64,000 nucleotides of DNA from Cloacibacterium caeni (GTDB lineage Bacteria; Bacteroidota; Bacteroidia; Flavobacteriales; Weeksellaceae): the NCBI RefSeq assembly GCF_907163125.1, contig NZ_OU015319.1:1798001-1862000 (forward strand). Reading direction: 5' to 3'. The notes beneath the pieces were generated by a model. The model did no database searches and was not told the DNA's origin. It worked only from the letters and a program-made list of their open reading frames with translations. Shown piece by piece: positions 1 to 64,000 of the stretch (position 1 is the first letter of the stretch; each line of letters begins with the position of its first letter). A program made the translations under genes and the position numbers.

Positions 1-1
1 T

Positions 2-481
2 AAATACTATACTTTTTTACCAAAAGAAGAAATAGAATCTTTGGTTGAAGAGCACCAAACTGCTCCACACGAAAGAAAATTGCAGAAAAAATTAGCCGAA
101 GAAGTTACGATTTGGGTTCATGGAAAAGCAGAATACGAAAAAGCATTAAAAGCTTCTGAAATCCTTTTCGGCAGAAGCACTGCAGAAGATTTGGTAAGCT
201 TAGATGAAGAATTATTCTTACAGATTTTTGATGGAGTTCCTCAAGCTGAAGTAGCTAAATCAGACGTTTTAGGAAGTAACATTATCGATTTATTATCAGA
301 AAAATCTGGTTTCCTAAAGTCTAAAGGCGAAGCAAAACGCGAATTACAAGGAAATGCTATTTCTGTAAACAAAGAAAAAGTAAAAGACGATTTCGTAGCT
401 GCCGAAAAAGATTTAATTGACGGCAAATTTTTACTCCTTCAAAAAGGGAAAAAACAATATTTTATTGTAAAAGCAGTCTAA
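2..481 (+). CDS. tyrS: Tyrosyl-tRNA synthetase, C-terminal part (5' end outside window)
   Basis: The frame is open from the left edge, so the catalytic Rossmann domain lies outside the window. What remains fits the end of bacterial TyrS: a helical linker (ERKLQKKLAEEVTIWVHG), a segment typical of the anticodon-recognition region (KALKASEILFGRSTAEDL), and a final S4-like RNA-binding module ending KKQYFIVKAV. The enzyme charges tRNA-Tyr in the cytoplasm. A hairpin terminator follows about 40 nt after the stop, so this is the end of its transcript. Identification rests on family resemblance of the C-terminal 159 residues only. Confidence 0.88.
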   Translation, partial: KYYTFLPKEEIESLVEEHQTAPHERKLQKKLAEEVTIWVHGKAEYEKALKASEILFGRSTAEDLVSLDEELFLQIFDGVPQAEVAKSDVLGSNIIDLLSEKSGFLKSKGEAKRELQGNAISVNKEKVKDDFVAAEKDLIDGKFLLLQKGKKQYFIVKAV

Positions 482-520
482 AATAAAATTTACAACGCTA
501 TACATAGTTAAATAAATTAT

Positions 521-548
521 AAAAACACGCTCTAGAGCGTTTTTTTTC
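521..548 (+). terminator. Rho-independent terminator after tyrS
   Basis: The palindrome ACGCTCTAGAGCGT at 527-540 is followed by eight or more T residues. A run of A residues precedes it, so it may work in both directions. Confidence 0.85.
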
Positions 549-571
549 TTATCATTCATTTTTCAAATGTC

Positions 572-579
572 TACATTTG
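572..579 (+). promoter_or_regulatory. Bacteroidetes -7 box (TACATTTG) for the desaturase
   Basis: TACATTTG matches the Bacteroidetes TAnnTTTG consensus and lies 21 nt before the ATG at 601. It overlaps the upstream TTG at 577, which argues that 601 is the real start. No clear -33 TTG is seen. Confidence 0.6.
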
Positions 580-600
580 TGCCTTTATAAATTCTTATTA

Positions 601-1356
601 ATGGTTATTATTATTTTCATCATCGTCCTATGGTATTCAGGACTATTTTTTCAAACTTTTTTCCTCCATCGTTACGCAGCACATCAAACCTACACTATGT
701 CTAAGTTTGGTGAAAAATTGTGTTTTATTCTTACTTGGATTACCCAAGGTTCTAATTATCTTTCAGCGTATGGTTACGGTGTAATGCACAGAATGCACCA
801 TGCTTTTGCCGATACAGAAAAAGACCCGCATTCTCCAAAATACGACCCTAATCCACTGGCTATGATGTGGAGAACGAAAAATGTTTATCAACAAATCAAC
901 AAACAAAAAATTGCCATCGAAGAAAAATTTACGAAAAACGTTCCTCAGTGGAAATCATTCGATAAGTTTGCTAGTTCATGGTACTCAAGAATTGGTTGGG
1001 GAGCTTTCTACACCGTTTTCTTTATTATTTTTTCTGAATATTGGTGGCATTGGTTATTATTACCTGTGGCTATTTTAATGGCTCCAATTCACGGAATGAT
1101 TATCAATTGGTTTGGTCACATTTACGGTTATGTAAATTTCAAAGTGAACGACACTTCTAAAAATTTATTCCGTTTTGATTGGTTAATGCTTGGCGAAGGT
1201 TATCACAACAATCATCATAAATTCGGCGGAAGAGCTAATTTCGGTGGTGTAAGATGGCACGAAATAGATGTTACGTACATGATTATGTTGCTCTTAGAAA
1301 AATTAGGTTGGATTAAAATGAACCGAGTGATGGCCACTCCAAAAAGAGAAATCTAA
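601..1356 (+). CDS. Acyl-CoA / fatty-acid desaturase (membrane di-iron)
   Basis: This is an integral membrane desaturase that would introduce a double bond into fatty-acyl chains and so tune membrane fluidity. The three histidine boxes of the family are present in order: HRYAAH near the N-terminus, HRMHH, and HNNHH in the C-terminal third. They bind the di-iron centre. Hydrophobic stretches lie at the N-terminus and mid-protein (about residues 135-165). The ATG at 601 (251 aa) is preferred over the upstream TTG because a promoter box overlaps the latter. Its transcript originally ended at a hairpin that is now split by an insertion sequence. The exact regiospecificity cannot be read from the sequence. 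Confidence 0.88.
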   Translation: MVIIIFIIVLWYSGLFFQTFFLHRYAAHQTYTMSKFGEKLCFILTWITQGSNYLSAYGYGVMHRMHHAFADTEKDPHSPKYDPNPLAMMWRTKNVYQQINKQKIAIEEKFTKNVPQWKSFDKFASSWYSRIGWGAFYTVFFIIFSEYWWHWLLLPVAILMAPIHGMIINWFGHIYGYVNFKVNDTSKNLFRFDWLMLGEGYHNNHHKFGGRANFGGVRWHEIDVTYMIMLLLEKLGWIKMNRVMATPKREI

Positions 1357-1370
1357 AATTTACAAAATAG

Positions 1371-1385
1371 AAAACACGCAGATTT
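1371..1385. terminator. Left half of a terminator split by IS copy 1 (right half 2813-2829)
   Basis: AAAACACGCAGATTT here and TTTGCGTG plus a T-run at 2813-2828 join, after removing the IS and one TTT target duplicate, into a perfect 10-bp stem (AAAACACGCA / TGCGTGTTTT) with loop GATT and a poly-T tail. The A and T runs on both sides make it a bidirectional terminator between the desaturase and the convergent Lrp/AsnC gene. Confidence 0.85.
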
Positions 1386-1413
1386 TAGACTGCACCCAAA
1401 AGTTTAGACAAAA

Positions 1414-2202
1414 TTAAACAATATTTTCAAAGGAAAGAGTTCGGTACTGTACCGGACTCTTTCCTTTGAGATTGAGTCTTATTCTATCATTGTTGTAATA
1501 GTGAATGTACTTCACTATTTCCATCTTAAGTTCTTGAATGGAACCAAACTTTCTGGTATAAAACATTTCTGATTTTATCGTTCCAAAAAAGTTTTCTATC
1601 ACCGCATTGTCCAAACAGTTTCCTTTTCGGGACATACTTTGAATAATACCTTTTTCTTTTAACAAGTTTTGGTAATGTTTCATTTGATATTGCCAACCTT
1701 GATCAGAATGTAGAATGATGTTTTGTGTAGATTTTACTTTTCTGAATGATTTCTTTAGCATTCTGATGATTTGGCTAAACACAGGTCTTTCAGATAAGTC
1801 AAAACTGACAATTTCACCATTAAATAAATCGATGATTGGAGATAGGTAAAGTTTATTACCCGATACATTAAACTCTGTAACATCGGTTGCCCATTTCTGA
1901 TTAGGAGTGTCCGATTTGAAATTCCTCTGTAGAACATTGGGCGCAATTTTCCCTTGCTCTCCCTTGTAAGATTTATATTTCTTCACTCGGATAATACTCT
2001 TTAAACCTAATATTTTCATAAGTCGTAAAACAGTTTTGTGATTAATCAAAATTCCTTTTTCTTTCAAAAGCAAAGTAATTCTTCTATAGCCCAACCTTCC
2101 TTTATGACGATGATAAATCTGCTTAATCATTTCTTTTATTTCCGCATATTTATCTTTCATTTGAAAGCGTTTTTGATAGTAATAAAAACTGCTTCTTGCC
2201 AT
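1414..2202 (-). CDS. IS3-family transposase OrfB (DDE/rve integrase domain), IS copy 1
   Basis: This is the catalytic part of the transposase. It shows an HTH_21-like N-terminal region (HRHKGRLGYRRI) and the rve core with catalytic acids in WATDVTEF, LHSDQGWQYQ and NAVIENFFGTIKSEM. The 262-aa frame begins at an ATG, but the same frame is open further upstream and encodes residues such as KAIEELRQDFDLAVLLHC, which are typical of IS150 OrfB. The full enzyme is therefore probably an OrfAB fusion made by -1 frameshifting at 2295-2301. It is intact, with no internal stop. Confidence 0.93.
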   Translation of the reverse strand: MARSSFYYYQKRFQMKDKYAEIKEMIKQIYHRHKGRLGYRRITLLLKEKGILINHKTVLRLMKILGLKSIIRVKKYKSYKGEQGKIAPNVLQRNFKSDTPNQKWATDVTEFNVSGNKLYLSPIIDLFNGEIVSFDLSERPVFSQIIRMLKKSFRKVKSTQNIILHSDQGWQYQMKHYQNLLKEKGIIQSMSRKGNCLDNAVIENFFGTIKSEMFYTRKFGSIQELKMEIVKYIHYYNNDRIRLNLKGKSPVQYRTLSFENIV

Positions 2203-2243
2203 CGATGTACAATGCAGCAGTACTGCTAAATCAAAGTCCTGCC

Positions 2244-2768
2244 TTAACTCTTCGATGGCTTTGGATTTTTCCTTTCCTGAATTAAGGCGTCTAACTTTTT
2301 TAAAATGGCGTTCTCGGCTTCTAAATAATAAATCCTCTCCAACAGTTCTTCCTCCCTTGTTAAGGGCTTGCCTGTTTTCTTTTTTTTTCGCTTGTAATTA
2401 CTCATGGTTTTAGGTCTTCCTCTGGGTCTGTTTTCTAAACCTAAAATACCATTTTTTTTGTAATTTCGCTGCCAACTAAGAATACTGGACTCCGCAGGAA
2501 TATTAAACCTTCTCGACGCTTCTTTTAAACTTAAATTCTCTTTCTCAATTACTGATAAAATCTTTAATTTAAAATCTTTTGTGTAATGCGTATTGGAAAG
2601 CCGAACAAGTCCTGAAACTCCATAAAGTTCATAAAATTTTATCCATTTACGAACCAAGGAACCACAAACTCCAATGCGTTTTCCTAAATCGTCTGTTCCA
2701 ATATCCCCTTTGTGATATCTCTTTATAGCTTTTAATTTAAAGTCTACTGAATATTTACTTTTCCCCAT
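2244..2768 (-). CDS. IS3-family OrfA (helix-turn-helix), IS copy 1
   Basis: This 174-aa protein begins MGKSKYSVDFKLKAI, directly inside the left inverted repeat. It carries two HTH modules (residues about 1-55 and 60-115) and ends with a charged coiled-coil (leucine-zipper-like) segment, REEELLERIYYLEAENAIL, as in IS150 OrfA. It recognises the element ends and, when fused to OrfB, forms the transposase. The open frame extends past the element end into host DNA, but the ATG at 2768 within the IS is the conserved start, since copy 2 has a different upstream extension. Confidence 0.92.
   Translation of the reverse strand: MGKSKYSVDFKLKAIKRYHKGDIGTDDLGKRIGVCGSLVRKWIKFYELYGVSGLVRLSNTHYTKDFKLKILSVIEKENLSLKEASRRFNIPAESSILSWQRNYKKNGILGLENRPRGRPKTMSNYKRKKKKTGKPLTREEELLERIYYLEAENAILKKLDALIQERKNPKPSKS
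2295..2301 (-). other. A6G slippery heptamer, programmed -1 frameshift site (IS copy 1)
   Basis: A AAA AAG lies in phase at the Leu-Lys-Lys codons near the end of orfA. Slipping by -1 enters the orfB frame, which is open from there through OrfB. This is the classical IS3-family way of making OrfAB. Confidence 0.8.
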
Positions 2769-2836
2769 AAAAAATGCCCCTAAAAAGTGTCTAACTTTTT
2801 GGGGGCAGTCCATTTGCGTGTTTTTTTTATCTAACC

Positions 2837-2869
2837 AAACCTTCAAGGATTTTGAATCCTTGAAGGTTT
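2837..2869. terminator. Perfect 14-bp hairpin directly after the Lrp/AsnC gene
   Basis: The arms AAACCTTCAAGGAT and ATCCTTGAAGGTTT are perfectly complementary around a 5-nt loop, starting 2 nt after the minus-strand stop codon. The following T-tract is weak on both strands, so it may be a processing or stability hairpin. The stronger terminator just beyond it is the one split by the IS. Confidence 0.6.
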
Positions 2870-2871
2870 CT

Positions 2872-3330
2872 TTACACCTCAATCGTTGTAGTATTTTTCA
2901 CTTCTGCAATCATAAAAGAACTGTGTGTAGAACCGATGTGTTGTAAAGTTGTGAGTTTTTTAACCATAAAATCTCGGTATTCTTCCATGTTTTTTACACA
3001 GATTTTTAAGATATAATCGTAATCGCCACTCACGTGGAAACATTCTGTGACTTCTGGCAAAGTCATAATTTCTTTTTCAAACTGTAACACGTATTCTTTC
3101 TTGTGTTGCGTTAATTTCACATGACAGAGCACGATGAAGTTTTTCTCCACTTTATGTTTATCAATCAGCGCCACATATTTAGAAATAACGCCTTGCTTTT
3201 CTAATTTTTTGATGCGCTCATAAACCGCCGTCACAGACAAATCTAACTTGTGAGACAATTCTTTAGTCGTTTGTTTGCTATCTTCCTGAAGAAAGTAGAG
3301 CAATTTTTTATCAATTGAGTCCAGTTCCAT
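2872..3330 (-). CDS. Lrp/AsnC-family transcriptional regulator
   Basis: This 152-aa protein has the standard Lrp layout. An N-terminal winged HTH (residues about 5-55, DLSVTAVYERIKKLEKQGVI) binds DNA. A C-terminal RAM/ASNC effector domain (about 65-145, with VSGDYDYILKI) senses amino acids and drives oligomerisation. It is divergent from the PLP-dependent sulfur amino-acid lyase at 3530 across a 199-bp AT-rich region. This arrangement usually means the regulator controls its neighbour in response to an amino acid such as methionine or cysteine; the effector here is inference. Confidence 0.9.
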   Translation of the reverse strand: MELDSIDKKLLYFLQEDSKQTTKELSHKLDLSVTAVYERIKKLEKQGVISKYVALIDKHKVEKNFIVLCHVKLTQHKKEYVLQFEKEIMTLPEVTECFHVSGDYDYILKICVKNMEEYRDFMVKKLTTLQHIGSTHSSFMIAEVKNTTTIEV

Positions 3331-3529
3331 AGATTATTTTTTGGCAAAAGTTTGCAAAAATCAAATATAATCATAAATTTTTCTATTAATTTAAATTTAA
3401 GTAGATTTATTTTCTATAATTAAAAAAAATTATTGTAAAAAAGTTGGAATTTTTAGAATTTTATTACTAGAAATTTTCTTTTCCTCAATCCTAAAGGACG
3501 GAAAATTTCTTACATTAACATTCAATATT

Positions 3530-4735
3530 ATGGAAAATTTCGATGCAGCAAATGCCATTCAAGACTTACAATATTTTGGGGAATTCGGTGGGGTAAATCC
3601 TTCAATTTCTGACAGTTCTACTTATACTTTTTTATCTGCAAAAACCATGTTTGATACTTTCGAAGGCAATGCAGAAGGTTGCTATTTGTACTCCAGACAT
3701 TCATCTCCGATGAATTTATACTTAGCTCAAGCTTTAGCAAAAATGGAAGGAACAGAAGCAGCGAATGTTACCGCATCTGGAATGGGCGCAATTACTTCTA
3801 CTCTACTTCAAATCTGTAAAAGTGGCGACCACATTGTTTCAGCCAGAACGATTTATGGCGGAACTTACGCGTTTTTGAAAAACTTCCTGCCTCCTTTTAA
3901 CATTGAGACAAGTTTTGTAGACATTAATAATTTTGAAGCGATAGAAAACGCCATCAAACCTAATACGAAGGTGATTTATTGCGAAAGCGTGAGCAATCCA
4001 TTATTAGAAGTAGCAGACTTGAGAAAACTGTCTGAAATTTGTAAAAAACATAATTTAAAATTAATTGTAGACAATACGTTTTCTCCGTTGCAGATTTCGC
4101 CAATACATTTAGGTGCAGATATTGTGATTCACAGTTTAACGAAATTCATCAACGGAAGCAGCGATACAGTTGGCGGCGTTTATTGCGCTTCTCAACAATT
4201 TATAGACGATACTAAAAATGTAAATAACGGAAGTTGTATGCTTCTCGGTCCAACTATGGACAGTTTTCGTTCGGCAAGTATTTTGAAAAACCTAAGAACT
4301 TTGCACATCAGAATGAAAAAACACAGCGAAAATGCAATGTATCTCGCTGAAAAATTCGAAAAAGATGGTCTGAAAGTAAATTATCCTGGTTTAAAATCTC
4401 ACAGAAATCATGAACTTATGAAATCTATGACGCACCAAGAATATGGTTTTGGTGGTTTATTAACTTTAGACGCTGGAACCGTAGACAAAGCCAATGAATT
4501 GATGGAAATGATGCAACAGGAAAACTTAGGCTACCTTGCCGTAAGTTTAGGTTTTTATAAAACATTATTCTCTTGCAGCGGAAGTTCTACCTCATCTGAA
4601 ATTCCTGAAGAAGAAAGAATTTCCATGGGACTTTCTGATGGATTGATTAGATTTTCAATTGGTTTAGACCATGACATTGAAAGAACTTACCAAAAAATGA
4701 AAGCTTGTATGGTGAAAGTGGGGATGTTGATGTGA
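3530..4735 (+). CDS. Cys/Met-metabolism PLP enzyme (methionine gamma-lyase / cystathionine gamma-synthase type)
   Basis: This 401-aa protein belongs to the trans-sulfuration fold-type I PLP family. It has the conserved tyrosine/arginine segment LYSRHSSPMN, the SGMGAI cofactor-phosphate loop, DNTFSP in the PLP ring-binding region, and the Schiff-base lysine in IHSLTKFINGSSD. Members cleave or form C-gamma to S bonds. Length and a divergent Lrp regulator suggest methionine gamma-lyase, which makes methanethiol, ammonia and 2-oxobutyrate, but cystathionine gamma-lyase or synthase activity cannot be excluded. The ATG at 3530 starts the conserved N-terminus. A short-period repeat tract follows the stop codon directly. 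Confidence 0.85.
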   Translation: MENFDAANAIQDLQYFGEFGGVNPSISDSSTYTFLSAKTMFDTFEGNAEGCYLYSRHSSPMNLYLAQALAKMEGTEAANVTASGMGAITSTLLQICKSGDHIVSARTIYGGTYAFLKNFLPPFNIETSFVDINNFEAIENAIKPNTKVIYCESVSNPLLEVADLRKLSEICKKHNLKLIVDNTFSPLQISPIHLGADIVIHSLTKFINGSSDTVGGVYCASQQFIDDTKNVNNGSCMLLGPTMDSFRSASILKNLRTLHIRMKKHSENAMYLAEKFEKDGLKVNYPGLKSHRNHELMKSMTHQEYGFGGLLTLDAGTVDKANELMEMMQQENLGYLAVSLGFYKTLFSCSGSSTSSEIPEEERISMGLSDGLIRFSIGLDHDIERTYQKMKACMVKVGMLM

Positions 4736-4740
4736 TAATT

Positions 4741-4797
4741 TGATGATGCGATAATTTGGTGATTTGATGATGTGATGATGCGATAATTTGGTGATTT
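4741..4797. repeat. Two direct copies of a 25-bp TGATGATGCG... repeat
   Basis: The 25-nt unit starting TGATGATGCGATAATTTGG occurs at 4741-4765 and 4773-4797 (period 32), beginning 5 nt after the lyase stop. Related GATGATGTG strings occur next to the start codons at 11336 and 48417. Confidence 0.8.
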
Positions 4798-4859
4798 TTC
4801 GTTCCGTAGGAACGCAATTTCCATCTTCATTCATCTAAAAAAATAATTTTGATAATTTA

Positions 4860-4888
4860 TAAAACTGACCTTGTGTCAGTTTTTTTTA
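4860..4888 (+). terminator. Rho-independent terminator
   Basis: AAAACTGAC-CTTGT-GTCAGTTTT is followed by further T residues. It ends the lyase transcript. Confidence 0.8.
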
Positions 4889-4931
4889 TTTGGCAAAATA
4901 TTGGTAAAGTGAAAAGAAACGGAAGCAAACT

Positions 4932-5000
4932 TCTAGCCCAGATTGCAGCGGAAATCCTTTTTTTTCTTGAAAAAAGATTGTAGCGAAAAGCTGGACTGCG
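4932..5000. repeat. Palindromic intergenic repeat, copy 1
   Basis: The half-site GATTGCAGCGGAAATCC, then a T-run, a short loop, an A-run and GATTGTAGCGAAAAGC form a stem-loop. The same arrangement occurs at 57040-57127, where 20 of 23 bases of the left half match. It looks like a dispersed, REP-like intergenic repeat. Confidence 0.65.
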
Positions 5001-5023
5001 TTTGAAAGAATTTACAAAACGTC

Positions 5024-5057
5024 TTGCTCCTTATCAAATTTTAAAAAATTATCTTTG
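5024..5057 (+). promoter_or_regulatory. Promoter (TTG / TATCTTTG) of the esterase gene
   Basis: TTG at 5024-5026 and TATCTTTG at 5050-5057 are separated by 23 nt. The ATG at 5062 begins only 4 nt after the -7 box, so the transcript would be leaderless or nearly so. Confidence 0.55.
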
Positions 5058-5061
5058 CAAT

Positions 5062-5694
5062 ATGGATTTACAATTTATCGTAAGAGAACCCGAAAATATT
5101 ACGCCAAATTCTCAACTTTTGGTGATGATTCATGGTTATGGAAGTAATGAAGAAGATTTATTTTCTTTTCGTCATGATTTGCCAGAAGATTGGATTATCG
5201 TGAGTTATAGAGCTCCAAAAATGACCGATTATAATGGTTTTTCTTGGTATGACATTGATTTTAACGATGCTGAAAAATTTATAGATGTAGAACAGGCGGT
5301 AGATTCTATGAAAGCGATTATGAAATCTATTGATAACATTAAACATCATTATCAATTAGAAGGGAAAACGAATATGATGGGATTTTCGCAAGGCGGAATT
5401 CTTACGTATGCCATGACGCTTACTTATCCAGAATATTTTCAGAAAATAGCTTGTTTAAGTGCTTATCCTGAACCTAAAATCCTTAAAAACATTAAAGGCA
5501 AAAAAGAAATTCAGCATCTTAGATTTTTTATTTCTCATGGAACTGAAGATGCTGTAATCCCATTAGAATGGGGAAGAAAAGCAGCAGATTTCTTATATGA
5601 ACTGGGCGCATTCTTCACTTTTAGAGAATATATGAACGGACATGGCGTAAATCAAAAAAACTACATGGATTTAATTAACTTCTTTAAATCATAA
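5062..5694 (+). CDS. Alpha/beta hydrolase, phospholipase/carboxylesterase type
   Basis: This 210-aa cytoplasmic alpha/beta hydrolase belongs to the carboxylesterase/YpfH-like group. The nucleophile elbow is GFSQGG, the acid lies in HGTEDAVIP and the histidine in NGHGVN. An oxyanion-loop motif HGYGSNEEDL is near the N-terminus. It would hydrolyse short acyl esters; its substrate is unknown. A longer frame begins at 5002, but ATG 5062 matches the family N-terminus and lies just after a -7 promoter box. It is a single-gene unit with a terminator right after the stop. Confidence 0.85.
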   Translation: MDLQFIVREPENITPNSQLLVMIHGYGSNEEDLFSFRHDLPEDWIIVSYRAPKMTDYNGFSWYDIDFNDAEKFIDVEQAVDSMKAIMKSIDNIKHHYQLEGKTNMMGFSQGGILTYAMTLTYPEYFQKIACLSAYPEPKILKNIKGKKEIQHLRFFISHGTEDAVIPLEWGRKAADFLYELGAFFTFREYMNGHGVNQKNYMDLINFFKS

Positions 5695-5695
5695 A

Positions 5696-5727
5696 AAAAG
5701 GTGTTTCTGACTTAGAAACACCTTTTT
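5696..5727. terminator. Bidirectional terminator between esterase and pepP
   Basis: AAAAAGGTGTTTCT-GACTT-AGAAACACCTTTTT has A and T runs on both sides and serves the two convergent genes. Confidence 0.9.
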
Positions 5728-5732
5728 ATTTT

Positions 5733-7031
5733 TTAAGAATTCATCAATTCTTCTATTTCCTCTACTTCAATCGGAATGTTTTTCATCAGATTAAAAGCAG
5801 GTCCAGAATTCTGAATCACCATATCATCTTCTATTCTCACACCAAAACCTTCTGCAGGAAGATAAATCCCCGGCTCTACAGTAAACACCATATTTTCCAC
5901 AAATTTATCTTTTAAAATTCCGTAATCATGTGTATCAAGACCTAAATGGTGAGATGTTCCGTGCATCATGTATTTTTTGTAAGCTGGCCAATTTTTATCT
6001 TGGTTTTGAATATCAGCTTTGTCAAGAAGTCCTAATTCTAAGAATTTAGACGTGTAGAATTCTCCACATTCTTTATGATAATCATACCAATTATTTCCAG
6101 GAACTAATAGAGAGGTTGCAAAGTTTTTCATGTCTAATACTGCATTATAAATCTCTTTTTGTCTCGCCGTAAATTTACCATTCACAGGAATCATTCTGGT
6201 AAGGTCAGATGAATAATTGGCATATTCTGCACCTACATCTAGTAAAATTACATCTCCATCTTTACATTGCATATTATTGGCAATATAGTGCAGTACATTT
6301 GCGTTTTCGCCACTTGCAATAATTGGTGTATACGCAAAACCTTTACTTCTATTTCTCAAAAATTCGTGCATGAGTTCTGCTTCAATTTCGTATTCCCAAA
6401 CTCCAGGTTTCACGAAAGAAAGCAATCTTCTCACTCCTTTTTCGGTGATGTTACATGCTTTTTGTAATAATTCTATTTCTTCTGGCTCTTTGATACTTCT
6501 CAAATGCTGAAGAATAGGATTACTTCTTAAAATTTCATGAAGCGGGAACTCTCTTTTTACTCTTTCGATGAATCTGTCTTCACGAGTTTGCACTTCTAAA
6601 ACAGCTCTATAATGCTCATTTCTATTGAGATAAATATTTTCGGCTTCGTTCATCAGATTGTAGAAAATTCTATCAAAATCTGATAGCCAAAATACCGTTT
6701 TCACTCCAGAAACTTCAGTTGCTTTTTCTTTGGTTAATTTTTCGCCTTCCCAAACAGCGATATGTTCATTCGTTTCTCTTAAGAAAAGAATTTCGCGGTG
6801 CTCTTCATTGTAAGCATCAGGAAAAATCAACAAAATGCTCTCCTCTTGGTCTACTCCGCTCAGATAAAAAATATCTCTGTGCTGCGCAAAAGGCATCGTA
6901 GAGTCTGAACTTATTGGATAAATATCATTAGAATTAAAAATAGCCAAAGAATTAGGCTGCATTTTTTCTACAAACTTTTTACGATTTTTGATAAAAAGTG
7001 AACTAGAAATTTGTTCGTATTTAGTTGTCAT
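5733..7031 (-). CDS. pepP: Xaa-Pro aminopeptidase (aminopeptidase P, M24B)
   Basis: This 432-aa metallopeptidase removes an N-terminal residue that precedes proline. The N-terminal half is the creatinase-like domain (about 1-170). The C-terminal pita-bread domain has all metal ligands: the aspartates in LLDVGAEYANYSSDLTR, histidine in MHGTSHHLGLDTHD, and glutamates in FTVEPGIYLP and GVRIEDD. The length is that of bacterial PepP. It has its own unit: the stop faces a bidirectional terminator and the next minus-strand gene upstream (gpsA) is 73 nt away. Confidence 0.93.
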   Translation of the reverse strand: MTTKYEQISSSLFIKNRKKFVEKMQPNSLAIFNSNDIYPISSDSTMPFAQHRDIFYLSGVDQEESILLIFPDAYNEEHREILFLRETNEHIAVWEGEKLTKEKATEVSGVKTVFWLSDFDRIFYNLMNEAENIYLNRNEHYRAVLEVQTREDRFIERVKREFPLHEILRSNPILQHLRSIKEPEEIELLQKACNITEKGVRRLLSFVKPGVWEYEIEAELMHEFLRNRSKGFAYTPIIASGENANVLHYIANNMQCKDGDVILLDVGAEYANYSSDLTRMIPVNGKFTARQKEIYNAVLDMKNFATSLLVPGNNWYDYHKECGEFYTSKFLELGLLDKADIQNQDKNWPAYKKYMMHGTSHHLGLDTHDYGILKDKFVENMVFTVEPGIYLPAEGFGVRIEDDMVIQNSGPAFNLMKNIPIEVEEIEELMNS

Positions 7032-7104
7032 TGTATGAAAATTAGAAAGTGTGGTAAAGTTAATGAATTTTGAAAAAAGCGATAAGGCTTTAGCACCATT
7101 AATT

Positions 7105-8115
7105 TTACGTTAATTTTTCCGTTAATTTTTTAAATTGTTTTTCGGCATCTTTTCCTTCATATAAAATACTGAAAACTGTGTTGATGATTGGCGTTTTGAG
7201 TTTCTTTTCGTAAGCAATTTCGTAAATCCCACGAGTGGCGTAATATCCTTCTGCAACCATGCTCATAGATTGTACCGCAGATTTCACAGTGTATCCTTTA
7301 CCGATAAGATTTCCTAAGTTTCTATTTCTAGAAAAAAGAGAATAAGCAGTTACCAATAAATCTCCTAAATATGCACTATCATTCACTTCTCTATGCTCTG
7401 GATAAACTGCATCTAAAAACAATTCCATTTCTCTAATTGCATTAGAAACCAAAACCGCATTAAAGTTATCACCATAACCTAATCCACTTGCAATTCCTGC
7501 TGCAATAGCATAAATATTTTTAAGAATAGCACTGTATTCATTTCCTAGAATATCTTTGGAACAGCTTACCTTAATATAATCCGAAGTAAAAAGTTCTCTA
7601 AGCGCATCAATATGTTCTTTTTCTGCTGCTGCAATGGTAAGATAAGACAATCTTTCCATCGCTACTTCTTCTGCATGACAAGGTCCTGCAATTACCGCTT
7701 GACTTCTGAAACCAATTTTAAAAACATCTCTTAAATAATGTGCTACTACATCATTATGTTTAGGAATAATCCCTTTGATTGCAGAAACGAATAATTTTCC
7801 TTCGTAATCGCAAGTCATTTTTTCTATTGCATCTGCAAGATAGATAGAAGGAGTTGCCAAAACTACGATATCACACGCAGAAACCAACTCATTAATACCT
7901 GTAGTGATTTTCAGTTTTTTTACATCAAAAGCAACCGCAGTAAGGTAATTAGGATTATGACCGCGCAATTCTAGAGCTCCTTTTACAAACTCATTTCTTA
8001 CGCACCAATGCACCAATTTCGCATTTTCTAATAGCATTTTTACAATTGCCGTAGCGAAACTGCCGCTTCCTACAACCCCAACAGTTGGCAATGTTTTGCC
8101 TTTCTTTTTAGCCAT
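7105..8115 (-). CDS. gpsA: NAD(P)-dependent glycerol-3-phosphate dehydrogenase
   Basis: This 336-aa cytosolic enzyme reduces dihydroxyacetone phosphate to sn-glycerol-3-phosphate for phospholipid synthesis. The N-terminal Rossmann motif GVVGSGSFATA is present, followed by VLATPSIYL, the SAIKGI motif, and the catalytic lysine region LKNIYAIAAGIASGLGYGDN with NARAxI-like VSNAIREM. A longer frame begins with TTG at 8148, but a TATCTTTG promoter box overlaps that codon, so ATG 8115 is the start. Confidence 0.93.
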   Translation of the reverse strand: MAKKKGKTLPTVGVVGSGSFATAIVKMLLENAKLVHWCVRNEFVKGALELRGHNPNYLTAVAFDVKKLKITTGINELVSACDIVVLATPSIYLADAIEKMTCDYEGKLFVSAIKGIIPKHNDVVAHYLRDVFKIGFRSQAVIAGPCHAEEVAMERLSYLTIAAAEKEHIDALRELFTSDYIKVSCSKDILGNEYSAILKNIYAIAAGIASGLGYGDNFNAVLVSNAIREMELFLDAVYPEHREVNDSAYLGDLLVTAYSLFSRNRNLGNLIGKGYTVKSAVQSMSMVAEGYYATRGIYEIAYEKKLKTPIINTVFSILYEGKDAEKQFKKLTEKLT

Positions 8116-8137
8116 TTTAAAAAATTTGGTAGAAAAA

Positions 8138-8145
8138 CAAAGATA
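8138..8145 (-). promoter_or_regulatory. -7 box (TATCTTTG) of gpsA
   Basis: On the minus strand TATCTTTG ends 22 nt before the gpsA ATG. It overlaps the alternative TTG start and rules it out. Confidence 0.6.
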
Positions 8146-8340
8146 CAAATTATAGTGAGAAGCTAAACCTTAAAAAAATCATATTAACAAAAATAGATTT
8201 CACAGATTGACTTTACCTACTGAGTTTCAAGTATAATAAAAGCAATAATAATCCATTATTTTTAACAAATTTATACTTTTATTAACAATACTTTGGCATA
8301 ATTTTTATCATAATTCATCGTTTTTGGATGTGCAAAAACA

Positions 8341-8368
8341 TTGATTTAAAATATTTTAATTAATTTTG
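8341..8368 (+). promoter_or_regulatory. Promoter (TTG / TAATTTTG) of the M23 peptidase gene
   Basis: TTG at 8341-8343 and TAATTTTG at 8361-8368 are 17 nt apart. The ATG at 8404 leaves a leader of about 30 nt. Confidence 0.55.
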
Positions 8369-8403
8369 GCGTCGCTAAAAATTGAAAAACTGAGAAAAAA
8401 GTA

Positions 8404-9294
8404 ATGAAGAAATTTTTTATAAAAAAGAAGAATGTTCAGCTATTCATGGGCGCTCTTCTTTTCGTTATCCTTCTGCAAAGTTTTGTTATTGCAAAATTAT
8501 ATTCAGAAAAAGATGACAAAAACTATCAAGTCAATTTAGTAAAAATTAACACCCAAAAAGACAGCTTAGATTTCTTTAAATTAAAAAATGATTTAGCCGC
8601 TGTAGACAATACAGTAAGAACAATCAACAATTATTTAAAGGCAAAAAACGCCTCTAATCTAAGTATAGAAGCTCTATCTAGAGACAGCTTATCTAGTTCG
8701 GTTTATCTGTCCAATCAGAGTTCTAGATATTCTGAATATCTTGTAGAATTAGAAAAACGTTTACAGCAAGTTCCAGTTGGTCACCCAATAAATAACGGTT
8801 TTCTTTCTTCTAATTTCGGGATGAGAAAAAATCCTATTCCGTCTAAGAAAATCCTACTCGCTTCTGCAAGACCTCTTGCTATTTCATCTGAAAAAATAGA
8901 AAAAGACAGCGCTGGAAATGTAATCAACAAAAGTAACGTTAACGTAGCATCAAAAAACGCTGCTCCTGCTGAAAAAGACCAAATGCAATTCCACAAAGGA
9001 ATAGATTATGGTGTAAGTTACGGAAGTGATGTAATGTGTACTGCTACTGGAAAAGTGATTTTTGCAGGTCAGAAAAGTGGTTACGGAAACTGTGTAATCA
9101 TCAGTCATGGCAATGGTTTAGCAACGCTTTACGCTCACCTTTCTAAAATTAATGTAAAAGCCAACCAAAATGTAAAAGCAGGAGAAGTAATTGCACAATC
9201 TGGCAATTCTGGAAGAAGCACTGGCCCGCATTTACATTACGAAGTTCATAAAAACAACACGCCTGTAAACCCTAAATTATTTCTAAATTTATAA
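8404..9294 (+). CDS. M23 (LytM-type) zinc metallopeptidase, membrane-anchored
   Basis: This 296-aa protein has a basic N-terminus and one membrane segment (about residues 13-33), then an extracytoplasmic coiled region, then a C-terminal peptidase M23 domain (about 195-296). The zinc motifs are HKGIDYG, where the usual HxxxD is seen, and HLHYEV near the end, with the preceding catalytic-site histidine in LYAHLSK. Such proteins cleave peptidoglycan peptide cross-links or activate amidases during cell division. The Lys-rich small gene after its terminator may be a frequent neighbour. Confidence 0.9.
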   Translation: MKKFFIKKKNVQLFMGALLFVILLQSFVIAKLYSEKDDKNYQVNLVKINTQKDSLDFFKLKNDLAAVDNTVRTINNYLKAKNASNLSIEALSRDSLSSSVYLSNQSSRYSEYLVELEKRLQQVPVGHPINNGFLSSNFGMRKNPIPSKKILLASARPLAISSEKIEKDSAGNVINKSNVNVASKNAAPAEKDQMQFHKGIDYGVSYGSDVMCTATGKVIFAGQKSGYGNCVIISHGNGLATLYAHLSKINVKANQNVKAGEVIAQSGNSGRSTGPHLHYEVHKNNTPVNPKLFLNL

Positions 9295-9317
9295 AATTGA
9301 AATATAAAATTTGAAGA

Positions 9318-9347
9318 AAGCATCCACTTGATTGGATGCTTTTTTTA
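9318..9347 (+). terminator. Rho-independent terminator after the M23 gene
   Basis: AAGCATCC-acttgatt-GGATGCTT is followed by a T-run. Confidence 0.85.
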
Positions 9348-9373
9348 TTTAACTTTAGTGAAATTTTTGAGCT

Positions 9374-9517
9374 ATGAAAAAAGACAAAGTTCCTAAAAAA
9401 GCTAAAGAGAAGTCTACAAAAAAGAATTCCAAGGAAAAGAAGGAAATCATCATCAATGAAAATTCTTCGCCAGTTTGCTTTGCAAAAAGTAAAGAAATAA
9501 GAGACGAATACCAATAA
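9374..9517 (+). CDS. Small Lys-rich protein (47 aa), function unknown
   Basis: An ATG at 9374 opens a 47-codon frame. The first 28 residues are almost all Lys, Glu, Ser and Thr (MKKDKVPKKAKEKSTKKN), and the tail SPVCFAKSKEIRDEYQ looks structured and contains the only cysteine. The gene sits between two strong terminators. A weak -7-like TAACTTTA lies about 20 nt upstream. The compact, terminator-bounded frame favours a real gene. I do not recognise a family; the composition suggests a nucleic-acid-binding or ribosome-associated peptide, which is inference. Confidence 0.6.
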   Translation: MKKDKVPKKAKEKSTKKNSKEKKEIIINENSSPVCFAKSKEIRDEYQ

Positions 9518-9520
9518 AAA

Positions 9521-9544
9521 AAACTGACTCTAATGAGTCAGTTT
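9521..9544. terminator. Bidirectional terminator
   Basis: AAACTGACTC-taat-GAGTCAGTTT has a 10-bp perfect stem with A and T runs outside. It separates the small Lys-rich gene from the convergent reductase gene. Confidence 0.85.
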
Positions 9545-9558
9545 CAAATATTAATGGA

Positions 9559-10212
9559 TTAATAAGCCGCTGTAAATCTTTGTCTCACAAACTGATTATT
9601 TTCTAATTCATCTACCAAAGCTACCGCTACATCTTCTACAGAAAGGATACTTCTTCCGCTTTCATCAAAAACCGGATTTTCTAGTGCAGTTCTATAGGTT
9701 CCTTTTCTTACACCTGCTGTTCCTTGATGCATTTCTATGGCTGGAGAAAAGAAAGTCCAATCTAGATTCTCATTCTTTTTAATAATTTCTAAATATTGTC
9801 TGGCTGCTTCTGCGCCTGGTTTAATTTCCGCTGGAAATTCTGGAGTATCTATTAATTGAAGGTTTTCAGCAATATATAAACTTCCTGCTCCACCTACGGT
9901 AATAAATCTTTTTACGCCAGATTCTTCTACCGCTTTTTCTATGCTAGTCGCTCCTTTTAAGAAATCTTCGAAAATATTAGGATTCGTCCAACCTGGATTA
10001 AATGCGCTAATCACAGCGTCATTTCCTTTTAGGATTTCTGATAATTCAGAAGTATTGTAAACATCTACAGCTATAGCTTTTACATTTTCTGATTCTTCGA
10101 TTTTAGAAGTATTTCTAGCCAAAGCATTTACAAAATATCCTCTATTTGCTAATTCTTTTACTACTTGAGTGCCTACAAAACCTGTTGCACCAATGACTGC
10201 GACTTTTTTCAT
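9559..10212 (-). CDS. NAD(P)-binding SDR/NmrA-like reductase (YwnB-like)
   Basis: This 217-aa protein has the atypical-SDR Rossmann fold: GATGFVG at residues 8-14, an aspartate at the end of beta 3 (AVDVYN), and VKRFITVGGAGSLY in the active-site strand. It resembles NmrA/YwnB-type NAD(P)H-binding proteins, which act as redox-sensing or flavin-reductase-like proteins. An Rrf2-family regulator gene lies 53 nt upstream on the same strand. That mirrors the Bacillus ywnA-ywnB pair and suggests that the regulator controls this gene under redox or electrophile stress. The substrate is unknown. Confidence 0.8.
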   Translation of the reverse strand: MKKVAVIGATGFVGTQVVKELANRGYFVNALARNTSKIEESENVKAIAVDVYNTSELSEILKGNDAVISAFNPGWTNPNIFEDFLKGATSIEKAVEESGVKRFITVGGAGSLYIAENLQLIDTPEFPAEIKPGAEAARQYLEIIKKNENLDWTFFSPAIEMHQGTAGVRKGTYRTALENPVFDESGRSILSVEDVAVALVDELENNQFVRQRFTAAY

Positions 10213-10265
10213 TTTTCTATAATTTAAATTGTAATAATTTTTGTTACATTTATGCTTAAAAAATT

Positions 10266-10676
10266 TTATTTGAATTGTTCTATAAAATTTTTCAAAGATT
10301 TTTCTTTTAAGAAATTCAGCACTACCTCATCTGTTTCAGAAAAAAGAAGATCCAAATTCTGATTAATCACCTTCCCCACTTCACATTGCGGATTAGGATG
10401 TTGATTTTTTTTACCTAAAACCTCTGAGTTTTTTACGGCATTGTAAATTTCAGCAATTGTAATTTGATCAATATTTTTTCCTAATCTAGTACCGCCTTCT
10501 TTACCCTTTTTACTTTCTACCAAACCTGCTTCTCTAAGCACAGATATTTCTTTTCTTACGATTACAGGATTTACATTGATGCTTCCAGCTAACCAATCAG
10601 AAGTATGCCATTCTTCTGGTTTACTACCAAGAATAGTCATAATATGAAGCGCTGTGGAAAATCGAGTATTGTTCAT
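10266..10676 (-). CDS. Rrf2-family transcriptional regulator (YwnA-like)
   Basis: This 136-aa protein starts MNNTRFSTALHIMTIL, as Rrf2 proteins do, with a winged HTH over residues 1-80 (INVNPVIVRKEISVLREAGLV and the wing KGKEGGTRL). It lacks the three-cysteine cluster motif of IscR and NsrR: only one cysteine (NPQCEVG) is visible, as in the redox-thiol YwnA group. The longer frame to 10748 is rejected because a TATTTTTG -7 box lies about 8 nt before ATG 10676. It is likely cotranscribed with, and controls, the downstream reductase. Confidence 0.85.
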   Translation of the reverse strand: MNNTRFSTALHIMTILGSKPEEWHTSDWLAGSINVNPVIVRKEISVLREAGLVESKKGKEGGTRLGKNIDQITIAEIYNAVKNSEVLGKKNQHPNPQCEVGKVINQNLDLLFSETDEVVLNFLKEKSLKNFIEQFK

Positions 10677-10757
10677 TTCTGATGCAAAAATATGTAAATT
10701 TTTAATTGTAACAGATTTAATTACAATTAAGATTGAAAAAATTTTCACATAAAAAAC

Positions 10758-10784
10758 AAAATCCTCAGAAATTCTGAGGATTTT
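10758..10784. terminator. Bidirectional terminator after the tRNA
   Basis: AAAATCCTCAG-aaatt-CTGAGGATTTT has an 11-bp perfect stem. It lies 1 nt after the 3' end of the minus-strand tRNA. Confidence 0.85.
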
Positions 10785-10785
10785 G

Positions 10786-10859
10786 TGGCCCAGCTTGGGC
10801 TCGAACCAAGGACTTGCTGATTATGAGTCAGCTACTCTAACCAACTGAGTTACAAGGCC
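10786..10859 (-). tRNA. tRNA with CAT anticodon (probably elongator tRNA-Met)
   Basis: The minus strand folds into a full cloverleaf of 74 nt. The acceptor GGCCTTG pairs with CTGGGCC with a T-G and a T-T; the D-loop has AGTTGGTTAGA; the anticodon arm is GCTGA-CTCATAA-TCAGC; the T-arm is CTTGG-TTCGAGC-CCAAG. CCA is not encoded. CAT could also be tRNA-Ile2 with a lysidine-modified C; sequence alone does not settle this. Confidence 0.9.
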
Positions 10860-10936
10860 AAATATTTATGATAAAATATCTTTATTTCAATTGGGTGTGC
10901 AAATGTAAGATTTTTTCGGAAAATTCAAAAAAAAAT

Positions 10937-11335
10937 TTACGGTTTTTCTTGACACAATTCCACCAAAACTCCATTTGTAGATTTAGGATGCAAGAAAACC
11001 ACCAACTTATTATCTGCGCCATCTTTTGGTTCTTCGGAAATAAAAACAAAACCTTCTGCTTTTAATCTTTCTATTTCTGCTCTAATATCTTCTACTCCGA
11101 AAGCAATATGGTGAATTCCTTCTCCTTTTTTGTCGATAAATTTAGCAATTGGACTTTCTGGATTGGTGGCTTCCAAAAGTTCTATTTTGCTTTCTCCTAA
11201 TTGATAAAAAGAGGTAGTTACACCTTCTCTTTCTACCGATTCTTGTTTGTAATTGCTTTTCCCAAGAAGTTTTGCAAAAAGATTGTCTGAAGTTTCTAGA
11301 CTTTTAATGGCGATTCCTAAGTGTTCTATTTTCAT
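10937..11335 (-). CDS. mce: Methylmalonyl-CoA epimerase (glyoxalase/VOC fold)
   Basis: This 132-aa VOC-fold enzyme interconverts (2R)- and (2S)-methylmalonyl-CoA in propionate metabolism. It has two beta-alpha-beta-beta-beta modules. Metal ligands are visible as His in IEHLGIAI, His in IHHIAFGVED and Glu in GVLVELCQ. Length and the start MKIEHLGIAI match the family. Methylmalonyl-CoA mutase is not in this window. The ATG is followed upstream by a GATGATGTGG string and then by a structured non-coding element. It is probably a single-gene unit. Confidence 0.9.
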   Translation of the reverse strand: MKIEHLGIAIKSLETSDNLFAKLLGKSNYKQESVEREGVTTSFYQLGESKIELLEATNPESPIAKFIDKKGEGIHHIAFGVEDIRAEIERLKAEGFVFISEEPKDGADNKLVVFLHPKSTNGVLVELCQEKP

Positions 11336-11379
11336 GATGATGTGGTAATTGTTTACTTAATTTCTATTAAAATCTTAGT

Positions 11380-11545
11380 TTGCGTGAGGGAGTAGGCGGA
11401 ACTCTTTTTCTAAATTTTTATTGCAAGGGCATAGGTTTTGATAAAAAATTTAGAAAAAAGTGTGAGCCGAATACCGACCTTTTCTTTTTATGGTCAAGAC
11501 CTTGCGTTTGGCAAAAAGAAAAGGACACGCCCAAAATCTCAAACA
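11380..11545. repeat. Structured intergenic element with two consecutive inverted repeats
   Basis: The first hairpin pairs 11404-11420 (CTTTTTCTAAATTTTTA) with 11442-11460. The second pairs CCTTTTCTTTTT (11478-11489) with AAAAAGAAAAGG (11513-11524). GCGTGAGGG at the left edge and GGACACGCCC at the right edge are near-complementary. A 62-aa frame across it lacks any family resemblance and is rejected. It looks like a dispersed non-coding repeat. Confidence 0.55.
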
Positions 11546-11552
11546 AAAATAC

Positions 11553-11560
11553 TAAATTTG
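11553..11560 (+). promoter_or_regulatory. -7 box (TAAATTTG) of rbfA
   Basis: TAAATTTG is followed by CAAC and the rbfA ATG at 11565. The 4-nt spacing implies a leaderless transcript. No good -33 TTG was found. Confidence 0.5.
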
Positions 11561-11564
11561 CAAC

Positions 11565-11927
11565 ATGAATGAAAGTAACAGACAAAGAAAAGTAGCACAG
11601 ATTATTCAAGAAGATTTTGCTGAACTTTTTAGAAAACTCGCTTCAGAGAGCAAACAAAATTTTCTAATCACCGTTTCTGATGTAAAGGTAACGGCAGATT
11701 TAAGCATTGCTAAAATTTATTTGAGCATCTTTCCGCAAGAATTTAGAACGCCAATCATGAAGGAGATAGACGAAAATAAGTCTTTCTACAGAAATTTTAT
11801 TGGTCAGAAAATGGCAAAACAAGTGCGAATTATTCCTGAACTTAATTTCTATTTAGACACTACACTAGATGATGTAGAACGTATAGAAAAAGAACTAAAA
11901 GGTCTGGGAGACAATCCTATTTTATAA
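11565..11927 (+). CDS. rbfA: Ribosome-binding factor A
   Basis: This 120-aa KH-like protein assists late 30S subunit maturation by binding 16S rRNA. The start MNESNRQRKVAQIIQEDFAEL and the motif VKVTADLSIAKIYLS match RbfA, as does the end PELNFYLDTTLDDVERIEKEL. Its stop is 3 nt from the ATG of the permease gene, so the two are cotranscribed. The upstream -7 box places the start codon at the 5' end of the mRNA. Confidence 0.93.
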   Translation: MNESNRQRKVAQIIQEDFAELFRKLASESKQNFLITVSDVKVTADLSIAKIYLSIFPQEFRTPIMKEIDENKSFYRNFIGQKMAKQVRIIPELNFYLDTTLDDVERIEKELKGLGDNPIL

Positions 11928-11930
11928 AAA

Positions 11931-13145
11931 ATGGCCAAAGGAAATACCGCTTTTTATATCGCGAGAAGATATCTCATTGCTAAAAAAGGAAGCCAAGCTG
12001 TAAGTTTTATTACAGGATTGGCTGCTTTTGCTATGATGGTAGCGGTAGCCGCCATGTTTATTATTATTTCGGTTTTTTCTGGATTAGAAGACCTCAACAA
12101 AGATTTTATTTCTAATCTACATGCTGATCTTACACTGAAAAGCGCTCAAGGAAAAGTTATCCCTAATATTCAAAAAGTAACTTCTACCCTAAAATCTGAA
12201 AACGAAATCAGTCATTTTTCTAAATTGATTGAAGAAAAAGTGTACATAGACTATAACAATACGGGCGAAATAGCTTACATAAGAGGCGTAGACTCGGCTT
12301 ATGTAAAAGTAAACCCTATTGACAAAAATATTTTCTACGGAAGTTATCCTTCATTTAAATTTATCAATGAAGTGATTATGGAAGCTCAACTGAACAACAG
12401 ATTGGCAATTCCCGTAGCTAATGATGTAAACGTAGCAACTCTTTTCATGCCAAAACCTGGCAAAGGAATCATCAATAAAGAAGAAGATATTTTCAATAAA
12501 AGAGATATTTATGTTACTGGAATTTTCCCTGGAAATGACCAGCTGAACAATTATATTATCGCTCCGCTTGAACTGACTTCGGAGTTACTGAACTTGCCTA
12601 AAAACTCAGCTTACGAGATTGCCATAAAACTGAAAAATCCTGAAAAAGCAAATGCTATAAAAGAAGATTTACAAAATAAACTCGGCAATCAAGTTACCAT
12701 AAAAACAAAAGCAGAAGAAAACGCTGCCTTCTGGAAAATGATTAACACCGAAAAACTGATGATTTACCTCATCTTTGCTTTGGTGATTTTTATTACTACG
12801 TTTAACCTTGCTGGTGCTATTATTATTCTTCAATTGGATAAAAAAGACCAAGCTAAATCATTGATTTCTTTAGGTTTTACAATTAGTGATTTACGAAAGA
12901 CTTATTTCAACACTGGTCTACTTATTGTATTGTTTGGAGTGATCTCGGGCTTGATTTTGGGGACTATTATTTGTGTCATTCAAATACAAACTGGCATTTT
13001 CAAAGCTACTGAAACATTACCTTTCCCTGTAAAAATTTTCTGGCCTAATTATTTCTATGTGGCTTTAATAGGACTTTTCTTCGGAATTTCTGTTTCTTGG
13101 ATCTTCTCAAAAATTAATAAAGAGAACATTATTGAAAATAATTAA
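11931..13145 (+). CDS. LolC/E-type ABC transporter permease (FtsX-like)
   Basis: This 404-aa inner-membrane protein has one N-terminal membrane segment (about residues 28-50), a large periplasmic MacB-PCD domain (about 55-245), and three C-terminal membrane segments (about 275-295, 325-350, 370-392) typical of FtsX. The FIARRYL start is typical of LolC/LolE proteins, which extract lipoproteins for transfer to the outer membrane. Bacteroidetes usually encode the rbfA-permease pair in this order. No ATPase gene is adjacent; LolD would be elsewhere. Assignment to Lol rather than another FtsX family is inference. Confidence 0.82.
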   Translation: MAKGNTAFYIARRYLIAKKGSQAVSFITGLAAFAMMVAVAAMFIIISVFSGLEDLNKDFISNLHADLTLKSAQGKVIPNIQKVTSTLKSENEISHFSKLIEEKVYIDYNNTGEIAYIRGVDSAYVKVNPIDKNIFYGSYPSFKFINEVIMEAQLNNRLAIPVANDVNVATLFMPKPGKGIINKEEDIFNKRDIYVTGIFPGNDQLNNYIIAPLELTSELLNLPKNSAYEIAIKLKNPEKANAIKEDLQNKLGNQVTIKTKAEENAAFWKMINTEKLMIYLIFALVIFITTFNLAGAIIILQLDKKDQAKSLISLGFTISDLRKTYFNTGLLIVLFGVISGLILGTIICVIQIQTGIFKATETLPFPVKIFWPNYFYVALIGLFFGISVSWIFSKINKENIIENN

Positions 13146-13166
13146 TTATCTTATTGATAATTATTA

Positions 13167-13174
13167 TAACTTTG
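13167..13174 (+). promoter_or_regulatory. -7 box (TAACTTTG) of the secreted nuclease gene
   Basis: TAACTTTG lies 25 nt before the ATG at 13200. The best upstream TTG is too close to be a standard -33 element. Confidence 0.5.
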
Positions 13175-13199
13175 TGTCCCTTTTTATTACTTTAACATT

Positions 13200-14993
13200 A
13201 TGAAGATTAAAACTTTACTAATTGTAGGATTATTATTTTCTGCTGCAAACATTTTCGCACAGATACCTACAGGTTACTATGACGGAACAGCTGGTTTAAC
13301 TGGAGCTGCTCTTAAAACAAAATTAAGCCAAATCATTACAAATGGTCACCAGACGAAGTCTTATGATAACCTATACAACGGATATCCATCAACGGATTCA
13401 GATAATTACTACGAAAAAGACGGCTCTGTATTAGACATTTATTCAGAAAATCCTAGCGGAAAAGACCCTTATGTCTATCAACATGGCTCTAAACAATGTG
13501 GTAGTTATAAAGTAGAAGGAGACTGCTATAATAGAGAGCACGTTTTTCCACAAGGATATTTCAATTCTGCATCTCCAATGGTTTCGGACATTCATCACAT
13601 TGTACCAACTGATGGAAAAGTAAACGGAAATAGAAGTAATTTTCCTTTTGGAAAAGTGGGAACTGCCAATTTTGTTTCAGCAAACGGCTCTAAAAGAGGA
13701 ACCAGCGCATCACCTAATTATAGTGGAACTGTTTTTGAACCCATTGATGAATTTAAGGGAGACGTCGCAAGGATGATTTTATATTTTGCAACAAGATATG
13801 AATCTAAACTGTCAACTTTTAGCGACAATGATATTCTCACTAATACCGCATTTCCAGGTGTAGAAGCTTGGGAATTGGCGGTTCTAAAAGAATGGCACAC
13901 AAATGACCCAGTCTCTCAAAGAGAAATTGACAGAAACAATGCAGCTTATACTTATCAAGGAAATAGAAACCCATTTATAGACCACCCAGAATATGTAGCT
14001 TTAATATGGGGAACAACAACTCCTGATACAGTAGCACCAACCACACCAACAAACCTAGCCGTTACGGGAAGTACTTCTAGCACAATATCTTTATCTTGGA
14101 CCGCTTCTACGGATAATATAATTGTAGCGACATATGATATTTATCTAGACGGAACGCTTAAAACTTCATCAGCTACTAATAGTGCAACCGTGACTGGCCT
14201 TAATCCGTCTACAACATATACATTTTATATAAAAGCCAAAGACGCTGCAGGAAATACATCCAATCAAAGTAATACTGCTACTGGAACTACCACAGAAAAT
14301 ACTGGTGGCGGTGGAAATAACAATAATACCACTTGTGGCACAGAAAATTTCGAGGAAATTAGCGGAACTCCTAATGCCTATGAAACCATAAATTGGACCA
14401 GCGCTGGAATTACATGGACAGCAACGGATTCTAGATCCGACCAAACAATTAATAATAAAGCAATTACGTTAAGAAATGGCAAATTAAGTTCTTCACCTAT
14501 TTCAGGAGGAATAGGAAGTTTAACAGTAACTACACAACTTAAATTCTCTGGAACAAATGGAAGTTTTAAATTATTTATTAATGGTGTTGAAAAAGGAACA
14601 ATCCCATACTCAGACACTGTAACTACCACTACCATTTCAAACATCAATGTTTCAGGAAATGTAACGATTAGTATACAAAATAATAGCACAACCTCTAACA
14701 GAGTGGCTTTTGATGATTTAAGTTGGACTTGCTATAACGATTTAGCTACCTCAGAAATAAAATCTAACAAATTCAGCATTTATCCGAATCCTATTAAGAA
14801 CAACATGCTTTTTGTTAAAAGTGAAAATTTAAGTAAAATTAAAAAAGTAGAGATTTACAACACGAGCGGGGTTTTAGTTCAAGTGGCAGAAAAACCCTTT
14901 TTGAATAAAAATTACTTAGTTCTTAAAAACTTACCAAAAGGAATTTATTTTGCAAAATTTGATGATAATGCTCAGAAATTTGTAGTAGAATAA
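13200..14993 (+). CDS. Secreted endonuclease I with fibronectin III and T9SS sorting domain
   Basis: This 597-aa exported protein has several parts. A signal peptide (residues 1-20, ending IFAQ) is followed by an endonuclease I/EndA-type nuclease (about 35-270) with YNREHVFPQ, DIHHIVPTDG, NGNRSNFPFG. A fibronectin type III domain (about 278-365) and a beta-rich module (about 380-515) follow. The end carries a type IX secretion C-terminal domain (about 530-597, FSIYPNPI and LPKGIYF). It would be exported through the Sec and T9SS pathways to the surface or medium and degrade DNA, for nutrition or competition. A terminator follows the stop. Confidence 0.92.
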   Translation: MKIKTLLIVGLLFSAANIFAQIPTGYYDGTAGLTGAALKTKLSQIITNGHQTKSYDNLYNGYPSTDSDNYYEKDGSVLDIYSENPSGKDPYVYQHGSKQCGSYKVEGDCYNREHVFPQGYFNSASPMVSDIHHIVPTDGKVNGNRSNFPFGKVGTANFVSANGSKRGTSASPNYSGTVFEPIDEFKGDVARMILYFATRYESKLSTFSDNDILTNTAFPGVEAWELAVLKEWHTNDPVSQREIDRNNAAYTYQGNRNPFIDHPEYVALIWGTTTPDTVAPTTPTNLAVTGSTSSTISLSWTASTDNIIVATYDIYLDGTLKTSSATNSATVTGLNPSTTYTFYIKAKDAAGNTSNQSNTATGTTTENTGGGGNNNNTTCGTENFEEISGTPNAYETINWTSAGITWTATDSRSDQTINNKAITLRNGKLSSSPISGGIGSLTVTTQLKFSGTNGSFKLFINGVEKGTIPYSDTVTTTTISNINVSGNVTISIQNNSTTSNRVAFDDLSWTCYNDLATSEIKSNKFSIYPNPIKNNMLFVKSENLSKIKKVEIYNTSGVLVQVAEKPFLNKNYLVLKNLPKGIYFAKFDDNAQKFVVE

Positions 14994-15012
14994 ACTTGAT
15001 ACAAATCATTGC

Positions 15013-15040
15013 AAGGCTGGAAACATTTCCAGCCTTTTTT
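15013..15040 (+). terminator. Rho-independent terminator after the nuclease gene
   Basis: AAGGCTGGAAA-ca-TTTCCAGCCTT is followed by a T-run. The T-run abuts the aroE -7 box. Confidence 0.9.
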
Positions 15041-15042
15041 AT

Positions 15043-15050
15043 TACCTTTG
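15043..15050 (+). promoter_or_regulatory. -7 box (TACCTTTG) of aroE, abutting the terminator
   Basis: TACCTTTG begins 2 nt after the preceding terminator's T-run, and the aroE ATG follows 4 nt after the box. The transcript would be leaderless. Confidence 0.5.
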
Positions 15051-15054
15051 AACT

Positions 15055-15789
15055 ATGGAAAAATCAGTAAAATTAGGTTTGGTAGGAAGAAATATTTCCT
15101 ACTCGTTTTCAAAAAAATATTTCGAACAGAAATTTCAAAAACTTTTCTTGAAAAACCATTCCTATGAAGTATTTGACATCGAAAATCTTCAGAATATTGC
15201 TACTATTTTTCAAACTGAAAATCTTGTAGGACTTAATGTGACTATTCCATACAAAGAACAAATTATTCCTTATTTAGACGAACTGAGCGAAGAAGCCAAA
15301 GAAATTGGCGCCATCAATTGTATTTCCATCAAGAACGGAAAAACAAAAGGGTTTAATACTGATGCATTTGGATTTGAAAAAACACTTCTTCTGCACAAGA
15401 AGCCACACCAAAAATCTGCCATCGTTTTAGGAAATGGTGGTGCTGCAAAAGCCGTTCAATTTGTGTTAAAAAAGAATAATATTCCGTTTATTACCGTTTC
15501 TAGAACTACAGAAATTAATTATCAGAATCTCACTGAAAATCAAGTTTTAGAAAACCTCATCATCATACAATGTACACCTGTAGGAACTTTTCCTAATGTA
15601 GAAGAAACCCTTGTCTTCCCATTTGAATTTATTACCGAAAATCATCTCGTTATCGATTTAATTTACAATCCTACTCTTTCTAAATTTCTAAAAAACGCTG
15701 CCGAAAAAGGCGCAAAAACCATTAACGGTTATTTCATGCTAGAACAACAAGCCGAAAAAGCTTGGGAAATTTGGAATGAAAAACTGTAA
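15055..15789 (+). CDS. aroE: Shikimate dehydrogenase
   Basis: This 244-aa cytosolic enzyme reduces 3-dehydroshikimate to shikimate with NADPH in aromatic amino-acid synthesis. The N-terminal substrate domain has the GRNISYSFSKKYF loop, the catalytic lysine in NVTIPYKEQI, and the aspartate in GFNTDAFGF. The Rossmann motif is VLGNGGAAKAV. The end NGYFMLEQQAEKAWEIW is typical. It is somewhat shorter than the E. coli protein (272 aa), as is usual in flavobacteria. The start codon sits 4 nt downstream of a -7 box. Confidence 0.93.
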   Translation: MEKSVKLGLVGRNISYSFSKKYFEQKFQKLFLKNHSYEVFDIENLQNIATIFQTENLVGLNVTIPYKEQIIPYLDELSEEAKEIGAINCISIKNGKTKGFNTDAFGFEKTLLLHKKPHQKSAIVLGNGGAAKAVQFVLKKNNIPFITVSRTTEINYQNLTENQVLENLIIIQCTPVGTFPNVEETLVFPFEFITENHLVIDLIYNPTLSKFLKNAAEKGAKTINGYFMLEQQAEKAWEIWNEKL

Positions 15790-15963
15790 ACACTTCTGAG
15801 CCATCAAAGATTTAGACTGATGTATTTTTTTAAAAGTGAGCACAATTATCGCTTTCAAAAAAATTGCATATTTCATAAAAAACCCTTAATTTAGTGCCGA
15901 AATGCGTTCAAACATTCAAAAAAAGTGTTTGAAAAAGCATATTACTTTTAAAATTAATTTGCT

Positions 15964-17748
15964 ATGATTACAGATAACCCTAATTCTGAAGCTCAAGAGA
16001 ACATTGTAAATCCAAACGAAGAAACTGCTAATCAATCTGTTGCTCCTCAAGAAAGCCATGATTCAGAAGTTCATGAAGAAGAAACTCATGATATGGTAGA
16101 ACACCACGAACATGAAAAAATGACTTCGGGTGAATTAATGACCAAGTTAGAAGCACTGATTAATGCTGAAGATGCAGGAGCTAATCATAAAAAATTTAAT
16201 GCAGTAAAAGAAATGCTTCTTCACAAAATAAACCTAGAAAGTGAAGACCAAAAAGAAGCAGATGCACATTATGAACATCCTCTTCAATCAAAAGTTTCTG
16301 CACTGAGCAATATTTTCAAAGAAAAATATGATGTTTTCCACAGAAAACAAGAATCTGAGCAAAAAGACAATCTCGAAAAGAGAATCTCAATCATAGAAAA
16401 ATTAAAAAATCTTTACACGCATTCTGAACCTAACACCAATCTTTTCCGCGCCATCAGAGAAATTAAAGAAGAATGGAGCAACGCTGGACAAGTAGCAAAA
16501 TCAGAATTCAAAAATCTTAACAATAATTATTTCTACCATTTGAATAATTTCTATCAAATGTTAGACTTAAATAAAGAATACAGAGAGCAAGAATATGCAC
16601 ATAATCTAGAAAAAAGACAGCATATTATTGCCAGAGCCAAAGAATTACAAAACGAACCTGTAGTACAAAAAGCATTAAACGAATTACAGTTTTTGCACAA
16701 ACTTTGGAAAGAAGAAGCAGAACCAGTTGCTGAAGAATTCCGTGATAAAACTTGGGAAGAATTCAAAGAAATTTCGAACAAAATTCACGAAAGAAAATCA
16801 GAATTATTAACCGTAATCGAAGGTGAACAGCAAGCTACTCTTGAGAAGAAAAATCAAATCATAGAAACGATTAAAAAACTGACTTCTCCAGATAAAGCTC
16901 CGAATCATAATTACTGGCAAAACGCCATAAACACCGTAGAAAGTTTAAGAGCAGATTTCTTAAAATTAGGAAGCGTTCCTAGAAAAATTTCTAACCAAAA
17001 CTGGAACGAATTCAAATTAGCGCTTAGAGCTTTCAATGCTAAGAAAAATGAATTCTACAAAGGACTCAAAAACTCTCAGCATACTAATTTAGAAGAAAAA
17101 CTGAAGCTTATACAAACCGCTCAGGATAATATGAATTCTGAAGATTGGGAAATTGCAGTTCCATTGTTCAAAAAATTACAAGAAGACTGGAAAAAAATAG
17201 GTCACGTTCCTAGAAGTATGACCAATAAAGTTTGGGATGATTTCCGTGAAGCTTGTAACACGTTTTTTAACAATTACAGAACTAAAAACAATGCTGTAAC
17301 AGACGATTGGAAAGAAAATCACAAACAAAAACGCGCGCTTTTAGATGAATTAAAAGAAATTGGCGACGAAGAAGGAAGCATAGAAAAAATTGAAAACATT
17401 AAAACTGCTTGGAACAACATCGGAAAGGTACCAAGAGATAAAATGGCTATCAATACAGAGTTTAATAAAACGATGAGAGAGAAATTAAGACTGAACAAAA
17501 TCAATGAATTTGATTTGAAAGAAGAAGGTCTTACTGAATCTCAATTAACTGATAAAGCTAGAAAAATTAAAAATCAAGTAGCTGATTTAGAAGCAGAAAT
17601 TGTAAAATTAGAAAACAACTTAGGCTTCTTTGGCAAAGTATCTCGTGATAATCCTTTATTGAAAGATACTTTTGATAAAATTGATGACAAGAAAGCTCAG
17701 TTAGAAATGTTGAAACAAAGCCTTCACCACATTATTTCGGGAGAATAA
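15964..17748 (+). CDS. DUF349 domain protein
   Basis: This 594-aa acidic, helical protein has an unstructured His/Glu-rich N-terminus (about residues 1-60, EVHEEETHDMVEHHEHEK), then several DUF349 repeats of about 70 residues each, recognised by recurrent W-K-x-hydrophobic-G-x-VP segments such as EDWKKIGHVPR and NNIGKVPRDK. A coiled-coil C-terminus (about 540-594) ends the protein. The cellular role is unknown. The next gene starts 1 nt after the stop, so both are cotranscribed. No metal role should be inferred from the His-rich tail alone. Confidence 0.85.
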   Translation: MITDNPNSEAQENIVNPNEETANQSVAPQESHDSEVHEEETHDMVEHHEHEKMTSGELMTKLEALINAEDAGANHKKFNAVKEMLLHKINLESEDQKEADAHYEHPLQSKVSALSNIFKEKYDVFHRKQESEQKDNLEKRISIIEKLKNLYTHSEPNTNLFRAIREIKEEWSNAGQVAKSEFKNLNNNYFYHLNNFYQMLDLNKEYREQEYAHNLEKRQHIIARAKELQNEPVVQKALNELQFLHKLWKEEAEPVAEEFRDKTWEEFKEISNKIHERKSELLTVIEGEQQATLEKKNQIIETIKKLTSPDKAPNHNYWQNAINTVESLRADFLKLGSVPRKISNQNWNEFKLALRAFNAKKNEFYKGLKNSQHTNLEEKLKLIQTAQDNMNSEDWEIAVPLFKKLQEDWKKIGHVPRSMTNKVWDDFREACNTFFNNYRTKNNAVTDDWKENHKQKRALLDELKEIGDEEGSIEKIENIKTAWNNIGKVPRDKMAINTEFNKTMREKLRLNKINEFDLKEEGLTESQLTDKARKIKNQVADLEAEIVKLENNLGFFGKVSRDNPLLKDTFDKIDDKKAQLEMLKQSLHHIISGE

Positions 17749-17749
17749 G

Positions 17750-18352
17750 ATGATTCGTAAACTGTTTTCGATTGTTGTACTTTTACTATTTTCGGGGATT
17801 TTTTATTCACAAAACACCGAAGACTTAATTGGTGTGCCAGAAATTACCTTTAACGAAAGTAAATATGTATTGGCTTCTGCACAACAAAAATCTAAAGTCC
17901 AATTTGTACAAGAATACATTTTAGAAGACGAAAGAATAGAAGATGCTTCTGCGGTCATTACCATTTATTTTTTCAATAAAAATATAGACGCTAAAGAAGC
18001 TACTTATCAAAAAACAGAAGAACTCGACCGAAGAGCCGAAACGGATAAATATTGCACTTACAATGTTACCGAAAATCCTAATGGAACCGAATTCGTAGTA
18101 GATTTTATCACCACCAATGTTCCAAAAGATAAAAAAACGGAAGTTCCAGAACAAGAATTGGCAGATTATAACATCTATAGATTTAGAAACACTCTGTTAG
18201 GCGAAGAAAGCACATTTATGATTATTGCCTACAAAGAAAAATCTACTGAAGATGCTAAAGGTTTTCAAAAATCAATAGGTAAAAAAAGAAATAAACTTTT
18301 AGAAGGAATCATCACCATGACCATTCCTTCTGTAACTCTAAAAACAAACTAA
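17750..18352 (+). CDS. Exported protein of unknown function
   Basis: This 200-aa protein starts with a signal peptide (residues 1-20, FSGIFYSQ) and continues with a soluble beta-rich domain whose motifs (VQEYILEDER, AVITIYFFNKN, DFITTNVPKDK) I do not assign to a named family. It follows the DUF349 gene by 1 nt and is ended by a terminator, so the two form a small operon. It probably resides in the periplasm. No catalytic residues are recognisable. Confidence 0.7.
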   Translation: MIRKLFSIVVLLLFSGIFYSQNTEDLIGVPEITFNESKYVLASAQQKSKVQFVQEYILEDERIEDASAVITIYFFNKNIDAKEATYQKTEELDRRAETDKYCTYNVTENPNGTEFVVDFITTNVPKDKKTEVPEQELADYNIYRFRNTLLGEESTFMIIAYKEKSTEDAKGFQKSIGKKRNKLLEGIITMTIPSVTLKTN

Positions 18353-18381
18353 TTCCGGAATTTTTTTCGGAATTTTTTTTC
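18351..18381 (+). terminator. Rho-independent terminator
   Basis: AATTCCG and CGGAATT flank a short T-rich loop and are followed by a T-run. The ribD ATG follows 8 nt later. Confidence 0.75.
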
Positions 18382-18388
18382 AAATAAA

Positions 18389-19411
18389 ATGAATCACGAA
18401 ACTTACATAAAACGCTGTATAGAACTCGCCAAAAAAGCGACTGGAAAAACATATCCAAATCCTTTAGTTGGCGCTGTAATTGTTCATAACGATGTCATCA
18501 TCGGAGAAGGTTTTCACCAAAAAGCGGGTGAACCTCATGCAGAAATCAATGCGATTAATTCTGTACAAAATCCAGAACTTTTACCAGAGTCTACGATTTA
18601 TGTTTCTCTAGAACCTTGTGCACATTTCGGAAAAACGCCACCTTGTTCATTAAAATTAAAAGAAATTGGTTTTAAGAAAGTAGTGATTGGTGCAATGGAC
18701 AGCCATGATAAAGTAAGCGGAAAAGGCAAAAAAATCCTTATGGATGCAGGAATAGAAACCGTTTCTGGAATTTTGGAAGAAGAATGCAGAGATTTAAACA
18801 AAAGGTTTTTCACTTTCCATGAGAAAAAGCGTCCTTATTTGATTCTGAAATGGGCAGAAAGTAAAGACGGTTTTATAGACCAAGATTTTAAACCTACAAA
18901 AATATCCAACGAATTGGATTCTCAATTTGTACATCAAATCAGAAGCGAGGAGCATGCTATTTTAGTAGGAACTCAAACTGCTTTGAATGACAATCCTAGC
19001 TTAACAACCAGATTAGTGGAAGGCAGAAATCCTGTGAGAATATTGATTGATTTTGATTTAAAAGTTCCCAGAAATTTTAAAATTTATAATGATGAAGCTA
19101 CTACTTTGGTTTTCAATCAAGAAAAAGAGACAGAAGAAGAAAATGTAAAATTCATTAAAATTTCTAAAGAAAATTTCATGGAAGAATTAATGCAGAAACT
19201 TTACGAAAATCAGATTCAATCGGTTTTAGTAGAAGGTGGAAGCAGAACTTTACAAACTTTTATTGACCAAAATCTTTGGGATGAAGCCATTATCATTAAA
19301 AACGAAAATATCCTATTAGAAAATGGCACAAAAGCTCCTAAATTTAATGGAAAACTGACTCAAGAAAAGACAATGAGAGATAATGTAGTTTCTATTTATA
19401 GAAATCTGTAA
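18389..19411 (+). CDS. ribD: Bifunctional riboflavin biosynthesis deaminase/reductase
   Basis: This 340-aa enzyme carries out the second and third steps of riboflavin synthesis. The N-terminal cytidine-deaminase-like domain (about 1-145) has the zinc motifs HAEIN and PCAHFGKTPPC. The C-terminal reductase domain (about 148-340) begins RPYLILKWAESKDG and includes the pocket segment VLVEGGSRTLQ. The other riboflavin genes are not in this window. Its stop overlaps the ATG of the next gene (TAATG), so translation may be coupled. Confidence 0.94.
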   Translation: MNHETYIKRCIELAKKATGKTYPNPLVGAVIVHNDVIIGEGFHQKAGEPHAEINAINSVQNPELLPESTIYVSLEPCAHFGKTPPCSLKLKEIGFKKVVIGAMDSHDKVSGKGKKILMDAGIETVSGILEEECRDLNKRFFTFHEKKRPYLILKWAESKDGFIDQDFKPTKISNELDSQFVHQIRSEEHAILVGTQTALNDNPSLTTRLVEGRNPVRILIDFDLKVPRNFKIYNDEATTLVFNQEKETEEENVKFIKISKENFMEELMQKLYENQIQSVLVEGGSRTLQTFIDQNLWDEAIIIKNENILLENGTKAPKFNGKLTQEKTMRDNVVSIYRNL

Positions 19412-20016
19412 TGCAATACAATTTCACCACCATAAAATCTGAAGTTCGAGATATTTTGCTCAAAGAAAAAGGGAGCAAATTTATCGGCTTTGCATTTCCT
19501 GTCAATAACGAAAAGGAACTCAAAATTGCTTTAGAAAGCTTAAAAGAAGAACATCCAAAAGCTACGCACCATTGTTATGCTTTCAGAATAGGAATTCATG
19601 GTGAAAATTACCGCGCAAATGATGACGGAGAGCCTTCAGGAAGTGCTGGTTTACCTATTTACAATCAACTTCTCGCTCACAATCTTACCAATATTTTAGT
19701 GGTAATCATTCGTTATTATGGCGGAACCAAATTAGGCGTTTCTGGCTTGGTAAAAACCTACAAAGAAAGCACCAAATATACTTTGGAACACGCCGAAATT
19801 ATCACCAAAGAATTAGAAACCGAACTCGAAATTCATTTTAAATTTTCTCAACAAAACATTATTTTTTCTCTTCTCAATAAATTTGATGCGAAAGTCTTGA
19901 ATTTCGATACACAAGAAGATTGTATGATAACAGCAAGGCTCAATTTGTCCGAAAAAGAAAAAATCTCGGAACTTTTGTCCGAGATTCAATATGTAAATTT
20001 TAAATTTTTAGAATAA
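19411..20016 (+). CDS. yigZ: YigZ/IMPACT-family protein (UPF0029)
   Basis: This 201-aa protein has the UPF0029 N-terminal domain (about 10-120) with DDGEPSGSAGLPI and VVIIRYYGGTKLGVSGLV, followed by a C-terminal DUF1949-like domain. The family binds translation-related partners, but the molecular role in bacteria is not settled. It overlaps the ribD stop codon by one base and converges on the zinc peptidase gene, whose stop lies 2 nt away. Confidence 0.9.
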   Translation: MQYNFTTIKSEVRDILLKEKGSKFIGFAFPVNNEKELKIALESLKEEHPKATHHCYAFRIGIHGENYRANDDGEPSGSAGLPIYNQLLAHNLTNILVVIIRYYGGTKLGVSGLVKTYKESTKYTLEHAEIITKELETELEIHFKFSQQNIIFSLLNKFDAKVLNFDTQEDCMITARLNLSEKEKISELLSEIQYVNFKFLE

Positions 20017-20018
20017 GA

Positions 20019-20729
20019 TTACTCTCTTCTTCCTCCGAAAAGCATTGACGCCCAATAAAGCAATTGTGCTAATGAACCTAGCGCTGCCACAACATAAGTT
20101 CTCGCCGCCCATTTTAGAGAATCTTCAGCCGCAGCATGTTCTTCTCTGCCTAATGTTCCAGAATTTTCTAACCAAGCTAACGCTCTTTTACTCGCATCAT
20201 ACTCTACTGGTAAAGTAATGAACGCAAAAAGTGTAGTTACCGCAAAAAGTAAAACACCAATCGCTAAAACTGTAGTATTTCCTTGAGGATTCTGAATGCT
20301 TCTGGAAGCAATCATCACAGAAATCCCTGCAAAAATTACAAACTGAGAAAGCGTAGAACTAATATTTACCAACGGAACCAATTTAGAACGAAGTTGCAAC
20401 ATAGAGTAACCAACTGCATGTTGTACAGCATGACCACATTCGTGAGCTGCAACCGCTGCTGCTGCTGCATTTCTCTGCATGTAAACTCCTTCAGAAAGAT
20501 TTACTGTTTTATTTACTGGATTATAATGATCCGTTAATTGACCAGGAACAGAAATCACTTGCACATCATGAATTCCATTATCGCGAAGCATTTTTTCGGC
20601 AATTTCTTTCCCAGACATTCCATTTCTGAGATGGACTTTGGAATAATGTTGAAATTTCGACTTCAATCTAGCCGAAACCAACCAACTCACGAGCATTAAC
20701 ACTCCTAAAATTAAATAATAACCTGTCAT
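20019..20729 (-). CDS. Membrane zinc metallopeptidase (YugP-like)
   Basis: This 236-aa membrane protein has an N-terminal helix, a soluble domain with the metalloprotease motif HECGHAVQH (zinc ligands H, H and a downstream E), and two or three more membrane segments (about 120-190 and 205-225). It matches the neutral zinc metallopeptidase type 2 family (YugP). The substrate is unknown. It has no obvious operon partner, and its stop lies next to the convergent yigZ stop with no hairpin between them. Confidence 0.85.
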   Translation of the reverse strand: MTGYYLILGVLMLVSWLVSARLKSKFQHYSKVHLRNGMSGKEIAEKMLRDNGIHDVQVISVPGQLTDHYNPVNKTVNLSEGVYMQRNAAAAAVAAHECGHAVQHAVGYSMLQLRSKLVPLVNISSTLSQFVIFAGISVMIASRSIQNPQGNTTVLAIGVLLFAVTTLFAFITLPVEYDASKRALAWLENSGTLGREEHAAAEDSLKWAARTYVVAALGSLAQLLYWASMLFGGRRE

Positions 20730-20783
20730 ATTTTTATTTTGTTTTTTTTGTTTATTCTTTTTGAAGTAAAAACTGTGCCAAAC

Positions 20784-20814
20784 TTGGGCATTGTCATCTT
20801 TTACACTATCTTTG
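20784..20814 (+). promoter_or_regulatory. Promoter (TTG / TATCTTTG) of the GNAT gene
   Basis: TTG at 20784-20786 and TATCTTTG at 20807-20814 are 20 nt apart, the expected spacing. The ATG is at 20834. Confidence 0.7.
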
Positions 20815-20833
20815 TTTTTCTAATTATCTAAAC

Positions 20834-21958
20834 ATGTCTGAAGTAAAAATCATTCAAGTTACTACCGAAAAACAATTATCAGATTTTATCAAATTCCCGA
20901 TGAATCTGTACAAAAATAATCAAAATTATGTACCATCTTTAATCAAAGATGAGAAAAGCATTTGGAACAAAGAAGAAAACCCTGCTCTTGCCTATTCCGA
21001 AGCTAAGCAATTTTTGGCTTACAGAGACAATGAAATCGTAGGAAGAATTGCGGTGATGATTAATCACAATGAAGCCCAAGAACTCGGCATAGAAAAAGTA
21101 AGATTCGGGTGGTTAGATTTTATAGATGATGAAGCCGTTTCTAAAGCACTTATTGACACGGCTATAGCTTATGCTAAAGAAAAAAACATCAAAAAAATAG
21201 AAGGACCGATGGGTTTTACCAATCTAGACAAGGCAGGAATGCTCACTTTCGGGTTTGACAGATTGGCAACGATGATTGGGATTTACAATTTCAGCTATTA
21301 TCCAAAACATTTAGAAAAATTGGGATTGGTGAAAGAAAAAGAATGGGTAGAATTCGAAATTATGTTCCCTGATGTTTTACCAGATAAAGTTGAAAAATTC
21401 AGCCAACTCATCGCAGAAAAATATCAACTAAAAACCTTAAAATTCAATTCTAAAGAAGAAATTCTTCCTTTAGTAGAACCGATGTTTAAGTTACTAGACG
21501 AAACATACAAAAATCTTTCTACTTACACTCCTATTACCGACGAGCAAATCTTGCATTACAAAGAAAAATACTTCGGCTTTATAGATAAAGACTACATTAT
21601 CTGCATAACTGACAAGGATGACAAGTTGATTTCTTTTGCGATTACCATGCCTTCATATTCCAGAGCTTTGCAAAAAGCCAATGGTAGTTTATTACCATTC
21701 GGATGGTATCATTTACTAAACGCTGGCAGAAAAAACGAAAGAGCTAACTTTTATTTGATAGGAATTCATCCAGAATACCAAAGAAGAGGAGTTACCGCTA
21801 TTATTTTTAAAGAAATCTGGAAAACTTTTAAGAAAAAAGGGGTGAAATTTTTAGAGACCAATCCAGAGTTAGAAGAGAACAAAAACATCCAATTACTTTG
21901 GCAAGATTACAATCCTGTAAACCACAAGAGAAGAAGAACTTACACTTTAGAATTTTAA
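20834..21958 (+). CDS. GNAT-fold N-acetyltransferase-like protein
   Basis: This 374-aa protein carries a C-terminal GNAT-like segment with the acetyl-CoA loop motif HPEYQRRGVTAIIF (about 310-325), and an N-terminal region with FIKFPMNLYKNNQNYVPSL, a hallmark of a large Bacteroidetes GNAT subfamily of about 375 residues. The acceptor is unknown. It has a well-formed promoter. A small membrane protein gene follows 10 nt later. Confidence 0.75.
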   Translation: MSEVKIIQVTTEKQLSDFIKFPMNLYKNNQNYVPSLIKDEKSIWNKEENPALAYSEAKQFLAYRDNEIVGRIAVMINHNEAQELGIEKVRFGWLDFIDDEAVSKALIDTAIAYAKEKNIKKIEGPMGFTNLDKAGMLTFGFDRLATMIGIYNFSYYPKHLEKLGLVKEKEWVEFEIMFPDVLPDKVEKFSQLIAEKYQLKTLKFNSKEEILPLVEPMFKLLDETYKNLSTYTPITDEQILHYKEKYFGFIDKDYIICITDKDDKLISFAITMPSYSRALQKANGSLLPFGWYHLLNAGRKNERANFYLIGIHPEYQRRGVTAIIFKEIWKTFKKKGVKFLETNPELEENKNIQLLWQDYNPVNHKRRRTYTLEF

Positions 21959-21968
21959 AAATTTAAAA

Positions 21969-22148
21969 ATGAAAACTCAACTTTATTATTACATTGGCAT
22001 TATCATCATGTATGTGATGTACAATCAGTTTTTCCAAGTAAAAGATGAGAAAACTAATGCTATTATTAATATTTTGTTTGCGAGTTTTCTTTTTGGGTAC
22101 ATTGCATTCATTGCGTTTAAGGTTTTAAAAAACCTCAAGAACAAGTAG
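21969..22148 (+). CDS. Small membrane protein (59 aa)
   Basis: This frame of 59 codons begins 10 nt after the GNAT stop. It predicts two membrane helices, residues 5-18 (YYYIGIIIMYVMYN) and 35-50 (INILFASFLFGYIAF), separated by a charged loop and ending in a Lys-rich tail (KVLKNLKNK), which suggests N-out or hairpin topology with a cytoplasmic tail. I know of no family. It is probably cotranscribed with the GNAT gene. The composition is clearly protein-like. Confidence 0.65.
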   Translation: MKTQLYYYIGIIIMYVMYNQFFQVKDEKTNAIINILFASFLFGYIAFIAFKVLKNLKNK

Positions 22149-22234
22149 TTATTTTTATTAATTCTAAATTAGAGAAAACCTTTTTTTAGAAAGAAAAGTG
22201 TTTAAAAATACTTCTCGTTTCTATTTATATTTCG

Positions 22235-22242
22235 TAAATTTG
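22235..22242 (+). promoter_or_regulatory. -7 box (TAAATTTG) of the nuo operon
   Basis: TAAATTTG lies 24 nt before the nuoA ATG. A good -33 element was not found. Confidence 0.5.
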
Positions 22243-22265
22243 CCAGTTAGAAATACTTAATAGAG

Positions 22266-22637
22266 ATGAATTTACCTGATAATTATATCCCTGTTCTTAT
22301 TCAGGCGGCAGTAGGTTTAGGTTTTGTGTTATTTACTTTATACGCATCACACAATTGGGGTCCTAAAAGACACACTTCTGGAGCTACTAAAGATGACACT
22401 TTCGAGTGTGGAATTGAAGTAGAAGGAAATGCAAGAACTCCGTTTTCTGTAAAATATTTTCTTACCGCTATTTTATTCGTTTTATTCGACATAGAAATTG
22501 TTTTTTTCTATCCTTACGCTGTAAATTTTAAAGAATTAGGATTTGAAGGATTCCTTGCTGTAACTACTTTTATAGCAATCTTCTTCATAGGATTTTTCTA
22601 TGTACTAAAACGTGGAGCTTTAGATTGGAATAAGTAA
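22266..22637 (+). CDS. nuoA: NADH-quinone oxidoreductase subunit A
   Basis: This 123-aa membrane subunit of complex I has three helices. The loop carries the conserved FECGIE motif (TFECGIEVEGNARTPFSVKYF) followed by LFDIEIVFFYPYAV, including the acidic pair found in all NuoA proteins near the quinone site. It is the first gene of a continuous nuoA-N run. A promoter box lies just upstream. Confidence 0.95.
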   Translation: MNLPDNYIPVLIQAAVGLGFVLFTLYASHNWGPKRHTSGATKDDTFECGIEVEGNARTPFSVKYFLTAILFVLFDIEIVFFYPYAVNFKELGFEGFLAVTTFIAIFFIGFFYVLKRGALDWNK

Positions 22638-22706
22638 ATTTATGCCGCTAAAGTGTTTTACACATTAGAGTAAGATTTTTCAAAAAAAACTTTAAAAAAA
22701 TTAAAA

Positions 22707-23264
22707 ATGTCAGATAATAAACCTGTAATCAATACTAATGCACCAGCGCCTCCAGGAATTGAAGGTGAAGGTTTTTTCGCAGGAAAATTAAGCGATATTA
22801 TTGGTATGGCGCGTAAGTTTTCGCTTTGGCCATTACCATTTGCTACTTCTTGTTGTGGTATCGAATTTATGGCAACTATGGCTCCTAACTATGATTTATC
22901 TAGATTCGGGGCAGAGAGAATGAGTTTCTCGCCAAGACAAGCAGATATCCTACTGGTTTGTGGTACTATTTCTAAAAAATTAGCTCCAGTTCTTAAACAA
23001 GTTTATACACAGATGGCAGAACCAAGATGGGTAGTTGCTGTAGGTGCTTGTGCAAGTAGCGGTGGTATTTTTGATACTTATTCTGTTTTACAAGGAATTG
23101 ATAAAATTATTCCTGTAGATGTATATGTTCCAGGATGCCCACCAAGACCAGAACAAATTCTAGAAGGTTACATGCAAGTACAAGCTTTGGCAGAAAACGA
23201 AAGCTTAAGAAGAAGAGACTTACCAGAATACAAAGCTTTATTAGAAAGCTACGGAATTAAGTAA
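22707..23264 (+). CDS. nuoB: NADH-quinone oxidoreductase subunit B
   Basis: This 185-aa peripheral-arm subunit binds the terminal 4Fe-4S cluster N2 that hands electrons to quinone. The cysteines are in TSCCGIEFMA, GACASSGG and PGCPPRPEQ. It is followed by 125 bp of AT-rich spacer before nuoC. Length and motifs are standard. Confidence 0.95.
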   Translation: MSDNKPVINTNAPAPPGIEGEGFFAGKLSDIIGMARKFSLWPLPFATSCCGIEFMATMAPNYDLSRFGAERMSFSPRQADILLVCGTISKKLAPVLKQVYTQMAEPRWVVAVGACASSGGIFDTYSVLQGIDKIIPVDVYVPGCPPRPEQILEGYMQVQALAENESLRRRDLPEYKALLESYGIK

Positions 23265-23389
23265 TTTGAAAATGTAAAGATTTGAATTTCAAGTCTTGCG
23301 TTTATCAAAAATAAATTTGAAACAATAATAGAAACAAATTTTTGAAGGCGATGTAATTTACCTCGATTTCAAATTTTCAAATTAATAAT

Positions 23390-23884
23390 ATGACAAGCGA
23401 ATTTGTTTTAGAAGCCATCAATAGAGAATTTCCAGAAGCATTGATTTCTTCGTCTGAACCTTATGGATTTCTAACTGTAGAAGTAAAAAAAGAAGAGCTT
23501 AAAAAAGTGATTCATCACCTTAAAGAGTCTTCTCTTAATTTTATGTTCCTTACAGACATTTGTGGCATTCATTATCCAGACCATAAGGAGAAGGAACTTG
23601 GAGTAATCTATCACCTTCATAATTTACAAGAAAATTTTAGAATAAGAATCAAAAGCTTTTTCCCAAAAGATAACGCCGAGGTAGATTCTATTACAGACTT
23701 GTATTCAGGAGCCAATTGGATGGAAAGAGAAACATATGATTTCTACGGAATTACGTTTAAAGGTCACCCAGATTTAAGAGTTATTCTAAACATGGAAGAA
23801 CTAGGTTATCACCCTCTTCTAAAAGAATATGCGCTAGAAGATGGAACAAGAACTGACAAAGACGACTCTATGTTCGGTAGATAA
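23390..23884 (+). CDS. nuoC: NADH-quinone oxidoreductase subunit C
   Basis: This 164-aa subunit (30-kDa type) of the peripheral arm is separate from nuoD, not fused to it as in E. coli. Conserved motifs are FFPKDNAEVDSITDLY, GANWMERETYDFYGITFKGHPDLR and the end YHPLLKEY. It helps form the quinone pocket with NuoD. Confidence 0.95.
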   Translation: MTSEFVLEAINREFPEALISSSEPYGFLTVEVKKEELKKVIHHLKESSLNFMFLTDICGIHYPDHKEKELGVIYHLHNLQENFRIRIKSFFPKDNAEVDSITDLYSGANWMERETYDFYGITFKGHPDLRVILNMEELGYHPLLKEYALEDGTRTDKDDSMFGR

Positions 23885-23906
23885 AAATTCTGAAATCTAA
23901 ATTATT

Positions 23907-25130
23907 ATGAAAGACAATCAACTATCCAATATACTTAACCAATACGATGCTCAAGAGCAAATAGATGGTCAATTATATACACTGAACCTTGGTCCTACTC
24001 ACCCTGCTACACACGGAATTTTCCAAAATGTCTTAACCATGGATGGTGAGAGAATTCTTCATTCTGAACAAACCGTAGGTTATATTCACAGAGCTTTTGA
24101 AAAAATTGCTGAACGTAGAAATTTTACGCAAATTACCACTCTTACAGACCGTTTAAATTATTGTTCTGCACCTATCAATAACATTGGTTGGCACATGACA
24201 GTAGAAAAACTTCTAGGGATTGAAATGCCAAAAAGAGTAGATTACATGCGTGTTATAATGATGGAATTGGCTCGTATTGCTGACCACTTGGTTTGTAACT
24301 CCGTAATTGCAGTAGATACTGGGGCTTTAACTGGTTTCACCTACGTTTTCCAAGACAGAGAAAGAATTTACGATATCTATGAACAAGTTTGTGGCGCTAG
24401 AATGACTACAAACATGGGTAGAATTGGTGGCTTCGACAGAGATTTCACTCCTAAATTCCACGAATTATTAAAAGATTTCTTAAAAACTTTCCCTGCAAGA
24501 TTCCAAGAATTTTCAAATTTAGTAGAAAGAAACAGAATCTTCATGGACAGAACCATCGGTGCTGGTCCTATCAGTGCAGAACGTGCCTTAAACTACAGTT
24601 TTGTAGGCCCTAACTTAAGAGCTGCTGGTGTAGATTATGACGTGAGAGTCGCAAGTCCTTATTCATCATACCAAGATTTTGATTTCAATATTCCTATTGG
24701 TACTGCAGGAGATACTTATGATAGATTCATGGTTCGTCAACAGGAAATTTGGGAAAGTTTGAAAATCATTAACCAAGCTTATAATAATTTACCAGAAGGA
24801 GATTTCCATGCAGATGTACCAGAATTTTTCTTACCAGAAAAAGCAGAAGTGTACAATAATATGGAAGCATTAATCTATCATTTCAAAATCGTGATGGGCG
24901 AAACTGATATTCCTGCTGGTGAAGTTTATCATTCTGTAGAGGGTGGAAACGGTGAACTTGGTTTCTATTTAGTAAGTGATGGCGGTAGAACTCCATACAG
25001 ATTGCACTTTAGAAGACCTTGTTTTATTTATTACCAAGCGTATCCAGAAATGATTAAAGGTGCCGTAATCTCTGATGCAATCGTTACGATGAGTAGCATG
25101 AACGTGATTGCTGGAGAATTAGACGGATAA
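23907..25130 (+). CDS. nuoD: NADH-quinone oxidoreductase subunit D
   Basis: This 407-aa subunit (49-kDa type) holds part of the quinone-binding cavity. Motifs are LGPTHPATHGIF, ERRNFTQ and DRLNYCSAP near the N-terminus, and GELGFYLVSDGGRTPYR near the end. The quinone-facing His (THPATH) is present. It is followed by a 129-bp AT-rich spacer before nuoE. Confidence 0.95.
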   Translation: MKDNQLSNILNQYDAQEQIDGQLYTLNLGPTHPATHGIFQNVLTMDGERILHSEQTVGYIHRAFEKIAERRNFTQITTLTDRLNYCSAPINNIGWHMTVEKLLGIEMPKRVDYMRVIMMELARIADHLVCNSVIAVDTGALTGFTYVFQDRERIYDIYEQVCGARMTTNMGRIGGFDRDFTPKFHELLKDFLKTFPARFQEFSNLVERNRIFMDRTIGAGPISAERALNYSFVGPNLRAAGVDYDVRVASPYSSYQDFDFNIPIGTAGDTYDRFMVRQQEIWESLKIINQAYNNLPEGDFHADVPEFFLPEKAEVYNNMEALIYHFKIVMGETDIPAGEVYHSVEGGNGELGFYLVSDGGRTPYRLHFRRPCFIYYQAYPEMIKGAVISDAIVTMSSMNVIAGELDG

Positions 25131-25259
25131 AAAGATATAAATTTTAGATTATAAATTTAAAATTATTAATCTAAAAAATCCATAGTTAATTATTTGAATT
25201 AAAGATATTTAAAATTTAAAATCTAAAATTCAGAATTTAAAATTTAAAATTTTAAAGAA
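25131..25259. repeat. Degenerate A/T heptad tract between nuoD and nuoE
   Basis: Variants of AAAATTTAAAATCTAAAATT fill the spacer. It resembles the cleaner heptad arrays at the nuoG-H, nuoH-I and nuoM-N junctions. Confidence 0.5.
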
Positions 25260-25769
25260 GTGAGCGAAACAATTGCTTTTAAACCAGAAACTTTAGAAAA
25301 AGTAAAACAAATCATTGCAAGATATCCAGAAGGAAAACAAAAATCTGCATTAATTCCTGTGCTTCACTTAGCGCAGAAAGAATTTGGAGGTTGGTTAGAC
25401 GTTCCTGTGATGGATTATGTAGCAAGTGTTTTAGAAATTACTCCAATAGAAGTGTATGAAGTAGCTACTTTCTACACCATGTTTAATATACAACCTGTAG
25501 GAAAATACGTTTTAGAAGTTTGCGTTACAGGACCTTGTATGTTAAGAGGAAGTGATGATATCGTAAATTATATCAAAGAAAAATTAGGCATCAAAGCTGG
25601 CGAAACTACTGCAGATGGTTTATTTACTCTAAAACCTGCAGAATGTCTTGGAGCTTGCGGTTATGCACCAATGATGCAACTTGGAAAATTCTATCACGAA
25701 AATTTAACTAAAGAAAAAGTAGACGAAATCCTTGAGCTTTGCAGACAAGGACAAATCGCTCTTGATTAA
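25260..25769 (+). CDS. nuoE: NADH-quinone oxidoreductase subunit E (GTG start)
   Basis: This 169-aa 24-kDa-type subunit of the NADH-dehydrogenase module binds the 2Fe-2S cluster N1a through CVTGPC and CLGACG. The frame opens with GTG at 25260, and no ATG lies nearby that would keep the conserved FKPETLEKV segment, so the GTG start is the best choice. It is cotranscribed with nuoF, which starts 12 nt after the stop. Confidence 0.94.
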   Translation: MSETIAFKPETLEKVKQIIARYPEGKQKSALIPVLHLAQKEFGGWLDVPVMDYVASVLEITPIEVYEVATFYTMFNIQPVGKYVLEVCVTGPCMLRGSDDIVNYIKEKLGIKAGETTADGLFTLKPAECLGACGYAPMMQLGKFYHENLTKEKVDEILELCRQGQIALD

Positions 25770-25781
25770 TAAATAACAGTT

Positions 25782-27134
25782 ATGAGTAAAAAACTTTTAC
25801 TTAAAAACGCACACATAGAAGGTATCAGATATTTTGATACTTACAGAGAACATGGTGGTTACCAATCTGTAGAAAAAGCATTGAAAATGACTCCGGACCA
25901 AATTGTAGAAGAAGTAAAAACTTCTGGTCTTAGAGGTCGTGGTGGTGCTGGTTTCCCTACAGGAATGAAATGGAGCTTCTTAGCAAAACCAGAAGGTGTG
26001 CCTAGATATTTGGTCGTAAATGCAGACGAATCAGAACCTGGAACTTTTAAAGACAGATATTTGATGGAGTTTCTTCCTCATCTTTTGATTGAAGGAATGA
26101 TTATAGCATCTTATGCACTAGGTTCTAACACTTCTTACATCTACATCAGAGGAGAATATGCATGGATTCCAGATATTTTAGAACAAGCTATTGACGAAGC
26201 TAAAAAAGCAGGTTTCCTTGGTAAAAATATTTTAGGCAGTGGTTTCGATTTAGAAATTTATGTTCAAAGAGGAGCTGGTGCTTATATCTGTGGAGAAGAA
26301 ACTGCACTTCTAGAATCACTAGAAGGAAAACGTGGAAATCCTAGATTAAAACCACCTTTCCCTGCGGTAAAAGGTCTTTGGCAATGTCCAACTGTGGTAA
26401 ATAACGTAGAAACCATCGCTGCAGTAGTTCCAATTATAGACATTACAGGAGCAGAATACGCTAAAATTGGCGTAGGTCGTTCTACAGGTACTAAATTAAT
26501 TTCCGCTTGTGGAAACATCAATAAACCAGGAGTTTACGAAATAGATATGACCATCACTGTAGAAGAATTTATCTACTCTGATGAATATTGTGGAGGAATT
26601 CCGAACGGTAAAAAATTAAAAGCATGTATTCCTGGAGGTTCTTCAGTTCCAATTGTTCCAGCAAATTTATTGCTTAAAACAGCTTCTGGCGAACCAAGAT
26701 ACATGAACTACGAATCTCTTTCTGATGGCGGTTTCGCTACAGGAACTATGATGGGTTCTGGTGGTTTCATTGTTTTAGATGAAGACCAATGTGTGGTAAA
26801 ACATACCATGACCTTAGCACATTTCTACAACCACGAAAGTTGCGGACAATGTACACCTTGCCGTGAAGGAACAGGATGGATGTATAAAATTCTGAAAAAA
26901 ATAGAATCAGGACAAGGCGAAATGAAAGATATCGACTTGCTATGGGATATTCAGAGAAAAATTGAAGGAAATACCATTTGTCCATTAGGTGATGCCGCAG
27001 CTTGGCCTGTAGCAGCAGCAATTCGTCATTTTAGAGATGAATTCGAATGGCATATCAATAATCCAGAATGCTTAACCAGAAATTATGGAATTGCACATTA
27101 TGCAGATCCACTTCCGGTAGTTGAAAAACAATAA
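25782..27134 (+). CDS. nuoF: NADH-quinone oxidoreductase subunit F
   Basis: This 450-aa subunit oxidises NADH. The FMN and NADH sites are the glycine-rich GLRGRGGAGFPTGMKW and GAGAYICGEETALLESLEGKRG. The 4Fe-4S cluster N3 uses SCGQCTPCREG and a later cysteine in NTICPLGDAA. Length and order are standard. Confidence 0.96.
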   Translation: MSKKLLLKNAHIEGIRYFDTYREHGGYQSVEKALKMTPDQIVEEVKTSGLRGRGGAGFPTGMKWSFLAKPEGVPRYLVVNADESEPGTFKDRYLMEFLPHLLIEGMIIASYALGSNTSYIYIRGEYAWIPDILEQAIDEAKKAGFLGKNILGSGFDLEIYVQRGAGAYICGEETALLESLEGKRGNPRLKPPFPAVKGLWQCPTVVNNVETIAAVVPIIDITGAEYAKIGVGRSTGTKLISACGNINKPGVYEIDMTITVEEFIYSDEYCGGIPNGKKLKACIPGGSSVPIVPANLLLKTASGEPRYMNYESLSDGGFATGTMMGSGGFIVLDEDQCVVKHTMTLAHFYNHESCGQCTPCREGTGWMYKILKKIESGQGEMKDIDLLWDIQRKIEGNTICPLGDAAAWPVAAAIRHFRDEFEWHINNPECLTRNYGIAHYADPLPVVEKQ

Positions 27135-27179
27135 TATTAGACATTAATAAAGCTAAAGCTTAATTCATAATACATAGAA

Positions 27180-28184
27180 ATGAGCGAAGAAATTAAAAAA
27201 TTTAAAGTAACCATTGACGGACAAACTACGGAAGTAGAACCAGGAACTACCATTCTAAACGCAGCGCGCCAGATTGGTGGAAAATCTGTACCTCCAGCAA
27301 TGTGTTATTACAGCAAATTAGAAAACAGTGGCGGTAGATGTAGAACTTGCTTAGTAGAAGTTTCTAAAGGCTCTGAAGCAGATCCTCGTCCTATGCCAAA
27401 ATTGGTAGCAAGCTGTAGAACTACAGTAATGGACGGTATGGAAGTGAAAAACCTTACTTCTGAAAAAACGCAAGAAGCAAGAAAAGCCGTTACCGAATTC
27501 CTATTACTCAATCACCCACTAGATTGTCCTATTTGTGACCAAGCTGGTGAATGTCACCTTCAAGATTTAGGTTACGAACATGGTCTTCAGCAAACCAGAA
27601 ATGATTTTGAAAAAAATACATATGATGCTGATGATTTAGGACCAAACATTAAGCTAAACATGAACAGATGTATCTTGTGTGCAAGATGCGTTTTGGTGGC
27701 TAATCAATTGACGAATACTCGTGAACACGGAATTCTTTTCAGAGGTGAACATGCAGAAATCTCTACTTATCTTAATAAAGCTTTAGATAATGATTTTATT
27801 GGAAACGTGATAGACGTTTGTCCAGTAGGAGCATTAACAGATAGAACTGCAAGATTTGCAAGCAGAGTTTGGTTTACAAAACCAGTAGACGCAACTTGTA
27901 CTTGTTCTAAATGTTCTGGTAAAGCAGTTCTTTGGATGAAAGGAGACGAAATCGTAAGAGTAACTGCCAGAAAAGATCAATACGGAGAAGTAGAAGAATT
28001 TATCTGCAACGAATGTAGATTCGAGAAAAAAGATGTAAAACACTGGAACATAGAAGGACCAAGACACATCAGCAGACATTCTGTAATTTCTCTTAACCAC
28101 TATCAGAAACCAGAAGATGCTGAAGTGGAAAAATTAGAATATGAAAACGCTAAAGAAATTAGCAAAAAAGATAATTTAGAATAA
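27180..28184 (+). CDS. nuoG: NADH-quinone oxidoreductase subunit G, short form
   Basis: This 334-aa protein carries only the iron-sulfur part of NuoG. A 2Fe-2S ferredoxin domain (about 1-85, CRTCLVEVS), a His/Cys segment for N5 (HPLDCPICDQAGECHLQD) and a 4Fe-4S segment for N4 (NRCILCARCVL, and DVCPVGALTD) are present, with a final CTCSKCSGKAVLWMKGDEIVRV part. The large molybdopterin-like C-terminal domain of E. coli NuoG (total about 900 aa) is missing. Short NuoG is usual in flavobacteria, so this is not a truncation by mutation. It transfers electrons from FMN to the quinone arm. Confidence 0.92.
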   Translation: MSEEIKKFKVTIDGQTTEVEPGTTILNAARQIGGKSVPPAMCYYSKLENSGGRCRTCLVEVSKGSEADPRPMPKLVASCRTTVMDGMEVKNLTSEKTQEARKAVTEFLLLNHPLDCPICDQAGECHLQDLGYEHGLQQTRNDFEKNTYDADDLGPNIKLNMNRCILCARCVLVANQLTNTREHGILFRGEHAEISTYLNKALDNDFIGNVIDVCPVGALTDRTARFASRVWFTKPVDATCTCSKCSGKAVLWMKGDEIVRVTARKDQYGEVEEFICNECRFEKKDVKHWNIEGPRHISRHSVISLNHYQKPEDAEVEKLEYENAKEISKKDNLE

Positions 28185-28215
28185 TTTGGAGAAAGATGAA
28201 TGGTTAAAGATTCTC

Positions 28216-28250
28216 AAAATCTAAAATCTAAAATCTAAAATCTAAAATCT
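28216..28250. repeat. Five perfect AAAATCT heptads between nuoG and nuoH
   Basis: AAAATCT is repeated five times in tandem in the 75-bp spacer, ending 10 nt before the nuoH ATG. Confidence 0.85.
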
Positions 28251-28259
28251 CATAAAGAA

Positions 28260-29309
28260 ATGGATTTAATACTTTTCAAAACAATACTTGTAGTATCACT
28301 TTTCGCCCTTTCTATGGCTGTAGCAGCCTACTCTACTTGGGCAGAGAGAAAAGTGGCTGCCATTATGCAAGACAGAATTGGTCCCAACAGAAGCTGGAAA
28401 TTCGGTTTACTTCAACCATTAGCTGACGGTGGAAAATTCTTCTTCAAAGAAGACTTTATCCCAGAAAAAGCAGAAAAATTCTTATTTTTCTTCGGGCCTG
28501 GTTTAGTAATGTTTATTTCACTTATTACCGGAGCTGTAATTCCTTGGGGAAAATCTCTAAATATTGGTGGAGAATCTTTTGATTTACAAGTAGCCAATCT
28601 AGATGTAGGCGTTCTCTACTTAATGGGAATGGTTTCTATCGGTGTTTACGGAATTATGATTGGAGGCTGGGCTTCTAACAATAAATATTCATTAATCGGA
28701 GCAATTAGAGCTTCATCTCAAATGATTTCTTACGAATTAGCAATGGGATTATCTCTATTAGCGATCATCATGATGAACAGTTCTCTAGACCTTAAGGTAA
28801 TTGCAGAATCTCAAAGTGGATGGTATGGTATGAAATGGAATATCTTCTTCCAACCATTAGCATTTATCATCTTCTTTGTAGCAGCATTAGCAGAAACCAA
28901 TAGAGCTCCTTTTGATTTACCAGAATGTGAAACAGAATTAGTAGGAGGTTTCCACACAGAATATTCTGCGATGAAACTAGGACTTTTCTTATTCGGTGAA
29001 TATGTAAACTTATTTATTTCTTCAGCATTAATCACTACCCTTTTCTTAGGAAGTTACAATTTCCCTGGATTAGCATGGATTGGTGAAAACTGGGGAGAAA
29101 ACGCGGCTGGAATTGCAAGTATTTTAGCATTCTTGGCTAAAACCATTGCCGTAATCCTTACCTTTATGTGGATTAGATGGACTTTACCAAGATTTAGATA
29201 TGACCAATTAATGCACCTTGGCTGGAAATCATTAATTCCGCTTGCATTAGTAAACTTGTTGGTAACTGGAGCTTTAGTTCTTTTGAACCAACATTATCAA
29301 TGGATTTAA
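28260..29309 (+). CDS. nuoH: NADH-quinone oxidoreductase subunit H
   Basis: This 349-aa membrane subunit with about eight helices couples the quinone site to the proton-pumping arm. The conserved loops AYSTWAERKVAAIMQDRIGPNR and AETNRAPFDLPECETELVGGFHTEYS are present in order. Length and topology are standard. A heptad repeat lies just before the start. Confidence 0.95.
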   Translation: MDLILFKTILVVSLFALSMAVAAYSTWAERKVAAIMQDRIGPNRSWKFGLLQPLADGGKFFFKEDFIPEKAEKFLFFFGPGLVMFISLITGAVIPWGKSLNIGGESFDLQVANLDVGVLYLMGMVSIGVYGIMIGGWASNNKYSLIGAIRASSQMISYELAMGLSLLAIIMMNSSLDLKVIAESQSGWYGMKWNIFFQPLAFIIFFVAALAETNRAPFDLPECETELVGGFHTEYSAMKLGLFLFGEYVNLFISSALITTLFLGSYNFPGLAWIGENWGENAAGIASILAFLAKTIAVILTFMWIRWTLPRFRYDQLMHLGWKSLIPLALVNLLVTGALVLLNQHYQWI

Positions 29310-29383
29310 TCATTTGAAATTGATTATTTGAAATTTGAAATTATAAAAAAATTAAAAATTTAAGATAAAGTTTGAGTAGAGAA

Positions 29384-29415
29384 AAATCTCATCTCAAATC
29401 TCACATCTCAAATCT
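29384..29415. repeat. Imperfect AAATCTC heptads between nuoH and nuoI
   Basis: AAATCTC, ATCTC, AAATCTC, ACATCTC, AAATCT follow each other, ending 7 nt before the nuoI ATG. Confidence 0.75.
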
Positions 29416-29422
29416 AATTTAT

Positions 29423-29977
29423 ATGAAACTAACCAATAGATCAAAGGTAGCTTCTAACAAAAAGATGACTTTTGCAGAGAAAATTTATCTCCCTGCAATC
29501 ATCAAAGGAATGGGAATTACCGGCAAACATGCGATAATGACTCTTACTGGGAAACTACCTACGGTAAGCTATCCTGAAGAGCAAAGAGAATTTTCTAAAA
29601 TTTATCGTGGCTTACACGTTCTGAAGCGTGATGATGAAGGCAGAGAAAGATGTACTGCTTGTGGATTATGTGCGGTAGCTTGTCCAGCTGAAGCCATTAC
29701 CATGACTGCGGGAGAACGTACCAAAGAGCAAAAACATCTTTACAGAGAAGAAAAATATGCCGAAGTATATGAAATCAATATGCTAAGATGTATCTTCTGT
29801 GGATTATGCGAAGAAGCTTGTCCTAAATCTGCAATTTATCTTACCGATAGAATTGTAAAACCAGAACAAAACAGAGGCTCATTTATCTACGGCAAAGATC
29901 TTTTGGTAGAAAGCATGGAAAACAGAATAGATATTTCTGAAAGACAAACAGAATCACAAAAAAAAGCTCTTAAATAA
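29423..29977 (+). CDS. nuoI: NADH-quinone oxidoreductase subunit I
   Basis: This 184-aa subunit holds two 4Fe-4S clusters (N6a and N6b) in CTACGLCAVACPAEAI and CIFCGLCEEACPKSAI. A frame open further upstream (from TTG 29372) runs through the heptad repeat and gives a low-complexity N-terminus, so ATG 29423 is chosen. The following nuoJ ATG adjoins the stop codon directly. Confidence 0.94.
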   Translation: MKLTNRSKVASNKKMTFAEKIYLPAIIKGMGITGKHAIMTLTGKLPTVSYPEEQREFSKIYRGLHVLKRDDEGRERCTACGLCAVACPAEAITMTAGERTKEQKHLYREEKYAEVYEINMLRCIFCGLCEEACPKSAIYLTDRIVKPEQNRGSFIYGKDLLVESMENRIDISERQTESQKKALK

Positions 29978-30472
29978 ATGGAACAGTTCTTATTCTTTTT
30001 TATCGCTTTAGTAGCGGTTGCAAGTGCTGTTTACTTTGTATTTGCAAGAAATCCTTTGTATGCAATTTTATCATTAATTGTTACTTTCTTTAGCATTGCC
30101 GCATTATATGTTTTACTGAATGCGCAGTTCTTAGGAATTGTACAAATTATCGTGTATACAGGAGCCATCATGGTGTTATTCCTTTATGTATTAATGATGC
30201 TTAATCTTAATGCTAAAGACGAAAGCAAAAAACAAAACCTTACGAAATTTATCGGTATTTTTTCTGCCGGAATCCTTTTCGTAGGAATGTTAGGAGCTTA
30301 TAAAGGTCTTTCTCAATCGAATGTTGTTCAAAATATTGATAACAGCATCGGTTTGACTAAAAACCTTGGAAAATTATTGTTTAACGAATATGTATTACCA
30401 TTCGAACTCGCTTCTATCCTGATTTTAGCAGGTATTGTAAGCGCAGTATTAATTGGTAAAAAAGATTTATAG
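29978..30472 (+). CDS. nuoJ: NADH-quinone oxidoreductase subunit J
   Basis: This 164-aa membrane subunit has five helices. Conserved segments include NPLYAILSLIVTFFSIAALYVLL and QIIVYTGAIMVLFLYVLMMLN. It starts directly after the nuoI stop and ends 4 nt before nuoK, so translation is probably coupled. It contributes the pi-bulge helix that links quinone reduction to pumping in complex I. Confidence 0.94.
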   Translation: MEQFLFFFIALVAVASAVYFVFARNPLYAILSLIVTFFSIAALYVLLNAQFLGIVQIIVYTGAIMVLFLYVLMMLNLNAKDESKKQNLTKFIGIFSAGILFVGMLGAYKGLSQSNVVQNIDNSIGLTKNLGKLLFNEYVLPFELASILILAGIVSAVLIGKKDL

Positions 30473-30476
30473 AATT

Positions 30477-30803
30477 ATGGAAGTCAATTCATTTTTACAA
30501 AACATACCGCTCAATTGGTACATTATTTTAAGTACTACATTGTTTTGTTTAGGAGTTTTAGGAGTTCTCGTTCGTAAAAATGCCATCATCATTTTAGGAT
30601 GTGTAGAATTAATGCTTAATTCTGTAAATCTACTTTTGGCTGCATTTTCTGCTTATAAAGGAGATGGACACGGACAAATTTTGGTATTCTTTATCATGGT
30701 AGTGGCTGCTGCAGAAGTTGCAGTAGGTCTAGCGATTATCACTATGATGTATAGAAATACCAGAAATGTAGATGTAAGTATTTTTAACAAATTAAAAGGA
30801 TAA
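30477..30803 (+). CDS. nuoK: NADH-quinone oxidoreductase subunit K
   Basis: This 108-aa subunit has three helices, with the conserved buried glutamates in CVELMLNSVNL and AAAEVAVGLAII, which form part of the proton channel. ATG 30477 is chosen over upstream codons that would overlap nuoJ. The stop overlaps the nuoL start (TAATG). Confidence 0.94.
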   Translation: MEVNSFLQNIPLNWYIILSTTLFCLGVLGVLVRKNAIIILGCVELMLNSVNLLLAAFSAYKGDGHGQILVFFIMVVAAAEVAVGLAIITMMYRNTRNVDVSIFNKLKG

Positions 30804-32701
30804 TGCAGATGGAAAATTTAGTATACACAATCGTTTTACTTCCTTTAATTGGATTTGTAATCAACGGATTATTCGGAAAGCGCTTACCAAAAGCTTTGGT
30901 TGGCGGATTAGCTACTTTAGTAGTATTCGCGGCTTTTCTAATTTCTGTAAGTATTTTTATAGGTTTTCCTGCAGAAGGAACACCAGTTATTGTAAAAGCA
31001 TTTGAATGGTTCACCATTGGTGGAATTCAAGTGAATTTCGGGTTCCAAATAGACCAATTATCATTAATGATGATGATGATTGTTACAGGAATTGGTTCTT
31101 TGATTCACTTGTACTCTATTGGTTACATGAGCCATGACAAAGGTTTCTACAAGTTTTTCACTTATCTGAATTTATTTATTTTCTCCATGCTTCTTTTGGT
31201 AATGGGAAGCAATTACCTTATTCTTTTCATCGGTTGGGAAGGTGTAGGTCTTTGTTCTTACTTACTGATTGGTTTCTGGTACGAAAATACAGAATATGGG
31301 AAAGCTGCTAGAAAAGCTTTCATTATGAACAGAATTGGTGACCTTGGTTTATTGATTGGTATTTTCCTAATCGCTTCACAAACCAATGCACTAGATTATC
31401 TTTCTGTAGCACAAAACGCTTCAAAATTTGAATTTGACGGAGTAGTGATTATGTTTATCACGCTTAGTTTATTCATTGGAGCTATGGGTAAATCTGCACA
31501 GATTCCTTTATTTACATGGCTACCAGATGCGATGGCTGGTCCTACTCCGGTTTCAGCGTTAATTCACGCGGCAACCATGGTTACGGCTGGTATTTATTTA
31601 GTTGTACGTTCTAACTTCTTATATCATCTTTCACCGAGTACTTTAGACTTTATTCTTGTAATAGGTCTTGCAACTTCATTAATTGCAGCATTCATCGGTT
31701 TAAGACAAAATGATATCAAAAAAGTGTTAGCATATTCTACTGTTTCTCAGTTAGGTCTTATGTTTATAGCACTAGGTGTAGAAGCTTATACTTCTGCTAT
31801 GTTCCACTTAATGACGCACGCTTTCTTCAAAGCATTGTTATTCTTAGGAGCTGGTTCGGTAATTCACGCCATGAGTGGAGAACAAGATATGAGATTTATG
31901 GGAGGCTTAAAATCTAAAATTCCTGTAACGTATTGGACTTTCTTAATCGGAACATTAGCCATTGCTGGAATTCCGCCATTGTCTGGTATGATTTCTAAAG
32001 ACGAAATTTTAGTTGCACTTTGGGCAAAATCTCCAATAATTTGGGGCTTAACATTGTTCAGTGCTGCATTAACTGGAATTTATATGTTTAGATTGTTATT
32101 CTTAACTTTCTTCGGAAATTTCAGAGGAACAGAAGAACAAAAACATCATTTACACGAAAGTCCTATCTCTATGACTTTACCATTAGTAGTATTAGCTGTA
32201 TTATCAGTGGTTGGAGGTTTTATTAATTTACCTCATTTCATAGGTCATGGAGAATATCAAAATTTAGCACATTGGTTAGAACCACTTTACGTATATGGAG
32301 CGAAACATGCAGAAGTTCCATTTAATATTGAAATGATTCTTTTGGCGATTACCTTAGTAATGGTAGCAGCGGTATTCTTCATCGTAAGAAATATCTATGT
32401 TACTAAAAACAAAATGGCTCAACCAGAAGAAAATTATAAAGGCTGGGAAAGACTTTCAGCTAAAAAATTATTAATAGACGAACTTTACAATGCTACGGTA
32501 GTGAAACCTGTAGAAGGTCTTGGAAAAGGCACCAGAATGTTTGATAAACTGATGGATAGATTCTTCAATTTTGTAGGTTTCGGAGCAGTAGATTCTGGAA
32601 GAGCGTTTAAAAAATTCCAAAACGGTAATGTAGAAAATTATGTTCTCATTATGTCTTTGGCAATCGGTTTAATTTTAATTGTTAACTTTTTATTACAATA
32701 G
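30803..32701 (+). CDS. nuoL: NADH-quinone oxidoreductase subunit L
   Basis: This 632-aa antiporter-like subunit is the distal proton pump of complex I. The core antiporter region has FIGWEGVGLCSYLLIGFW, KSAQIPLFTWLPDAMAGPTPVSALIHAATMVTAG and the C-terminal lateral helix. Key acidic and lysine residues are in these segments. The ATG overlaps the nuoK stop; a second ATG 6 nt later is possible. Confidence 0.95.
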   Translation: MQMENLVYTIVLLPLIGFVINGLFGKRLPKALVGGLATLVVFAAFLISVSIFIGFPAEGTPVIVKAFEWFTIGGIQVNFGFQIDQLSLMMMMIVTGIGSLIHLYSIGYMSHDKGFYKFFTYLNLFIFSMLLLVMGSNYLILFIGWEGVGLCSYLLIGFWYENTEYGKAARKAFIMNRIGDLGLLIGIFLIASQTNALDYLSVAQNASKFEFDGVVIMFITLSLFIGAMGKSAQIPLFTWLPDAMAGPTPVSALIHAATMVTAGIYLVVRSNFLYHLSPSTLDFILVIGLATSLIAAFIGLRQNDIKKVLAYSTVSQLGLMFIALGVEAYTSAMFHLMTHAFFKALLFLGAGSVIHAMSGEQDMRFMGGLKSKIPVTYWTFLIGTLAIAGIPPLSGMISKDEILVALWAKSPIIWGLTLFSAALTGIYMFRLLFLTFFGNFRGTEEQKHHLHESPISMTLPLVVLAVLSVVGGFINLPHFIGHGEYQNLAHWLEPLYVYGAKHAEVPFNIEMILLAITLVMVAAVFFIVRNIYVTKNKMAQPEENYKGWERLSAKKLLIDELYNATVVKPVEGLGKGTRMFDKLMDRFFNFVGFGAVDSGRAFKKFQNGNVENYVLIMSLAIGLILIVNFLLQ

Positions 32702-32704
32702 CAA

Positions 32705-34189
32705 ATGTTAGAAGCACTGTTACTTTTACCTTTAATTGGTTCAGGATTAGTTTTTGCGTTTAGAAACTCTAATAGCAAATATTTAGCAGTAGGAATTGCT
32801 TTCGTGCAGATGTTTTTAACATTCTACATGCTATCACTATTTAATAATGTACCTACGGTAGACTCTCCATTACAATTTGAGATTATAAAACCGTGGTCAT
32901 CCTATATTAAAAGCACATTACACTTCGGTGTAGACGGAATGAGTATGCTTTTGTTATTATTAACAAACATATTAGTTCCATTAATTATTCTTTCTTCTTT
33001 CAATGAAAACAAGAAATACAATAATAATTTCTATGCGTTAATTCTATTAATGCAGTTTGGTTTAGTAGGCGTTTTCACCGCTCTAGACGGATTATTATTC
33101 TACGTTTTCTGGGAAGTAACGCTTATCCCAATTTGGTTCATCGCAGGACTTTGGGGAGACGAAGAAAAGAGAATTAAAGTTACCACCAAGTTTTTCGTAT
33201 ATACTTTTGTAGGTTCATTATTTATGTTCATTGGTTTAATTTATGTATACAACCATGCTGCATCTTTTGAACTAACAGATTTATACAACGCTAACTTAAA
33301 CGAAGTACAACAAGTAGTGGTTTTCTGGTTAATTTTCTTAGCTTTTGCTGTAAAATTACCGATTTTCCCACTTCACAATTGGCAACCAGACACTTACACC
33401 TTCTCTCCTACTCAAGGAACGATGCTACTTTCTGGTATCATGCTTAAAATGGCGATTTATGGTGTTTTAAGATATTTATTACCAATTGCGCCAACTGCTT
33501 TACTCGGAACTTCTGGACAAGTAGTGATGATTCTTTCTATTCTTGGAGTGGTTTACGGAGCGCTTATTGCGATTGTACACCATGATATTAAGAAAATTAT
33601 CGCTTATTCATCGCTTTCACACGTTGGACTAATGGTGGCAGGTATTTTTGCTTCTGCTATTCTTACTGCTCAAGGAAATTTCACTTTCGAAGGAGCACAA
33701 GGAGCTTTGGTTCAAACTTTTGCACACGGTATTAATGTGGTAGGTTTATTCTACTGTGCAGATATTTTAATCAAACAATTCAAAACAAGAGACATCAGAC
33801 AAATGGGAGGTTATGCTAAAGCGGCTCCTAAATTTGCTACGCTTTTCATGATTTTATTACTTGGTTCTATGGGAGTTCCATTAACGAATGGATTCATCGG
33901 CGAATTTATTTTATTAAAATCTATTTTTGATTATGATAAAGTGGTAGTCGTTTTTGCAGGTCTTACTATTATTCTAGCCGCAGTTTATTTGCTTAGAATG
34001 TATGGAAAAGCCATGTTTGGAACCGGTGATGAAAGAGTGGTAAGTACCTTAAAAGACATTTCTAATGTAGAATTTGTAGTATTGGCAAGTTTGGCTGTAG
34101 TGGTAATTGTATTAGGAGTTTTCCCAAGCGGTGTTTTAGAAATGGTGAATAGTTCGTTGAAGTTTATCTACTCTTCTATTAAGGGTTAA
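32705..34189 (+). CDS. nuoM: NADH-quinone oxidoreductase subunit M
   Basis: This 494-aa antiporter-like proton-pumping subunit has about 14 helices. Landmarks are FYVFWEVTLIPIWFIAGLWG, with the conserved glutamate, and VKLPIFPLHNWQPDTYT with the lysine, then HHDIKKIIAYSSLSHVGLMV. It begins 3 nt after the nuoL stop. Confidence 0.95.
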   Translation: MLEALLLLPLIGSGLVFAFRNSNSKYLAVGIAFVQMFLTFYMLSLFNNVPTVDSPLQFEIIKPWSSYIKSTLHFGVDGMSMLLLLLTNILVPLIILSSFNENKKYNNNFYALILLMQFGLVGVFTALDGLLFYVFWEVTLIPIWFIAGLWGDEEKRIKVTTKFFVYTFVGSLFMFIGLIYVYNHAASFELTDLYNANLNEVQQVVVFWLIFLAFAVKLPIFPLHNWQPDTYTFSPTQGTMLLSGIMLKMAIYGVLRYLLPIAPTALLGTSGQVVMILSILGVVYGALIAIVHHDIKKIIAYSSLSHVGLMVAGIFASAILTAQGNFTFEGAQGALVQTFAHGINVVGLFYCADILIKQFKTRDIRQMGGYAKAAPKFATLFMILLLGSMGVPLTNGFIGEFILLKSIFDYDKVVVVFAGLTIILAAVYLLRMYGKAMFGTGDERVVSTLKDISNVEFVVLASLAVVVIVLGVFPSGVLEMVNSSLKFIYSSIKG

Positions 34190-34221
34190 AAAAATAATAA
34201 ATTTTAGAATTTGTTTTTTGA

Positions 34222-34256
34222 GAATCTCAAATCTCAAATCTTAAATCTCAAATCTA
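34222..34256. repeat. Five AAATCTC-type heptads between nuoM and nuoN
   Basis: GAATCTC, AAATCTC, AAATCTT, AAATCTC, AAATCTA occur in tandem and end 6 nt before the nuoN ATG. Confidence 0.85.
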
Positions 34257-34262
34257 TAAATA

Positions 34263-35642
34263 ATGAGTGTTTTAGTAGTTTTATTCCTTACGGCAGTATT
34301 AGCATTATTTTCTGGTGTTTATAATCAAGGAAAATTTGCAAGATATATCGGAATTTTGGGACTTTTGGTTGCACTTTGTGTAAGCTTCTCTCCTGAGTTA
34401 GCATTTTTTAATCAATACAAATCTATGTTTGATTTTAATGAAAATGCGGCTTTATTTACCAAAATTTCTTTAGTGGTTACATTGTTAATTTTCTTCTTAG
34501 GAGGTTTTGCATTTAACAATCACCGTAGTCACCAATCAGAATTATATTCTTTAATGTTATTTTCATTAATTGGAGCAGTAATTCTTTTCAGTTTTACAAA
34601 TTTAGTAACGCTATTCTTAGGAATCGAAATCTTATCTATTCCGCTATATGTAATGGCTGGAAGCAACAAGACTGATTTACGCTCAAACGAAGCTTCAATT
34701 AAGTATTTCTTAATGGGAGCATTTGCTACAGGATTCCTTCTTTTCGGAATTGCATTAATTTATGGAAGCACAGGTAGTTTTGATGTTCATGTAATCAATA
34801 CTTTCAGCGTTGCAAATCCTAAAGACTTAATGTTTGTAATGGGAATTATGTTAATGTTGGTAGCAATGGCATTTAAGGTTTCTCTAGCTCCTTTTCACAT
34901 GTGGAGTCCAGATGTTTACCAAGGTGCTCCATCATTGATTACAGCATTCATGGCTTCTGTAGTAAAAATTGCTGCATTCTTTGCCTTCTTCAAAGTTATG
35001 AATCTTGCTTTTTCAGGAAGCATCAAAGAATGGATTAACATTCTTGGTGTTTTAGTCATCATCACGCTTTTATTAGCCAATGCAATGGGATTAGCACAAA
35101 CCAATGCTAAGAGAATGTTGGCTTATTCTTCTGTTTCTCATGCAGGTTATTTAGGTTTAATTTTCTTCGGAGCAAACAGCTTATCTGTATATAATTTAGC
35201 ATTTTACTTATTCGCATATTCACTCGCTACAGTTGGAGTATTTATGACTTTAATTTGGGTAGAAAAACTAAAAAGAGAAACTTCATTTGAAGCCTTCAAA
35301 GGTTTGGCAAAATCTGAACCTTTATTAGCAGTTGTAACTGCGGTTTCATTATTATCAATGGCAGGAATTCCATTAACTGCTGGATTCGTAGCGAAATTTA
35401 ACATTTTTGCTCAAGCGATGAATGGAGCTGCTTTCCTAGTTTTGATTGCTGTCATTGGTTCTGCACTAAGTATCGCTTATTATTTAAAACTGATTATTTC
35501 AATGTTTTTCCATACAGAAACTACATTTAAAAGTTCAGAAAAAGTAAGCATTACGTATAATATTATTGCAGTTTTCATTATTGTAGCAATTCTTGCAATA
35601 GGTATTTATCCAGACCTTTTCAAAGTACAATTCGGACTTTAA
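34263..35642 (+). CDS. nuoN: NADH-quinone oxidoreductase subunit N
   Basis: This 459-aa antiporter-like membrane subunit is the last gene of the operon. Motifs include LGIEILSIPLYVMAG, LAPFHMWSPDVYQGAPSLITAFMA with the channel lysine region, and AYSSVSHAGYLGL. A terminator follows within 30 nt of the stop, closing the nuoA-N transcript. Confidence 0.95.
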   Translation: MSVLVVLFLTAVLALFSGVYNQGKFARYIGILGLLVALCVSFSPELAFFNQYKSMFDFNENAALFTKISLVVTLLIFFLGGFAFNNHRSHQSELYSLMLFSLIGAVILFSFTNLVTLFLGIEILSIPLYVMAGSNKTDLRSNEASIKYFLMGAFATGFLLFGIALIYGSTGSFDVHVINTFSVANPKDLMFVMGIMLMLVAMAFKVSLAPFHMWSPDVYQGAPSLITAFMASVVKIAAFFAFFKVMNLAFSGSIKEWINILGVLVIITLLLANAMGLAQTNAKRMLAYSSVSHAGYLGLIFFGANSLSVYNLAFYLFAYSLATVGVFMTLIWVEKLKRETSFEAFKGLAKSEPLLAVVTAVSLLSMAGIPLTAGFVAKFNIFAQAMNGAAFLVLIAVIGSALSIAYYLKLIISMFFHTETTFKSSEKVSITYNIIAVFIIVAILAIGIYPDLFKVQFGL

Positions 35643-35664
35643 TTGGCAAGTCTTAATCATAAAA

Positions 35665-35700
35665 TAAACACAATTCAGAAATGAGTTGTGTTTTTGTTTT
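35665..35700 (+). terminator. Terminator of the nuo operon
   Basis: AACACAATTCAGAAATGAGTTGTGTT, with a 5-6 bp GC-poor stem and a T-rich tail. It is closely related to the hairpin at 36870. Confidence 0.75.
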
Positions 35701-35751
35701 TATTTTATTAATATTAAAGTAAATAAAAAACTCTAGCTTATCAATATTTAT

Positions 35752-36867
35752 ATGAAATTCTTAAAAAAAATGATAATAACATTTACTATACTCATTGCAG
35801 CTATTGCAATAGGAACTTATCTTTTTATGCAAGGCAAACAATTTGGAGAGTTACCTTCTGGAAAAAGATTAGAAAGAATTCTAAAATCACCTCATTACAA
35901 AAACGCTAAATTCCAAAACCTCAATCCTACTCCACAATTGGCAGAAGGAACTTCTATGACACAAGTTCTTTTCAATTTTTTCTTTTCTAAAGTTGAAAAT
36001 GCAAGTCCAAAAAAGAAATTACATTTCACCAAAACGGATTTAAAAAATTTAAAACCAAACGAAAACATCTACGTTTGGATGGGACATTCCTCTTATTTTC
36101 TACAAATCGAGGGCAAAAAAATATTAGTTGATCCTGTTTTCAGCGGTAGCGTTTCTCCTTTAAAAATCACCAATAAAGCTTTTGACGGAACGGATATTTA
36201 CACCGCAAATGATATTCCTGAATTAGACTATTTGGTGATTACCCACGATCATTGGGATCATTTGGACTACGAAACGGTTACTAAAATTCGTTCAAAAGTA
36301 AAACAAGTCATTACCGGTTTAGGAACTGGCGCGCATTTAGAATCTTGGGATTATGAACCATCCAAAATTATAGAATTAGATTGGTTCGAAAGTTCTAACT
36401 TAGGAAACGGTTTTAAAATTAATGCAGAACCAGCCAGACATTTTTCTGGTAGAGGATTCAAAAGAGACCAAGCAATTTGGGCAAGTTTTGTTTTAGAAAC
36501 ACCAAATTCTAAAATTTATATCGGCGGAGATTCTGGTTACGACAATCACTTCAAAAAAATTGGAGAAAAGTATGGAAAATTAGATTTAGCCATTCTAGAA
36601 ACCGGACAATATAACGCTGCTTGGAAATACATTCACATGCTTCCTGGTGAACAATTACAGGCGATGAAAGATTTAAATGCCGACAGAATGATTGCAGTTC
36701 ATAATTCTAAATTCAAACTAGCACTTCATTCTTGGTATGAACCTATGGAAAAACTCCACGAACTCAATAAAGAAAATTTACGAGTAATCACTCCAAAAAT
36801 TGGTGAGAAAATTTTTTGGCAAGATGATGAAAAAATTTATCCTAAGTGGTGGGAAGAATATAAATAA
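35752..36867 (+). CDS. MBL-fold metallo-hydrolase (NAPE-PLD/UlaG-like), membrane-anchored
   Basis: This 371-aa protein has an N-terminal membrane anchor (residues 7-26) and a metallo-beta-lactamase fold. The metal motif is THDHWDHLD (HxHxDH), and a downstream aspartate lies in GGDSGYDNHF and histidine in MIAVHNSKF. The pattern of WMGHSSYFLQIEGKKILVDPVFS is typical of NAPE-PLD-like hydrolases, which cleave phosphodiesters. The substrate here is unknown. It lies between two similar terminators, so it is a single-gene unit. Confidence 0.83.
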   Translation: MKFLKKMIITFTILIAAIAIGTYLFMQGKQFGELPSGKRLERILKSPHYKNAKFQNLNPTPQLAEGTSMTQVLFNFFFSKVENASPKKKLHFTKTDLKNLKPNENIYVWMGHSSYFLQIEGKKILVDPVFSGSVSPLKITNKAFDGTDIYTANDIPELDYLVITHDHWDHLDYETVTKIRSKVKQVITGLGTGAHLESWDYEPSKIIELDWFESSNLGNGFKINAEPARHFSGRGFKRDQAIWASFVLETPNSKIYIGGDSGYDNHFKKIGEKYGKLDLAILETGQYNAAWKYIHMLPGEQLQAMKDLNADRMIAVHNSKFKLALHSWYEPMEKLHELNKENLRVITPKIGEKIFWQDDEKIYPKWWEEYK

Positions 36868-36869
36868 AA

Positions 36870-36903
36870 GCAACGCAATTCAGCAATGAGTTGCGTTTTT
36901 TTA
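36870..36903 (+). terminator. Rho-independent terminator
   Basis: AACGCAATTcagcaATGAGTTGCGTT is followed by a T-run. Confidence 0.8.
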
Positions 36904-37206
36904 GGAGCAGAAATGTGGAAATTCTTTCACTTGCAGACACGCTGTTCATTACAATTCCTCACGCCAAAGCAATTGCCAACGCTTGTTGCGGGATTTCCAT
37001 TTCCATCGTGGCTAAAATTCACGGACAGTTTTTCTTTTCACTTTTCTAAACTACCCCGTCAAAATTTTCTACGAAAATTTCGCCACCTTAGATTGCTTCG
37101 TTCCTCGCAATTACAGGGGAATTTTTGTGAGCGTTCTCTACTTTGAAAACAATCGACGCTCGTGAAGTTTACATTGAGCTTGTCGAAATGCTCGCGCTAA
37201 CAAAAA
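36904..37206. other. Non-coding, repeat-like region (about 300 bp)
   Basis: An 86-codon frame across 36886-37146 reads a low-complexity, Phe/Leu/Ser-rich string with no domain. The DNA contains the string TTGAGCTTGTCGAAATG near 37170, which resembles palindromic repeats scattered in flavobacterial genomes, and short inverted segments such as AATTTTCTACGAAAATT. No gene is supported. Confidence 0.6.
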
Positions 37207-37234
37207 AATTATTTAATCAAATGATTAAATAATT
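37207..37234. promoter_or_regulatory. TetR operator candidate, perfect palindrome
   Basis: AATTATTTAATC and GATTAAATAATT form a perfect 12-bp inverted repeat around AAAT. It overlaps the -33 TTG (37234-37236) of the TetR gene's own promoter, so binding would block RNA polymerase. Confidence 0.75.
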
Positions 37235-37264
37235 TGTTTAAATCAAAAATTTAATTTAACTTTG
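37233..37264 (+). promoter_or_regulatory. Promoter (TTTG / TAACTTTG) of the TetR-efflux operon
   Basis: TTTG at 37233-37236 and TAACTTTG at 37257-37264 are 20 nt apart. The ATG of the TetR gene is at 37284. Confidence 0.75.
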
Positions 37265-37283
37265 TTTCATCAAATTCATTTAA

Positions 37284-37880
37284 ATGATTGAAAAAGAACT
37301 AACCACAGAAGAAAAAATCTTGCTTTCCGCTTCTAAAGTCTTTACAGAAAAAGGCTTTGCAGGAACCAGAACCCGTGATATTGCAGAAGAAGCAGGTATA
37401 AATTTAGCATTACTTAACTATTATTTCAGAAGCAAGGAAAAACTTTTTGAGCAAGTAATGAAGGTGAAAATGGTATTGCTTTTTGGCCAAATTGTTCCAA
37501 TTCTCACCAATGAAAAAACCAATTTAGAAGAAAAAATAGATTTGGTAAGTAATAAATATTTTGAAATTCTTTCTAAAAACCCTAATCTCCCACTTTTTGT
37601 TTTGAGTGAAATGCAGAAAAAAAACTCAGAAGTAAAAAGCATTATTCCTGTCAATAAAATTTTTAAAAACTCTGTGATTTTAAAACAAATTAAAGAGAGA
37701 AAACCCGAACTGAATCCTTCTCATTTCTTAATCAATCTCTTGAGTATGACTATTTTCCCTTTCATTACCAAACCTGTTTTTAACACTTTTGATTTAATGA
37801 ATGAAACTGAATTTCAACAATTTGTTGAAGAAAGAAAAAGGCTTGTTCCTATTTGGATTAAAACTTTACTTAATCAATAA
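37284..37880 (+). CDS. TetR-family repressor
   Basis: This 198-aa protein has the TetR N-terminal HTH (residues about 10-55, ILLSASKVFTEKGFAGTRTRDIAEEAGINLALLNYYFRSKEKLF region) and an alpha-helical ligand-binding C-terminus of low similarity. It heads an operon for a cupin lipoprotein, TolC, HlyD, two ABC ATPases and two ABC-2 permeases. The arrangement resembles E. coli ybiH (cecR) with ybhGFSR. A perfect 28-bp palindrome overlaps its promoter, so it is probably autoregulated and derepressed by a transported compound. The ligand is unknown. Confidence 0.9.
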   Translation: MIEKELTTEEKILLSASKVFTEKGFAGTRTRDIAEEAGINLALLNYYFRSKEKLFEQVMKVKMVLLFGQIVPILTNEKTNLEEKIDLVSNKYFEILSKNPNLPLFVLSEMQKKNSEVKSIIPVNKIFKNSVILKQIKERKPELNPSHFLINLLSMTIFPFITKPVFNTFDLMNETEFQQFVEERKRLVPIWIKTLLNQ

Positions 37881-37886
37881 AACATC

Positions 37887-38255
37887 ATGAAAAATATTTT
37901 ATTCATCATTTTAGCCTTGGCTACTATTTCTTGTACTCCACAAAAAAATACGACTATGGAATCCGCAAAATCTCTTTCAGAACTTAATAACAGTCAAAAA
38001 CCTGTTTCTACACAAGTCGCTTTTCTTACTAAAGAAGGAAAAGTAATCTCACTACAAATTCTAAAAAATCAGCAATTGGCAGAACATACTACCAAAGTTC
38101 CTGCACTCTTAGTTTGTGTAAAAGGATACGCCGTTTATAGTGATGAAAACGGAAAAAAAGTGGAACTAAAATCGGGAACTTATTATAACATTCCTGAAAA
38201 TATAAAACATAAAGTATATGCTCTTGAAGACAGTAATTTTCTTTTAATAAAATAA
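37887..38255 (+). CDS. Cupin-fold lipoprotein
   Basis: This 122-aa protein has a lipoprotein signal (LALATISCTP, cysteine at residue 16) and a small cupin-like beta domain (about 40-120) with LVCVKGYAVYSDENGKKVELKSGTYYNIPENIKHKVYAL. The usual metal-binding histidines are reduced to one or two (EHTT, KHKV). It sits 6 nt after the TetR gene and 5 nt before the TolC gene, so it belongs to the efflux operon. It may sense or bind the effluxed compound; that is inference. Confidence 0.7.
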   Translation: MKNILFIILALATISCTPQKNTTMESAKSLSELNNSQKPVSTQVAFLTKEGKVISLQILKNQQLAEHTTKVPALLVCVKGYAVYSDENGKKVELKSGTYYNIPENIKHKVYALEDSNFLLIK

Positions 38256-38260
38256 TTCCA

Positions 38261-39511
38261 ATGAAAATAAAAATTGTATTTTTTTTGCTTTTTGCAGGAT
38301 TATTTTCTGCTCAAGAAACATTGACTTTAGAGCAATGTTATCAATTGGCGCGAGAAAATTATCCTTTAATCAAAAAGCAAGAATTGATTAAAAAAACAGA
38401 GCAATACACTACAGAAAACGCCCTAAAAGGCTGGCTTCCTCAAGTAAACATTACGGCGCAAGCTACTTACCAAAATGATGTGACTCAATTTCCCGTGAAA
38501 TTGCCAAACGTGAATGTAGAACCTCTCAGCAAAGACCAATACAAAGTTTTTGCAGACGTTTCACAAACCATTTACGATGGTGGAAATATTAGAAATCAGA
38601 AAAATTTAGCAAAAATACAGTCCGAAGTTCAAACCATACAAACTGAAGTGGAATTAGACAAACTGAAAGAGAGAATTAATCAACTCTATTTTGGGATTCT
38701 TCAAACCAATAAACAATGGACTCAACTGCAATTCACAAAACTTGACATCAAAGAAGGCATCAAAAAAGCAGAAGCTCAATTGAAAAATGGCGCTATTTTC
38801 AGAAGTAATTTAGATGTTTTAAAAGCAGAATTGGTGAAAATTGAACAAAAAGAAATTGAACTTCAAGCCATAAAGCAAAATTTCGTGCAAATGCTTTCTT
38901 ACTTCATCAAGAAAAATATCGACGAAAATACTCAATTAGAAACTCCTGAAAAAATTCTATTAAGTAAGAATAATAACCGTTCAGAACTAAAACTTTTTGA
39001 TGTACAGAAACAACTACTAGAAACGCAAAGAAAAATCATCAACACTAAAAACACTCCAAAATTAGGAGCATTTTTCCAAGGTGGATACGGAAAACCGGGA
39101 TTCAATATGCTGAAAAATGAGTTTGACCTCTTCTATATTGGTGGAATTAGACTTAACATCCCAATTTCTGGATTTTACACTCAGAAAAACGATTTGGCTT
39201 TGTTAGAAAATCAGTCACAAGAAATCGAAATCCAAAGAGAAAACTTCTTGTTTAACCAAAATTTTATTGAAATTCAACAAAGAAATGACCTTGAAAAGAT
39301 TCAAAATTTAATCGACAAAGACAATGAACTGATTGAACTTAGAAAAAATATCAAAACAGCTAGTCTTGCCCAATTAGAAAACGGCGTAATCAATACCAAT
39401 GATTATCTGCGAGAAGTAACCGCCGAAGAACAAGCAATCCTCACAAAAATTACCCACGAAATTCAATATTTATTGACCCAATATAATTTGAAAGCTCAAC
39501 TAAATAATTGA
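38261..39511 (+). CDS. TolC-family outer-membrane efflux protein
   Basis: This 416-aa protein has a signal peptide (about residues 1-18, ending LFSAQ) and the long alpha-helical repeats of TolC proteins: LTLEQCYQLARENYPLIKK at the N-terminus and ETQRKIINTKNTPKLGAFFQGGYG mid-protein. It forms the outer-membrane duct of a tripartite efflux pump whose HlyD adaptor and ABC components follow in the same operon. Confidence 0.9.
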   Translation: MKIKIVFFLLFAGLFSAQETLTLEQCYQLARENYPLIKKQELIKKTEQYTTENALKGWLPQVNITAQATYQNDVTQFPVKLPNVNVEPLSKDQYKVFADVSQTIYDGGNIRNQKNLAKIQSEVQTIQTEVELDKLKERINQLYFGILQTNKQWTQLQFTKLDIKEGIKKAEAQLKNGAIFRSNLDVLKAELVKIEQKEIELQAIKQNFVQMLSYFIKKNIDENTQLETPEKILLSKNNNRSELKLFDVQKQLLETQRKIINTKNTPKLGAFFQGGYGKPGFNMLKNEFDLFYIGGIRLNIPISGFYTQKNDLALLENQSQEIEIQRENFLFNQNFIEIQQRNDLEKIQNLIDKDNELIELRKNIKTASLAQLENGVINTNDYLREVTAEEQAILTKITHEIQYLLTQYNLKAQLNN

Positions 39512-39577
39512 AAATGGAAAGGGAAAATAAAACTTCTTAACAACTTCACGATTCTACAACTTTACAAAAAATAAAAA

Positions 39578-40549
39578 ATGAAAAAATATATTCTTCCTCT
39601 CCTAGTTTTGACCATTTTCTCTTGCAAAAGAGCAGACCAAGATTATGATGCTTCTGGAACTTTCGAAGCAGATGAAATCATCGTTACAGCGGAAGCTACA
39701 GGAAAAATTCTTGAAATCAATATCAATGAAGGAGATGCATTAAAAGCCAATCAAAACATAGGTCTTATTGACGGAAAAGGCGTAGAATTACAAAAAGAAC
39801 AGGTTTTGGCTTCTATCAATGCCATCGAACAAAAAACCAATGATGCAGCACCTCAAATTGCAGTTCTGCAATCTCAGTTGGCTACACAAAATGCTCAAAC
39901 TGCTGTGCTGAATGAACAATTAAACAATGCAGTGAGAGAAAGAAACAGAACCGCAAATCTCGTAAAATCAGATGCTGCAACGCGCAAACAATTAGATGAT
40001 TTAAACGGAAATATTGTGGTGATTCAAAAACAAATTGCAACGGCAAAATCACAATCAGAAATTTTGAAACAACAGATTTCTTCTACACTAGAACAAGTAA
40101 AAATTCAGAATAGAGCTATTTTAAGTGAAAAAAATCCTACCGAGAAGAAAGTTTTGCAAATAGATGAACAACTAAAACATAATGTTATTTCTTCGCCCAT
40201 TAAAGGAATTGTACTTACAAAATACATGAATAAAGGTGAGTTTGCCACCATCGGAAAACCAATTTATAAAATGGCAAATTTAGATGAAATGACTCTCAGA
40301 GCTTACATTACAGGAGACCAATTGGCAAAAGTAAAAGTCGGACAAAATGTAAAAATTTTAGTTGACGCAGGAAATGGCGAAACCAAAGAAATGAACGGAA
40401 AAATCTACTGGATTTCACAAAAATCTGAATTCACTCCCAAAACCATTCAAACCAAAGATGAAAGAGCCAATCTAGTATACGCTACCAAAATACATGTTAA
40501 AAATGATGGTTTCCTAAAAATTGGAATGTACGGAGAAGTGAAACTTTAA
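39578..40549 (+). CDS. HlyD-family periplasmic adaptor (lipoprotein)
   Basis: This 323-aa membrane-fusion protein has a lipobox (TIFSCK, cysteine at residue 16), a biotinyl-lipoyl-like hairpin (VTAEATGKILEININEGDALKANQ), a long coiled-coil (about 80-200) and a C-terminal beta-barrel with HNVISSPIKGIVLTKYMNKGEF. It links the ABC permeases to TolC. The gene is YbhG-like. It is followed by a 145-bp repeat-rich spacer before the first ATPase. Confidence 0.88.
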   Translation: MKKYILPLLVLTIFSCKRADQDYDASGTFEADEIIVTAEATGKILEININEGDALKANQNIGLIDGKGVELQKEQVLASINAIEQKTNDAAPQIAVLQSQLATQNAQTAVLNEQLNNAVRERNRTANLVKSDAATRKQLDDLNGNIVVIQKQIATAKSQSEILKQQISSTLEQVKIQNRAILSEKNPTEKKVLQIDEQLKHNVISSPIKGIVLTKYMNKGEFATIGKPIYKMANLDEMTLRAYITGDQLAKVKVGQNVKILVDAGNGETKEMNGKIYWISQKSEFTPKTIQTKDERANLVYATKIHVKNDGFLKIGMYGEVKL

Positions 40550-40694
40550 TTATGAATAGTGAATTTGCTTCACTGTGAATAGTGAATTAAAAAAATTTGT
40601 AGACTTTGCAAATCATCTTTGATGATTCTTTGCGAACTTAAAAAATATTTTCAAAGTTGTAAAAAAAATCTTTGCGCACTTTGCGTTAAAAACA
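40550..40694. repeat. Repeat-rich spacer in the efflux operon
   Basis: TGAATAGTGAATT occurs twice (near 40554 and 40579). A hairpin, AATCATC-ttt-GATGATT, follows near 40612. CTTTGCG occurs three times before the ATPase ATG. No gene or promoter box is evident. It may form mRNA structures between cistrons. Confidence 0.5.
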
Positions 40695-41612
40695 ATGATT
40701 AAAGTAGAAAACATATCAAAGTCTTACGGCGAAAAAAATCAGAAAATTCTGGCAGTAGATAACATTTCCTTTTCGGTAGAAAATGGAGAAATTTTCGGGT
40801 TGATTGGTCCTGATGGAAGTGGCAAAACCTCTATTTTCCGAATGTTAACTACTCTTCTACATCCAGATTCTGGTTCTGCAGAAATTGAAGGACTTGATGT
40901 GGTTAAAGACTACAAAAAAATCCGACAGATTCTTGGTTATATGCCAGGAAAATTTTCTCTGTATCAAGATTTAACTGTAGAAGAAAATCTAGAATTTTTC
41001 GCTAGTGTGTTCAATACAAGTATTCAAGAAAATTACGATTTAATCAAAGATATTTATCAGCAGATTGAACCATTTAAAGACCGAAAAGCAGGGAAACTTT
41101 CTGGCGGAATGAAACAGAAATTAGCGCTTTCTTGTGCTCTGATTCACAAGCCAAAAGTTTTATTTCTAGATGAACCTACAACAGGAGTTGACCCAGTTTC
41201 GAGAAAAGAATTTTGGGAGATGCTGAAACGCTTAAAACAACAAGGCATCACCATCGTGGTAGCAACTCCTTACATGGATGAAGCCACACTCTGTGACAGA
41301 GTTGCTCTCATGCAAAACGGGAAAATTTTAAAAATTGACACTCCTCAAAACATTTGCAATAGCTTCCCTGAAGATTTATACGAAGTAAAAACCGAAAATA
41401 TTCCTGCTCTCATCAAAATCCTCAAAGAATACGAAACCACTAAAAATACATATGCCTTTGGCGAATTTGTACATGTGGTGATTAAAAAAGAAAAAGATTT
41501 TAAAAAGGAAACTCTTGAGAAATTTTTACAAGAAAAAAGATTTAACAAAATTGAAATCAACAAAATAGAAGCTACCATAGAAGATAGTTTTATATTACTA
41601 TTATCACAATAA
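40695..41612 (+). CDS. ABC transporter ATPase, first of two
   Basis: This 305-aa ATPase has a variant Walker A GPDGSGKTS, signature LSGGMKQKLALS, Walker B LFLDEPTTGVDP and a C-terminal extension (about 220-305) typical of ABC-2 drug exporters. In Bacteroidetes this and the next gene encode the two halves of a YbhF-like ATPase. The H-loop position reads ATPYMDE, without the usual histidine, suggesting a degenerate site. An 401-bp inserted element separates it from the second ATPase gene. Confidence 0.9.
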   Translation: MIKVENISKSYGEKNQKILAVDNISFSVENGEIFGLIGPDGSGKTSIFRMLTTLLHPDSGSAEIEGLDVVKDYKKIRQILGYMPGKFSLYQDLTVEENLEFFASVFNTSIQENYDLIKDIYQQIEPFKDRKAGKLSGGMKQKLALSCALIHKPKVLFLDEPTTGVDPVSRKEFWEMLKRLKQQGITIVVATPYMDEATLCDRVALMQNGKILKIDTPQNICNSFPEDLYEVKTENIPALIKILKEYETTKNTYAFGEFVHVVIKKEKDFKKETLEKFLQEKRFNKIEINKIEATIEDSFILLLSQ

Positions 41613-41621
41613 ATTGCTGTA

Positions 41622-42022
41622 TGTCATTCTGAACGAAATGAGGAACGAATGAAGTGAAGAATCTGTTAAATGAAATAAATGAAAACTTTATGAACACATA
41701 ATTATTATGTTTATATACTTACAAATCTTAATAAAACCGTTTTATACATCGGTTTTACAAATGATTTGAAAGCAAGATTGTATTGGCATCAAAATCCCGA
41801 TGCTATGATTAAACATTTTACTTCAAAATACAAATGTTTCTTTTTAGTTTATTATGAACATTTTCAAGATGTTGAAATTGCAATAGCAAGAGAAAAACAA
41901 CTCAAAGGTTGGACAAGATTAAAAAAAGAAAATTTGATAAAAGACTTTAATCCTGATTGGAAATTTTTAAATAAAGAAATAGAATAGATTCTTCATTACG
42001 CTACGCTCCATTCAGAATGACA
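41622..42022. mobile_element. Palindrome-bounded element carrying a GIY-YIG frame
   Basis: The element begins TGTCATTCTGAACG and ends with the complementary ATTCAGAATGACA; inner arm ends are GAAGAATCT and AGATTCTTC. Arms are 43 nt (41622-41664) and 37 nt (41986-42022). Between them lies one reading frame with a GIY-YIG nuclease domain. An 85-bp version with the same arms but no gene is at 42822-42906. No target duplication is clear. It is probably a small mobile or homing element inserted between two genes of an operon. Confidence 0.7.
41694..41987 (+). pseudogene. GIY-YIG nuclease domain frame, start codon lost
   Basis: The frame is open from 41694 and reads THNYYVYILTNLNKTVLYIG, the GIY-YIG motif as YVY...LYIG, then FTNDLKARLYWHQN with the catalytic arginine, and IAREKQLKGWTRLKKENLI with the catalytic glutamate region. 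Small nucleases of this type start MN..YYVYILTN. Here an ATG at 41690 is in the wrong frame: two bases in an ACAC run appear to be missing. The only in-frame start, TTG 41766, would cut off the motif. The stop codon TAG overlaps the first base pair of the right arm. A two-base deletion, an unusual start codon, or an assembly error are possible. Confidence 0.7.
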
Positions 42023-42024
42023 AA

Positions 42025-42786
42025 ATGAACTCTCAAATCATGAATAAAGAAATCGCCATACAAGCCGAACAAATCACCAAAACATTTGGAGATTTCACTG
42101 CGGTAGACCATATTTCCTTTGAAGTAAAAAAAGGAGAGATTTTCGGATTTCTAGGTGCAAATGGAGCGGGAAAAACCACTGCAATGCGGATGTTTTGTGG
42201 ACTTTCCACACCCACTTCTGGTAAAGCGATGGTTGCTGGATTTGATGTCTACAAAAACACTGAAGAAATCAAAAAAAATATTGGATACATGAGTCAAAAG
42301 TTTTCTTTGTATGAAAATTTATCCATTTTAGAAAATTTAGAATTCTTTGGCGGAATCTATGGATTAAGCATGAAGGAAATCAAACAAAAAAGCAAAGAAC
42401 TCATTGAGAAATTAGGTTTAGAACAAGAAAAAAACAAAATGGTATCCGAACTTCCGCTGGGTTGGAAACAGAAACTGGCTTTTTCAGTCGCTATTTTTCA
42501 TCAGCCAGAAATTGTTTTTCTAGACGAACCAACTGGTGGTGTAGACCCTATTACCAGAAGACAATTTTGGGACTTAATTTATGATGCTTCAGAACAAGGA
42601 ATTACCATTTTTGTCACTACGCATTATATGGACGAAGCCGAATATTGCAACCGAGTTTCCATCATGGTTGACGGAAAAATTGCAGCAATTGACTCTCCTG
42701 AAAATTTGAAAAAAAGTTTTCAAGCCAGAACAATGGACGAAGTATTTTATCAATTAGCCAGAGGCGCAAAAAGAAGTGCTGATTAA
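42025..42786 (+). CDS. ABC transporter ATPase, second of two
   Basis: This 253-aa ATPase has Walker A GANGAGKTT, signature LPLGWKQKLAFS (a degenerate form of LSGGQ), Walker B VFLDEPTGGVDP and the switch histidine TTHYMDEAE. It pairs with the preceding ATPase and the two following permeases. The first ATG lies only 2 nt after the inserted element's right end; a second ATG at 42040 (MNKEIAIQAEQITK) also fits the family. The element may thus contribute the 5' context of this cistron. Confidence 0.9.
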   Translation: MNSQIMNKEIAIQAEQITKTFGDFTAVDHISFEVKKGEIFGFLGANGAGKTTAMRMFCGLSTPTSGKAMVAGFDVYKNTEEIKKNIGYMSQKFSLYENLSILENLEFFGGIYGLSMKEIKQKSKELIEKLGLEQEKNKMVSELPLGWKQKLAFSVAIFHQPEIVFLDEPTGGVDPITRRQFWDLIYDASEQGITIFVTTHYMDEAEYCNRVSIMVDGKIAAIDSPENLKKSFQARTMDEVFYQLARGAKRSAD

Positions 42787-42821
42787 TGAAGAATTAAAAA
42801 TTAATAAATAAAATAAACACT

Positions 42822-42906
42822 TGTCATTCTGAACGTAATGTAATGAAGTGAAGAATCTGTTTAAATAAGAGATTCTTCATTACGCTTCGCTTCATTCAGA
42901 ATGACA
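42822..42906. mobile_element. Short (85 bp) copy of the palindromic element, no gene
   Basis: The arms are 42822-42858 and 42870-42906, 37 nt each, with identical outer 12 nt (TGTCATTCTGAA) and inner 10 nt (TGAAGAATCT); the middle is a GAA/GAAG-rich variable part. An 11-nt loop remains. It is a MITE-like derivative of the element at 41622, placed between the ATPase and the permease gene. Confidence 0.75.
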
Positions 42907-42915
42907 AAATAAAAA

Positions 42916-44022
42916 ATGAAACAGTTATTCCCTTTTATACGAAAAGAATTTTATCACCTTCTGCGTGATCGAAGAACTTTGCTCATACTTCTCGCAATGC
43001 CAATTATACAAGTATTGCTGTTCGGTTTTGCACTTTCTACGGAGATTAAAAACACCAAAGCAGCTGTTTTTGACCAAGATAAAAGCATCATCTCAGCACA
43101 ATTGGTTTCTAAAATTCATGAAAATCAATATTTTGACATTGAAAAAAATCTGACTTCTAACAAAGACTTTGAAAACGCTTTTAAAGACGGAAAAACAAAG
43201 CTACTCCTCGTCATTCCTTCTGATTTCTCAGAAAATTTAACGCAAGGGAAAAAAGCAAAATTGCAGATTTTAGTTGACGGAACAGATGTAAACCTAGGAA
43301 ACCAAATCGCCAATTATTTCCAAAATATTGTCCTAGACTTTTATCAAAATCAACAAAAAGAAACGTTGCAAACGTTTTCTGTTTCTCCAGAAATTAGAAT
43401 GCTCTATAATCCTCAACTTAAAGGAGCGCCTAATTTCGTTCCGGGAGTTGTTGCACTCGTTTTATTGATTGTTTGCGTAATGATGACTGCAATTGCCATC
43501 GTAAAAGAAAAAGAAACTGGAACGATGGAAATCCTATTGGTTTCGCCTATGAAACCCCAATTTATTATTATTTCTAAGGCAATTCCTTACTTTATTTTGG
43601 CGATGGGAATTCTTGGAGTAATTCTACTTTTAAGTTATTTTTTACTGGATTTACCCATAAAAGGAAGCATTATTTTGCTATTCTTTGTGAGTACTATTTT
43701 CATCATCACCAATTTACTTATCGGGATTTTAATTTCTATTTTTTCAAAAACTCAACAACAAGCTATGCTTTTTTCGATGATGGGAACTATGCTTCCCACA
43801 CTCATGTTGAGCGGATTTATGTTTCCTATCGAAAATATGCCCATTCCACTACAAGTGATGTCTAATATTATACCTGCAAAATGGTATTATATCATGATTA
43901 AAAATATTATGATCAAAGGAACAGGACTCGCCGTAATCTGGAAATCCCTTTTAATTTTAACAGGAATGATGATGGTTCTTTTCACGATTGCTGTGAAAAA
44001 ATTTAAAATAAGGTTAGAATGA
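42916..44022 (+). CDS. ABC-2 type permease, first of two
   Basis: This 368-aa membrane protein has an N-terminal helix (about residues 20-40), a large extracytoplasmic domain (about 45-170), and five C-terminal helices (170-365) with AIAIVKEKETGTMEILLVSPMKP, the conserved ABC-2 coupling segment. It is YbhS/YbhR-like and would export organic compounds across the inner membrane with its paralogue. The gene starts 9 nt after the short palindromic element. Confidence 0.88.
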   Translation: MKQLFPFIRKEFYHLLRDRRTLLILLAMPIIQVLLFGFALSTEIKNTKAAVFDQDKSIISAQLVSKIHENQYFDIEKNLTSNKDFENAFKDGKTKLLLVIPSDFSENLTQGKKAKLQILVDGTDVNLGNQIANYFQNIVLDFYQNQQKETLQTFSVSPEIRMLYNPQLKGAPNFVPGVVALVLLIVCVMMTAIAIVKEKETGTMEILLVSPMKPQFIIISKAIPYFILAMGILGVILLLSYFLLDLPIKGSIILLFFVSTIFIITNLLIGILISIFSKTQQQAMLFSMMGTMLPTLMLSGFMFPIENMPIPLQVMSNIIPAKWYYIMIKNIMIKGTGLAVIWKSLLILTGMMMVLFTIAVKKFKIRLE

Positions 44023-44053
44023 TGATTCACATGCATCGCAAAATTGAAAAATT

Positions 44054-45175
44054 ATGAAACAGCTACTCTTCTTACTTCGTAAAGAATTCCGACAAATTTT
44101 TCGGAACAAATCTATATTGGCCATTATTTTTGTTGCGCCGATGATGCAGCTCATTATCTTGCCTTTAGCTGCAAGTTATGAGATAAAAAACATCAATCTA
44201 TCTGTAGTAGACCATAACCACTCTAGTTTTTCAAGGGAATTAATTCAAAAAATTACCGCAAGTAACTATTTCAAATTACAATATTACGGCGAAGACTACC
44301 AAAAAGCTTTTGAAACCATAGAAAGCGAAAAATCAGATATTATTCTAGAAATTCCACCAAAATTTGAACAAAATTTAGTGAGGGAAAATCAACAAAAAGT
44401 ATTGGTTGCTATTAATGCAATAAACGGCACTAAAGCGGGTTTGGGAGGAAGTTATCTAGCACAAATTTTACAAGATTATAACCAAAATATCCAAACGAAA
44501 CTCTCCCCACAATTGGTAGAATTTCAAAAAAATGCAGGTCTAGAAGTTAATGCTACCCTTTGGTTCAATAGATTTTACAACTACAGATTGGCTCTGGTTC
44601 CAGGTATTTTGGCATTTCTTGTGACGCTAGTTGGCGGAATGCTTTCTGCGCTAAACATTGTCTCTGAGAAAGAAATTGGCACAATTGAACAAATTAATGT
44701 TTCGCCCATCAAAAAATCTACTTTCATCCTAGGGAAACTTATTCCCTTTTGGATTTTGGCAAATGTAGCTTTTACCATGGGACTTTTGGTTTCCAGATTT
44801 GTCTATGGAATAGAAATTTATGGGAGTTTACCACTACTTTATTTCTTTGTGGGAGTTTATCTTTTAGCCATTTTAGGATTCGGCTTATTGATTTCCACCT
44901 ATAGTGAAACGCAGCAACAGGCGATGTTTACCATATTTTTCTTCATGATGATTTTTATAATGATGAGCGGTTTATACACGCCCATTGAAAGCATGCCAGA
45001 ATGGTCTCAAAAACTGACGCTTCTTAATCCGCTTACGTATTTAATAGAAGTGATTCGATTAATTATGCTCAAAAATTCTGGATTCAAAGATTTAATTCCA
45101 CAGTTTATCTCCATTTTAGGAATGGCCGTTTTCTTTAACTCTTGGGCAGTTTGGAATTACAGAAAGACGTCATAA
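44054..45175 (+). CDS. ABC-2 type permease, second of two
   Basis: This 373-aa paralogue has the same layout: one N-terminal helix (about 20-40), an extracytoplasmic domain (about 45-170), then five helices with ALNIVSEKEIGTIEQINVSPIKKSTFILGK as the coupling segment. It forms the export channel with the previous permease. It ends the efflux operon. No strong terminator hairpin was found after it. Confidence 0.88.
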   Translation: MKQLLFLLRKEFRQIFRNKSILAIIFVAPMMQLIILPLAASYEIKNINLSVVDHNHSSFSRELIQKITASNYFKLQYYGEDYQKAFETIESEKSDIILEIPPKFEQNLVRENQQKVLVAINAINGTKAGLGGSYLAQILQDYNQNIQTKLSPQLVEFQKNAGLEVNATLWFNRFYNYRLALVPGILAFLVTLVGGMLSALNIVSEKEIGTIEQINVSPIKKSTFILGKLIPFWILANVAFTMGLLVSRFVYGIEIYGSLPLLYFFVGVYLLAILGFGLLISTYSETQQQAMFTIFFFMMIFIMMSGLYTPIESMPEWSQKLTLLNPLTYLIEVIRLIMLKNSGFKDLIPQFISILGMAVFFNSWAVWNYRKTS

Positions 45176-45283
45176 TTTGGGAAAAAATCTAGATTTTCTT
45201 ACTCTTTTTCATTTTTTGAGGGTAAAGAATTCATCTTTTTAAAATAAAATTCAGTTTTAGCAATCATAATAACGATTAATTAT

Positions 45284-45291
45284 TATTTTTG
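45284..45291 (+). promoter_or_regulatory. -7 box (TATTTTTG) of the CocE-like hydrolase gene
   Basis: TATTTTTG lies 18 nt before ATG 45310. This rejects the longer TTG-started frame. Confidence 0.55.
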
Positions 45292-45309
45292 TTTAAATTT
45301 ATTTGGCTT

Positions 45310-47169
45310 ATGAAGAAAATACTTGCGCTTTTAGCAATTTTTAGTATTGTTTGGCTTTCTGCTCAAAACACTTTTGTAAAAGACAATTACACCAAAAAAG
45401 AAGTGTATATCACCATGAGAGATGGTGTAAAATTATTCACCTCCATCTACATTCCAAAAGATATTTCTCCTAAAAACAAATATCCTTTTTTAATGCAGAG
45501 AACCTGCTATTCTGTAGCACCTTATGGTGAAGATCAGTATAAAAGAAGCCTTGGTCCGAATAAATTTTTACAAAACGATAAATATATTTTCGTCTATCAA
45601 GACGTTCGCGGAAGATACATGAGCGAAGGTACATTTACCAACATGACACCTCAAGTAGACCATAAAACCAAAAAAGACGTAGACGAAAGTACTGATACTT
45701 ATGACACGATTGATTGGCTCATCAAAAATATTGAAAACAATAACGGAAATGTAGGTCAATACGGAACTTCGTATCCTGGTTTTTATGCTGCAGTTGGCGC
45801 TTTAGCAAATCATCCCGCATTGAAAGCTTCTTCTCCTCAAGCTCCAATTTCTGATTTTTGGTTTGACGATTTTCATCACAATGGTGCTTTTATGATGGGA
45901 TATTTTAGAACTTTCCCTGTTTTTGGAGTACAAAAATCTAAACCTGAGAATTCTGCTTGGTATACAGAACAAAGCAAAAAATTAGGTGCAAAATCTGAAG
46001 ATGGTTCACTTTTCTTCAATGAAATGGGAACGTTAAAAGAAGGCATTGACAAATATTACGGAAGAGATAATTTTTTCATCAATGAAATTGTAGACCATCC
46101 TAATTATGATGATTTTTGGAAAAAAAGAGACCTTTTACCTCATCTCAAAAACATAAAACACGCGGTAATGACAGTTGGCGGTTGGTTTGATGCAGAAGAT
46201 TTAAGAGGTCCGCTTCACATTTATAAAACCATCGAAAAAAACAATCCTAAAGCTAAAAACTCTATTGTAATGGGGCCTTTTTCTCATGGTGGTTGGTCTT
46301 ATGAAATGGGAAAACATTTTCATAATGAAGTATATTTCGGGGATAGCATTGCTACTTTTTATCAAAAAAATATAGAAACTCCGTTCTTTAATCATCATTT
46401 AAAGAATACTAAATCTGCAACTGAACTTCCTGAAGCCTATATGTTTGATACTGGGAAAAAAGAATGGAAACAATTTGCAGAATGGCCACCGAAAAATGCT
46501 CAAAAAACTGCTTTTTATTTAAGAGAAAACGGACAATTTAGCTCAGAATCTCCAAGTTCTGCTTCTTTCACAGAATATTATTCTGACCCAAACAAACCAG
46601 TTCCGAGCAGTACTAATTTGAAAGAATTCAATGGTTTTACGCCTAGAAATTACATGAGTGAAGACCAAAGATTTGCTGAAAATAGACCAGATGTAGCTTC
46701 TTTCACTACAGAAATCCTTGCAGAAGACCTTACTTTAGCTGGAGAAATTAAAGTAAAATTAAAAATAGCGACTACAGGAACAGATGCAGATTTCTTCGTG
46801 AAACTGATTGATATTTATCCTGCAGACGAAAAAGGAATGAAAGAAAAACCGGGCGTAATCTACGGAAATTATCACCAAATGGTAAGAAGCGAAATTATGC
46901 CGGCGAGATTTAGAAATTCTTTTGAAAAACCAGAAGCATTGGTTCCTAATCAAGAAACAGAAGTGGTTTTTAACCTTCAAGATGTATTACACACTTTCAA
47001 AAAAGGTCACAAAATCCAAATTCAAGTGCAGAGTACAGCTTATCCATTATTTGCCGTAAATCCTCAGAAATTTTTAGAAAATCCTTACAAAGCAGAAAAA
47101 TCTGATTATACTAAAGCTTTCCAAAAAATCTTCAACAACTCAGTAATTGAAGTGGAGATTTTAAAATAA
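45310..47169 (+). CDS. CocE/NonD-family hydrolase (S15 X-Pro dipeptidyl-peptidase fold)
   Basis: This 619-aa exported protein has a signal peptide (MKKILALLAIFSIVWLSAQ) and an alpha/beta-hydrolase domain with the nucleophile in GTSYPG, aspartate in GGWFDAED and histidine in GPFSHGGW. A C-terminal galactose-binding-like jelly-roll (about 420-619, MLKP..FNLQDVLHTFKKGHKIQIQVQ) follows, as in CocE and glutaryl-7-ACA acylases. It cleaves ester or amide bonds of small molecules or peptides in the periplasm. The substrate is unknown. It is a single-gene unit with its own promoter and terminator. Confidence 0.88.
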   Translation: MKKILALLAIFSIVWLSAQNTFVKDNYTKKEVYITMRDGVKLFTSIYIPKDISPKNKYPFLMQRTCYSVAPYGEDQYKRSLGPNKFLQNDKYIFVYQDVRGRYMSEGTFTNMTPQVDHKTKKDVDESTDTYDTIDWLIKNIENNNGNVGQYGTSYPGFYAAVGALANHPALKASSPQAPISDFWFDDFHHNGAFMMGYFRTFPVFGVQKSKPENSAWYTEQSKKLGAKSEDGSLFFNEMGTLKEGIDKYYGRDNFFINEIVDHPNYDDFWKKRDLLPHLKNIKHAVMTVGGWFDAEDLRGPLHIYKTIEKNNPKAKNSIVMGPFSHGGWSYEMGKHFHNEVYFGDSIATFYQKNIETPFFNHHLKNTKSATELPEAYMFDTGKKEWKQFAEWPPKNAQKTAFYLRENGQFSSESPSSASFTEYYSDPNKPVPSSTNLKEFNGFTPRNYMSEDQRFAENRPDVASFTTEILAEDLTLAGEIKVKLKIATTGTDADFFVKLIDIYPADEKGMKEKPGVIYGNYHQMVRSEIMPARFRNSFEKPEALVPNQETEVVFNLQDVLHTFKKGHKIQIQVQSTAYPLFAVNPQKFLENPYKAEKSDYTKAFQKIFNNSVIEVEILK

Positions 47170-47180
47170 GAAAAATGTAG

Positions 47181-47214
47181 AATTGGCAGAAGAAATCTTC
47201 TGCCAATTTATTTT
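47181..47214 (+). terminator. Rho-independent terminator
   Basis: AATTGGCAGAAGA-aa-TCTTCTGCCAATT (13-bp stem) is followed by TTATTTT. Confidence 0.85.
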
Positions 47215-47255
47215 CAATCAAAAAATAATAGCTAACTTGTCAAGAAAAATTGGTT

Positions 47256-47648
47256 ATGCAACCCGAAAAACCTAAAAATCTTAATGACCATCTTGCTAAT
47301 GAAAGAACTTTTTTAGCATGGTTAAGAACGGGAATTGGAGTAATGGCGTTCGGTTTTGTAGTGGTAAAATTCTCTCTTTTTTTGAAACAATTTTCACTGA
47401 TATTTGGAAACCAAAACATCATTCACAGCAAAAGTTATTCGGCAGAAATTGGGATTTTACTGGTCGTTTTTGGACTTATAATTTCCATTTTTGGATACTT
47501 CCTTTATAAAAAAACTGAAAAACAAATTAATGAAGATTCATTTAAAAATAATTCTTTTTTAATCGGGCTTTCAACCATTATATTGATTGTTTTCACCTTG
47601 ATTCTCATTTGGTATTTGATCACCAGCGTAGAATCTTATGCGAAATAA
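47256..47648 (+). CDS. YidH-family (DUF202) membrane protein
   Basis: This 130-aa protein has the DUF202 start NDHLANERTFLAWLRTGIGVMAFGFVVVKF with the conserved R and W, then two more membrane helices (about 60-85 and 100-125). The function of the family is unknown. The gene stop adjoins the mazG stop on the other strand with no spacer, so transcripts from both sides overlap. Confidence 0.85.
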   Translation: MQPEKPKNLNDHLANERTFLAWLRTGIGVMAFGFVVVKFSLFLKQFSLIFGNQNIIHSKSYSAEIGILLVVFGLIISIFGYFLYKKTEKQINEDSFKNNSFLIGLSTIILIVFTLILIWYLITSVESYAK

Positions 47649-48416
47649 TTAAACCGTTTTCTTGGCTTCTTCCCAAAGAATATCCATTTCTTCTAAAGGC
47701 ATTTCTGCAAGGTTAAGATTCTTTTCTAAAGCCAATTTTTCTAGCGTTTGGAAACGCTTGATGAATTTAAGATTGGTTCGTTCCAAAGCAGAATCCGCAT
47801 TAAGCCCAGAAATTCTAGCATAATTAATCAGCGAAAAGAAAACATCTCCTAATTCTTGTTCCTTTTTTTCTGGATTGGTTTCGGCATGAAATTCGGCTAG
47901 TTCTTCATCTACTTTTTTCCAAGCATCTTCGGCAGAAGCAAATTCAAAACCAATTCCTTTTACTTTTTCCTGAATTCTATAAGCTTTAATAATCGGTGGC
48001 AAACTTTTCGGAACTCCTGCTAAAATAGACTTGTTTCCTTCTTTTAGCTTAAGTTTTTCCCAATTTTGCTTCACTTCTTCTTCGTCTTTCACTTCTATAT
48101 TTCCATAAATGTGAGGATGACGGAAAATGAGTTTCTCGTTAAGTGAATTAATCACATCTGCAATATCAAAACTCTTCTTTTCGGAACCAATTTTAGCATA
48201 AAAAACCAAATGCAACAAAACATCACCCAATTCTTTCTTAATTTCTGTAAGATTTTCTTCGAGCAAAGCATCAGAAAGTTCGTAGACTTCTTCTAGCGTC
48301 AAATGTCTCAAAGATTGCAAGTCTTGCTTTTTATCCCAAGGACATTTTTCTCTCAAATCGTCCATTATATCGAGTAATTTAGAGAAAGCTTCTAGTTTTT
48401 GTTCTTTGGAATTCAT
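47649..48416 (-). CDS. mazG: Nucleoside triphosphate pyrophosphohydrolase
   Basis: This 255-aa protein has two MazG domains. The first (about 20-125) has DLREKCPWDKKQD, EEVYELSDALLE and KELGDVLLHLVFYA; the second (about 150-245) has EELAEFHAE and QELGDVFFSLINYAR. EEx(12-28)ExxD magnesium sites are intact in both. It hydrolyses nucleotides such as dNTPs and (in E. coli) controls ppGpp levels under stress. The start ATG is followed upstream by the GATGATGTG repeat motif also seen near 4741 and 11336. Confidence 0.93.
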   Translation of the reverse strand: MNSKEQKLEAFSKLLDIMDDLREKCPWDKKQDLQSLRHLTLEEVYELSDALLEENLTEIKKELGDVLLHLVFYAKIGSEKKSFDIADVINSLNEKLIFRHPHIYGNIEVKDEEEVKQNWEKLKLKEGNKSILAGVPKSLPPIIKAYRIQEKVKGIGFEFASAEDAWKKVDEELAEFHAETNPEKKEQELGDVFFSLINYARISGLNADSALERTNLKFIKRFQTLEKLALEKNLNLAEMPLEEMDILWEEAKKTV

Positions 48417-48442
48417 GATGATGTGTAGATGAGATTATGTGA

Positions 48443-48480
48443 TAAAAAAAACTTTGTCAAAGTTCGGAACTTTGACAAAG
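48443..48480 (-). terminator. Terminator of the DUF5606 gene
   Basis: On the minus strand CTTTGTCAAAGTT-CCG-AACTTTGACAAAG is followed by eight T residues. Confidence 0.85.
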
Positions 48481-48518
48481 CTATGCAAATTACTTATTGC
48501 TAAAAGCAAAAAGTGAGA

Positions 48519-49085
48519 TTACCCTTGTTTTCTTTGCGTAGATTTTACGGTAGTTTTAGCAGATGAAGATGCTTTCGCTTTTGGCGCAGCTGGTTTTTCT
48601 ACTTTTGGAGCCGCTTTTTTAGCTGCTGCTTTCTTTTCTACAGATTTTTCTTCTACTATTTCAGCGTCTTCTACTGCTGGTTCTTCTGCTTTTACAAAAG
48701 CTTCTGGCTTAATATATCCTGCTTTTTGCAATAAGTTATACCATTGTACCAATTTCTTGATATCTGAACCATAAACTCTATCTACGTCATAGTTTGGTAA
48801 AACTGAAGACATGAATGCTTTCAATTCATTATCAGAAGATTTGTGATTAATCGCTTCTTTATAGTCAAATTTTTCAGCAATGTTTTTCATTACTTCAAAA
48901 AGTGGAACTTCTTGGTCAAAAGTATAAATCGCAATATTGTCTAATAAACTTACTTGAGAAGTATTAGAAATGCTTGCTTTTTTTCCTGTAGAAATATCTT
49001 CTACGATAAAACCTGATCTTAATTGCGTTACTAGGGTAAACAAACCTGGTTTCCCAGAAATCGAAATTATTTTTTCTAACTGCAT
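48519..49085 (-). CDS. DUF5606 domain protein with Lys/Ala-rich tail
   Basis: This 188-aa protein starts MQLEKIISISGKPGLFTL, as DUF5606 proteins of Bacteroidetes do. The domain spans about residues 1-130. It ends in a low-complexity tail of about 55 residues (KKAAAKKAAPKVEKPAAPKAK) that is strongly basic and may bind RNA or DNA, which is inference. It lies downstream of def on the same strand, 81 nt apart. The function is unknown. Confidence 0.88.
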   Translation of the reverse strand: MQLEKIISISGKPGLFTLVTQLRSGFIVEDISTGKKASISNTSQVSLLDNIAIYTFDQEVPLFEVMKNIAEKFDYKEAINHKSSDNELKAFMSSVLPNYDVDRVYGSDIKKLVQWYNLLQKAGYIKPEAFVKAEEPAVEDAEIVEEKSVEKKAAAKKAAPKVEKPAAPKAKASSSAKTTVKSTQRKQG

Positions 49086-49166
49086 TTTATTTTTATTTTT
49101 TTAAGTTCAATAGAGTTGTGTTCAAGATTTTTGGTGATTCAATGAGTCTCGAACTTGAAGCGTTTG

Positions 49167-49739
49167 TTACTTAGGAAATCTCATTTTATATCCTACATGA
49201 ATATCTCCTGAAGTAATTTTAGTCAATTTTCCTTTGATGATTTTTTTCTTTAGAGGACTGAGTTTATCCGTAAAAAGTACGCCTTCAATATGGTCATACT
49301 CATGCTGAATTACTCTGGCTCTAATATCTGAAAAAGTTTCGGTATGTTTAACGAAATTTTCGTCAAAATATTCTATCAAAATCGTTTCTTTTCTGCTTAC
49401 ATCTTCTCTCACATCTGGAATCGAAAGACAACCTTCATTAAATTTCCACTCATTACCGCTTTCTTCTAAAATTCTAGCATTAATGAATACTTTTTTGAAA
49501 TCTTGCAATTCATCTGCAATATCTTCATAGTCTTCATCATCAGCTAATGGGGTTACATCTACGATGAAAAGACGAATATCTAAGCCAATTTGAGGCGCAG
49601 CAAGACCTATTCCATGTGCTGCGTTCATGGTTTCGAACATATTGTCTATAAGTTCTTTAAGCTCAGGATAATCTGGTGAAATATCATGGGCTTTTTTTCT
49701 TAAAACTGTGTCTCCGTATGCTCTGATTGGTAAAATCAT
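49167..49739 (-). CDS. def: Peptide deformylase
   Basis: This 190-aa metalloenzyme removes the formyl group from nascent N-terminal methionine. All three family motifs are present: GIGLAAPQIG, EGCLSIP and IQHEYDHIEG, supplying one Cys and two His metal ligands. Its ATG overlaps the yqgF stop (ATGA), so the two are translationally coupled. Confidence 0.96.
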   Translation of the reverse strand: MILPIRAYGDTVLRKKAHDISPDYPELKELIDNMFETMNAAHGIGLAAPQIGLDIRLFIVDVTPLADDEDYEDIADELQDFKKVFINARILEESGNEWKFNEGCLSIPDVREDVSRKETILIEYFDENFVKHTETFSDIRARVIQHEYDHIEGVLFTDKLSPLKKKIIKGKLTKITSGDIHVGYKMRFPK

Positions 49740-50152
49740 CTTTGTTTTTGTTCTAAAAAATTCTGTAAAATTATGGTAGCACTCACTTTATCAATAAGCG
49801 CTTTTTCTTGTCTCTGCTTTTTATTTTTCCCACTTTGAGAGATAAAAAACGAAGCCATTTTTGAGGTAAAACGTTCATCAAACCGATGAATTTCTACTTC
49901 GGGAAAAAGTTCTTTCACTTTTTCTATAAATTTTAAAATATCAGTCTCAATTTCTGATAAATTCCCCTTCAAATCAGTAGGTAAACCTATTACCAAAATT
50001 TCAACTTTATTTTCTGAAAAATATTTTTCTAAAAAAGAAAAAATATTTTTGGTTTCTACAGTAGTTAATGCGCTAGCAATCAACTGCATATCATCTGTAG
50101 CTGCAATTCCGCAACGCACTTTTCCGTAATCAATAGCAACTACTTGACTCAT
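49736..50152 (-). CDS. ruvX: Holliday-junction resolvase-like / pre-16S rRNA nuclease (YqgF/RuvX)
   Basis: This 138-aa RNase-H-fold protein starts MSQVVAIDYGKVRCGIA with the catalytic aspartate in AIDYG, then GLPTDLKGN and FDERFTS with another acidic residue. YqgF processes the 5' end of 16S rRNA and resembles Holliday-junction resolvases. ATG 50152 is chosen because a TAAATTTG box lies 6 nt before it; the TTG at 50161 overlaps that box. It is the first gene of a yqgF-def operon. Confidence 0.93.
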   Translation of the reverse strand: MSQVVAIDYGKVRCGIAATDDMQLIASALTTVETKNIFSFLEKYFSENKVEILVIGLPTDLKGNLSEIETDILKFIEKVKELFPEVEIHRFDERFTSKMASFFISQSGKNKKQRQEKALIDKVSATIILQNFLEQKQR

Positions 50153-50158
50153 AGTTTG

Positions 50159-50166
50159 CAAATTTA
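50159..50166 (-). promoter_or_regulatory. -7 box (TAAATTTG) of the yqgF-def operon
   Basis: TAAATTTG on the minus strand ends 6 nt before the yqgF ATG, so the transcript would be nearly leaderless. Confidence 0.5.
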
Positions 50167-50232
50167 CTAAAATTTTTCAGCTTGTAGAAATTCAAATTTT
50201 TGCTAATTTTAAACTCAGAAACTTTTCTGCCT

Positions 50233-50715
50233 ATGAAAACACTTCTTTTAGTAAGACATGCCAAAAGTGATTGGCCAACCAACATAGATGATTTTGACCG
50301 ACCACTGAATGAGCGCGGACACAAAGATGCCCCTAAAATGGCGAAATTCCTCAAAGAAATTTCTGTAACCATAGATGCATTTGTGACCAGTCCTGCAAAA
50401 AGAGCATTGACTACTTGTAGATATTTTGCTGAAGTGTATGAAAATAAAAACATTCAAAAAATAGAAGAATTATACAATGCTTCGCCTACAGAATTTCTAG
50501 AAGTAATAGAACATCTGAACGATTCTTTAGATCATGTTGCCATTTTTTCTCACAATAACGGTATAACTTATTTTGCTAATTCTCTAACCAATGAAAATAT
50601 AGAACACATGCCAACTTGTTCTGTGGTAGCTTTTAAAATTTCTGCCGAAAGTTGGAAAGAGTTTAAAAATGCAGAGAAAAATTTCTTATTCTTCCACAAC
50701 CCAAAAGAAATATAA
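50233..50715 (+). CDS. Histidine phosphatase, SixA type
   Basis: This 160-aa phosphatase has the catalytic RHG-like motif RHAKSDW with the nucleophilic histidine, TSPAKRALTT with the phosphate-binding arginine, and FSHNNGI with the second histidine. SixA-type proteins remove phosphate from histidine on phosphotransfer proteins. The ATG at 50233 fits the family start MKTLLLVRHA. The Ppx/GppA gene starts 3 nt after the stop, so the two are cotranscribed. Confidence 0.9.
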   Translation: MKTLLLVRHAKSDWPTNIDDFDRPLNERGHKDAPKMAKFLKEISVTIDAFVTSPAKRALTTCRYFAEVYENKNIQKIEELYNASPTEFLEVIEHLNDSLDHVAIFSHNNGITYFANSLTNENIEHMPTCSVVAFKISAESWKEFKNAEKNFLFFHNPKEI

Positions 50716-50718
50716 AAC

Positions 50719-51600
50719 ATGAAAATTGCAGCAATAGACATCGGGAGTAATGCAGCAAGATTGCTCATTAATGAAGTAAAAGAACCTAAAAAAGGCAAAC
50801 CAGAATTTGTAAAATTGAATCTTCTGAGAATTCCTTTCAGATTGGGAATAGACGTTTTTACCACTGGCGAAATTGGCAAAGAAAGAAAGGAAATGGTCAT
50901 TAAATCTATGAAAGTTTTCTCTCAATTGATGGAAATTTATGGCGTTGAACATTACCGAGCTTGTGCTACCAGTGCAATGCGTGATGCTAAAAATGGCAAA
51001 GAAATTATAGATTTGGTCAAAAAGGAATCAGGAATACAGATTGAAATTATTTCTGGTGATGAAGAAGCTACACTTATCTACGAAAATCACGTAGCAGAAG
51101 GACTTGACAAAAATTTTGGATATTTATACATAGACGTAGGTGGTGGTTCTACAGAATTAACATACTACGAAAATGGCAAAATGAAATATGAACATTCTTT
51201 CAATATTGGTACGATTAGATTGCTGAATAATTTGGTTACCAAAGAAAACTGGGAAGAAATGAAGACTGAAATAAAAACCAAAATCGTGAGCAAAAAACCT
51301 ATGGTTGCAATTGGTTCTGGTGGAAACATCAACAAAATTTTCAGCATGAGCAAAACCAAAGATGGAAAACCAATGTCTGCGAATATGCTCAAAACATTTT
51401 ATAAAGATTTAAAAGAACTTACCGTTGAAGAAAGAATGCTAAAACATAATTTGAGAGAAGACAGAGCAGATGTAATTGTTCCAGCGCTTGAGATTTTTAA
51501 TAAAGTATTAGGTTGGGCAGAAATTTCACAAATTTTCGTTCCTAAAATTTCTGTTGCAGATGGATTAATTCACAGTATTTATGATAAAATTCGTAAATGA
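50719..51600 (+). CDS. Ppx/GppA exopolyphosphatase family
   Basis: This 293-aa protein has the ASKHA-fold phosphate loops AIDIGSNAARLLI and YIDVGGGSTEL. It is shorter than E. coli Ppx (513 aa), matching the single-domain core usual in Bacteroidetes. It hydrolyses polyphosphate or converts pppGpp to ppGpp. The pairing with a SixA-like phosphatase in one unit is notable. The next gene, for a lipoprotein, begins 23 nt after the stop. Confidence 0.9.
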   Translation: MKIAAIDIGSNAARLLINEVKEPKKGKPEFVKLNLLRIPFRLGIDVFTTGEIGKERKEMVIKSMKVFSQLMEIYGVEHYRACATSAMRDAKNGKEIIDLVKKESGIQIEIISGDEEATLIYENHVAEGLDKNFGYLYIDVGGGSTELTYYENGKMKYEHSFNIGTIRLLNNLVTKENWEEMKTEIKTKIVSKKPMVAIGSGGNINKIFSMSKTKDGKPMSANMLKTFYKDLKELTVEERMLKHNLREDRADVIVPALEIFNKVLGWAEISQIFVPKISVADGLIHSIYDKIRK

Positions 51601-51623
51601 TAATTTATAAAAACATTTTAACC

Positions 51624-52364
51624 ATGAAAAAAATAATTATATTAGGTTTATTAGTACATTTAATTTCTTGTTCAGAAAATCAGGAAACATTTGAGAGAAA
51701 AGAAAATAAAGAAGAGGAAAAAGTTTCCAATTTAAAAATTCAAACTCATGAATCTTTTGAAATTGATAGCAGTGGAATTGTAATATTCCCTTTACAAATT
51801 GGAGAAACTGATGATTCTAGATTAAAAGGCTCTTTTGAGTCTGGAAAAAGAGATGCTTATTGGAACATGATTTTCTACAATACAAATACTGGAAAGAAAC
51901 ATTGGTTAAGTGACAAAAAAATGTTAATCCTTAATTATGAAACCAATTACGATAATAGTAGCTATTATTCTTCTGAGGATTCCGATACTCCAAAAATTGA
52001 TAATTATTCTTCTAAATATTATATTTTCTATAATATGATTACAGAGGATTTTAACCAAGATAAAAAATTAAATTATAGCGATCCAACTTATCTTTTTATT
52101 ACTGACAAAGAAGGCAAAAATTTAAAACAAATTTCCCCAAGCAATCTTAATGTAGTTGATTGGAAATTAATTCCAAAAACCAATAAGATTATCATCAATG
52201 CTAGAAAAGATATCAATGGAAATAAAAATTTTGAAGACAGTGAAGATGAATTAATCAATTTAGAATTTGATTTAAATAGTCAAAAAACTGCTAAATTAAT
52301 TTTTGATAAAAAAGAGAAAGATTCTTTGATTAAAAATTTTAAAAAGAATTGGAATACAAAATAA
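51624..52364 (+). CDS. Lipoprotein of unknown function
   Basis: This 246-aa protein has the lipobox LLVHLISCSEN (cysteine at about residue 16) followed by a Glu/Lys-rich linker (QETFERKENKEEEKV). The rest is beta-rich and acidic, with repeated aromatic segments such as YETNYDNSSYYSSEDSD and TYLFITDKEGKNLKQIS, reminiscent of a WD/beta-propeller fragment. It may be cotranscribed with ppx. No enzyme motif is recognised. Confidence 0.7.
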   Translation: MKKIIILGLLVHLISCSENQETFERKENKEEEKVSNLKIQTHESFEIDSSGIVIFPLQIGETDDSRLKGSFESGKRDAYWNMIFYNTNTGKKHWLSDKKMLILNYETNYDNSSYYSSEDSDTPKIDNYSSKYYIFYNMITEDFNQDKKLNYSDPTYLFITDKEGKNLKQISPSNLNVVDWKLIPKTNKIIINARKDINGNKNFEDSEDELINLEFDLNSQKTAKLIFDKKEKDSLIKNFKKNWNTK

Positions 52365-52434
52365 AGATTGTTTTTTTTGCTAAATTAATATACATTTTAA
52401 AAATCATTTAAGAATTCTTTATACCTTTATTCTA

Positions 52435-52460
52435 CCTTTCTGAAAAGAAAGGTTTTTTTC
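52435..52460 (+). terminator. Rho-independent terminator
   Basis: CCTTTC-tgaaaa-GAAAGG is followed by a T-run. Confidence 0.8.
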
Positions 52461-52477
52461 TTACAAAAATATAAAGA

Positions 52478-54103
52478 ATGAATACTCAATTATCCTATGT
52501 TCACGGCGATTCTTCTATTCCACTTTTAGGAGAAACTATTGGCGAAAATCTAAAAAAAACAGTAGAAAGATTTCCTAAAAATGATGCTCTGATTTGCTCA
52601 CACCAAAATTATCGAGCAACCTACGAAGAATTTTATGAGCAAACTTCACAAGTTGCCAAAGCAATTTTACATCTAGGTGCAAAACCAGGTGATAGAGTTG
52701 GAATTTGGTCTCCCAATCGTTATGAATGGGTTTTACTGCAATATGCAACTGCCAGAATTGGGATAATTTTGGTTAATATTAATCCTGCTTACAGAACCAG
52801 TGAACTTATTTTTGTATTGAATCAATCTCAAATCAAATATATGTTTGCGTCTTTGAGTTTCAAAACCAGCAATTATAAAAAAATGGTAGACGATGCTCGA
52901 GAATTTACCTCTACGTTAGTAGATGAAGTCTTTTTTGATGAAAACTGGGATGATTTTCTAAAAGGTGCGACTCACATTTCTGATGAAGAACTTCAAAATT
53001 ATGAAAACCAAATTCAATTTGACGACCCTGTAAATATTCAATATACTTCTGGAACTACAGGTTTCCCAAAAGGAGTTACACTTTCTCATCATAACATTTT
53101 GAATAACGGATATTTCATTGGCATCAGGCTTCATTATACCGAAAAAGACAGGGTTTGTATTCCTGTTCCTTTTTATCATTGCTTCGGAATGGTCATCGGA
53201 AATTTATGTTGTACCGCTCACGGTTCTACCATGGTGATTCCTAATGATAGTTTTGACCCAAAACTTACGCTAGAAGTGGTAGAAAAAGAAAAGTGCACTT
53301 CACTATATGGCGTTCCTACGATGTTTATCGCTACTTTGCATGAATTAGATTTAAAAAATTATGATCTTTCAAGCCTTAGAACTGGTGTGATGGCAGGAGC
53401 GGTTTGTCCGCCAGAAGTAATGAAAAGAGTAGAAAACCAAATGAACATGAAAGAAGTGACCATTTGCTATGGAATGACGGAAACTTCGCCGGTTTCTACT
53501 CAGACTAAAATAGGAACTCCTTTTGAAAAACAAATTCACTCAGTAGGAACCATTCATGACCATTTAGAAATTAAAATCATCAATCCAGAAACGGGTAAAA
53601 TCGTGAACAGAGGCGAAAATGGTGAACTCTGTACTAGAGGTTACTCTGTAATGCTGAAATATTGGGATAATCCAGAAGCAACCCATCAAGTTTTAGATAG
53701 CGCAAGATGGATGCATACTGGCGATCTTGCAATGATGGACGAAGAAGGCTACATTCATATTTCTGGAAGAATTAAAGACTTGATTATACGAGGTGGAGAA
53801 AACATTTCTCCTAAAGAAATTGAAGATTTTTTATATCAATATCCTAATGTTTTAGACGCTCAAGTTATTGGTGTTCCGAGTGAAAAATTCGGGGAAGAAG
53901 TAATGGCTTGGATTAAAGTAAGAGAAGGATTTTCTTTAACCGAAGAAGAACTTGTCAACTTCTGCAAAGGACAAATTGCCCATTATAAAGTTCCAAAATA
54001 CTGGAAATTCGTGCAAGAATTCCCAATGACCATTTCAGGAAAAGTAAGAAAAGTAGAAATGCGCGAAATGGCAATTAAAGAACTCGGGTTAGGCAAAAAA
54101 TAA
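52478..54103 (+). CDS. Acyl-CoA synthetase (AMP-binding family)
   Basis: This 541-aa enzyme of the ANL family activates a fatty acid as acyl-CoA through an acyl-adenylate. Motifs in order: YTSGTTGFPKGV (P-loop), YGMTETSPVS, RIKDLIIRGGENISPKEIE and ISGKVRKVEM with the catalytic lysine near the end. It resembles medium-chain/long-chain acyl-CoA ligases used for beta-oxidation. The chain-length range cannot be read from the sequence. A hairpin terminator follows. Confidence 0.92.
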   Translation: MNTQLSYVHGDSSIPLLGETIGENLKKTVERFPKNDALICSHQNYRATYEEFYEQTSQVAKAILHLGAKPGDRVGIWSPNRYEWVLLQYATARIGIILVNINPAYRTSELIFVLNQSQIKYMFASLSFKTSNYKKMVDDAREFTSTLVDEVFFDENWDDFLKGATHISDEELQNYENQIQFDDPVNIQYTSGTTGFPKGVTLSHHNILNNGYFIGIRLHYTEKDRVCIPVPFYHCFGMVIGNLCCTAHGSTMVIPNDSFDPKLTLEVVEKEKCTSLYGVPTMFIATLHELDLKNYDLSSLRTGVMAGAVCPPEVMKRVENQMNMKEVTICYGMTETSPVSTQTKIGTPFEKQIHSVGTIHDHLEIKIINPETGKIVNRGENGELCTRGYSVMLKYWDNPEATHQVLDSARWMHTGDLAMMDEEGYIHISGRIKDLIIRGGENISPKEIEDFLYQYPNVLDAQVIGVPSEKFGEEVMAWIKVREGFSLTEEELVNFCKGQIAHYKVPKYWKFVQEFPMTISGKVRKVEMREMAIKELGLGKK

Positions 54104-54123
54104 ATCGAAATATTCAAAAACAA

Positions 54124-54150
54124 AAGGCTGCAATTTGCAGCCTTCGTTTA
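54124..54150. terminator. Terminator between the acyl-CoA ligase and nifU-like genes
   Basis: AAGGCTGCAA-T-TTGCAGCCTT has a 10-bp stem. A T-rich tail follows on the plus strand. Confidence 0.8.
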
Positions 54151-54166
54151 TTTTATTGTAAAAAGA

Positions 54167-54418
54167 TTAGTCTACACTCACCACTTCTTTGATGCTTGGT
54201 ACAAATTGTTTGATGGTATTTTCTACACCTAGTTTCATGGTAGAAAAACTCATAGGACAACCAGAACAGTTTCCTTGCAGTTTTACCATTACTCTATTGT
54301 CAATAACATCTACCAATTCTATATCACCACCATCATTATTTAGAAACGGACGAATACTTTCCAAAGCTTCCATTACTTTGGTTACTATTTCTTCGTGAGT
54401 GAGTTTATCTTTATTCAT
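54167..54418 (-). CDS. NifU-like iron-sulfur scaffold domain protein
   Basis: This 83-aa protein is the C-terminal NifU domain alone. It has the CxxC motif in GNCSGCPMS and the conserved PFLNNDGGDIELV. Such proteins carry or transfer Fe-S clusters. It lies 42 nt downstream of the mrp ATPase gene on the same strand, so the two form an Fe-S assembly unit. Confidence 0.92.
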   Translation of the reverse strand: MNKDKLTHEEIVTKVMEALESIRPFLNNDGGDIELVDVIDNRVMVKLQGNCSGCPMSFSTMKLGVENTIKQFVPSIKEVVSVD

Positions 54419-54460
54419 AATTTATTCAAAATTTGTATTCAAAAATTGTAATTCATCCAA

Positions 54461-55564
54461 TTATTTCTTAGGCGAACAACCTGCCATTGTTGTAATTTTC
54501 ACCGCTTCAGTTGGTGGTAGATTTTTATTTCTTTCTACTAAACTTTCTATCATTTTTTGTGCAGTTTCTTTATAGATTTCTGCAATTTTAGAACCTTCTT
54601 GCAATGCTACTGGTCTACCAACGTCTCCCGCTTCTCTAATGCTTTGAATTAAAGGAATTTCACCTAAAACTGGAATTCCTAAATCTTCTGCCATAAACTG
54701 AGCACCTTGTTTTCCAAAGATGTAATATTTATTTTCTGGCAATTCTTCAGGTGTAAAATACGCCATATTTTCAATTAAACCTAAAACTGGAATATTAATG
54801 CTTTCCATCGTAAACATAGCGATTCCTTTTTTCACATCTGCTAAAGCTACATGTTGCGGTGTAGAAACAATTACAGCACCCGTTACAGGAACTTCTTGAA
54901 TAATCGAAAGGTGAATATCTCCTGTTCCTGGAGGAAGGTCAATCAATAAGAAATCTAGATTTCCCCAAGCTGCATCACGAAGCATTTGGTTCAATGCTTT
55001 ACTTGCCATAGGTCCTCTCCAAACTACTGCTTGATTCGCTCCAGAGAAATAACCAATGGAAAGCATTTTCACGCCGTAATTTTCAATAGGTTTCATCATA
55101 TTTTTACCATCTACTTCTATAGAAATTGGTTTTTCTGCTTCGGTGTCAAACATGGTAGGAACAGATGGTCCGTAAATATCTGCATCTAGAACACCTACAG
55201 AGAATCCCATTTTTTGTAAAGTCACGGCTAAGTTTGCAGTTACCGTAGATTTTCCTACACCACCTTTACCAGAAGCTATGGCGATGATATTTTGAATTCC
55301 CGGAATTTCTTTTCCTTTGATTTGGTTTTGTTGAACTTGCGAAGGTTCAGGTGAAGTGATTTTAAGTTTCAGCACTACTTGGTCACCAAATTCCGTAGCA
55401 AAAGCCTGCTTCATCGCTGCTTCCAGCTTCTTCTTTTCGTGCATTGCTGGGGAATGTGCAATCATATCAATGTACACATCATCACCCATTACTTGGAAGT
55501 TTTGTACTAAATCATCAACTTCTATTTCTTTCAGAAACTCCTGAACTCTGGTTTTCGTCAACAT
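54461..55564 (-). CDS. mrp: Mrp/NBP35-type Fe-S cluster carrier ATPase
   Basis: This 367-aa protein has an N-terminal MIP18/DUF59 domain (about 1-85) and a P-loop ATPase domain (about 95-350) with GKGGVGKSTV and the switch PPGTGDIHLS. It carries Fe-S clusters to apoproteins. The usual CxxC motif near ENMAYFT of many Mrp proteins is replaced by TPEELPENKYYIFG, as I recall for flavobacterial members. A lone cysteine sits in the last residues (TMAGCSPKK). The nifU-like gene follows. Confidence 0.92.
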   Translation of the reverse strand: MLTKTRVQEFLKEIEVDDLVQNFQVMGDDVYIDMIAHSPAMHEKKKLEAAMKQAFATEFGDQVVLKLKITSPEPSQVQQNQIKGKEIPGIQNIIAIASGKGGVGKSTVTANLAVTLQKMGFSVGVLDADIYGPSVPTMFDTEAEKPISIEVDGKNMMKPIENYGVKMLSIGYFSGANQAVVWRGPMASKALNQMLRDAAWGNLDFLLIDLPPGTGDIHLSIIQEVPVTGAVIVSTPQHVALADVKKGIAMFTMESINIPVLGLIENMAYFTPEELPENKYYIFGKQGAQFMAEDLGIPVLGEIPLIQSIREAGDVGRPVALQEGSKIAEIYKETAQKMIESLVERNKNLPPTEAVKITTMAGCSPKK

Positions 55565-55667
55565 AATTTATTGAAATTTTTTGAGATACAAATTTACGTA
55601 AAAATAATTAATTTGGAATGAATAAAAATAACAATAATGGTAATTGATAGAATTGATTTACAATAAA

Positions 55668-55697
55668 AAAAACTTCAGATAGTTCCGAAGTTTTTAA
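55668..55697 (-). terminator. Terminator of the symporter gene
   Basis: On the minus strand AAACTTC-ggaactatct-GAAGTTT is followed by a T-run. Confidence 0.75.
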
Positions 55698-55716
55698 TTT
55701 TATATTTTTTAAATTT

Positions 55717-56967
55717 TTATAACTCACCACCGTGATTATCGAGCTGTCCTTCCCATTTAGAAACGGCTGAAGTAGCGAGTGCGTTTCCTAAAACATTGGT
55801 CATACTTCTTCCCATATCGCAGAAATGGTCTATCGGTAAAATGAGTGCAATTCCTTCTGGCGGAATTCCGAACATAGAACAAGTCGCTACAATAATCACC
55901 AAACTCGCTCTTGGAACTCCTGCAATTCCTTTCGATGTAAGCATTAATACTAAAAGCATAGTAATTTGTTGACCAACCGTCATATCGATTCCATAAATCT
56001 GAGCAATGAAAATAGAGGCAAAAGTCATGTACATCATGCTTCCATCTAAATTGAAAGAATATCCTAGTGGTAAAATAAATGATACTATTCTGTTATTACA
56101 ACCAAAACGCTCTAATTCTGTTACCAACTTCGGAAAAACGGCTTCTGAACTGGTGGTAGAAAAAGCGATAAGCAAAGGTTCTTTTATTCTTCTTAATAAT
56201 TCGAATAATCTATTTCCTAAAATGAGATAACCTACAATACATAAAATCAACCATAAAATAGCTAGTGCAAAGAAGAAATCTCGAAGATAAATCGCATAAA
56301 CTTTGAAAATTTCAAAACCATTGGTGGCAACAACTGCTGCAATAGCTCCCAAAACACCAAGTGGAGCAAACCACATGATATAACCTACCATTTTTAGAAT
56401 AGCATGTGCACAAACATCTAAAAATTTGATTACAGGTTTAGAATATTCATCACCCAAATGAGAAAGGGCAATACCAAACATAATAGAAAATAATACAATT
56501 TGTAAAACTTCATTGGTAGCAAAAGCTTCGAAAACGCTTTTTGGAACTACGTGTTTTACAAAATCTTCCAGAGAAAATCCTTTAGAGTTATCCAAGATTT
56601 CTTTAGCAGAATTGGCATCTTGAATAGGCAATTTGGTAACGTGACCAGGTTCTAACCAATTTACCAAAACCAAACCTAACATGAGCGAAACCAAAGAAGC
56701 AGTAATAAACCATAGCATGGCTTTACCTCCTACTCTACCAATCATTGCAGTATCTCCCATTTTCGCGATTCCCACAACCAATGTAGTGAAAACCAATGGT
56801 GCGATAATCATCTGTACTAATCTGATGAAAATGGTTCCGAGAAGTTTTATATTTTTAGAAAAAGATTCTGTATTTTCTGGAAACTGAGTGTGTACTACTC
56901 CACCAATAATTACCCCTAAAACTAAAGCAATGATAATTGCAAAGAAAAGTTTGTTTTGTCCTTTCAT
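55717..56967 (-). CDS. Dicarboxylate/amino-acid:cation symporter (DAACS)
   Basis: This 416-aa membrane protein is of the GltP/DctA type. The re-entrant hairpin HP1 is seen as IAFSTTSSEAVFPK, and the substrate/cation helix as GYSFNLDGSMMYMTFASIFIAQ (NMDGT-like). Eight helices are predicted. It takes up C4-dicarboxylates or glutamate/aspartate with Na+ or H+. ATG 56967 is chosen; an upstream codon at 56991 is overlapped by a TATATTTG box. Confidence 0.92.
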   Translation of the reverse strand: MKGQNKLFFAIIIALVLGVIIGGVVHTQFPENTESFSKNIKLLGTIFIRLVQMIIAPLVFTTLVVGIAKMGDTAMIGRVGGKAMLWFITASLVSLMLGLVLVNWLEPGHVTKLPIQDANSAKEILDNSKGFSLEDFVKHVVPKSVFEAFATNEVLQIVLFSIMFGIALSHLGDEYSKPVIKFLDVCAHAILKMVGYIMWFAPLGVLGAIAAVVATNGFEIFKVYAIYLRDFFFALAILWLILCIVGYLILGNRLFELLRRIKEPLLIAFSTTSSEAVFPKLVTELERFGCNNRIVSFILPLGYSFNLDGSMMYMTFASIFIAQIYGIDMTVGQQITMLLVLMLTSKGIAGVPRASLVIIVATCSMFGIPPEGIALILPIDHFCDMGRSMTNVLGNALATSAVSKWEGQLDNHGGEL

Positions 56968-56988
56968 ATATTGATTTTCTATAGAATA

Positions 56989-56996
56989 CAAATATA
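56989..56996 (-). promoter_or_regulatory. -7 box (TATATTTG) of the symporter gene
   Basis: TATATTTG on the minus strand lies about 21 nt before the ATG at 56967. Confidence 0.6.
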
Positions 56997-57039
56997 GTTT
57001 TTTTAATGAAATATTGGTAATTGTTTTGAAGCGGTATTT

Positions 57040-57127
57040 CTGGACAAGCGATAGCAGTGGAAATCCTTTTTAGTGGCGGCAGCTTTGCTGCCGCCACTAA
57101 AAAGATTGTAACGAATAGCGCGGTCCC
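57040..57127. repeat. Palindromic intergenic repeat, copy 2, with GC-rich hairpin
   Basis: The left half GCGATAGCAGTGGAAATCC and right half AGATTGTAACGAATAGCG match the element at 4932-5000. Between them lies a 17-bp perfect stem (57067-57083 with 57087-57103) around TTT, with the GC-rich core GTGGCGGCAGC, unusual in this AT-rich DNA. Confidence 0.7.
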
Positions 57128-57182
57128 GAAATTTCTTGAATGGCAAAAACTTTGGAGAAATTTTCGGGATGGCCCAAAATAA

Positions 57183-57197
57183 AAAATCCCGAAAAAT
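57183..57197. terminator. Left half of a terminator split by IS copy 2 (right half 58625-58633)
   Basis: AAAATCCCGAAAAAT here joins with AAATCGGGA at 58625-58633. After removing the IS and one AAAT duplicate, the minus strand reads TCCCGA-TTTT-TCGGGA followed by TTTTTTATTTT: a terminator for the minus-strand BON-SH3 gene at 58661. Confidence 0.8.
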
Positions 57198-57241
57198 TGG
57201 ACTGCCCCCAAAAAGTTAGACACTTTTTAGGGGCATTTTTT

Positions 57242-57766
57242 ATGGGGAAAAGTAAATATTCAGTAGACTTTAAATTAAAAGCTATAAAGAGATATCACAA
57301 AGGGGATATTGGAACAGACGATTTAGGAAAACGCATTGGAGTTTGTGGTTCCTTGGTTCGTAAATGGATAAAATTTTATGAACTTTATGGAGTTTCAGGA
57401 CTTGTTCGGCTTTCCAATACGCATTACACAAAAGATTTTAAATTAAAGATTTTATCAGTAATTGAGAAAGAGAATTTAAGTTTAAAAGAAGCGTCGAGAA
57501 GGTTTAATATTCCTGCGGAGTCCAGTATTCTTAGTTGGCAGCGTAATTACAAAAAAAATGGTATTTTAGGTTTAGAAAACAGACCCAGGGGAAGACCTAA
57601 AACCATGAGTAATTACAAGCGAAAAAAAAAGAAAACAGGCAAGCCCTTAACAAGGGAGGAAGAACTGTTGGAGAGGATTTATTATTTAGAAGCCGAGAAC
57701 GCCATTTTAAAAAAGTTAGACGCCTTAATTCAGGAAAGGAAAAATCCAAAGCCATCGAAGAGTTAA
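57242..57766 (+). CDS. IS3-family OrfA, IS copy 2
   Basis: This 174-aa protein is identical in sequence to OrfA of copy 1; I noticed one silent difference (AGG for AGA, Arg). HTH modules and a C-terminal leucine-zipper-like segment are present. The start MGKSKYSVDF is inside the element. An upstream frame extension from 57140 lies in host DNA and is rejected. Confidence 0.92.
   Translation: MGKSKYSVDFKLKAIKRYHKGDIGTDDLGKRIGVCGSLVRKWIKFYELYGVSGLVRLSNTHYTKDFKLKILSVIEKENLSLKEASRRFNIPAESSILSWQRNYKKNGILGLENRPRGRPKTMSNYKRKKKKTGKPLTREEELLERIYYLEAENAILKKLDALIQERKNPKPSKS
57709..57715 (+). other. A6G slippery heptamer, -1 frameshift site (IS copy 2)
   Basis: A AAA AAG is in phase with orfA (Leu-Lys-Lys). 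A -1 slip continues as VRRLNSGKEKSKAIEELRQ into orfB. Confidence 0.8.
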
Positions 57767-57807
57767 GGCAGGACTTTGATTTAGCAGTACTGCTGCATTG
57801 TACATCG

Positions 57808-58596
57808 ATGGCAAGAAGCAGTTTTTATTACTATCAAAAACGCTTTCAAATGAAAGATAAATATGCGGAAATAAAAGAAATGATTAAGCAGATTTATCAT
57901 CGTCACAAAGGAAGGTTGGGCTATAGAAGAATTACTTTGCTTTTGAAAGAAAAAGGAATTTTGATTAATCACAAAACTGTTTTACGACTTATGAAAATAT
58001 TAGGTTTAAAGAGTATTATCCGAGTGAAGAAATATAAATCTTACAAGGGAGAGCAAGGGAAAATTGCGCCCAATGTTCTACAGAGGAATTTCAAATCGGA
58101 CACTCCTAATCAGAAATGGGCAACCGATGTTACAGAGTTTAATGTATCGGGTAATAAACTTTATCTATCTCCAATCATCGATTTATTTAATGGTGAAATT
58201 GTCAGTTTTGACTTATCTGAAAGACCTGTGTTTAGCCAAATCATCAGAATGCTAAAGAAATCATTCAGAAAAGTAAAATCTACACAAAACATCATTCTAC
58301 ATTCTGATCAAGGTTGGCAATATCAAATGAAACATTACCAAAACTTGTTAAAAGAAAAAGGTATTATTCAAAGTATGTCCCGAAAAGGAAACTGTTTGGA
58401 CAATGCGGTGATAGAAAACTTTTTTGGAACGATAAAATCAGAAATGTTTTATGCCAGAAAGTTTGGTTCCATTCAGGAACTTAAGATGGAAATAGTGAAG
58501 TACATTCACTATTACAACAATGATAGAATAAGACTCAATCTCAAAGGAAAGAGTCCGGTACAGTACCGAACTCTTTCCTTTGAAAATATTGTTTAA
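57808..58596 (+). CDS. IS3-family transposase OrfB, IS copy 2
   Basis: This 262-aa rve-integrase transposase differs from copy 1 at one residue (Ala for Thr in FYARKFG). The catalytic acids lie in TDVTEF, HSDQGWQY and VIENFF. The frame is open upstream to the A6G slippery site, consistent with an OrfAB fusion. Confidence 0.93.
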   Translation: MARSSFYYYQKRFQMKDKYAEIKEMIKQIYHRHKGRLGYRRITLLLKEKGILINHKTVLRLMKILGLKSIIRVKKYKSYKGEQGKIAPNVLQRNFKSDTPNQKWATDVTEFNVSGNKLYLSPIIDLFNGEIVSFDLSERPVFSQIIRMLKKSFRKVKSTQNIILHSDQGWQYQMKHYQNLLKEKGIIQSMSRKGNCLDNAVIENFFGTIKSEMFYARKFGSIQELKMEIVKYIHYYNNDRIRLNLKGKSPVQYRTLSFENIV

Positions 58597-58660
58597 TTTT
58601 GTCTAAACTTTTGGGTGCAGTCTAAAATCGGGACTGTAATTATATTTTTGAGAATTGGAA

Positions 58661-59077
58661 TTAAGCTTTTAAATATCTAGAATAAGCGAAACCTTCTTCT
58701 CCGTCTTGGGTTTTAATTTTCCACCAATCGCTAGAAGATTGTTCTACTAGAGTTACTACTTCGCCTTTTGCAGCTTTTCCTAAAATTACTCCTTCTATAG
58801 AAGGTTCTTGTCTGATGTTCAAATTAGAATTTTCTGTATCTACAGTTAATGGAGTTCCTTTAGCTAAACCTGTAATTTCTATATCTATATTGATATCAGA
58901 AGCTGAATAAGAGGCATCTATCTCTCCATAAGCATCCCAAACTTTATTTTTTGCAGCGCTTGTAGAAGTATTTCCAGAAATGTAAAGAATGCCATCTTGC
59001 TCCACTACCTTTAAACCATTAATTTCAGCCGACTGCGCAGCCGAAACTACCTTTGAGTATTTATCTTGTAATGACAT
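58661..59077 (-). CDS. Protein with BON-like and SH3b domains
   Basis: This 138-aa protein has no signal peptide. The N-terminal part (about 1-70, EINGLKVVEQDGILYISGNTSTSAAKNKVWDAYGEID) resembles a BON domain. The C-terminal part (about 75-138, NSNLNIRQEPSIEGVILGKAAKGEVVTLVEQSSSDWWKIKT) is a bacterial SH3 domain, which often binds peptidoglycan. It is 5 nt downstream of a BON lipoprotein gene on the same strand. Its terminator was split by IS copy 2. Confidence 0.8.
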   Translation of the reverse strand: MSLQDKYSKVVSAAQSAEINGLKVVEQDGILYISGNTSTSAAKNKVWDAYGEIDASYSASDINIDIEITGLAKGTPLTVDTENSNLNIRQEPSIEGVILGKAAKGEVVTLVEQSSSDWWKIKTQDGEEGFAYSRYLKA

Positions 59078-59082
59078 GATAA

Positions 59083-59568
59083 TTATTTTTTAACGTTATA
59101 ATCATAATTTACTTTTCCTACTTTCAGGGCATCTACAGACATTTTAATTTTTCTTGCTTGTTCTGCTGTAACTTCTCCAGTTAAAGTAATTTCGCCATTC
59201 ACCACGTCCATTTTTACCGATGGAAAATCCTTAATAGCATCTGCTACTTTTTGTTGAGTTTCTTGGTCAATCGCTGTAATCGTCTCCATTACAGGATCAG
59301 CAGCTTCTACACTTGCCATATCCATTACATCTCTTACTCCTTTAATATTTTTAATCGCAGCAATGGCAGCATCTTTATCTCCTTGAGCAGCAAAAGTTCC
59401 GCTTAAATGTGCCACTCCATCTTTTACCTCAACGGAAGTTTCAGGATACGCAGAGATAGCTGTAGTAGATTGTGTAGTCAGTTCTGCATCTGAAACAGAT
59501 TTTTGACATGAGATGGCTGCAAAAGAAAACACAAAAGCTAAAACAGTGATTTTAATCGTTTTTTTCAT
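59083..59568 (-). CDS. BON-domain lipoprotein
   Basis: This 161-aa protein has a lipobox (FSFAAISCQKS, cysteine at about residue 21) and two BON domains (about 40-90, SVEVKDGVAHLSGTFAAQGDKDAAIAAIKNIKGVRDV, and 105-160, VNGEITLTGEVTAEQARKIKMSVDALKVGKVNYDY). BON domains bind phospholipids and occur in OsmY-like stress proteins of the periplasm. It is upstream of the BON-SH3 gene, and both form one operon. A role in envelope stress is inferred from the family. Confidence 0.85.
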   Translation of the reverse strand: MKKTIKITVLAFVFSFAAISCQKSVSDAELTTQSTTAISAYPETSVEVKDGVAHLSGTFAAQGDKDAAIAAIKNIKGVRDVMDMASVEAADPVMETITAIDQETQQKVADAIKDFPSVKMDVVNGEITLTGEVTAEQARKIKMSVDALKVGKVNYDYNVKK

Positions 59569-59684
59569 AATGAGAGGATTTTAATGATTATTGTTTCCAA
59601 ATGTAAAGATAAAAACTAGGTCTGCTTTATACAATTTTTATAAAGTTTTATTAAATTTTTAAAAATTCAAATGAGATTCCAACA

Positions 59685-59712
59685 AAAAAGCACCAGAATT
59701 CTGATGCTTTTT
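59685..59712. terminator. Bidirectional terminator
   Basis: AAAAAGCACCAG-aatt-CTGATGCTTTTT has a near-perfect stem, one G-T pair. It follows the broken agmatinase gene. Confidence 0.75.
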
Positions 59713-59750
59713 AAATTTATTTTGAATAAATCAATTTTTTATTTTTTTGC

Positions 59751-60583
59751 TTAAATGATATGATAGTAAACCAACATTTTATAGTACAACTTAGCTGCTA
59801 AAAACGCAGTAGGTTTCACGTAAGGAGAATCCATTGATTCTACAATGTCAAAAGCAACAACATTACATTTTTCAAATACTTTTTTCAATAATTCTAAAGT
59901 TGGATACCATTTGGAGTTCCTGTACTTGGCGCAAAACTCGGATCAAAAGCATCTAAATCTATTGTTATATAAACATTTCCTGAAACTATTGCCAAAACAT
60001 CATCTATCCAATTAGGATTTGTGGCAATTTCGTGAGCGCAAAAACATTGACCTTTTGGAACGTATTGCATTTCTTCTAAATCGCAAGAACGAATCCCAAC
60101 TTGTACCAAATTTAATTTCTGACTTGCTTCAAAAACTGCACAAGCATGATTTGAAGTAGAACCGTGAAAATCTGGACGCAAATCTGTATGCGCATCAAAC
60201 TGAAGTACCGTTAAATCTGGATATTTTTCTCCTACTGCTCTTATAGAGCCAATAGAAACAGAATGTTCTCCGTCAAAAAGTGTAAACAATTTCCATTCAT
60301 TTTTCAACATTTCTTTGGTTTTTTGATAAACTGCTTCTGTCATTGCTTCAGATGTAGAATTTTCTGAAACTTCTCATGCAATCCAAACTCCTTCTAAATA
60401 AGGTTCTGTTCCGGTTTCTATATCGTACAATTCCATATTTTCTGAAGCGTCCAAAAACAATTCCGGGCCTTTATCTGCACCTTTTCCCCAAGTTGAAGTT
60501 CCATCTTAAGGAACAGTAACCAACATTACTTTAGATGTTTCTAACTGTGCATTCTCTTCTGGAATTCATGGGTATGTATTCAT
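59751..60583 (-). pseudogene. Agmatinase/arginase-family pseudogene
   Basis: Starting at ATG 60583, the reading frame encodes a recognisable ureohydrolase, broken by three in-frame stops: TGA at 60566-60568, TAA at 60506-60508 and TGA at 60374-60376. The middle part is intact (FDGEHSVSIGS, DAHTDLR, ITIDLDAFDPSFAPSTGTP), with metal-binding aspartates and histidines. A short deletion after STGTP then removes the usual EPGG segment and shifts the frame; the C-terminus (WYPTLELLKKVFEKC, VAFDIVESMDSPYVKPT) continues in another frame to a stop at 59751. Several separate lesions argue for a decayed gene, not a single sequencing error. It would have made putrescine from agmatine, next to speA. Confidence 0.85.
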
Positions 60584-60673
60584 AATTGATAAATAATTTT
60601 GACAAAGATAATGAAATCTTGATTTTTTTTTCATCATCAAAAACCTTTTAAAATTCACATTTTTGAAAACAAA

Positions 60674-60715
60674 TTTTAACTTTATTAAAAATATTTTTAA
60701 TTTTATTAAAAACAT
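60674..60715. promoter_or_regulatory. Tandem 21-bp direct repeat upstream of the DUF2089 operon
   Basis: Two adjacent copies (60674-60694 and 60695-60715) start TTTTAACTTTATTAAAAAT and TTTTAATTTTATTAAAAAC and match at 19 of 21 positions. The 21-bp period is two helical turns. They end 14 nt before the -7 box. Confidence 0.65.
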
Positions 60716-60729
60716 ATTGCGGTAATTTA

Positions 60730-60737
60730 TATATTTG
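60730..60737 (+). promoter_or_regulatory. -7 box (TATATTTG) of the DUF2089 operon
   Basis: TATATTTG lies 39 nt before the ATG at 60777. No -33 TTG is seen at the right spacing, which fits an activator-dependent promoter. Confidence 0.5.
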
Positions 60738-60776
60738 TATTACTAATTAGAAAAAACAAATTAAGAATATTAAGAG

Positions 60777-61040
60777 ATGAAACTTCCAATAATTTGTCCG
60801 AGTTGCGAAAATGCGCTCAATGTGAGCCAAATGAAATGCAACCATTGCGAAACCGAAGTGAACGGAAACTATGAACTTCCGCTTTATTTGAAACTTTCAA
60901 GAGAAGACCAAGATTTTATTCTTGATTTTTTTCTAACCAGCGGAAGCATTAAAGAAATGGCTTCTAAAGCAGGAAATTCTTATCCTACCATGAGAAATAA
61001 AATGGATGATTTAATTGAAAAAATTAAAAATTTAAAATGA
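60777..61040 (+). CDS. DUF2089-family zinc-ribbon/HTH protein
   Basis: This 87-aa protein has two CxxC pairs (CPSC, CNHC) forming a zinc ribbon in the first 30 residues and a helical HTH-like region (about 40-87, SREDQDFILDFFLTSGSIKEMASKAGNSYPTMRNKMDDLIEKI) that matches DUF2089. Such proteins look like small DNA-binding regulators; this one heads a four-gene cassette. It overlaps the next gene by 4 nt (ATGA). The tandem repeat and promoter box lie just upstream. Confidence 0.83.
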   Translation: MKLPIICPSCENALNVSQMKCNHCETEVNGNYELPLYLKLSREDQDFILDFFLTSGSIKEMASKAGNSYPTMRNKMDDLIEKIKNLK

Positions 61041-61438
61041 AAAAAGTTGCAGTAAAAATTGGATTGGAATTGCTAATCCCGATTAATATTATATTTCTTT
61101 GGATTTTATTCAAAGGCATTGCAGAAAATAAAATTTCGGCAATTACTATTGGTGTTATTGTTATGATTTTTGTGAACATTATTTTCTTTGGTATAAAATA
61201 TTATTTTGAAAATGAATATTTACACATCAAAAGTCCTTTTCACAATTTGAAGATTGACATACAAAGCATTACTAAAATTGAAAAAACTTCAAATTTGTTT
61301 TCTTCACCTGCGCCAAGTATTTTCGGAAGAGTTGAAGTTTATTACCAAAACAACAGCATCGTGATTTCTCCCAGAAATTTTGATGAATTTAAAAATGAAT
61401 TATTAAAAATGAATCCAAACATAATCGTAAAAGAATAA
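61037..61438 (+). CDS. Membrane protein with bacterial PH-like domain
   Basis: This 133-aa protein has two N-terminal membrane helices (about 9-29 and 35-58) and a soluble C-terminal half (about 60-133, YYFENEYLHIKSPFHNLKIDIQSITKIEKTSN and VEVYYQNNSIVISPRNFDEFKNEL) that fits bacterial PH domains of the PF06713 type. It overlaps the DUF2089 gene by 4 nt and precedes the YIP1-like gene by 3 nt, so it is part of the same operon. The function is unknown. Confidence 0.72.
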   Translation: MKKVAVKIGLELLIPINIIFLWILFKGIAENKISAITIGVIVMIFVNIIFFGIKYYFENEYLHIKSPFHNLKIDIQSITKIEKTSNLFSSPAPSIFGRVEVYYQNNSIVISPRNFDEFKNELLKMNPNIIVKE

Positions 61439-61441
61439 ACT

Positions 61442-62029
61442 ATGAACTGGCAAACTCTATTCAATCCGTTTTCTAAATTTTCAGAAAAAACACTATTGGC
61501 AATTGGTATTTTGGCAAGTATATTATTAATCATTGCTTGTTATTTCACCGATACCAAAATGGACAGTTTACTGCATTTTTCTCCTGCAAAAGATTTAAGT
61601 TTTAATTCCATTGCTTTATATACAATAATCAGTTTGATTTACGCCATTGTTTTGCTATTTATTTTGGGTAAAATTTTCAATAGTAAAACTAGAATTATTG
61701 ATATTGTAAATGCAGTTTTAGTTTCTCAAGTTCCTGTAATCGTCATTGTATTGGGTACAAAACTTATTAAACTTGACAAAATTTCTAAACAAATTGCAGA
61801 AACATCTGCCCAAAATAAAGTTTTGGACATTAACATTTTTGACCTAATGTACTTAATGGTATTCAGTTTCGGAAGTTTAATTTTCATCATATACAGTTTT
61901 GTATTGCTTTTCAATGGTTTTAAAACTGCAACGAACATTAAAAAATGGCAACACATTGTTATTTTCGCTTTTGTCTTGCTTGTCGGAATTTTAATCTGTC
62001 AAACATTCTTACCTCAATTTAAATTATAA
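61442..62029 (+). CDS. YIP1-like multi-pass membrane protein
   Basis: This 195-aa protein has five hydrophobic segments (about 15-35, 55-78, 88-107, 135-158, 168-188) and an N-terminal NPFSKFSEKTL motif, as in YIP1-family proteins. A short hydrophilic loop (residues about 108-130) separates helices three and four. It is the third gene of the cassette. The family's function in bacteria is not known. Confidence 0.7.
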   Translation: MNWQTLFNPFSKFSEKTLLAIGILASILLIIACYFTDTKMDSLLHFSPAKDLSFNSIALYTIISLIYAIVLLFILGKIFNSKTRIIDIVNAVLVSQVPVIVIVLGTKLIKLDKISKQIAETSAQNKVLDINIFDLMYLMVFSFGSLIFIIYSFVLLFNGFKTATNIKKWQHIVIFAFVLLVGILICQTFLPQFKL

Positions 62030-62047
62030 TCACAAAAATTTAATACA

Positions 62048-63406
62048 ATGAAAACACTTATTTCTATGGTGCTAATTTTATTAGCACAGACTTTTTACGC
62101 CCAAGAAATCATAGGTCCTTGGCAAGGCGAATTAGATATTCAAGGAATGAAACTACCTCTAATTCTGCATGTTAATAAAGATGGAGAAAATTTAAAATCT
62201 ACTCTAGACAGTCCAAAACAAGGCGCAAAAGATTTACCTGTTTCTAAAACCGAATTTGTAAACAATGAACTAAAATTTGAAGCAACCAATCTTGGAGTTT
62301 CTTACAAAGGAACTCTAAAAGATGGAAAAATTGAAGGCACTTTTTCGCAAGGCGGAATGCAATTGCCTCTAACTTTTGTAAAATCAACTGGCGAAAACAA
62401 AACCGTTTTCAATCGTCCACAAACTCCAAAAGAACCTTTTGATTATAAGACAGAAGAAGTAACTTTCGTGAATCCAATCGATAAAAATACTTTGGCTGGA
62501 ACGATTTCAATCCCTAAAAATTTTAAAAATTCTGATAAAATTTTGGTAATGATTACAGGTTCTGGAAAACAAAACCGCGACGAAGAACTTTTCGGACACA
62601 AACCTTTTGCTGTAATTGCTGATGATTTTGCCAAAAAAGGAATTGCTACTTTGCGACTAGATGACAGAGGAATTGGTGGTTCTTCCAAGGGAAAAGATGA
62701 CGACACTTCTGCAAATTATGCAACCGATATTTCTACAGCAGTTGATTTTTTGGTGAAAAAAGGGTATAAAAATATTGGTTTAATTGGTCATTCTGAAGGT
62801 GGAATGATTGCACCAATAGTTTCAACTACAAATAAAAATGTGAAATTTTTAGTTTTAATGGCAGGTCCTGGAACTCAATTAGATGAACTATTATTGAAAC
62901 AAAATGAATCGGCTGGAAAATTAGCAGGAATGTCTGACAAAGATTTGGCTGAAGCAAAAATCGGTAATCAAAAAATATATAATTTCATCAAAAATTACAA
63001 AGGAAACAACTATGAAACAGATTTGAAAAATTTCATGACAGAAAATTTCAAAGGAAAGATGACAGATGCAGAAATTAATCAAACTGTAAATCAAACCAAG
63101 AAAAATTGGTTCAGATATTTTATCAAATTCAATCCTGATCATTATCTATCTAAAATTAAAATTCCTGTTTTAGCATTGAATGGAAGTAAAGATTTTCAAG
63201 TTCCTGCAAAAGATAATTTAGCAGCCATCAAAAAATCTTTAACAAAAGCAGGAAACAAAAACTTTGAAATTGCAGAAATGGAAGGTCTTAATCATCTCTT
63301 CCAAGAATGTAAAACGGGAGCATTTTCAGAATATGCAGACATAGAACAAACTATTTCTCCGAAAGTGTTAGAAAAGATGAGTTCTTGGATTTTGAAAAGA
63401 AAATAG
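62048..63406 (+). CDS. Exported alpha/beta hydrolase (S33-like)
   Basis: This 452-aa protein has a signal peptide (residues 1-18, ending QTFYAQ) and an N-terminal beta-rich domain (about 20-115, IIGPWQGELDIQGMKLPLILHVNKDGE), then an alpha/beta hydrolase domain (about 130-452). The nucleophile serine is in GLIGHSEGG, the aspartate in LNGSKDFQVP and the histidine in EGLNHLFQ. It would act in the periplasm on an ester or peptide. It ends the four-gene cassette; a bidirectional terminator follows. Confidence 0.88.
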   Translation: MKTLISMVLILLAQTFYAQEIIGPWQGELDIQGMKLPLILHVNKDGENLKSTLDSPKQGAKDLPVSKTEFVNNELKFEATNLGVSYKGTLKDGKIEGTFSQGGMQLPLTFVKSTGENKTVFNRPQTPKEPFDYKTEEVTFVNPIDKNTLAGTISIPKNFKNSDKILVMITGSGKQNRDEELFGHKPFAVIADDFAKKGIATLRLDDRGIGGSSKGKDDDTSANYATDISTAVDFLVKKGYKNIGLIGHSEGGMIAPIVSTTNKNVKFLVLMAGPGTQLDELLLKQNESAGKLAGMSDKDLAEAKIGNQKIYNFIKNYKGNNYETDLKNFMTENFKGKMTDAEINQTVNQTKKNWFRYFIKFNPDHYLSKIKIPVLALNGSKDFQVPAKDNLAAIKKSLTKAGNKNFEIAEMEGLNHLFQECKTGAFSEYADIEQTISPKVLEKMSSWILKRK

Positions 63407-63412
63407 CAATAA

Positions 63413-63440
63413 AAAAGGTTCAGAAATTTCTGAACCTTTT
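63413..63440. terminator. Bidirectional terminator
   Basis: AAAAGGTTCAGAAATTTCTGAACCTTTT is a near-complete palindrome between the hydrolase gene and the convergent speA. Confidence 0.88.
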
Positions 63441-63443
63441 CTT

Positions 63444-64000
63444 TTATTTATAACCTAAAAGTTTTAGAACATCTTCAGGTTTTTGTTCTTCCGAAAATAC
63501 TTCGTATTGTAATTTTCCGTTTTTAGCTTTTTGGATGAGAATATGTTTCGGCTGAGGCAATAAACAGTGATGAACACCACCAAAACCAGCAATACTCTCT
63601 TGATAAGCTCCTGTGTTAAAGAAACCGATGTACAAAGGCTTGGTATCGCTGAACACTGGCAAATAAATCGCATTGGCATGTTGCTCAGAATTGTAATAAT
63701 CATCTGAATCACAAGTTAATCCGCCCAAGAAAACTCTTTCATAAGAATCTTCCCAACGATTCAGCGGAAACATAATAAAACGCTTTGAAATTGCCCAAGA
63801 ATCTGGAAGTGTAGTCATGAAAGAAGAGTCTATCATGTTCCATTTTTCTCTATCGTTTTGGCGTTTTTGAGAAATGATTTTGTATAAATTCCCAGCACTT
63901 TCACCTACGGTAAAACTACCAAATTCAGTATAGATGTTTGGTTCTTCTACTCCTTCTTCTTCACAGAATTTTTTAATTTGATACACGATTTCATTTGCCA
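63444..64000 (-). CDS. speA: Arginine decarboxylase, C-terminal part (5' end outside window)
   Basis: The frame is open to the right edge, giving the last 185 residues. Motifs of biosynthetic PLP arginine decarboxylases are present: VGESAGNLYKI, the catalytic cysteine in GLTCDSDD, and FFNTGAYQESIAG. This enzyme makes agmatine from arginine, the first step of putrescine synthesis. The agmatinase that would act next is a pseudogene on the same strand 2.9 kb downstream. The PLP lysine lies outside the window. Confidence 0.88.
   Translation of the reverse strand, partial: ANEIVYQIKKFCEEEGVEEPNIYTEFGSFTVGESAGNLYKIISQKRQNDREKWNMIDSSFMTTLPDSWAISKRFIMFPLNRWEDSYERVFLGGLTCDSDDYYNSEQHANAIYLPVFSDTKPLYIGFFNTGAYQESIAGFGGVHHCLLPQPKHILIQKAKNGKLQYEVFSEEQKPEDVLKLLGYK

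Follow-up and report, generated by a model that had tools for sequence, protein, structure and literature searches.

Hairpin arms with a TGTC or CGTC foot that enclose small GIY-YIG nuclease genes, and the many gene-less inverted pairs of such arms found genome-wide, probably form with these genes a mobile system of the REP type. The nuclease genes are associated with the arms across the Bacteroidota and in examples from two other phyla, the stems of the arms covary as hairpins, and sister species differ in whether a unit occupies a given orthologous site. The starting point is an operon in the window, the 64,000-nucleotide stretch of Cloacibacterium caeni DNA that was analyzed; coordinates are window positions unless a genome position is given.

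The arm-bounded element in Cloacibacterium

A 401-bp element lies between two ABC ATPase genes, and an 85-bp arm pair follows one gene downstream. The features of this region, with the evidence for each in parentheses, are:

41622..41664, plus strand: left REP-like arm with TGTC foot, stem ATTCT/AGAAT, loop, and CT tail (sequence reading, arm scan)
41679..41693, plus strand: start of the GIY-YIG frame, closed by an in-frame stop (sequence, ORF reading)
41694..41987, plus strand: rest of the GIY-YIG frame, 97 aa, Pfam PF01541 (Pfam, homology searches)
41986..42022, minus strand: inverted right REP-like arm (sequence reading, arm scan)
41622..42022, plus strand: site 1, the full 401-bp arm-bounded element (comparison of seven congeneric genomes)
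42822..42906, no strand: site 2, an 85-bp gene-less inverted arm pair, a REPIN-like dimer (sequence, congeners, folding)
44022..44054, no strand: site 3, without arms in the window genome, with a truncated GIY-YIG element in genomes G005 and G006 (congeners)

The original prediction had put a 401-bp element with a GIY-YIG frame and an 85-bp version of it at these same places, and both placements are correct, as is the domain assignment (PF01541, E 5.4e-16). The window frame carries a stop after codon 4 (41691-41693), and the next in-frame ATG, GTG or TTG is the TTG at 41766, beyond the Y...Y motif; because of this early stop and distant start codon the frame is probably a pseudogene. A homologue from another genus (L057) has an intact frame. 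The window frame is the sole family member found in its own genome (protein query, E <= 0.01; profile, E <= 1e-8), and since it is broken, the dimers of the window strain are probably no longer spread by this nuclease copy.

The arms are numerous in the window genome: TGTCATTCTGAA has 46 exact copies against 0 for its reversed control, and the full hairpin pattern has 49 copies against 0. These 49 full hairpins are of the ATTCT type, compared with 4, 2, and 0 for three other stem types. The 85-nt dimer is matched over its full length at ten places in the window genome, the window copy counted. A chance origin of the arms is ruled out by these genome counts, by the folding of the dimer (z -8.1 relative to shuffles) and by the control ORFs described below. 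The two single arms of the window element fold no better than shuffles (z -0.12 and 0.35); among typed single arms, folding is modest for a triloop arm (z -2.9) and a tetraloop arm (z -2.2), and an ATTGC arm folds no better than shuffles (z 0.25). A seventh folded sequence, a stretch of L059, does not contain an arm and is disregarded. The region 41000-43600 has no match to a known RNA family at the Rfam gathering thresholds.

Elsewhere in the window genome (L271, G000:C1:1580000-1593500), tandem or near-tandem repeats of about 290-360 bp each contain a single arm, always in one orientation, as would result from the duplication of a longer repeat that had picked up an arm. Single arms are spaced likewise near 455, 780, and 1352 kb of this genome, as read from the match list only.

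Occupancy of the sites in the genus

Seven genomes of the genus have this operon, the window genome (G000) included. Site 1 is filled in G000 alone (1/7); the two ATPase genes overlap at this place in G002, G003, and G005 (by eye), other sequence is present in G001, G004, and G006, and no gene-less dimer occurs at site 1 in any of the six other genomes. Site 2 is filled in 4/7 genomes (G000, G003, G005, and G006), is empty in G002 and has other sequence in its place in G001 and G004. At site 3, between two permease genes, G005 and G006 have a GIY-YIG element that is truncated and carries same-type arms; there are no arms in G000, G002, and G003, the genomes without the element that were compared there. 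With three sites variably filled among congeners, related units thus occupy different places in sister species.

The 85-bp copy was considered as a deletion product of its 401-bp neighbor. This origin is rejected because G003, G005, and G006 have the 85-bp copy without the 401-bp element; the relation of parent element to MITE originally proposed for the two copies is not supported by this distribution, site 2 being filled in four genomes and site 1 in one.

The junction at site 1 is not clean, in that the end of ATPase 1 is recoded. Next to the element (41600-41621 and 42023-42040), the final residues of ATPase 1 are almost those of the congeners but are encoded by other codons (by eye). This suggests recombination with a diverged donor, and the element could have come in by recombination from a relative. 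No target-site duplication is visible at sites 1 and 2, where the junctions have diverged. Across five regions of the genus taken as colinear (60-72 kb), the arm sites found fall within about 2.5 kb inside this one ABC transporter operon (window 41622-44054), a low-complexity AAAAA match at window 60272 having been left out of the count.

Association of small GIY-YIG genes with arms

Homologues were gathered from three sources: 40 relatives, of which 17 gave a match; 296 genomes of the phylum, of which 189 did; and named genomes, from which the best 80 of 167 confirmed loci were taken (Chryseobacterium, Flavobacterium, and allies). The loci read from the phylum search comprise 30, the first listed place of 58 more genomes and 40 further places; among the places listed, two of equal score occur in G112 and in G162. 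Each named locus is counted as one genome, so that Chryseobacterium tagetis enters twice (as L198 and as L236), and some named loci may come from a genome that also has a G label. From the flank-similarity test onward, duplicates (L095, L088), a locus overlapping L070 (L081) and weak matches (L071, L080, L072) were dropped; merging of identical copies reduced 195 matches to 190 genes. The strict-arm count uses 226 genes, which are 232 minus six with short flanks, and 683 control ORFs chosen mechanically in loci of at least 5 kb at a distance of at least 700 nt from the GIY-YIG gene. A strict arm consists of GTCA, a perfect 5-bp stem, a loop beginning with G, and C after the stem.

In the window's phylum, strict arms lie on both flanks of 91/226 small GIY-YIG genes and of 0/683 control ORFs. 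One side alone carries a strict arm in 65/226 genes and 36/683 controls, giving at least one armed side in 156/226 compared with 36/683. The prediction could have foundered on GIY-YIG genes occurring as often without arms as with them; they do not, those without any strict arm numbering 70/226. Inverted flank similarity of at least 20 is found at 59/113 GIY-YIG genes, compared with 19/426 neighboring ORFs and 4/140 neighbors of 70-160 aa. TGTCATT upstream with its complement downstream occurs at 59/190 genes and in 0/340 shifted windows; the opposite arrangement occurs at 27/190 genes, a count made for GIY-YIG genes only. A looser arm scan finds arms on both sides of 97/190 genes and on one side of 56/190, as against 0 and 3 in shuffled flanks. 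As a genomic association, the proposed REP/RAYT-like system with a GIY-YIG enzyme has strong support, well beyond the window.

It is very improbable that the arms are hairpins with a regulatory or terminator role in the host and that GIY-YIG genes merely settle in repeat-rich intergenic spaces. Among control ORFs of 70-160 aa from these loci, 0/188 are flanked by strict arms on both sides. When the Pfam GIY-YIG model was applied to 16 genomes (29 loci, L334 not being counted), arms were found at 3/6 small genes, two of these three already being in the main sample, and at 0/23 long genes, 14 of which run off the locus so that the upstream side alone is seen. The two arms of one gene also match each other beyond chance: left and right stems are identical in 60/117 genes (permuted mean 16.7, maximum 29), and within the seven genomes with more than one type they match in 8/18 against 4.2 (P 0.02). 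Finally, tetraloops such as GTCA are not of the GNRA type that is usual in RNA.

Close relatives of the protein tend to share an arm type, in line with the preferred reading of a mobile nuclease-arm unit. In 98/191 cases the stem recurs at the most similar protein from a different genome label (permuted mean 21, maximum 39), and within genomes the nine same-stem protein pairs are 81% identical compared with 50% for the 41 different-stem pairs (P 0.004). This signal fades with distance, and for protein pairs below 60% identity it falls inside the range given by permutation. Homology between copies ends at the outer edge of the arm (-1 to +6 nt) in 21/111 upstream and 12/109 downstream comparisons (permuted means 3.6 and 2.5); in most copy comparisons it ends away from the arm edge, often inside the unit. 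Gene pairs of at least 90% identity (n = 54, a set that excludes the short-flank loci, which are the multi-copy ones) have homologous flanks on both sides in 35 cases, on one side in 17 and on neither in 2, and because such pairs mostly keep their flanks, the nuclease gene is taken to be mostly inherited in place.

Structure of the arm

Among 27 distinct arms with three-base loops, 94.1% of stem cells are paired, and the covariation score of 0.541, compared with 0.198 for shuffled stems, is reached by 0/500 shuffles. Four of the five stem pairs have changes on both sides, a weak measure that 12/500 shuffles reach, and further pair types are no more numerous than in shuffles (483/500 reach the observed number). 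Because the search pattern behind the covariation set prescribes the foot, the outermost stem pair, and the loop's G and A, these positions provide no evidence in this test.

The foot can be assessed at the base before GTC, which is its informative position because the arm scans were seeded with GTC; in 317 arms this base is T in 257, C in 40, A in 14, and G in 6. Most stems begin with AT or AC in a scan that required the first A. Arms around many Bacteroidota genes have 5-bp stems with loops of 3-4 nt, or 5-bp outer stems with longer imperfect loops. In a loop scan that preferred a G at the loop start without requiring it and left the loop end free, triloops are GNA in 106/107 arms and tetraloops GNNA in 16/16, many of these arms being related. 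Loops of the GNA and GNNA type are unusually stable in single-stranded DNA, and those of the GTCA type differ from the GNRA type usual in RNA; the loop types therefore point to single-stranded DNA as the recognized form.

The nuclease

The small GIY-YIG nuclease is under purifying selection: median dN/dS is 0.31 over 3,628 pairs and 0.34 over 89 independent pairs, frames with stops being excluded. The Y, Y, R, H, and E positions, residues of the catalytic type, are near-invariant across about 217 nuclease sequences. A model of the intact L057 protein (mean pLDDT 89.8) has the UPF0213 protein 1zg2 as its best fold match and Slx1 as the next, a weak one (E 0.045). The two solved structures found by sequence are UPF0213 GIY-YIG proteins (1zg2 and 1ywl), whose molecule names state no mobile role. 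Slx1, a structure-specific nuclease, resembles the family in the fold match but differs in being a eukaryotic repair enzyme, which is partnered with Slx4. Group I intron endonucleases match far below the cut-off.

Arm copy number and cognate nucleases

Four arm types were counted in two sets: 66 genomes in which the arms of an inspected GIY-YIG gene had been typed, and 14 genomes without a family match. Arms of three types are more numerous in genomes with the cognate nuclease than in other GIY-YIG genomes: ATTTC (median 36 compared with 1, P 6e-9), ATTCT (24.5 compared with 3.5, P 2e-6), and ATTGC (9 compared with 1, P 5e-4); for ATTCC the difference is not significant (7.5 compared with 4.5, P 0.08). 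After subtraction of four arms for the element itself, ATTTC and ATTCT alone are significant (ATTCC, P 0.72; ATTGC, P 0.13), and cognate enrichment is thus weak or absent for two of the four types. The cognate type is the commonest of the four in 36/53 one-type genomes (permuted mean 13.2, maximum 26), and in 24/53 after the same subtraction. In one genome, G208, arm pairs lie about 75 nt apart.

Some genomes have arms without an evident driver. G041 carries 421 ATTGC arms, and its GIY-YIG genes by the Pfam model are one of 609 aa (the size of UvrC) and one of 460 aa, with no small one; the driver of these arms may be lost, foreign or other. Three genomes without a family match, G315, G240, and G295, have 47, 26, and 17 arms of the four types, and G295 has a 124-aa GIY-YIG gene without arms. 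These genomes count against the preferred reading, G041 being the main exception to it.

These counts bear on an explanation that we regard as unlikely, namely that the GIY-YIG gene encodes a free-standing endonuclease of the homing type and enters existing arm pairs, a gene-less dimer being cut and the gene copied in during repair, while something else spreads the arms. The abundance of arms in G041 without a small GIY-YIG gene and the two arm types that lack clear cognate enrichment would fit such an invader, as would the fold, GIY-YIG being a classical homing nuclease fold, and the match, far below cut-off though it is, to group I intron endonucleases. Site 1, however, offers no gene-less dimer to invade in the six other genomes of the genus, and site 3 is armless in the three compared genomes without the element (the window's own, G002, and G003). 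The agreement of arm type with protein among close relatives also argues against this explanation, though inheritance of the whole unit would produce it too.

Occurrence beyond the Bacteroidota

A tblastn search of a plasmid collection with one family protein (L062) gave 33 records, of which 14, one of them from Bacteroidota, were analyzed with their flanks, the counts covering these GIY-YIG loci alone; a second search of this collection with another (L354) gave 34 records, nearly the same set. Arms lie on both sides in 9/14 loci. In seven of these the stem is the same: two Shinella, Neorhizobium, Rhizobium CIAT894, Azospirillum, Sphingobium, and Neisseria gonorrhoeae, the last being a chromosome-sized record filed as a plasmid. 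The stems differ in Aeromonas caviae (by one pair) and in Planktothrix. In these examples the link of arm and nuclease recurs in Pseudomonadota, including Neisseria, and in a cyanobacterium. The Neisseria and Planktothrix loci sit in clusters of such repeats.

In the remaining loci the picture is mixed. Novosphingobium has a matching arm pair by eye that the script missed, Spirosoma has an arm on one side, the script finds no arms at the Photobacterium locus, and Sinorhizobium and Rhizobium tumorigenes have one hairpin each of another kind, not counted as arms. The GIY-YIG gene of Sinorhizobium sp. K101 (L349) has no CGTC-type arms; by eye, a longer repeat of a different sort seems to flank it. 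Searches of a phage collection and of viral contigs found no relatives of the L062 protein.

Relation to known REP systems

The arms resemble a described group of repeats. A survey of REPs (Di Nocera et al., 2013; PMC3733652) describes elements with a CGTC foot, often TGTC, whose stems start with AT and which occur mostly as inverted dimers; this super-family spans several phyla and includes dRS3 of Neisseria and RPE-4 and RPE-6 of Rickettsia. The arms considered here share with it the CGTC/TGTC foot, the AT of the first stem bases, a short unpaired tail starting with C, and the predominance of inverted dimers. The published geometry, an 8-bp stem with a 4-nt loop or a 9-bp stem with a 5-nt loop, is also seen by eye in arms from Neisseria, Azospirillum, Rhizobium, and Shinella, but stems of 8-9 bp with loops of 4-5 nt are not the geometry of the window arms or of those around many Bacteroidota genes, which have 5-bp stems. 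Because the published stem and loop lengths do not apply, the window arms are, by their sequence, better called relatives than members of the four published CGTC REP families.

According to the survey, CGTC REPs "apparently lack a dedicated transposase", and transposase genes flanked by them are a few fortuitous associations; the genes it examined were transposase genes, and "GIY" is absent from its main text. In contrast, the arms described here flank a small GIY-YIG gene. No link between GIY-YIG enzymes and REPs was found in the literature searched (listed titles and abstract openings, with most subscription journals and bioRxiv outside its scope). Of the novelty originally claimed, the link to a GIY-YIG nuclease holds within that literature, and the arms, being close to the CGTC/TGTC REP super-family (PMC3733652), cannot be called undescribed.

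The closest functional parallel is with REP/RAYT systems (REPtron, REPIN), in which a small nuclease gene is likewise bounded by REP hairpins with a fixed foot and many gene-less inverted dimers exist. They differ in the enzyme and the foot, RAYTs being HUH tyrosine enzymes that go with GTAG, as compared with the GIY-YIG fold (PF01541) and TGTC foot here. The association of GTAG-foot REPs with RAYTs (PMC3733652), and the fact that close GIY-YIG relatives mostly keep homologous flanks, lend something to the idea that a RAYT-type tyrosine transposase or another transposase moves the arms, with the GIY-YIG nuclease serving as its accessory or, once domesticated, restraining it. We give this idea little credence, as the transposases near CGTC REPs are few and fortuitous in that survey and the gene flanked in the present cases is the GIY-YIG gene.

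Proposed mechanism and implications

We propose that the small GIY-YIG nucleases are the missing partner of CGTC REPs, which is the natural reading of their position: a GIY-YIG gene lying between two copies of a hairpin repeat that is dispersed in many bacterial genomes makes its family a strong candidate for the machinery that spreads the repeat. The nuclease would cut at the foot and thereby spread the arms. Its substrate would be the hairpin in single-stranded form, probably in the template of the lagging strand, with the TGTC foot as the cutting site. The arm pair, either released or copied, would then be placed elsewhere with the help of host repair. Host repair is proposed because GIY-YIG enzymes are not known to form a covalent strand-transfer intermediate.

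On balance, we also favor the broader view that GIY-YIG nucleases are the dedicated enzymes of CGTC/TGTC REPs in several phyla, including dRS3 of Neisseria, guided by the hairpin, evolved independently of HUH RAYTs, and acting by hydrolytic cutting followed by host repair. The 2013 survey (PMC3733652) left open which enzyme, if any, spreads CGTC REPs; with a named family of small nucleases that is widely distributed and whose target hairpins co-vary, this question becomes testable in vitro. Should the proposal be true, REP systems would have at least two origins, in unrelated nuclease folds, and proteins usually annotated just as "GIY-YIG nuclease family protein" would gain a function.
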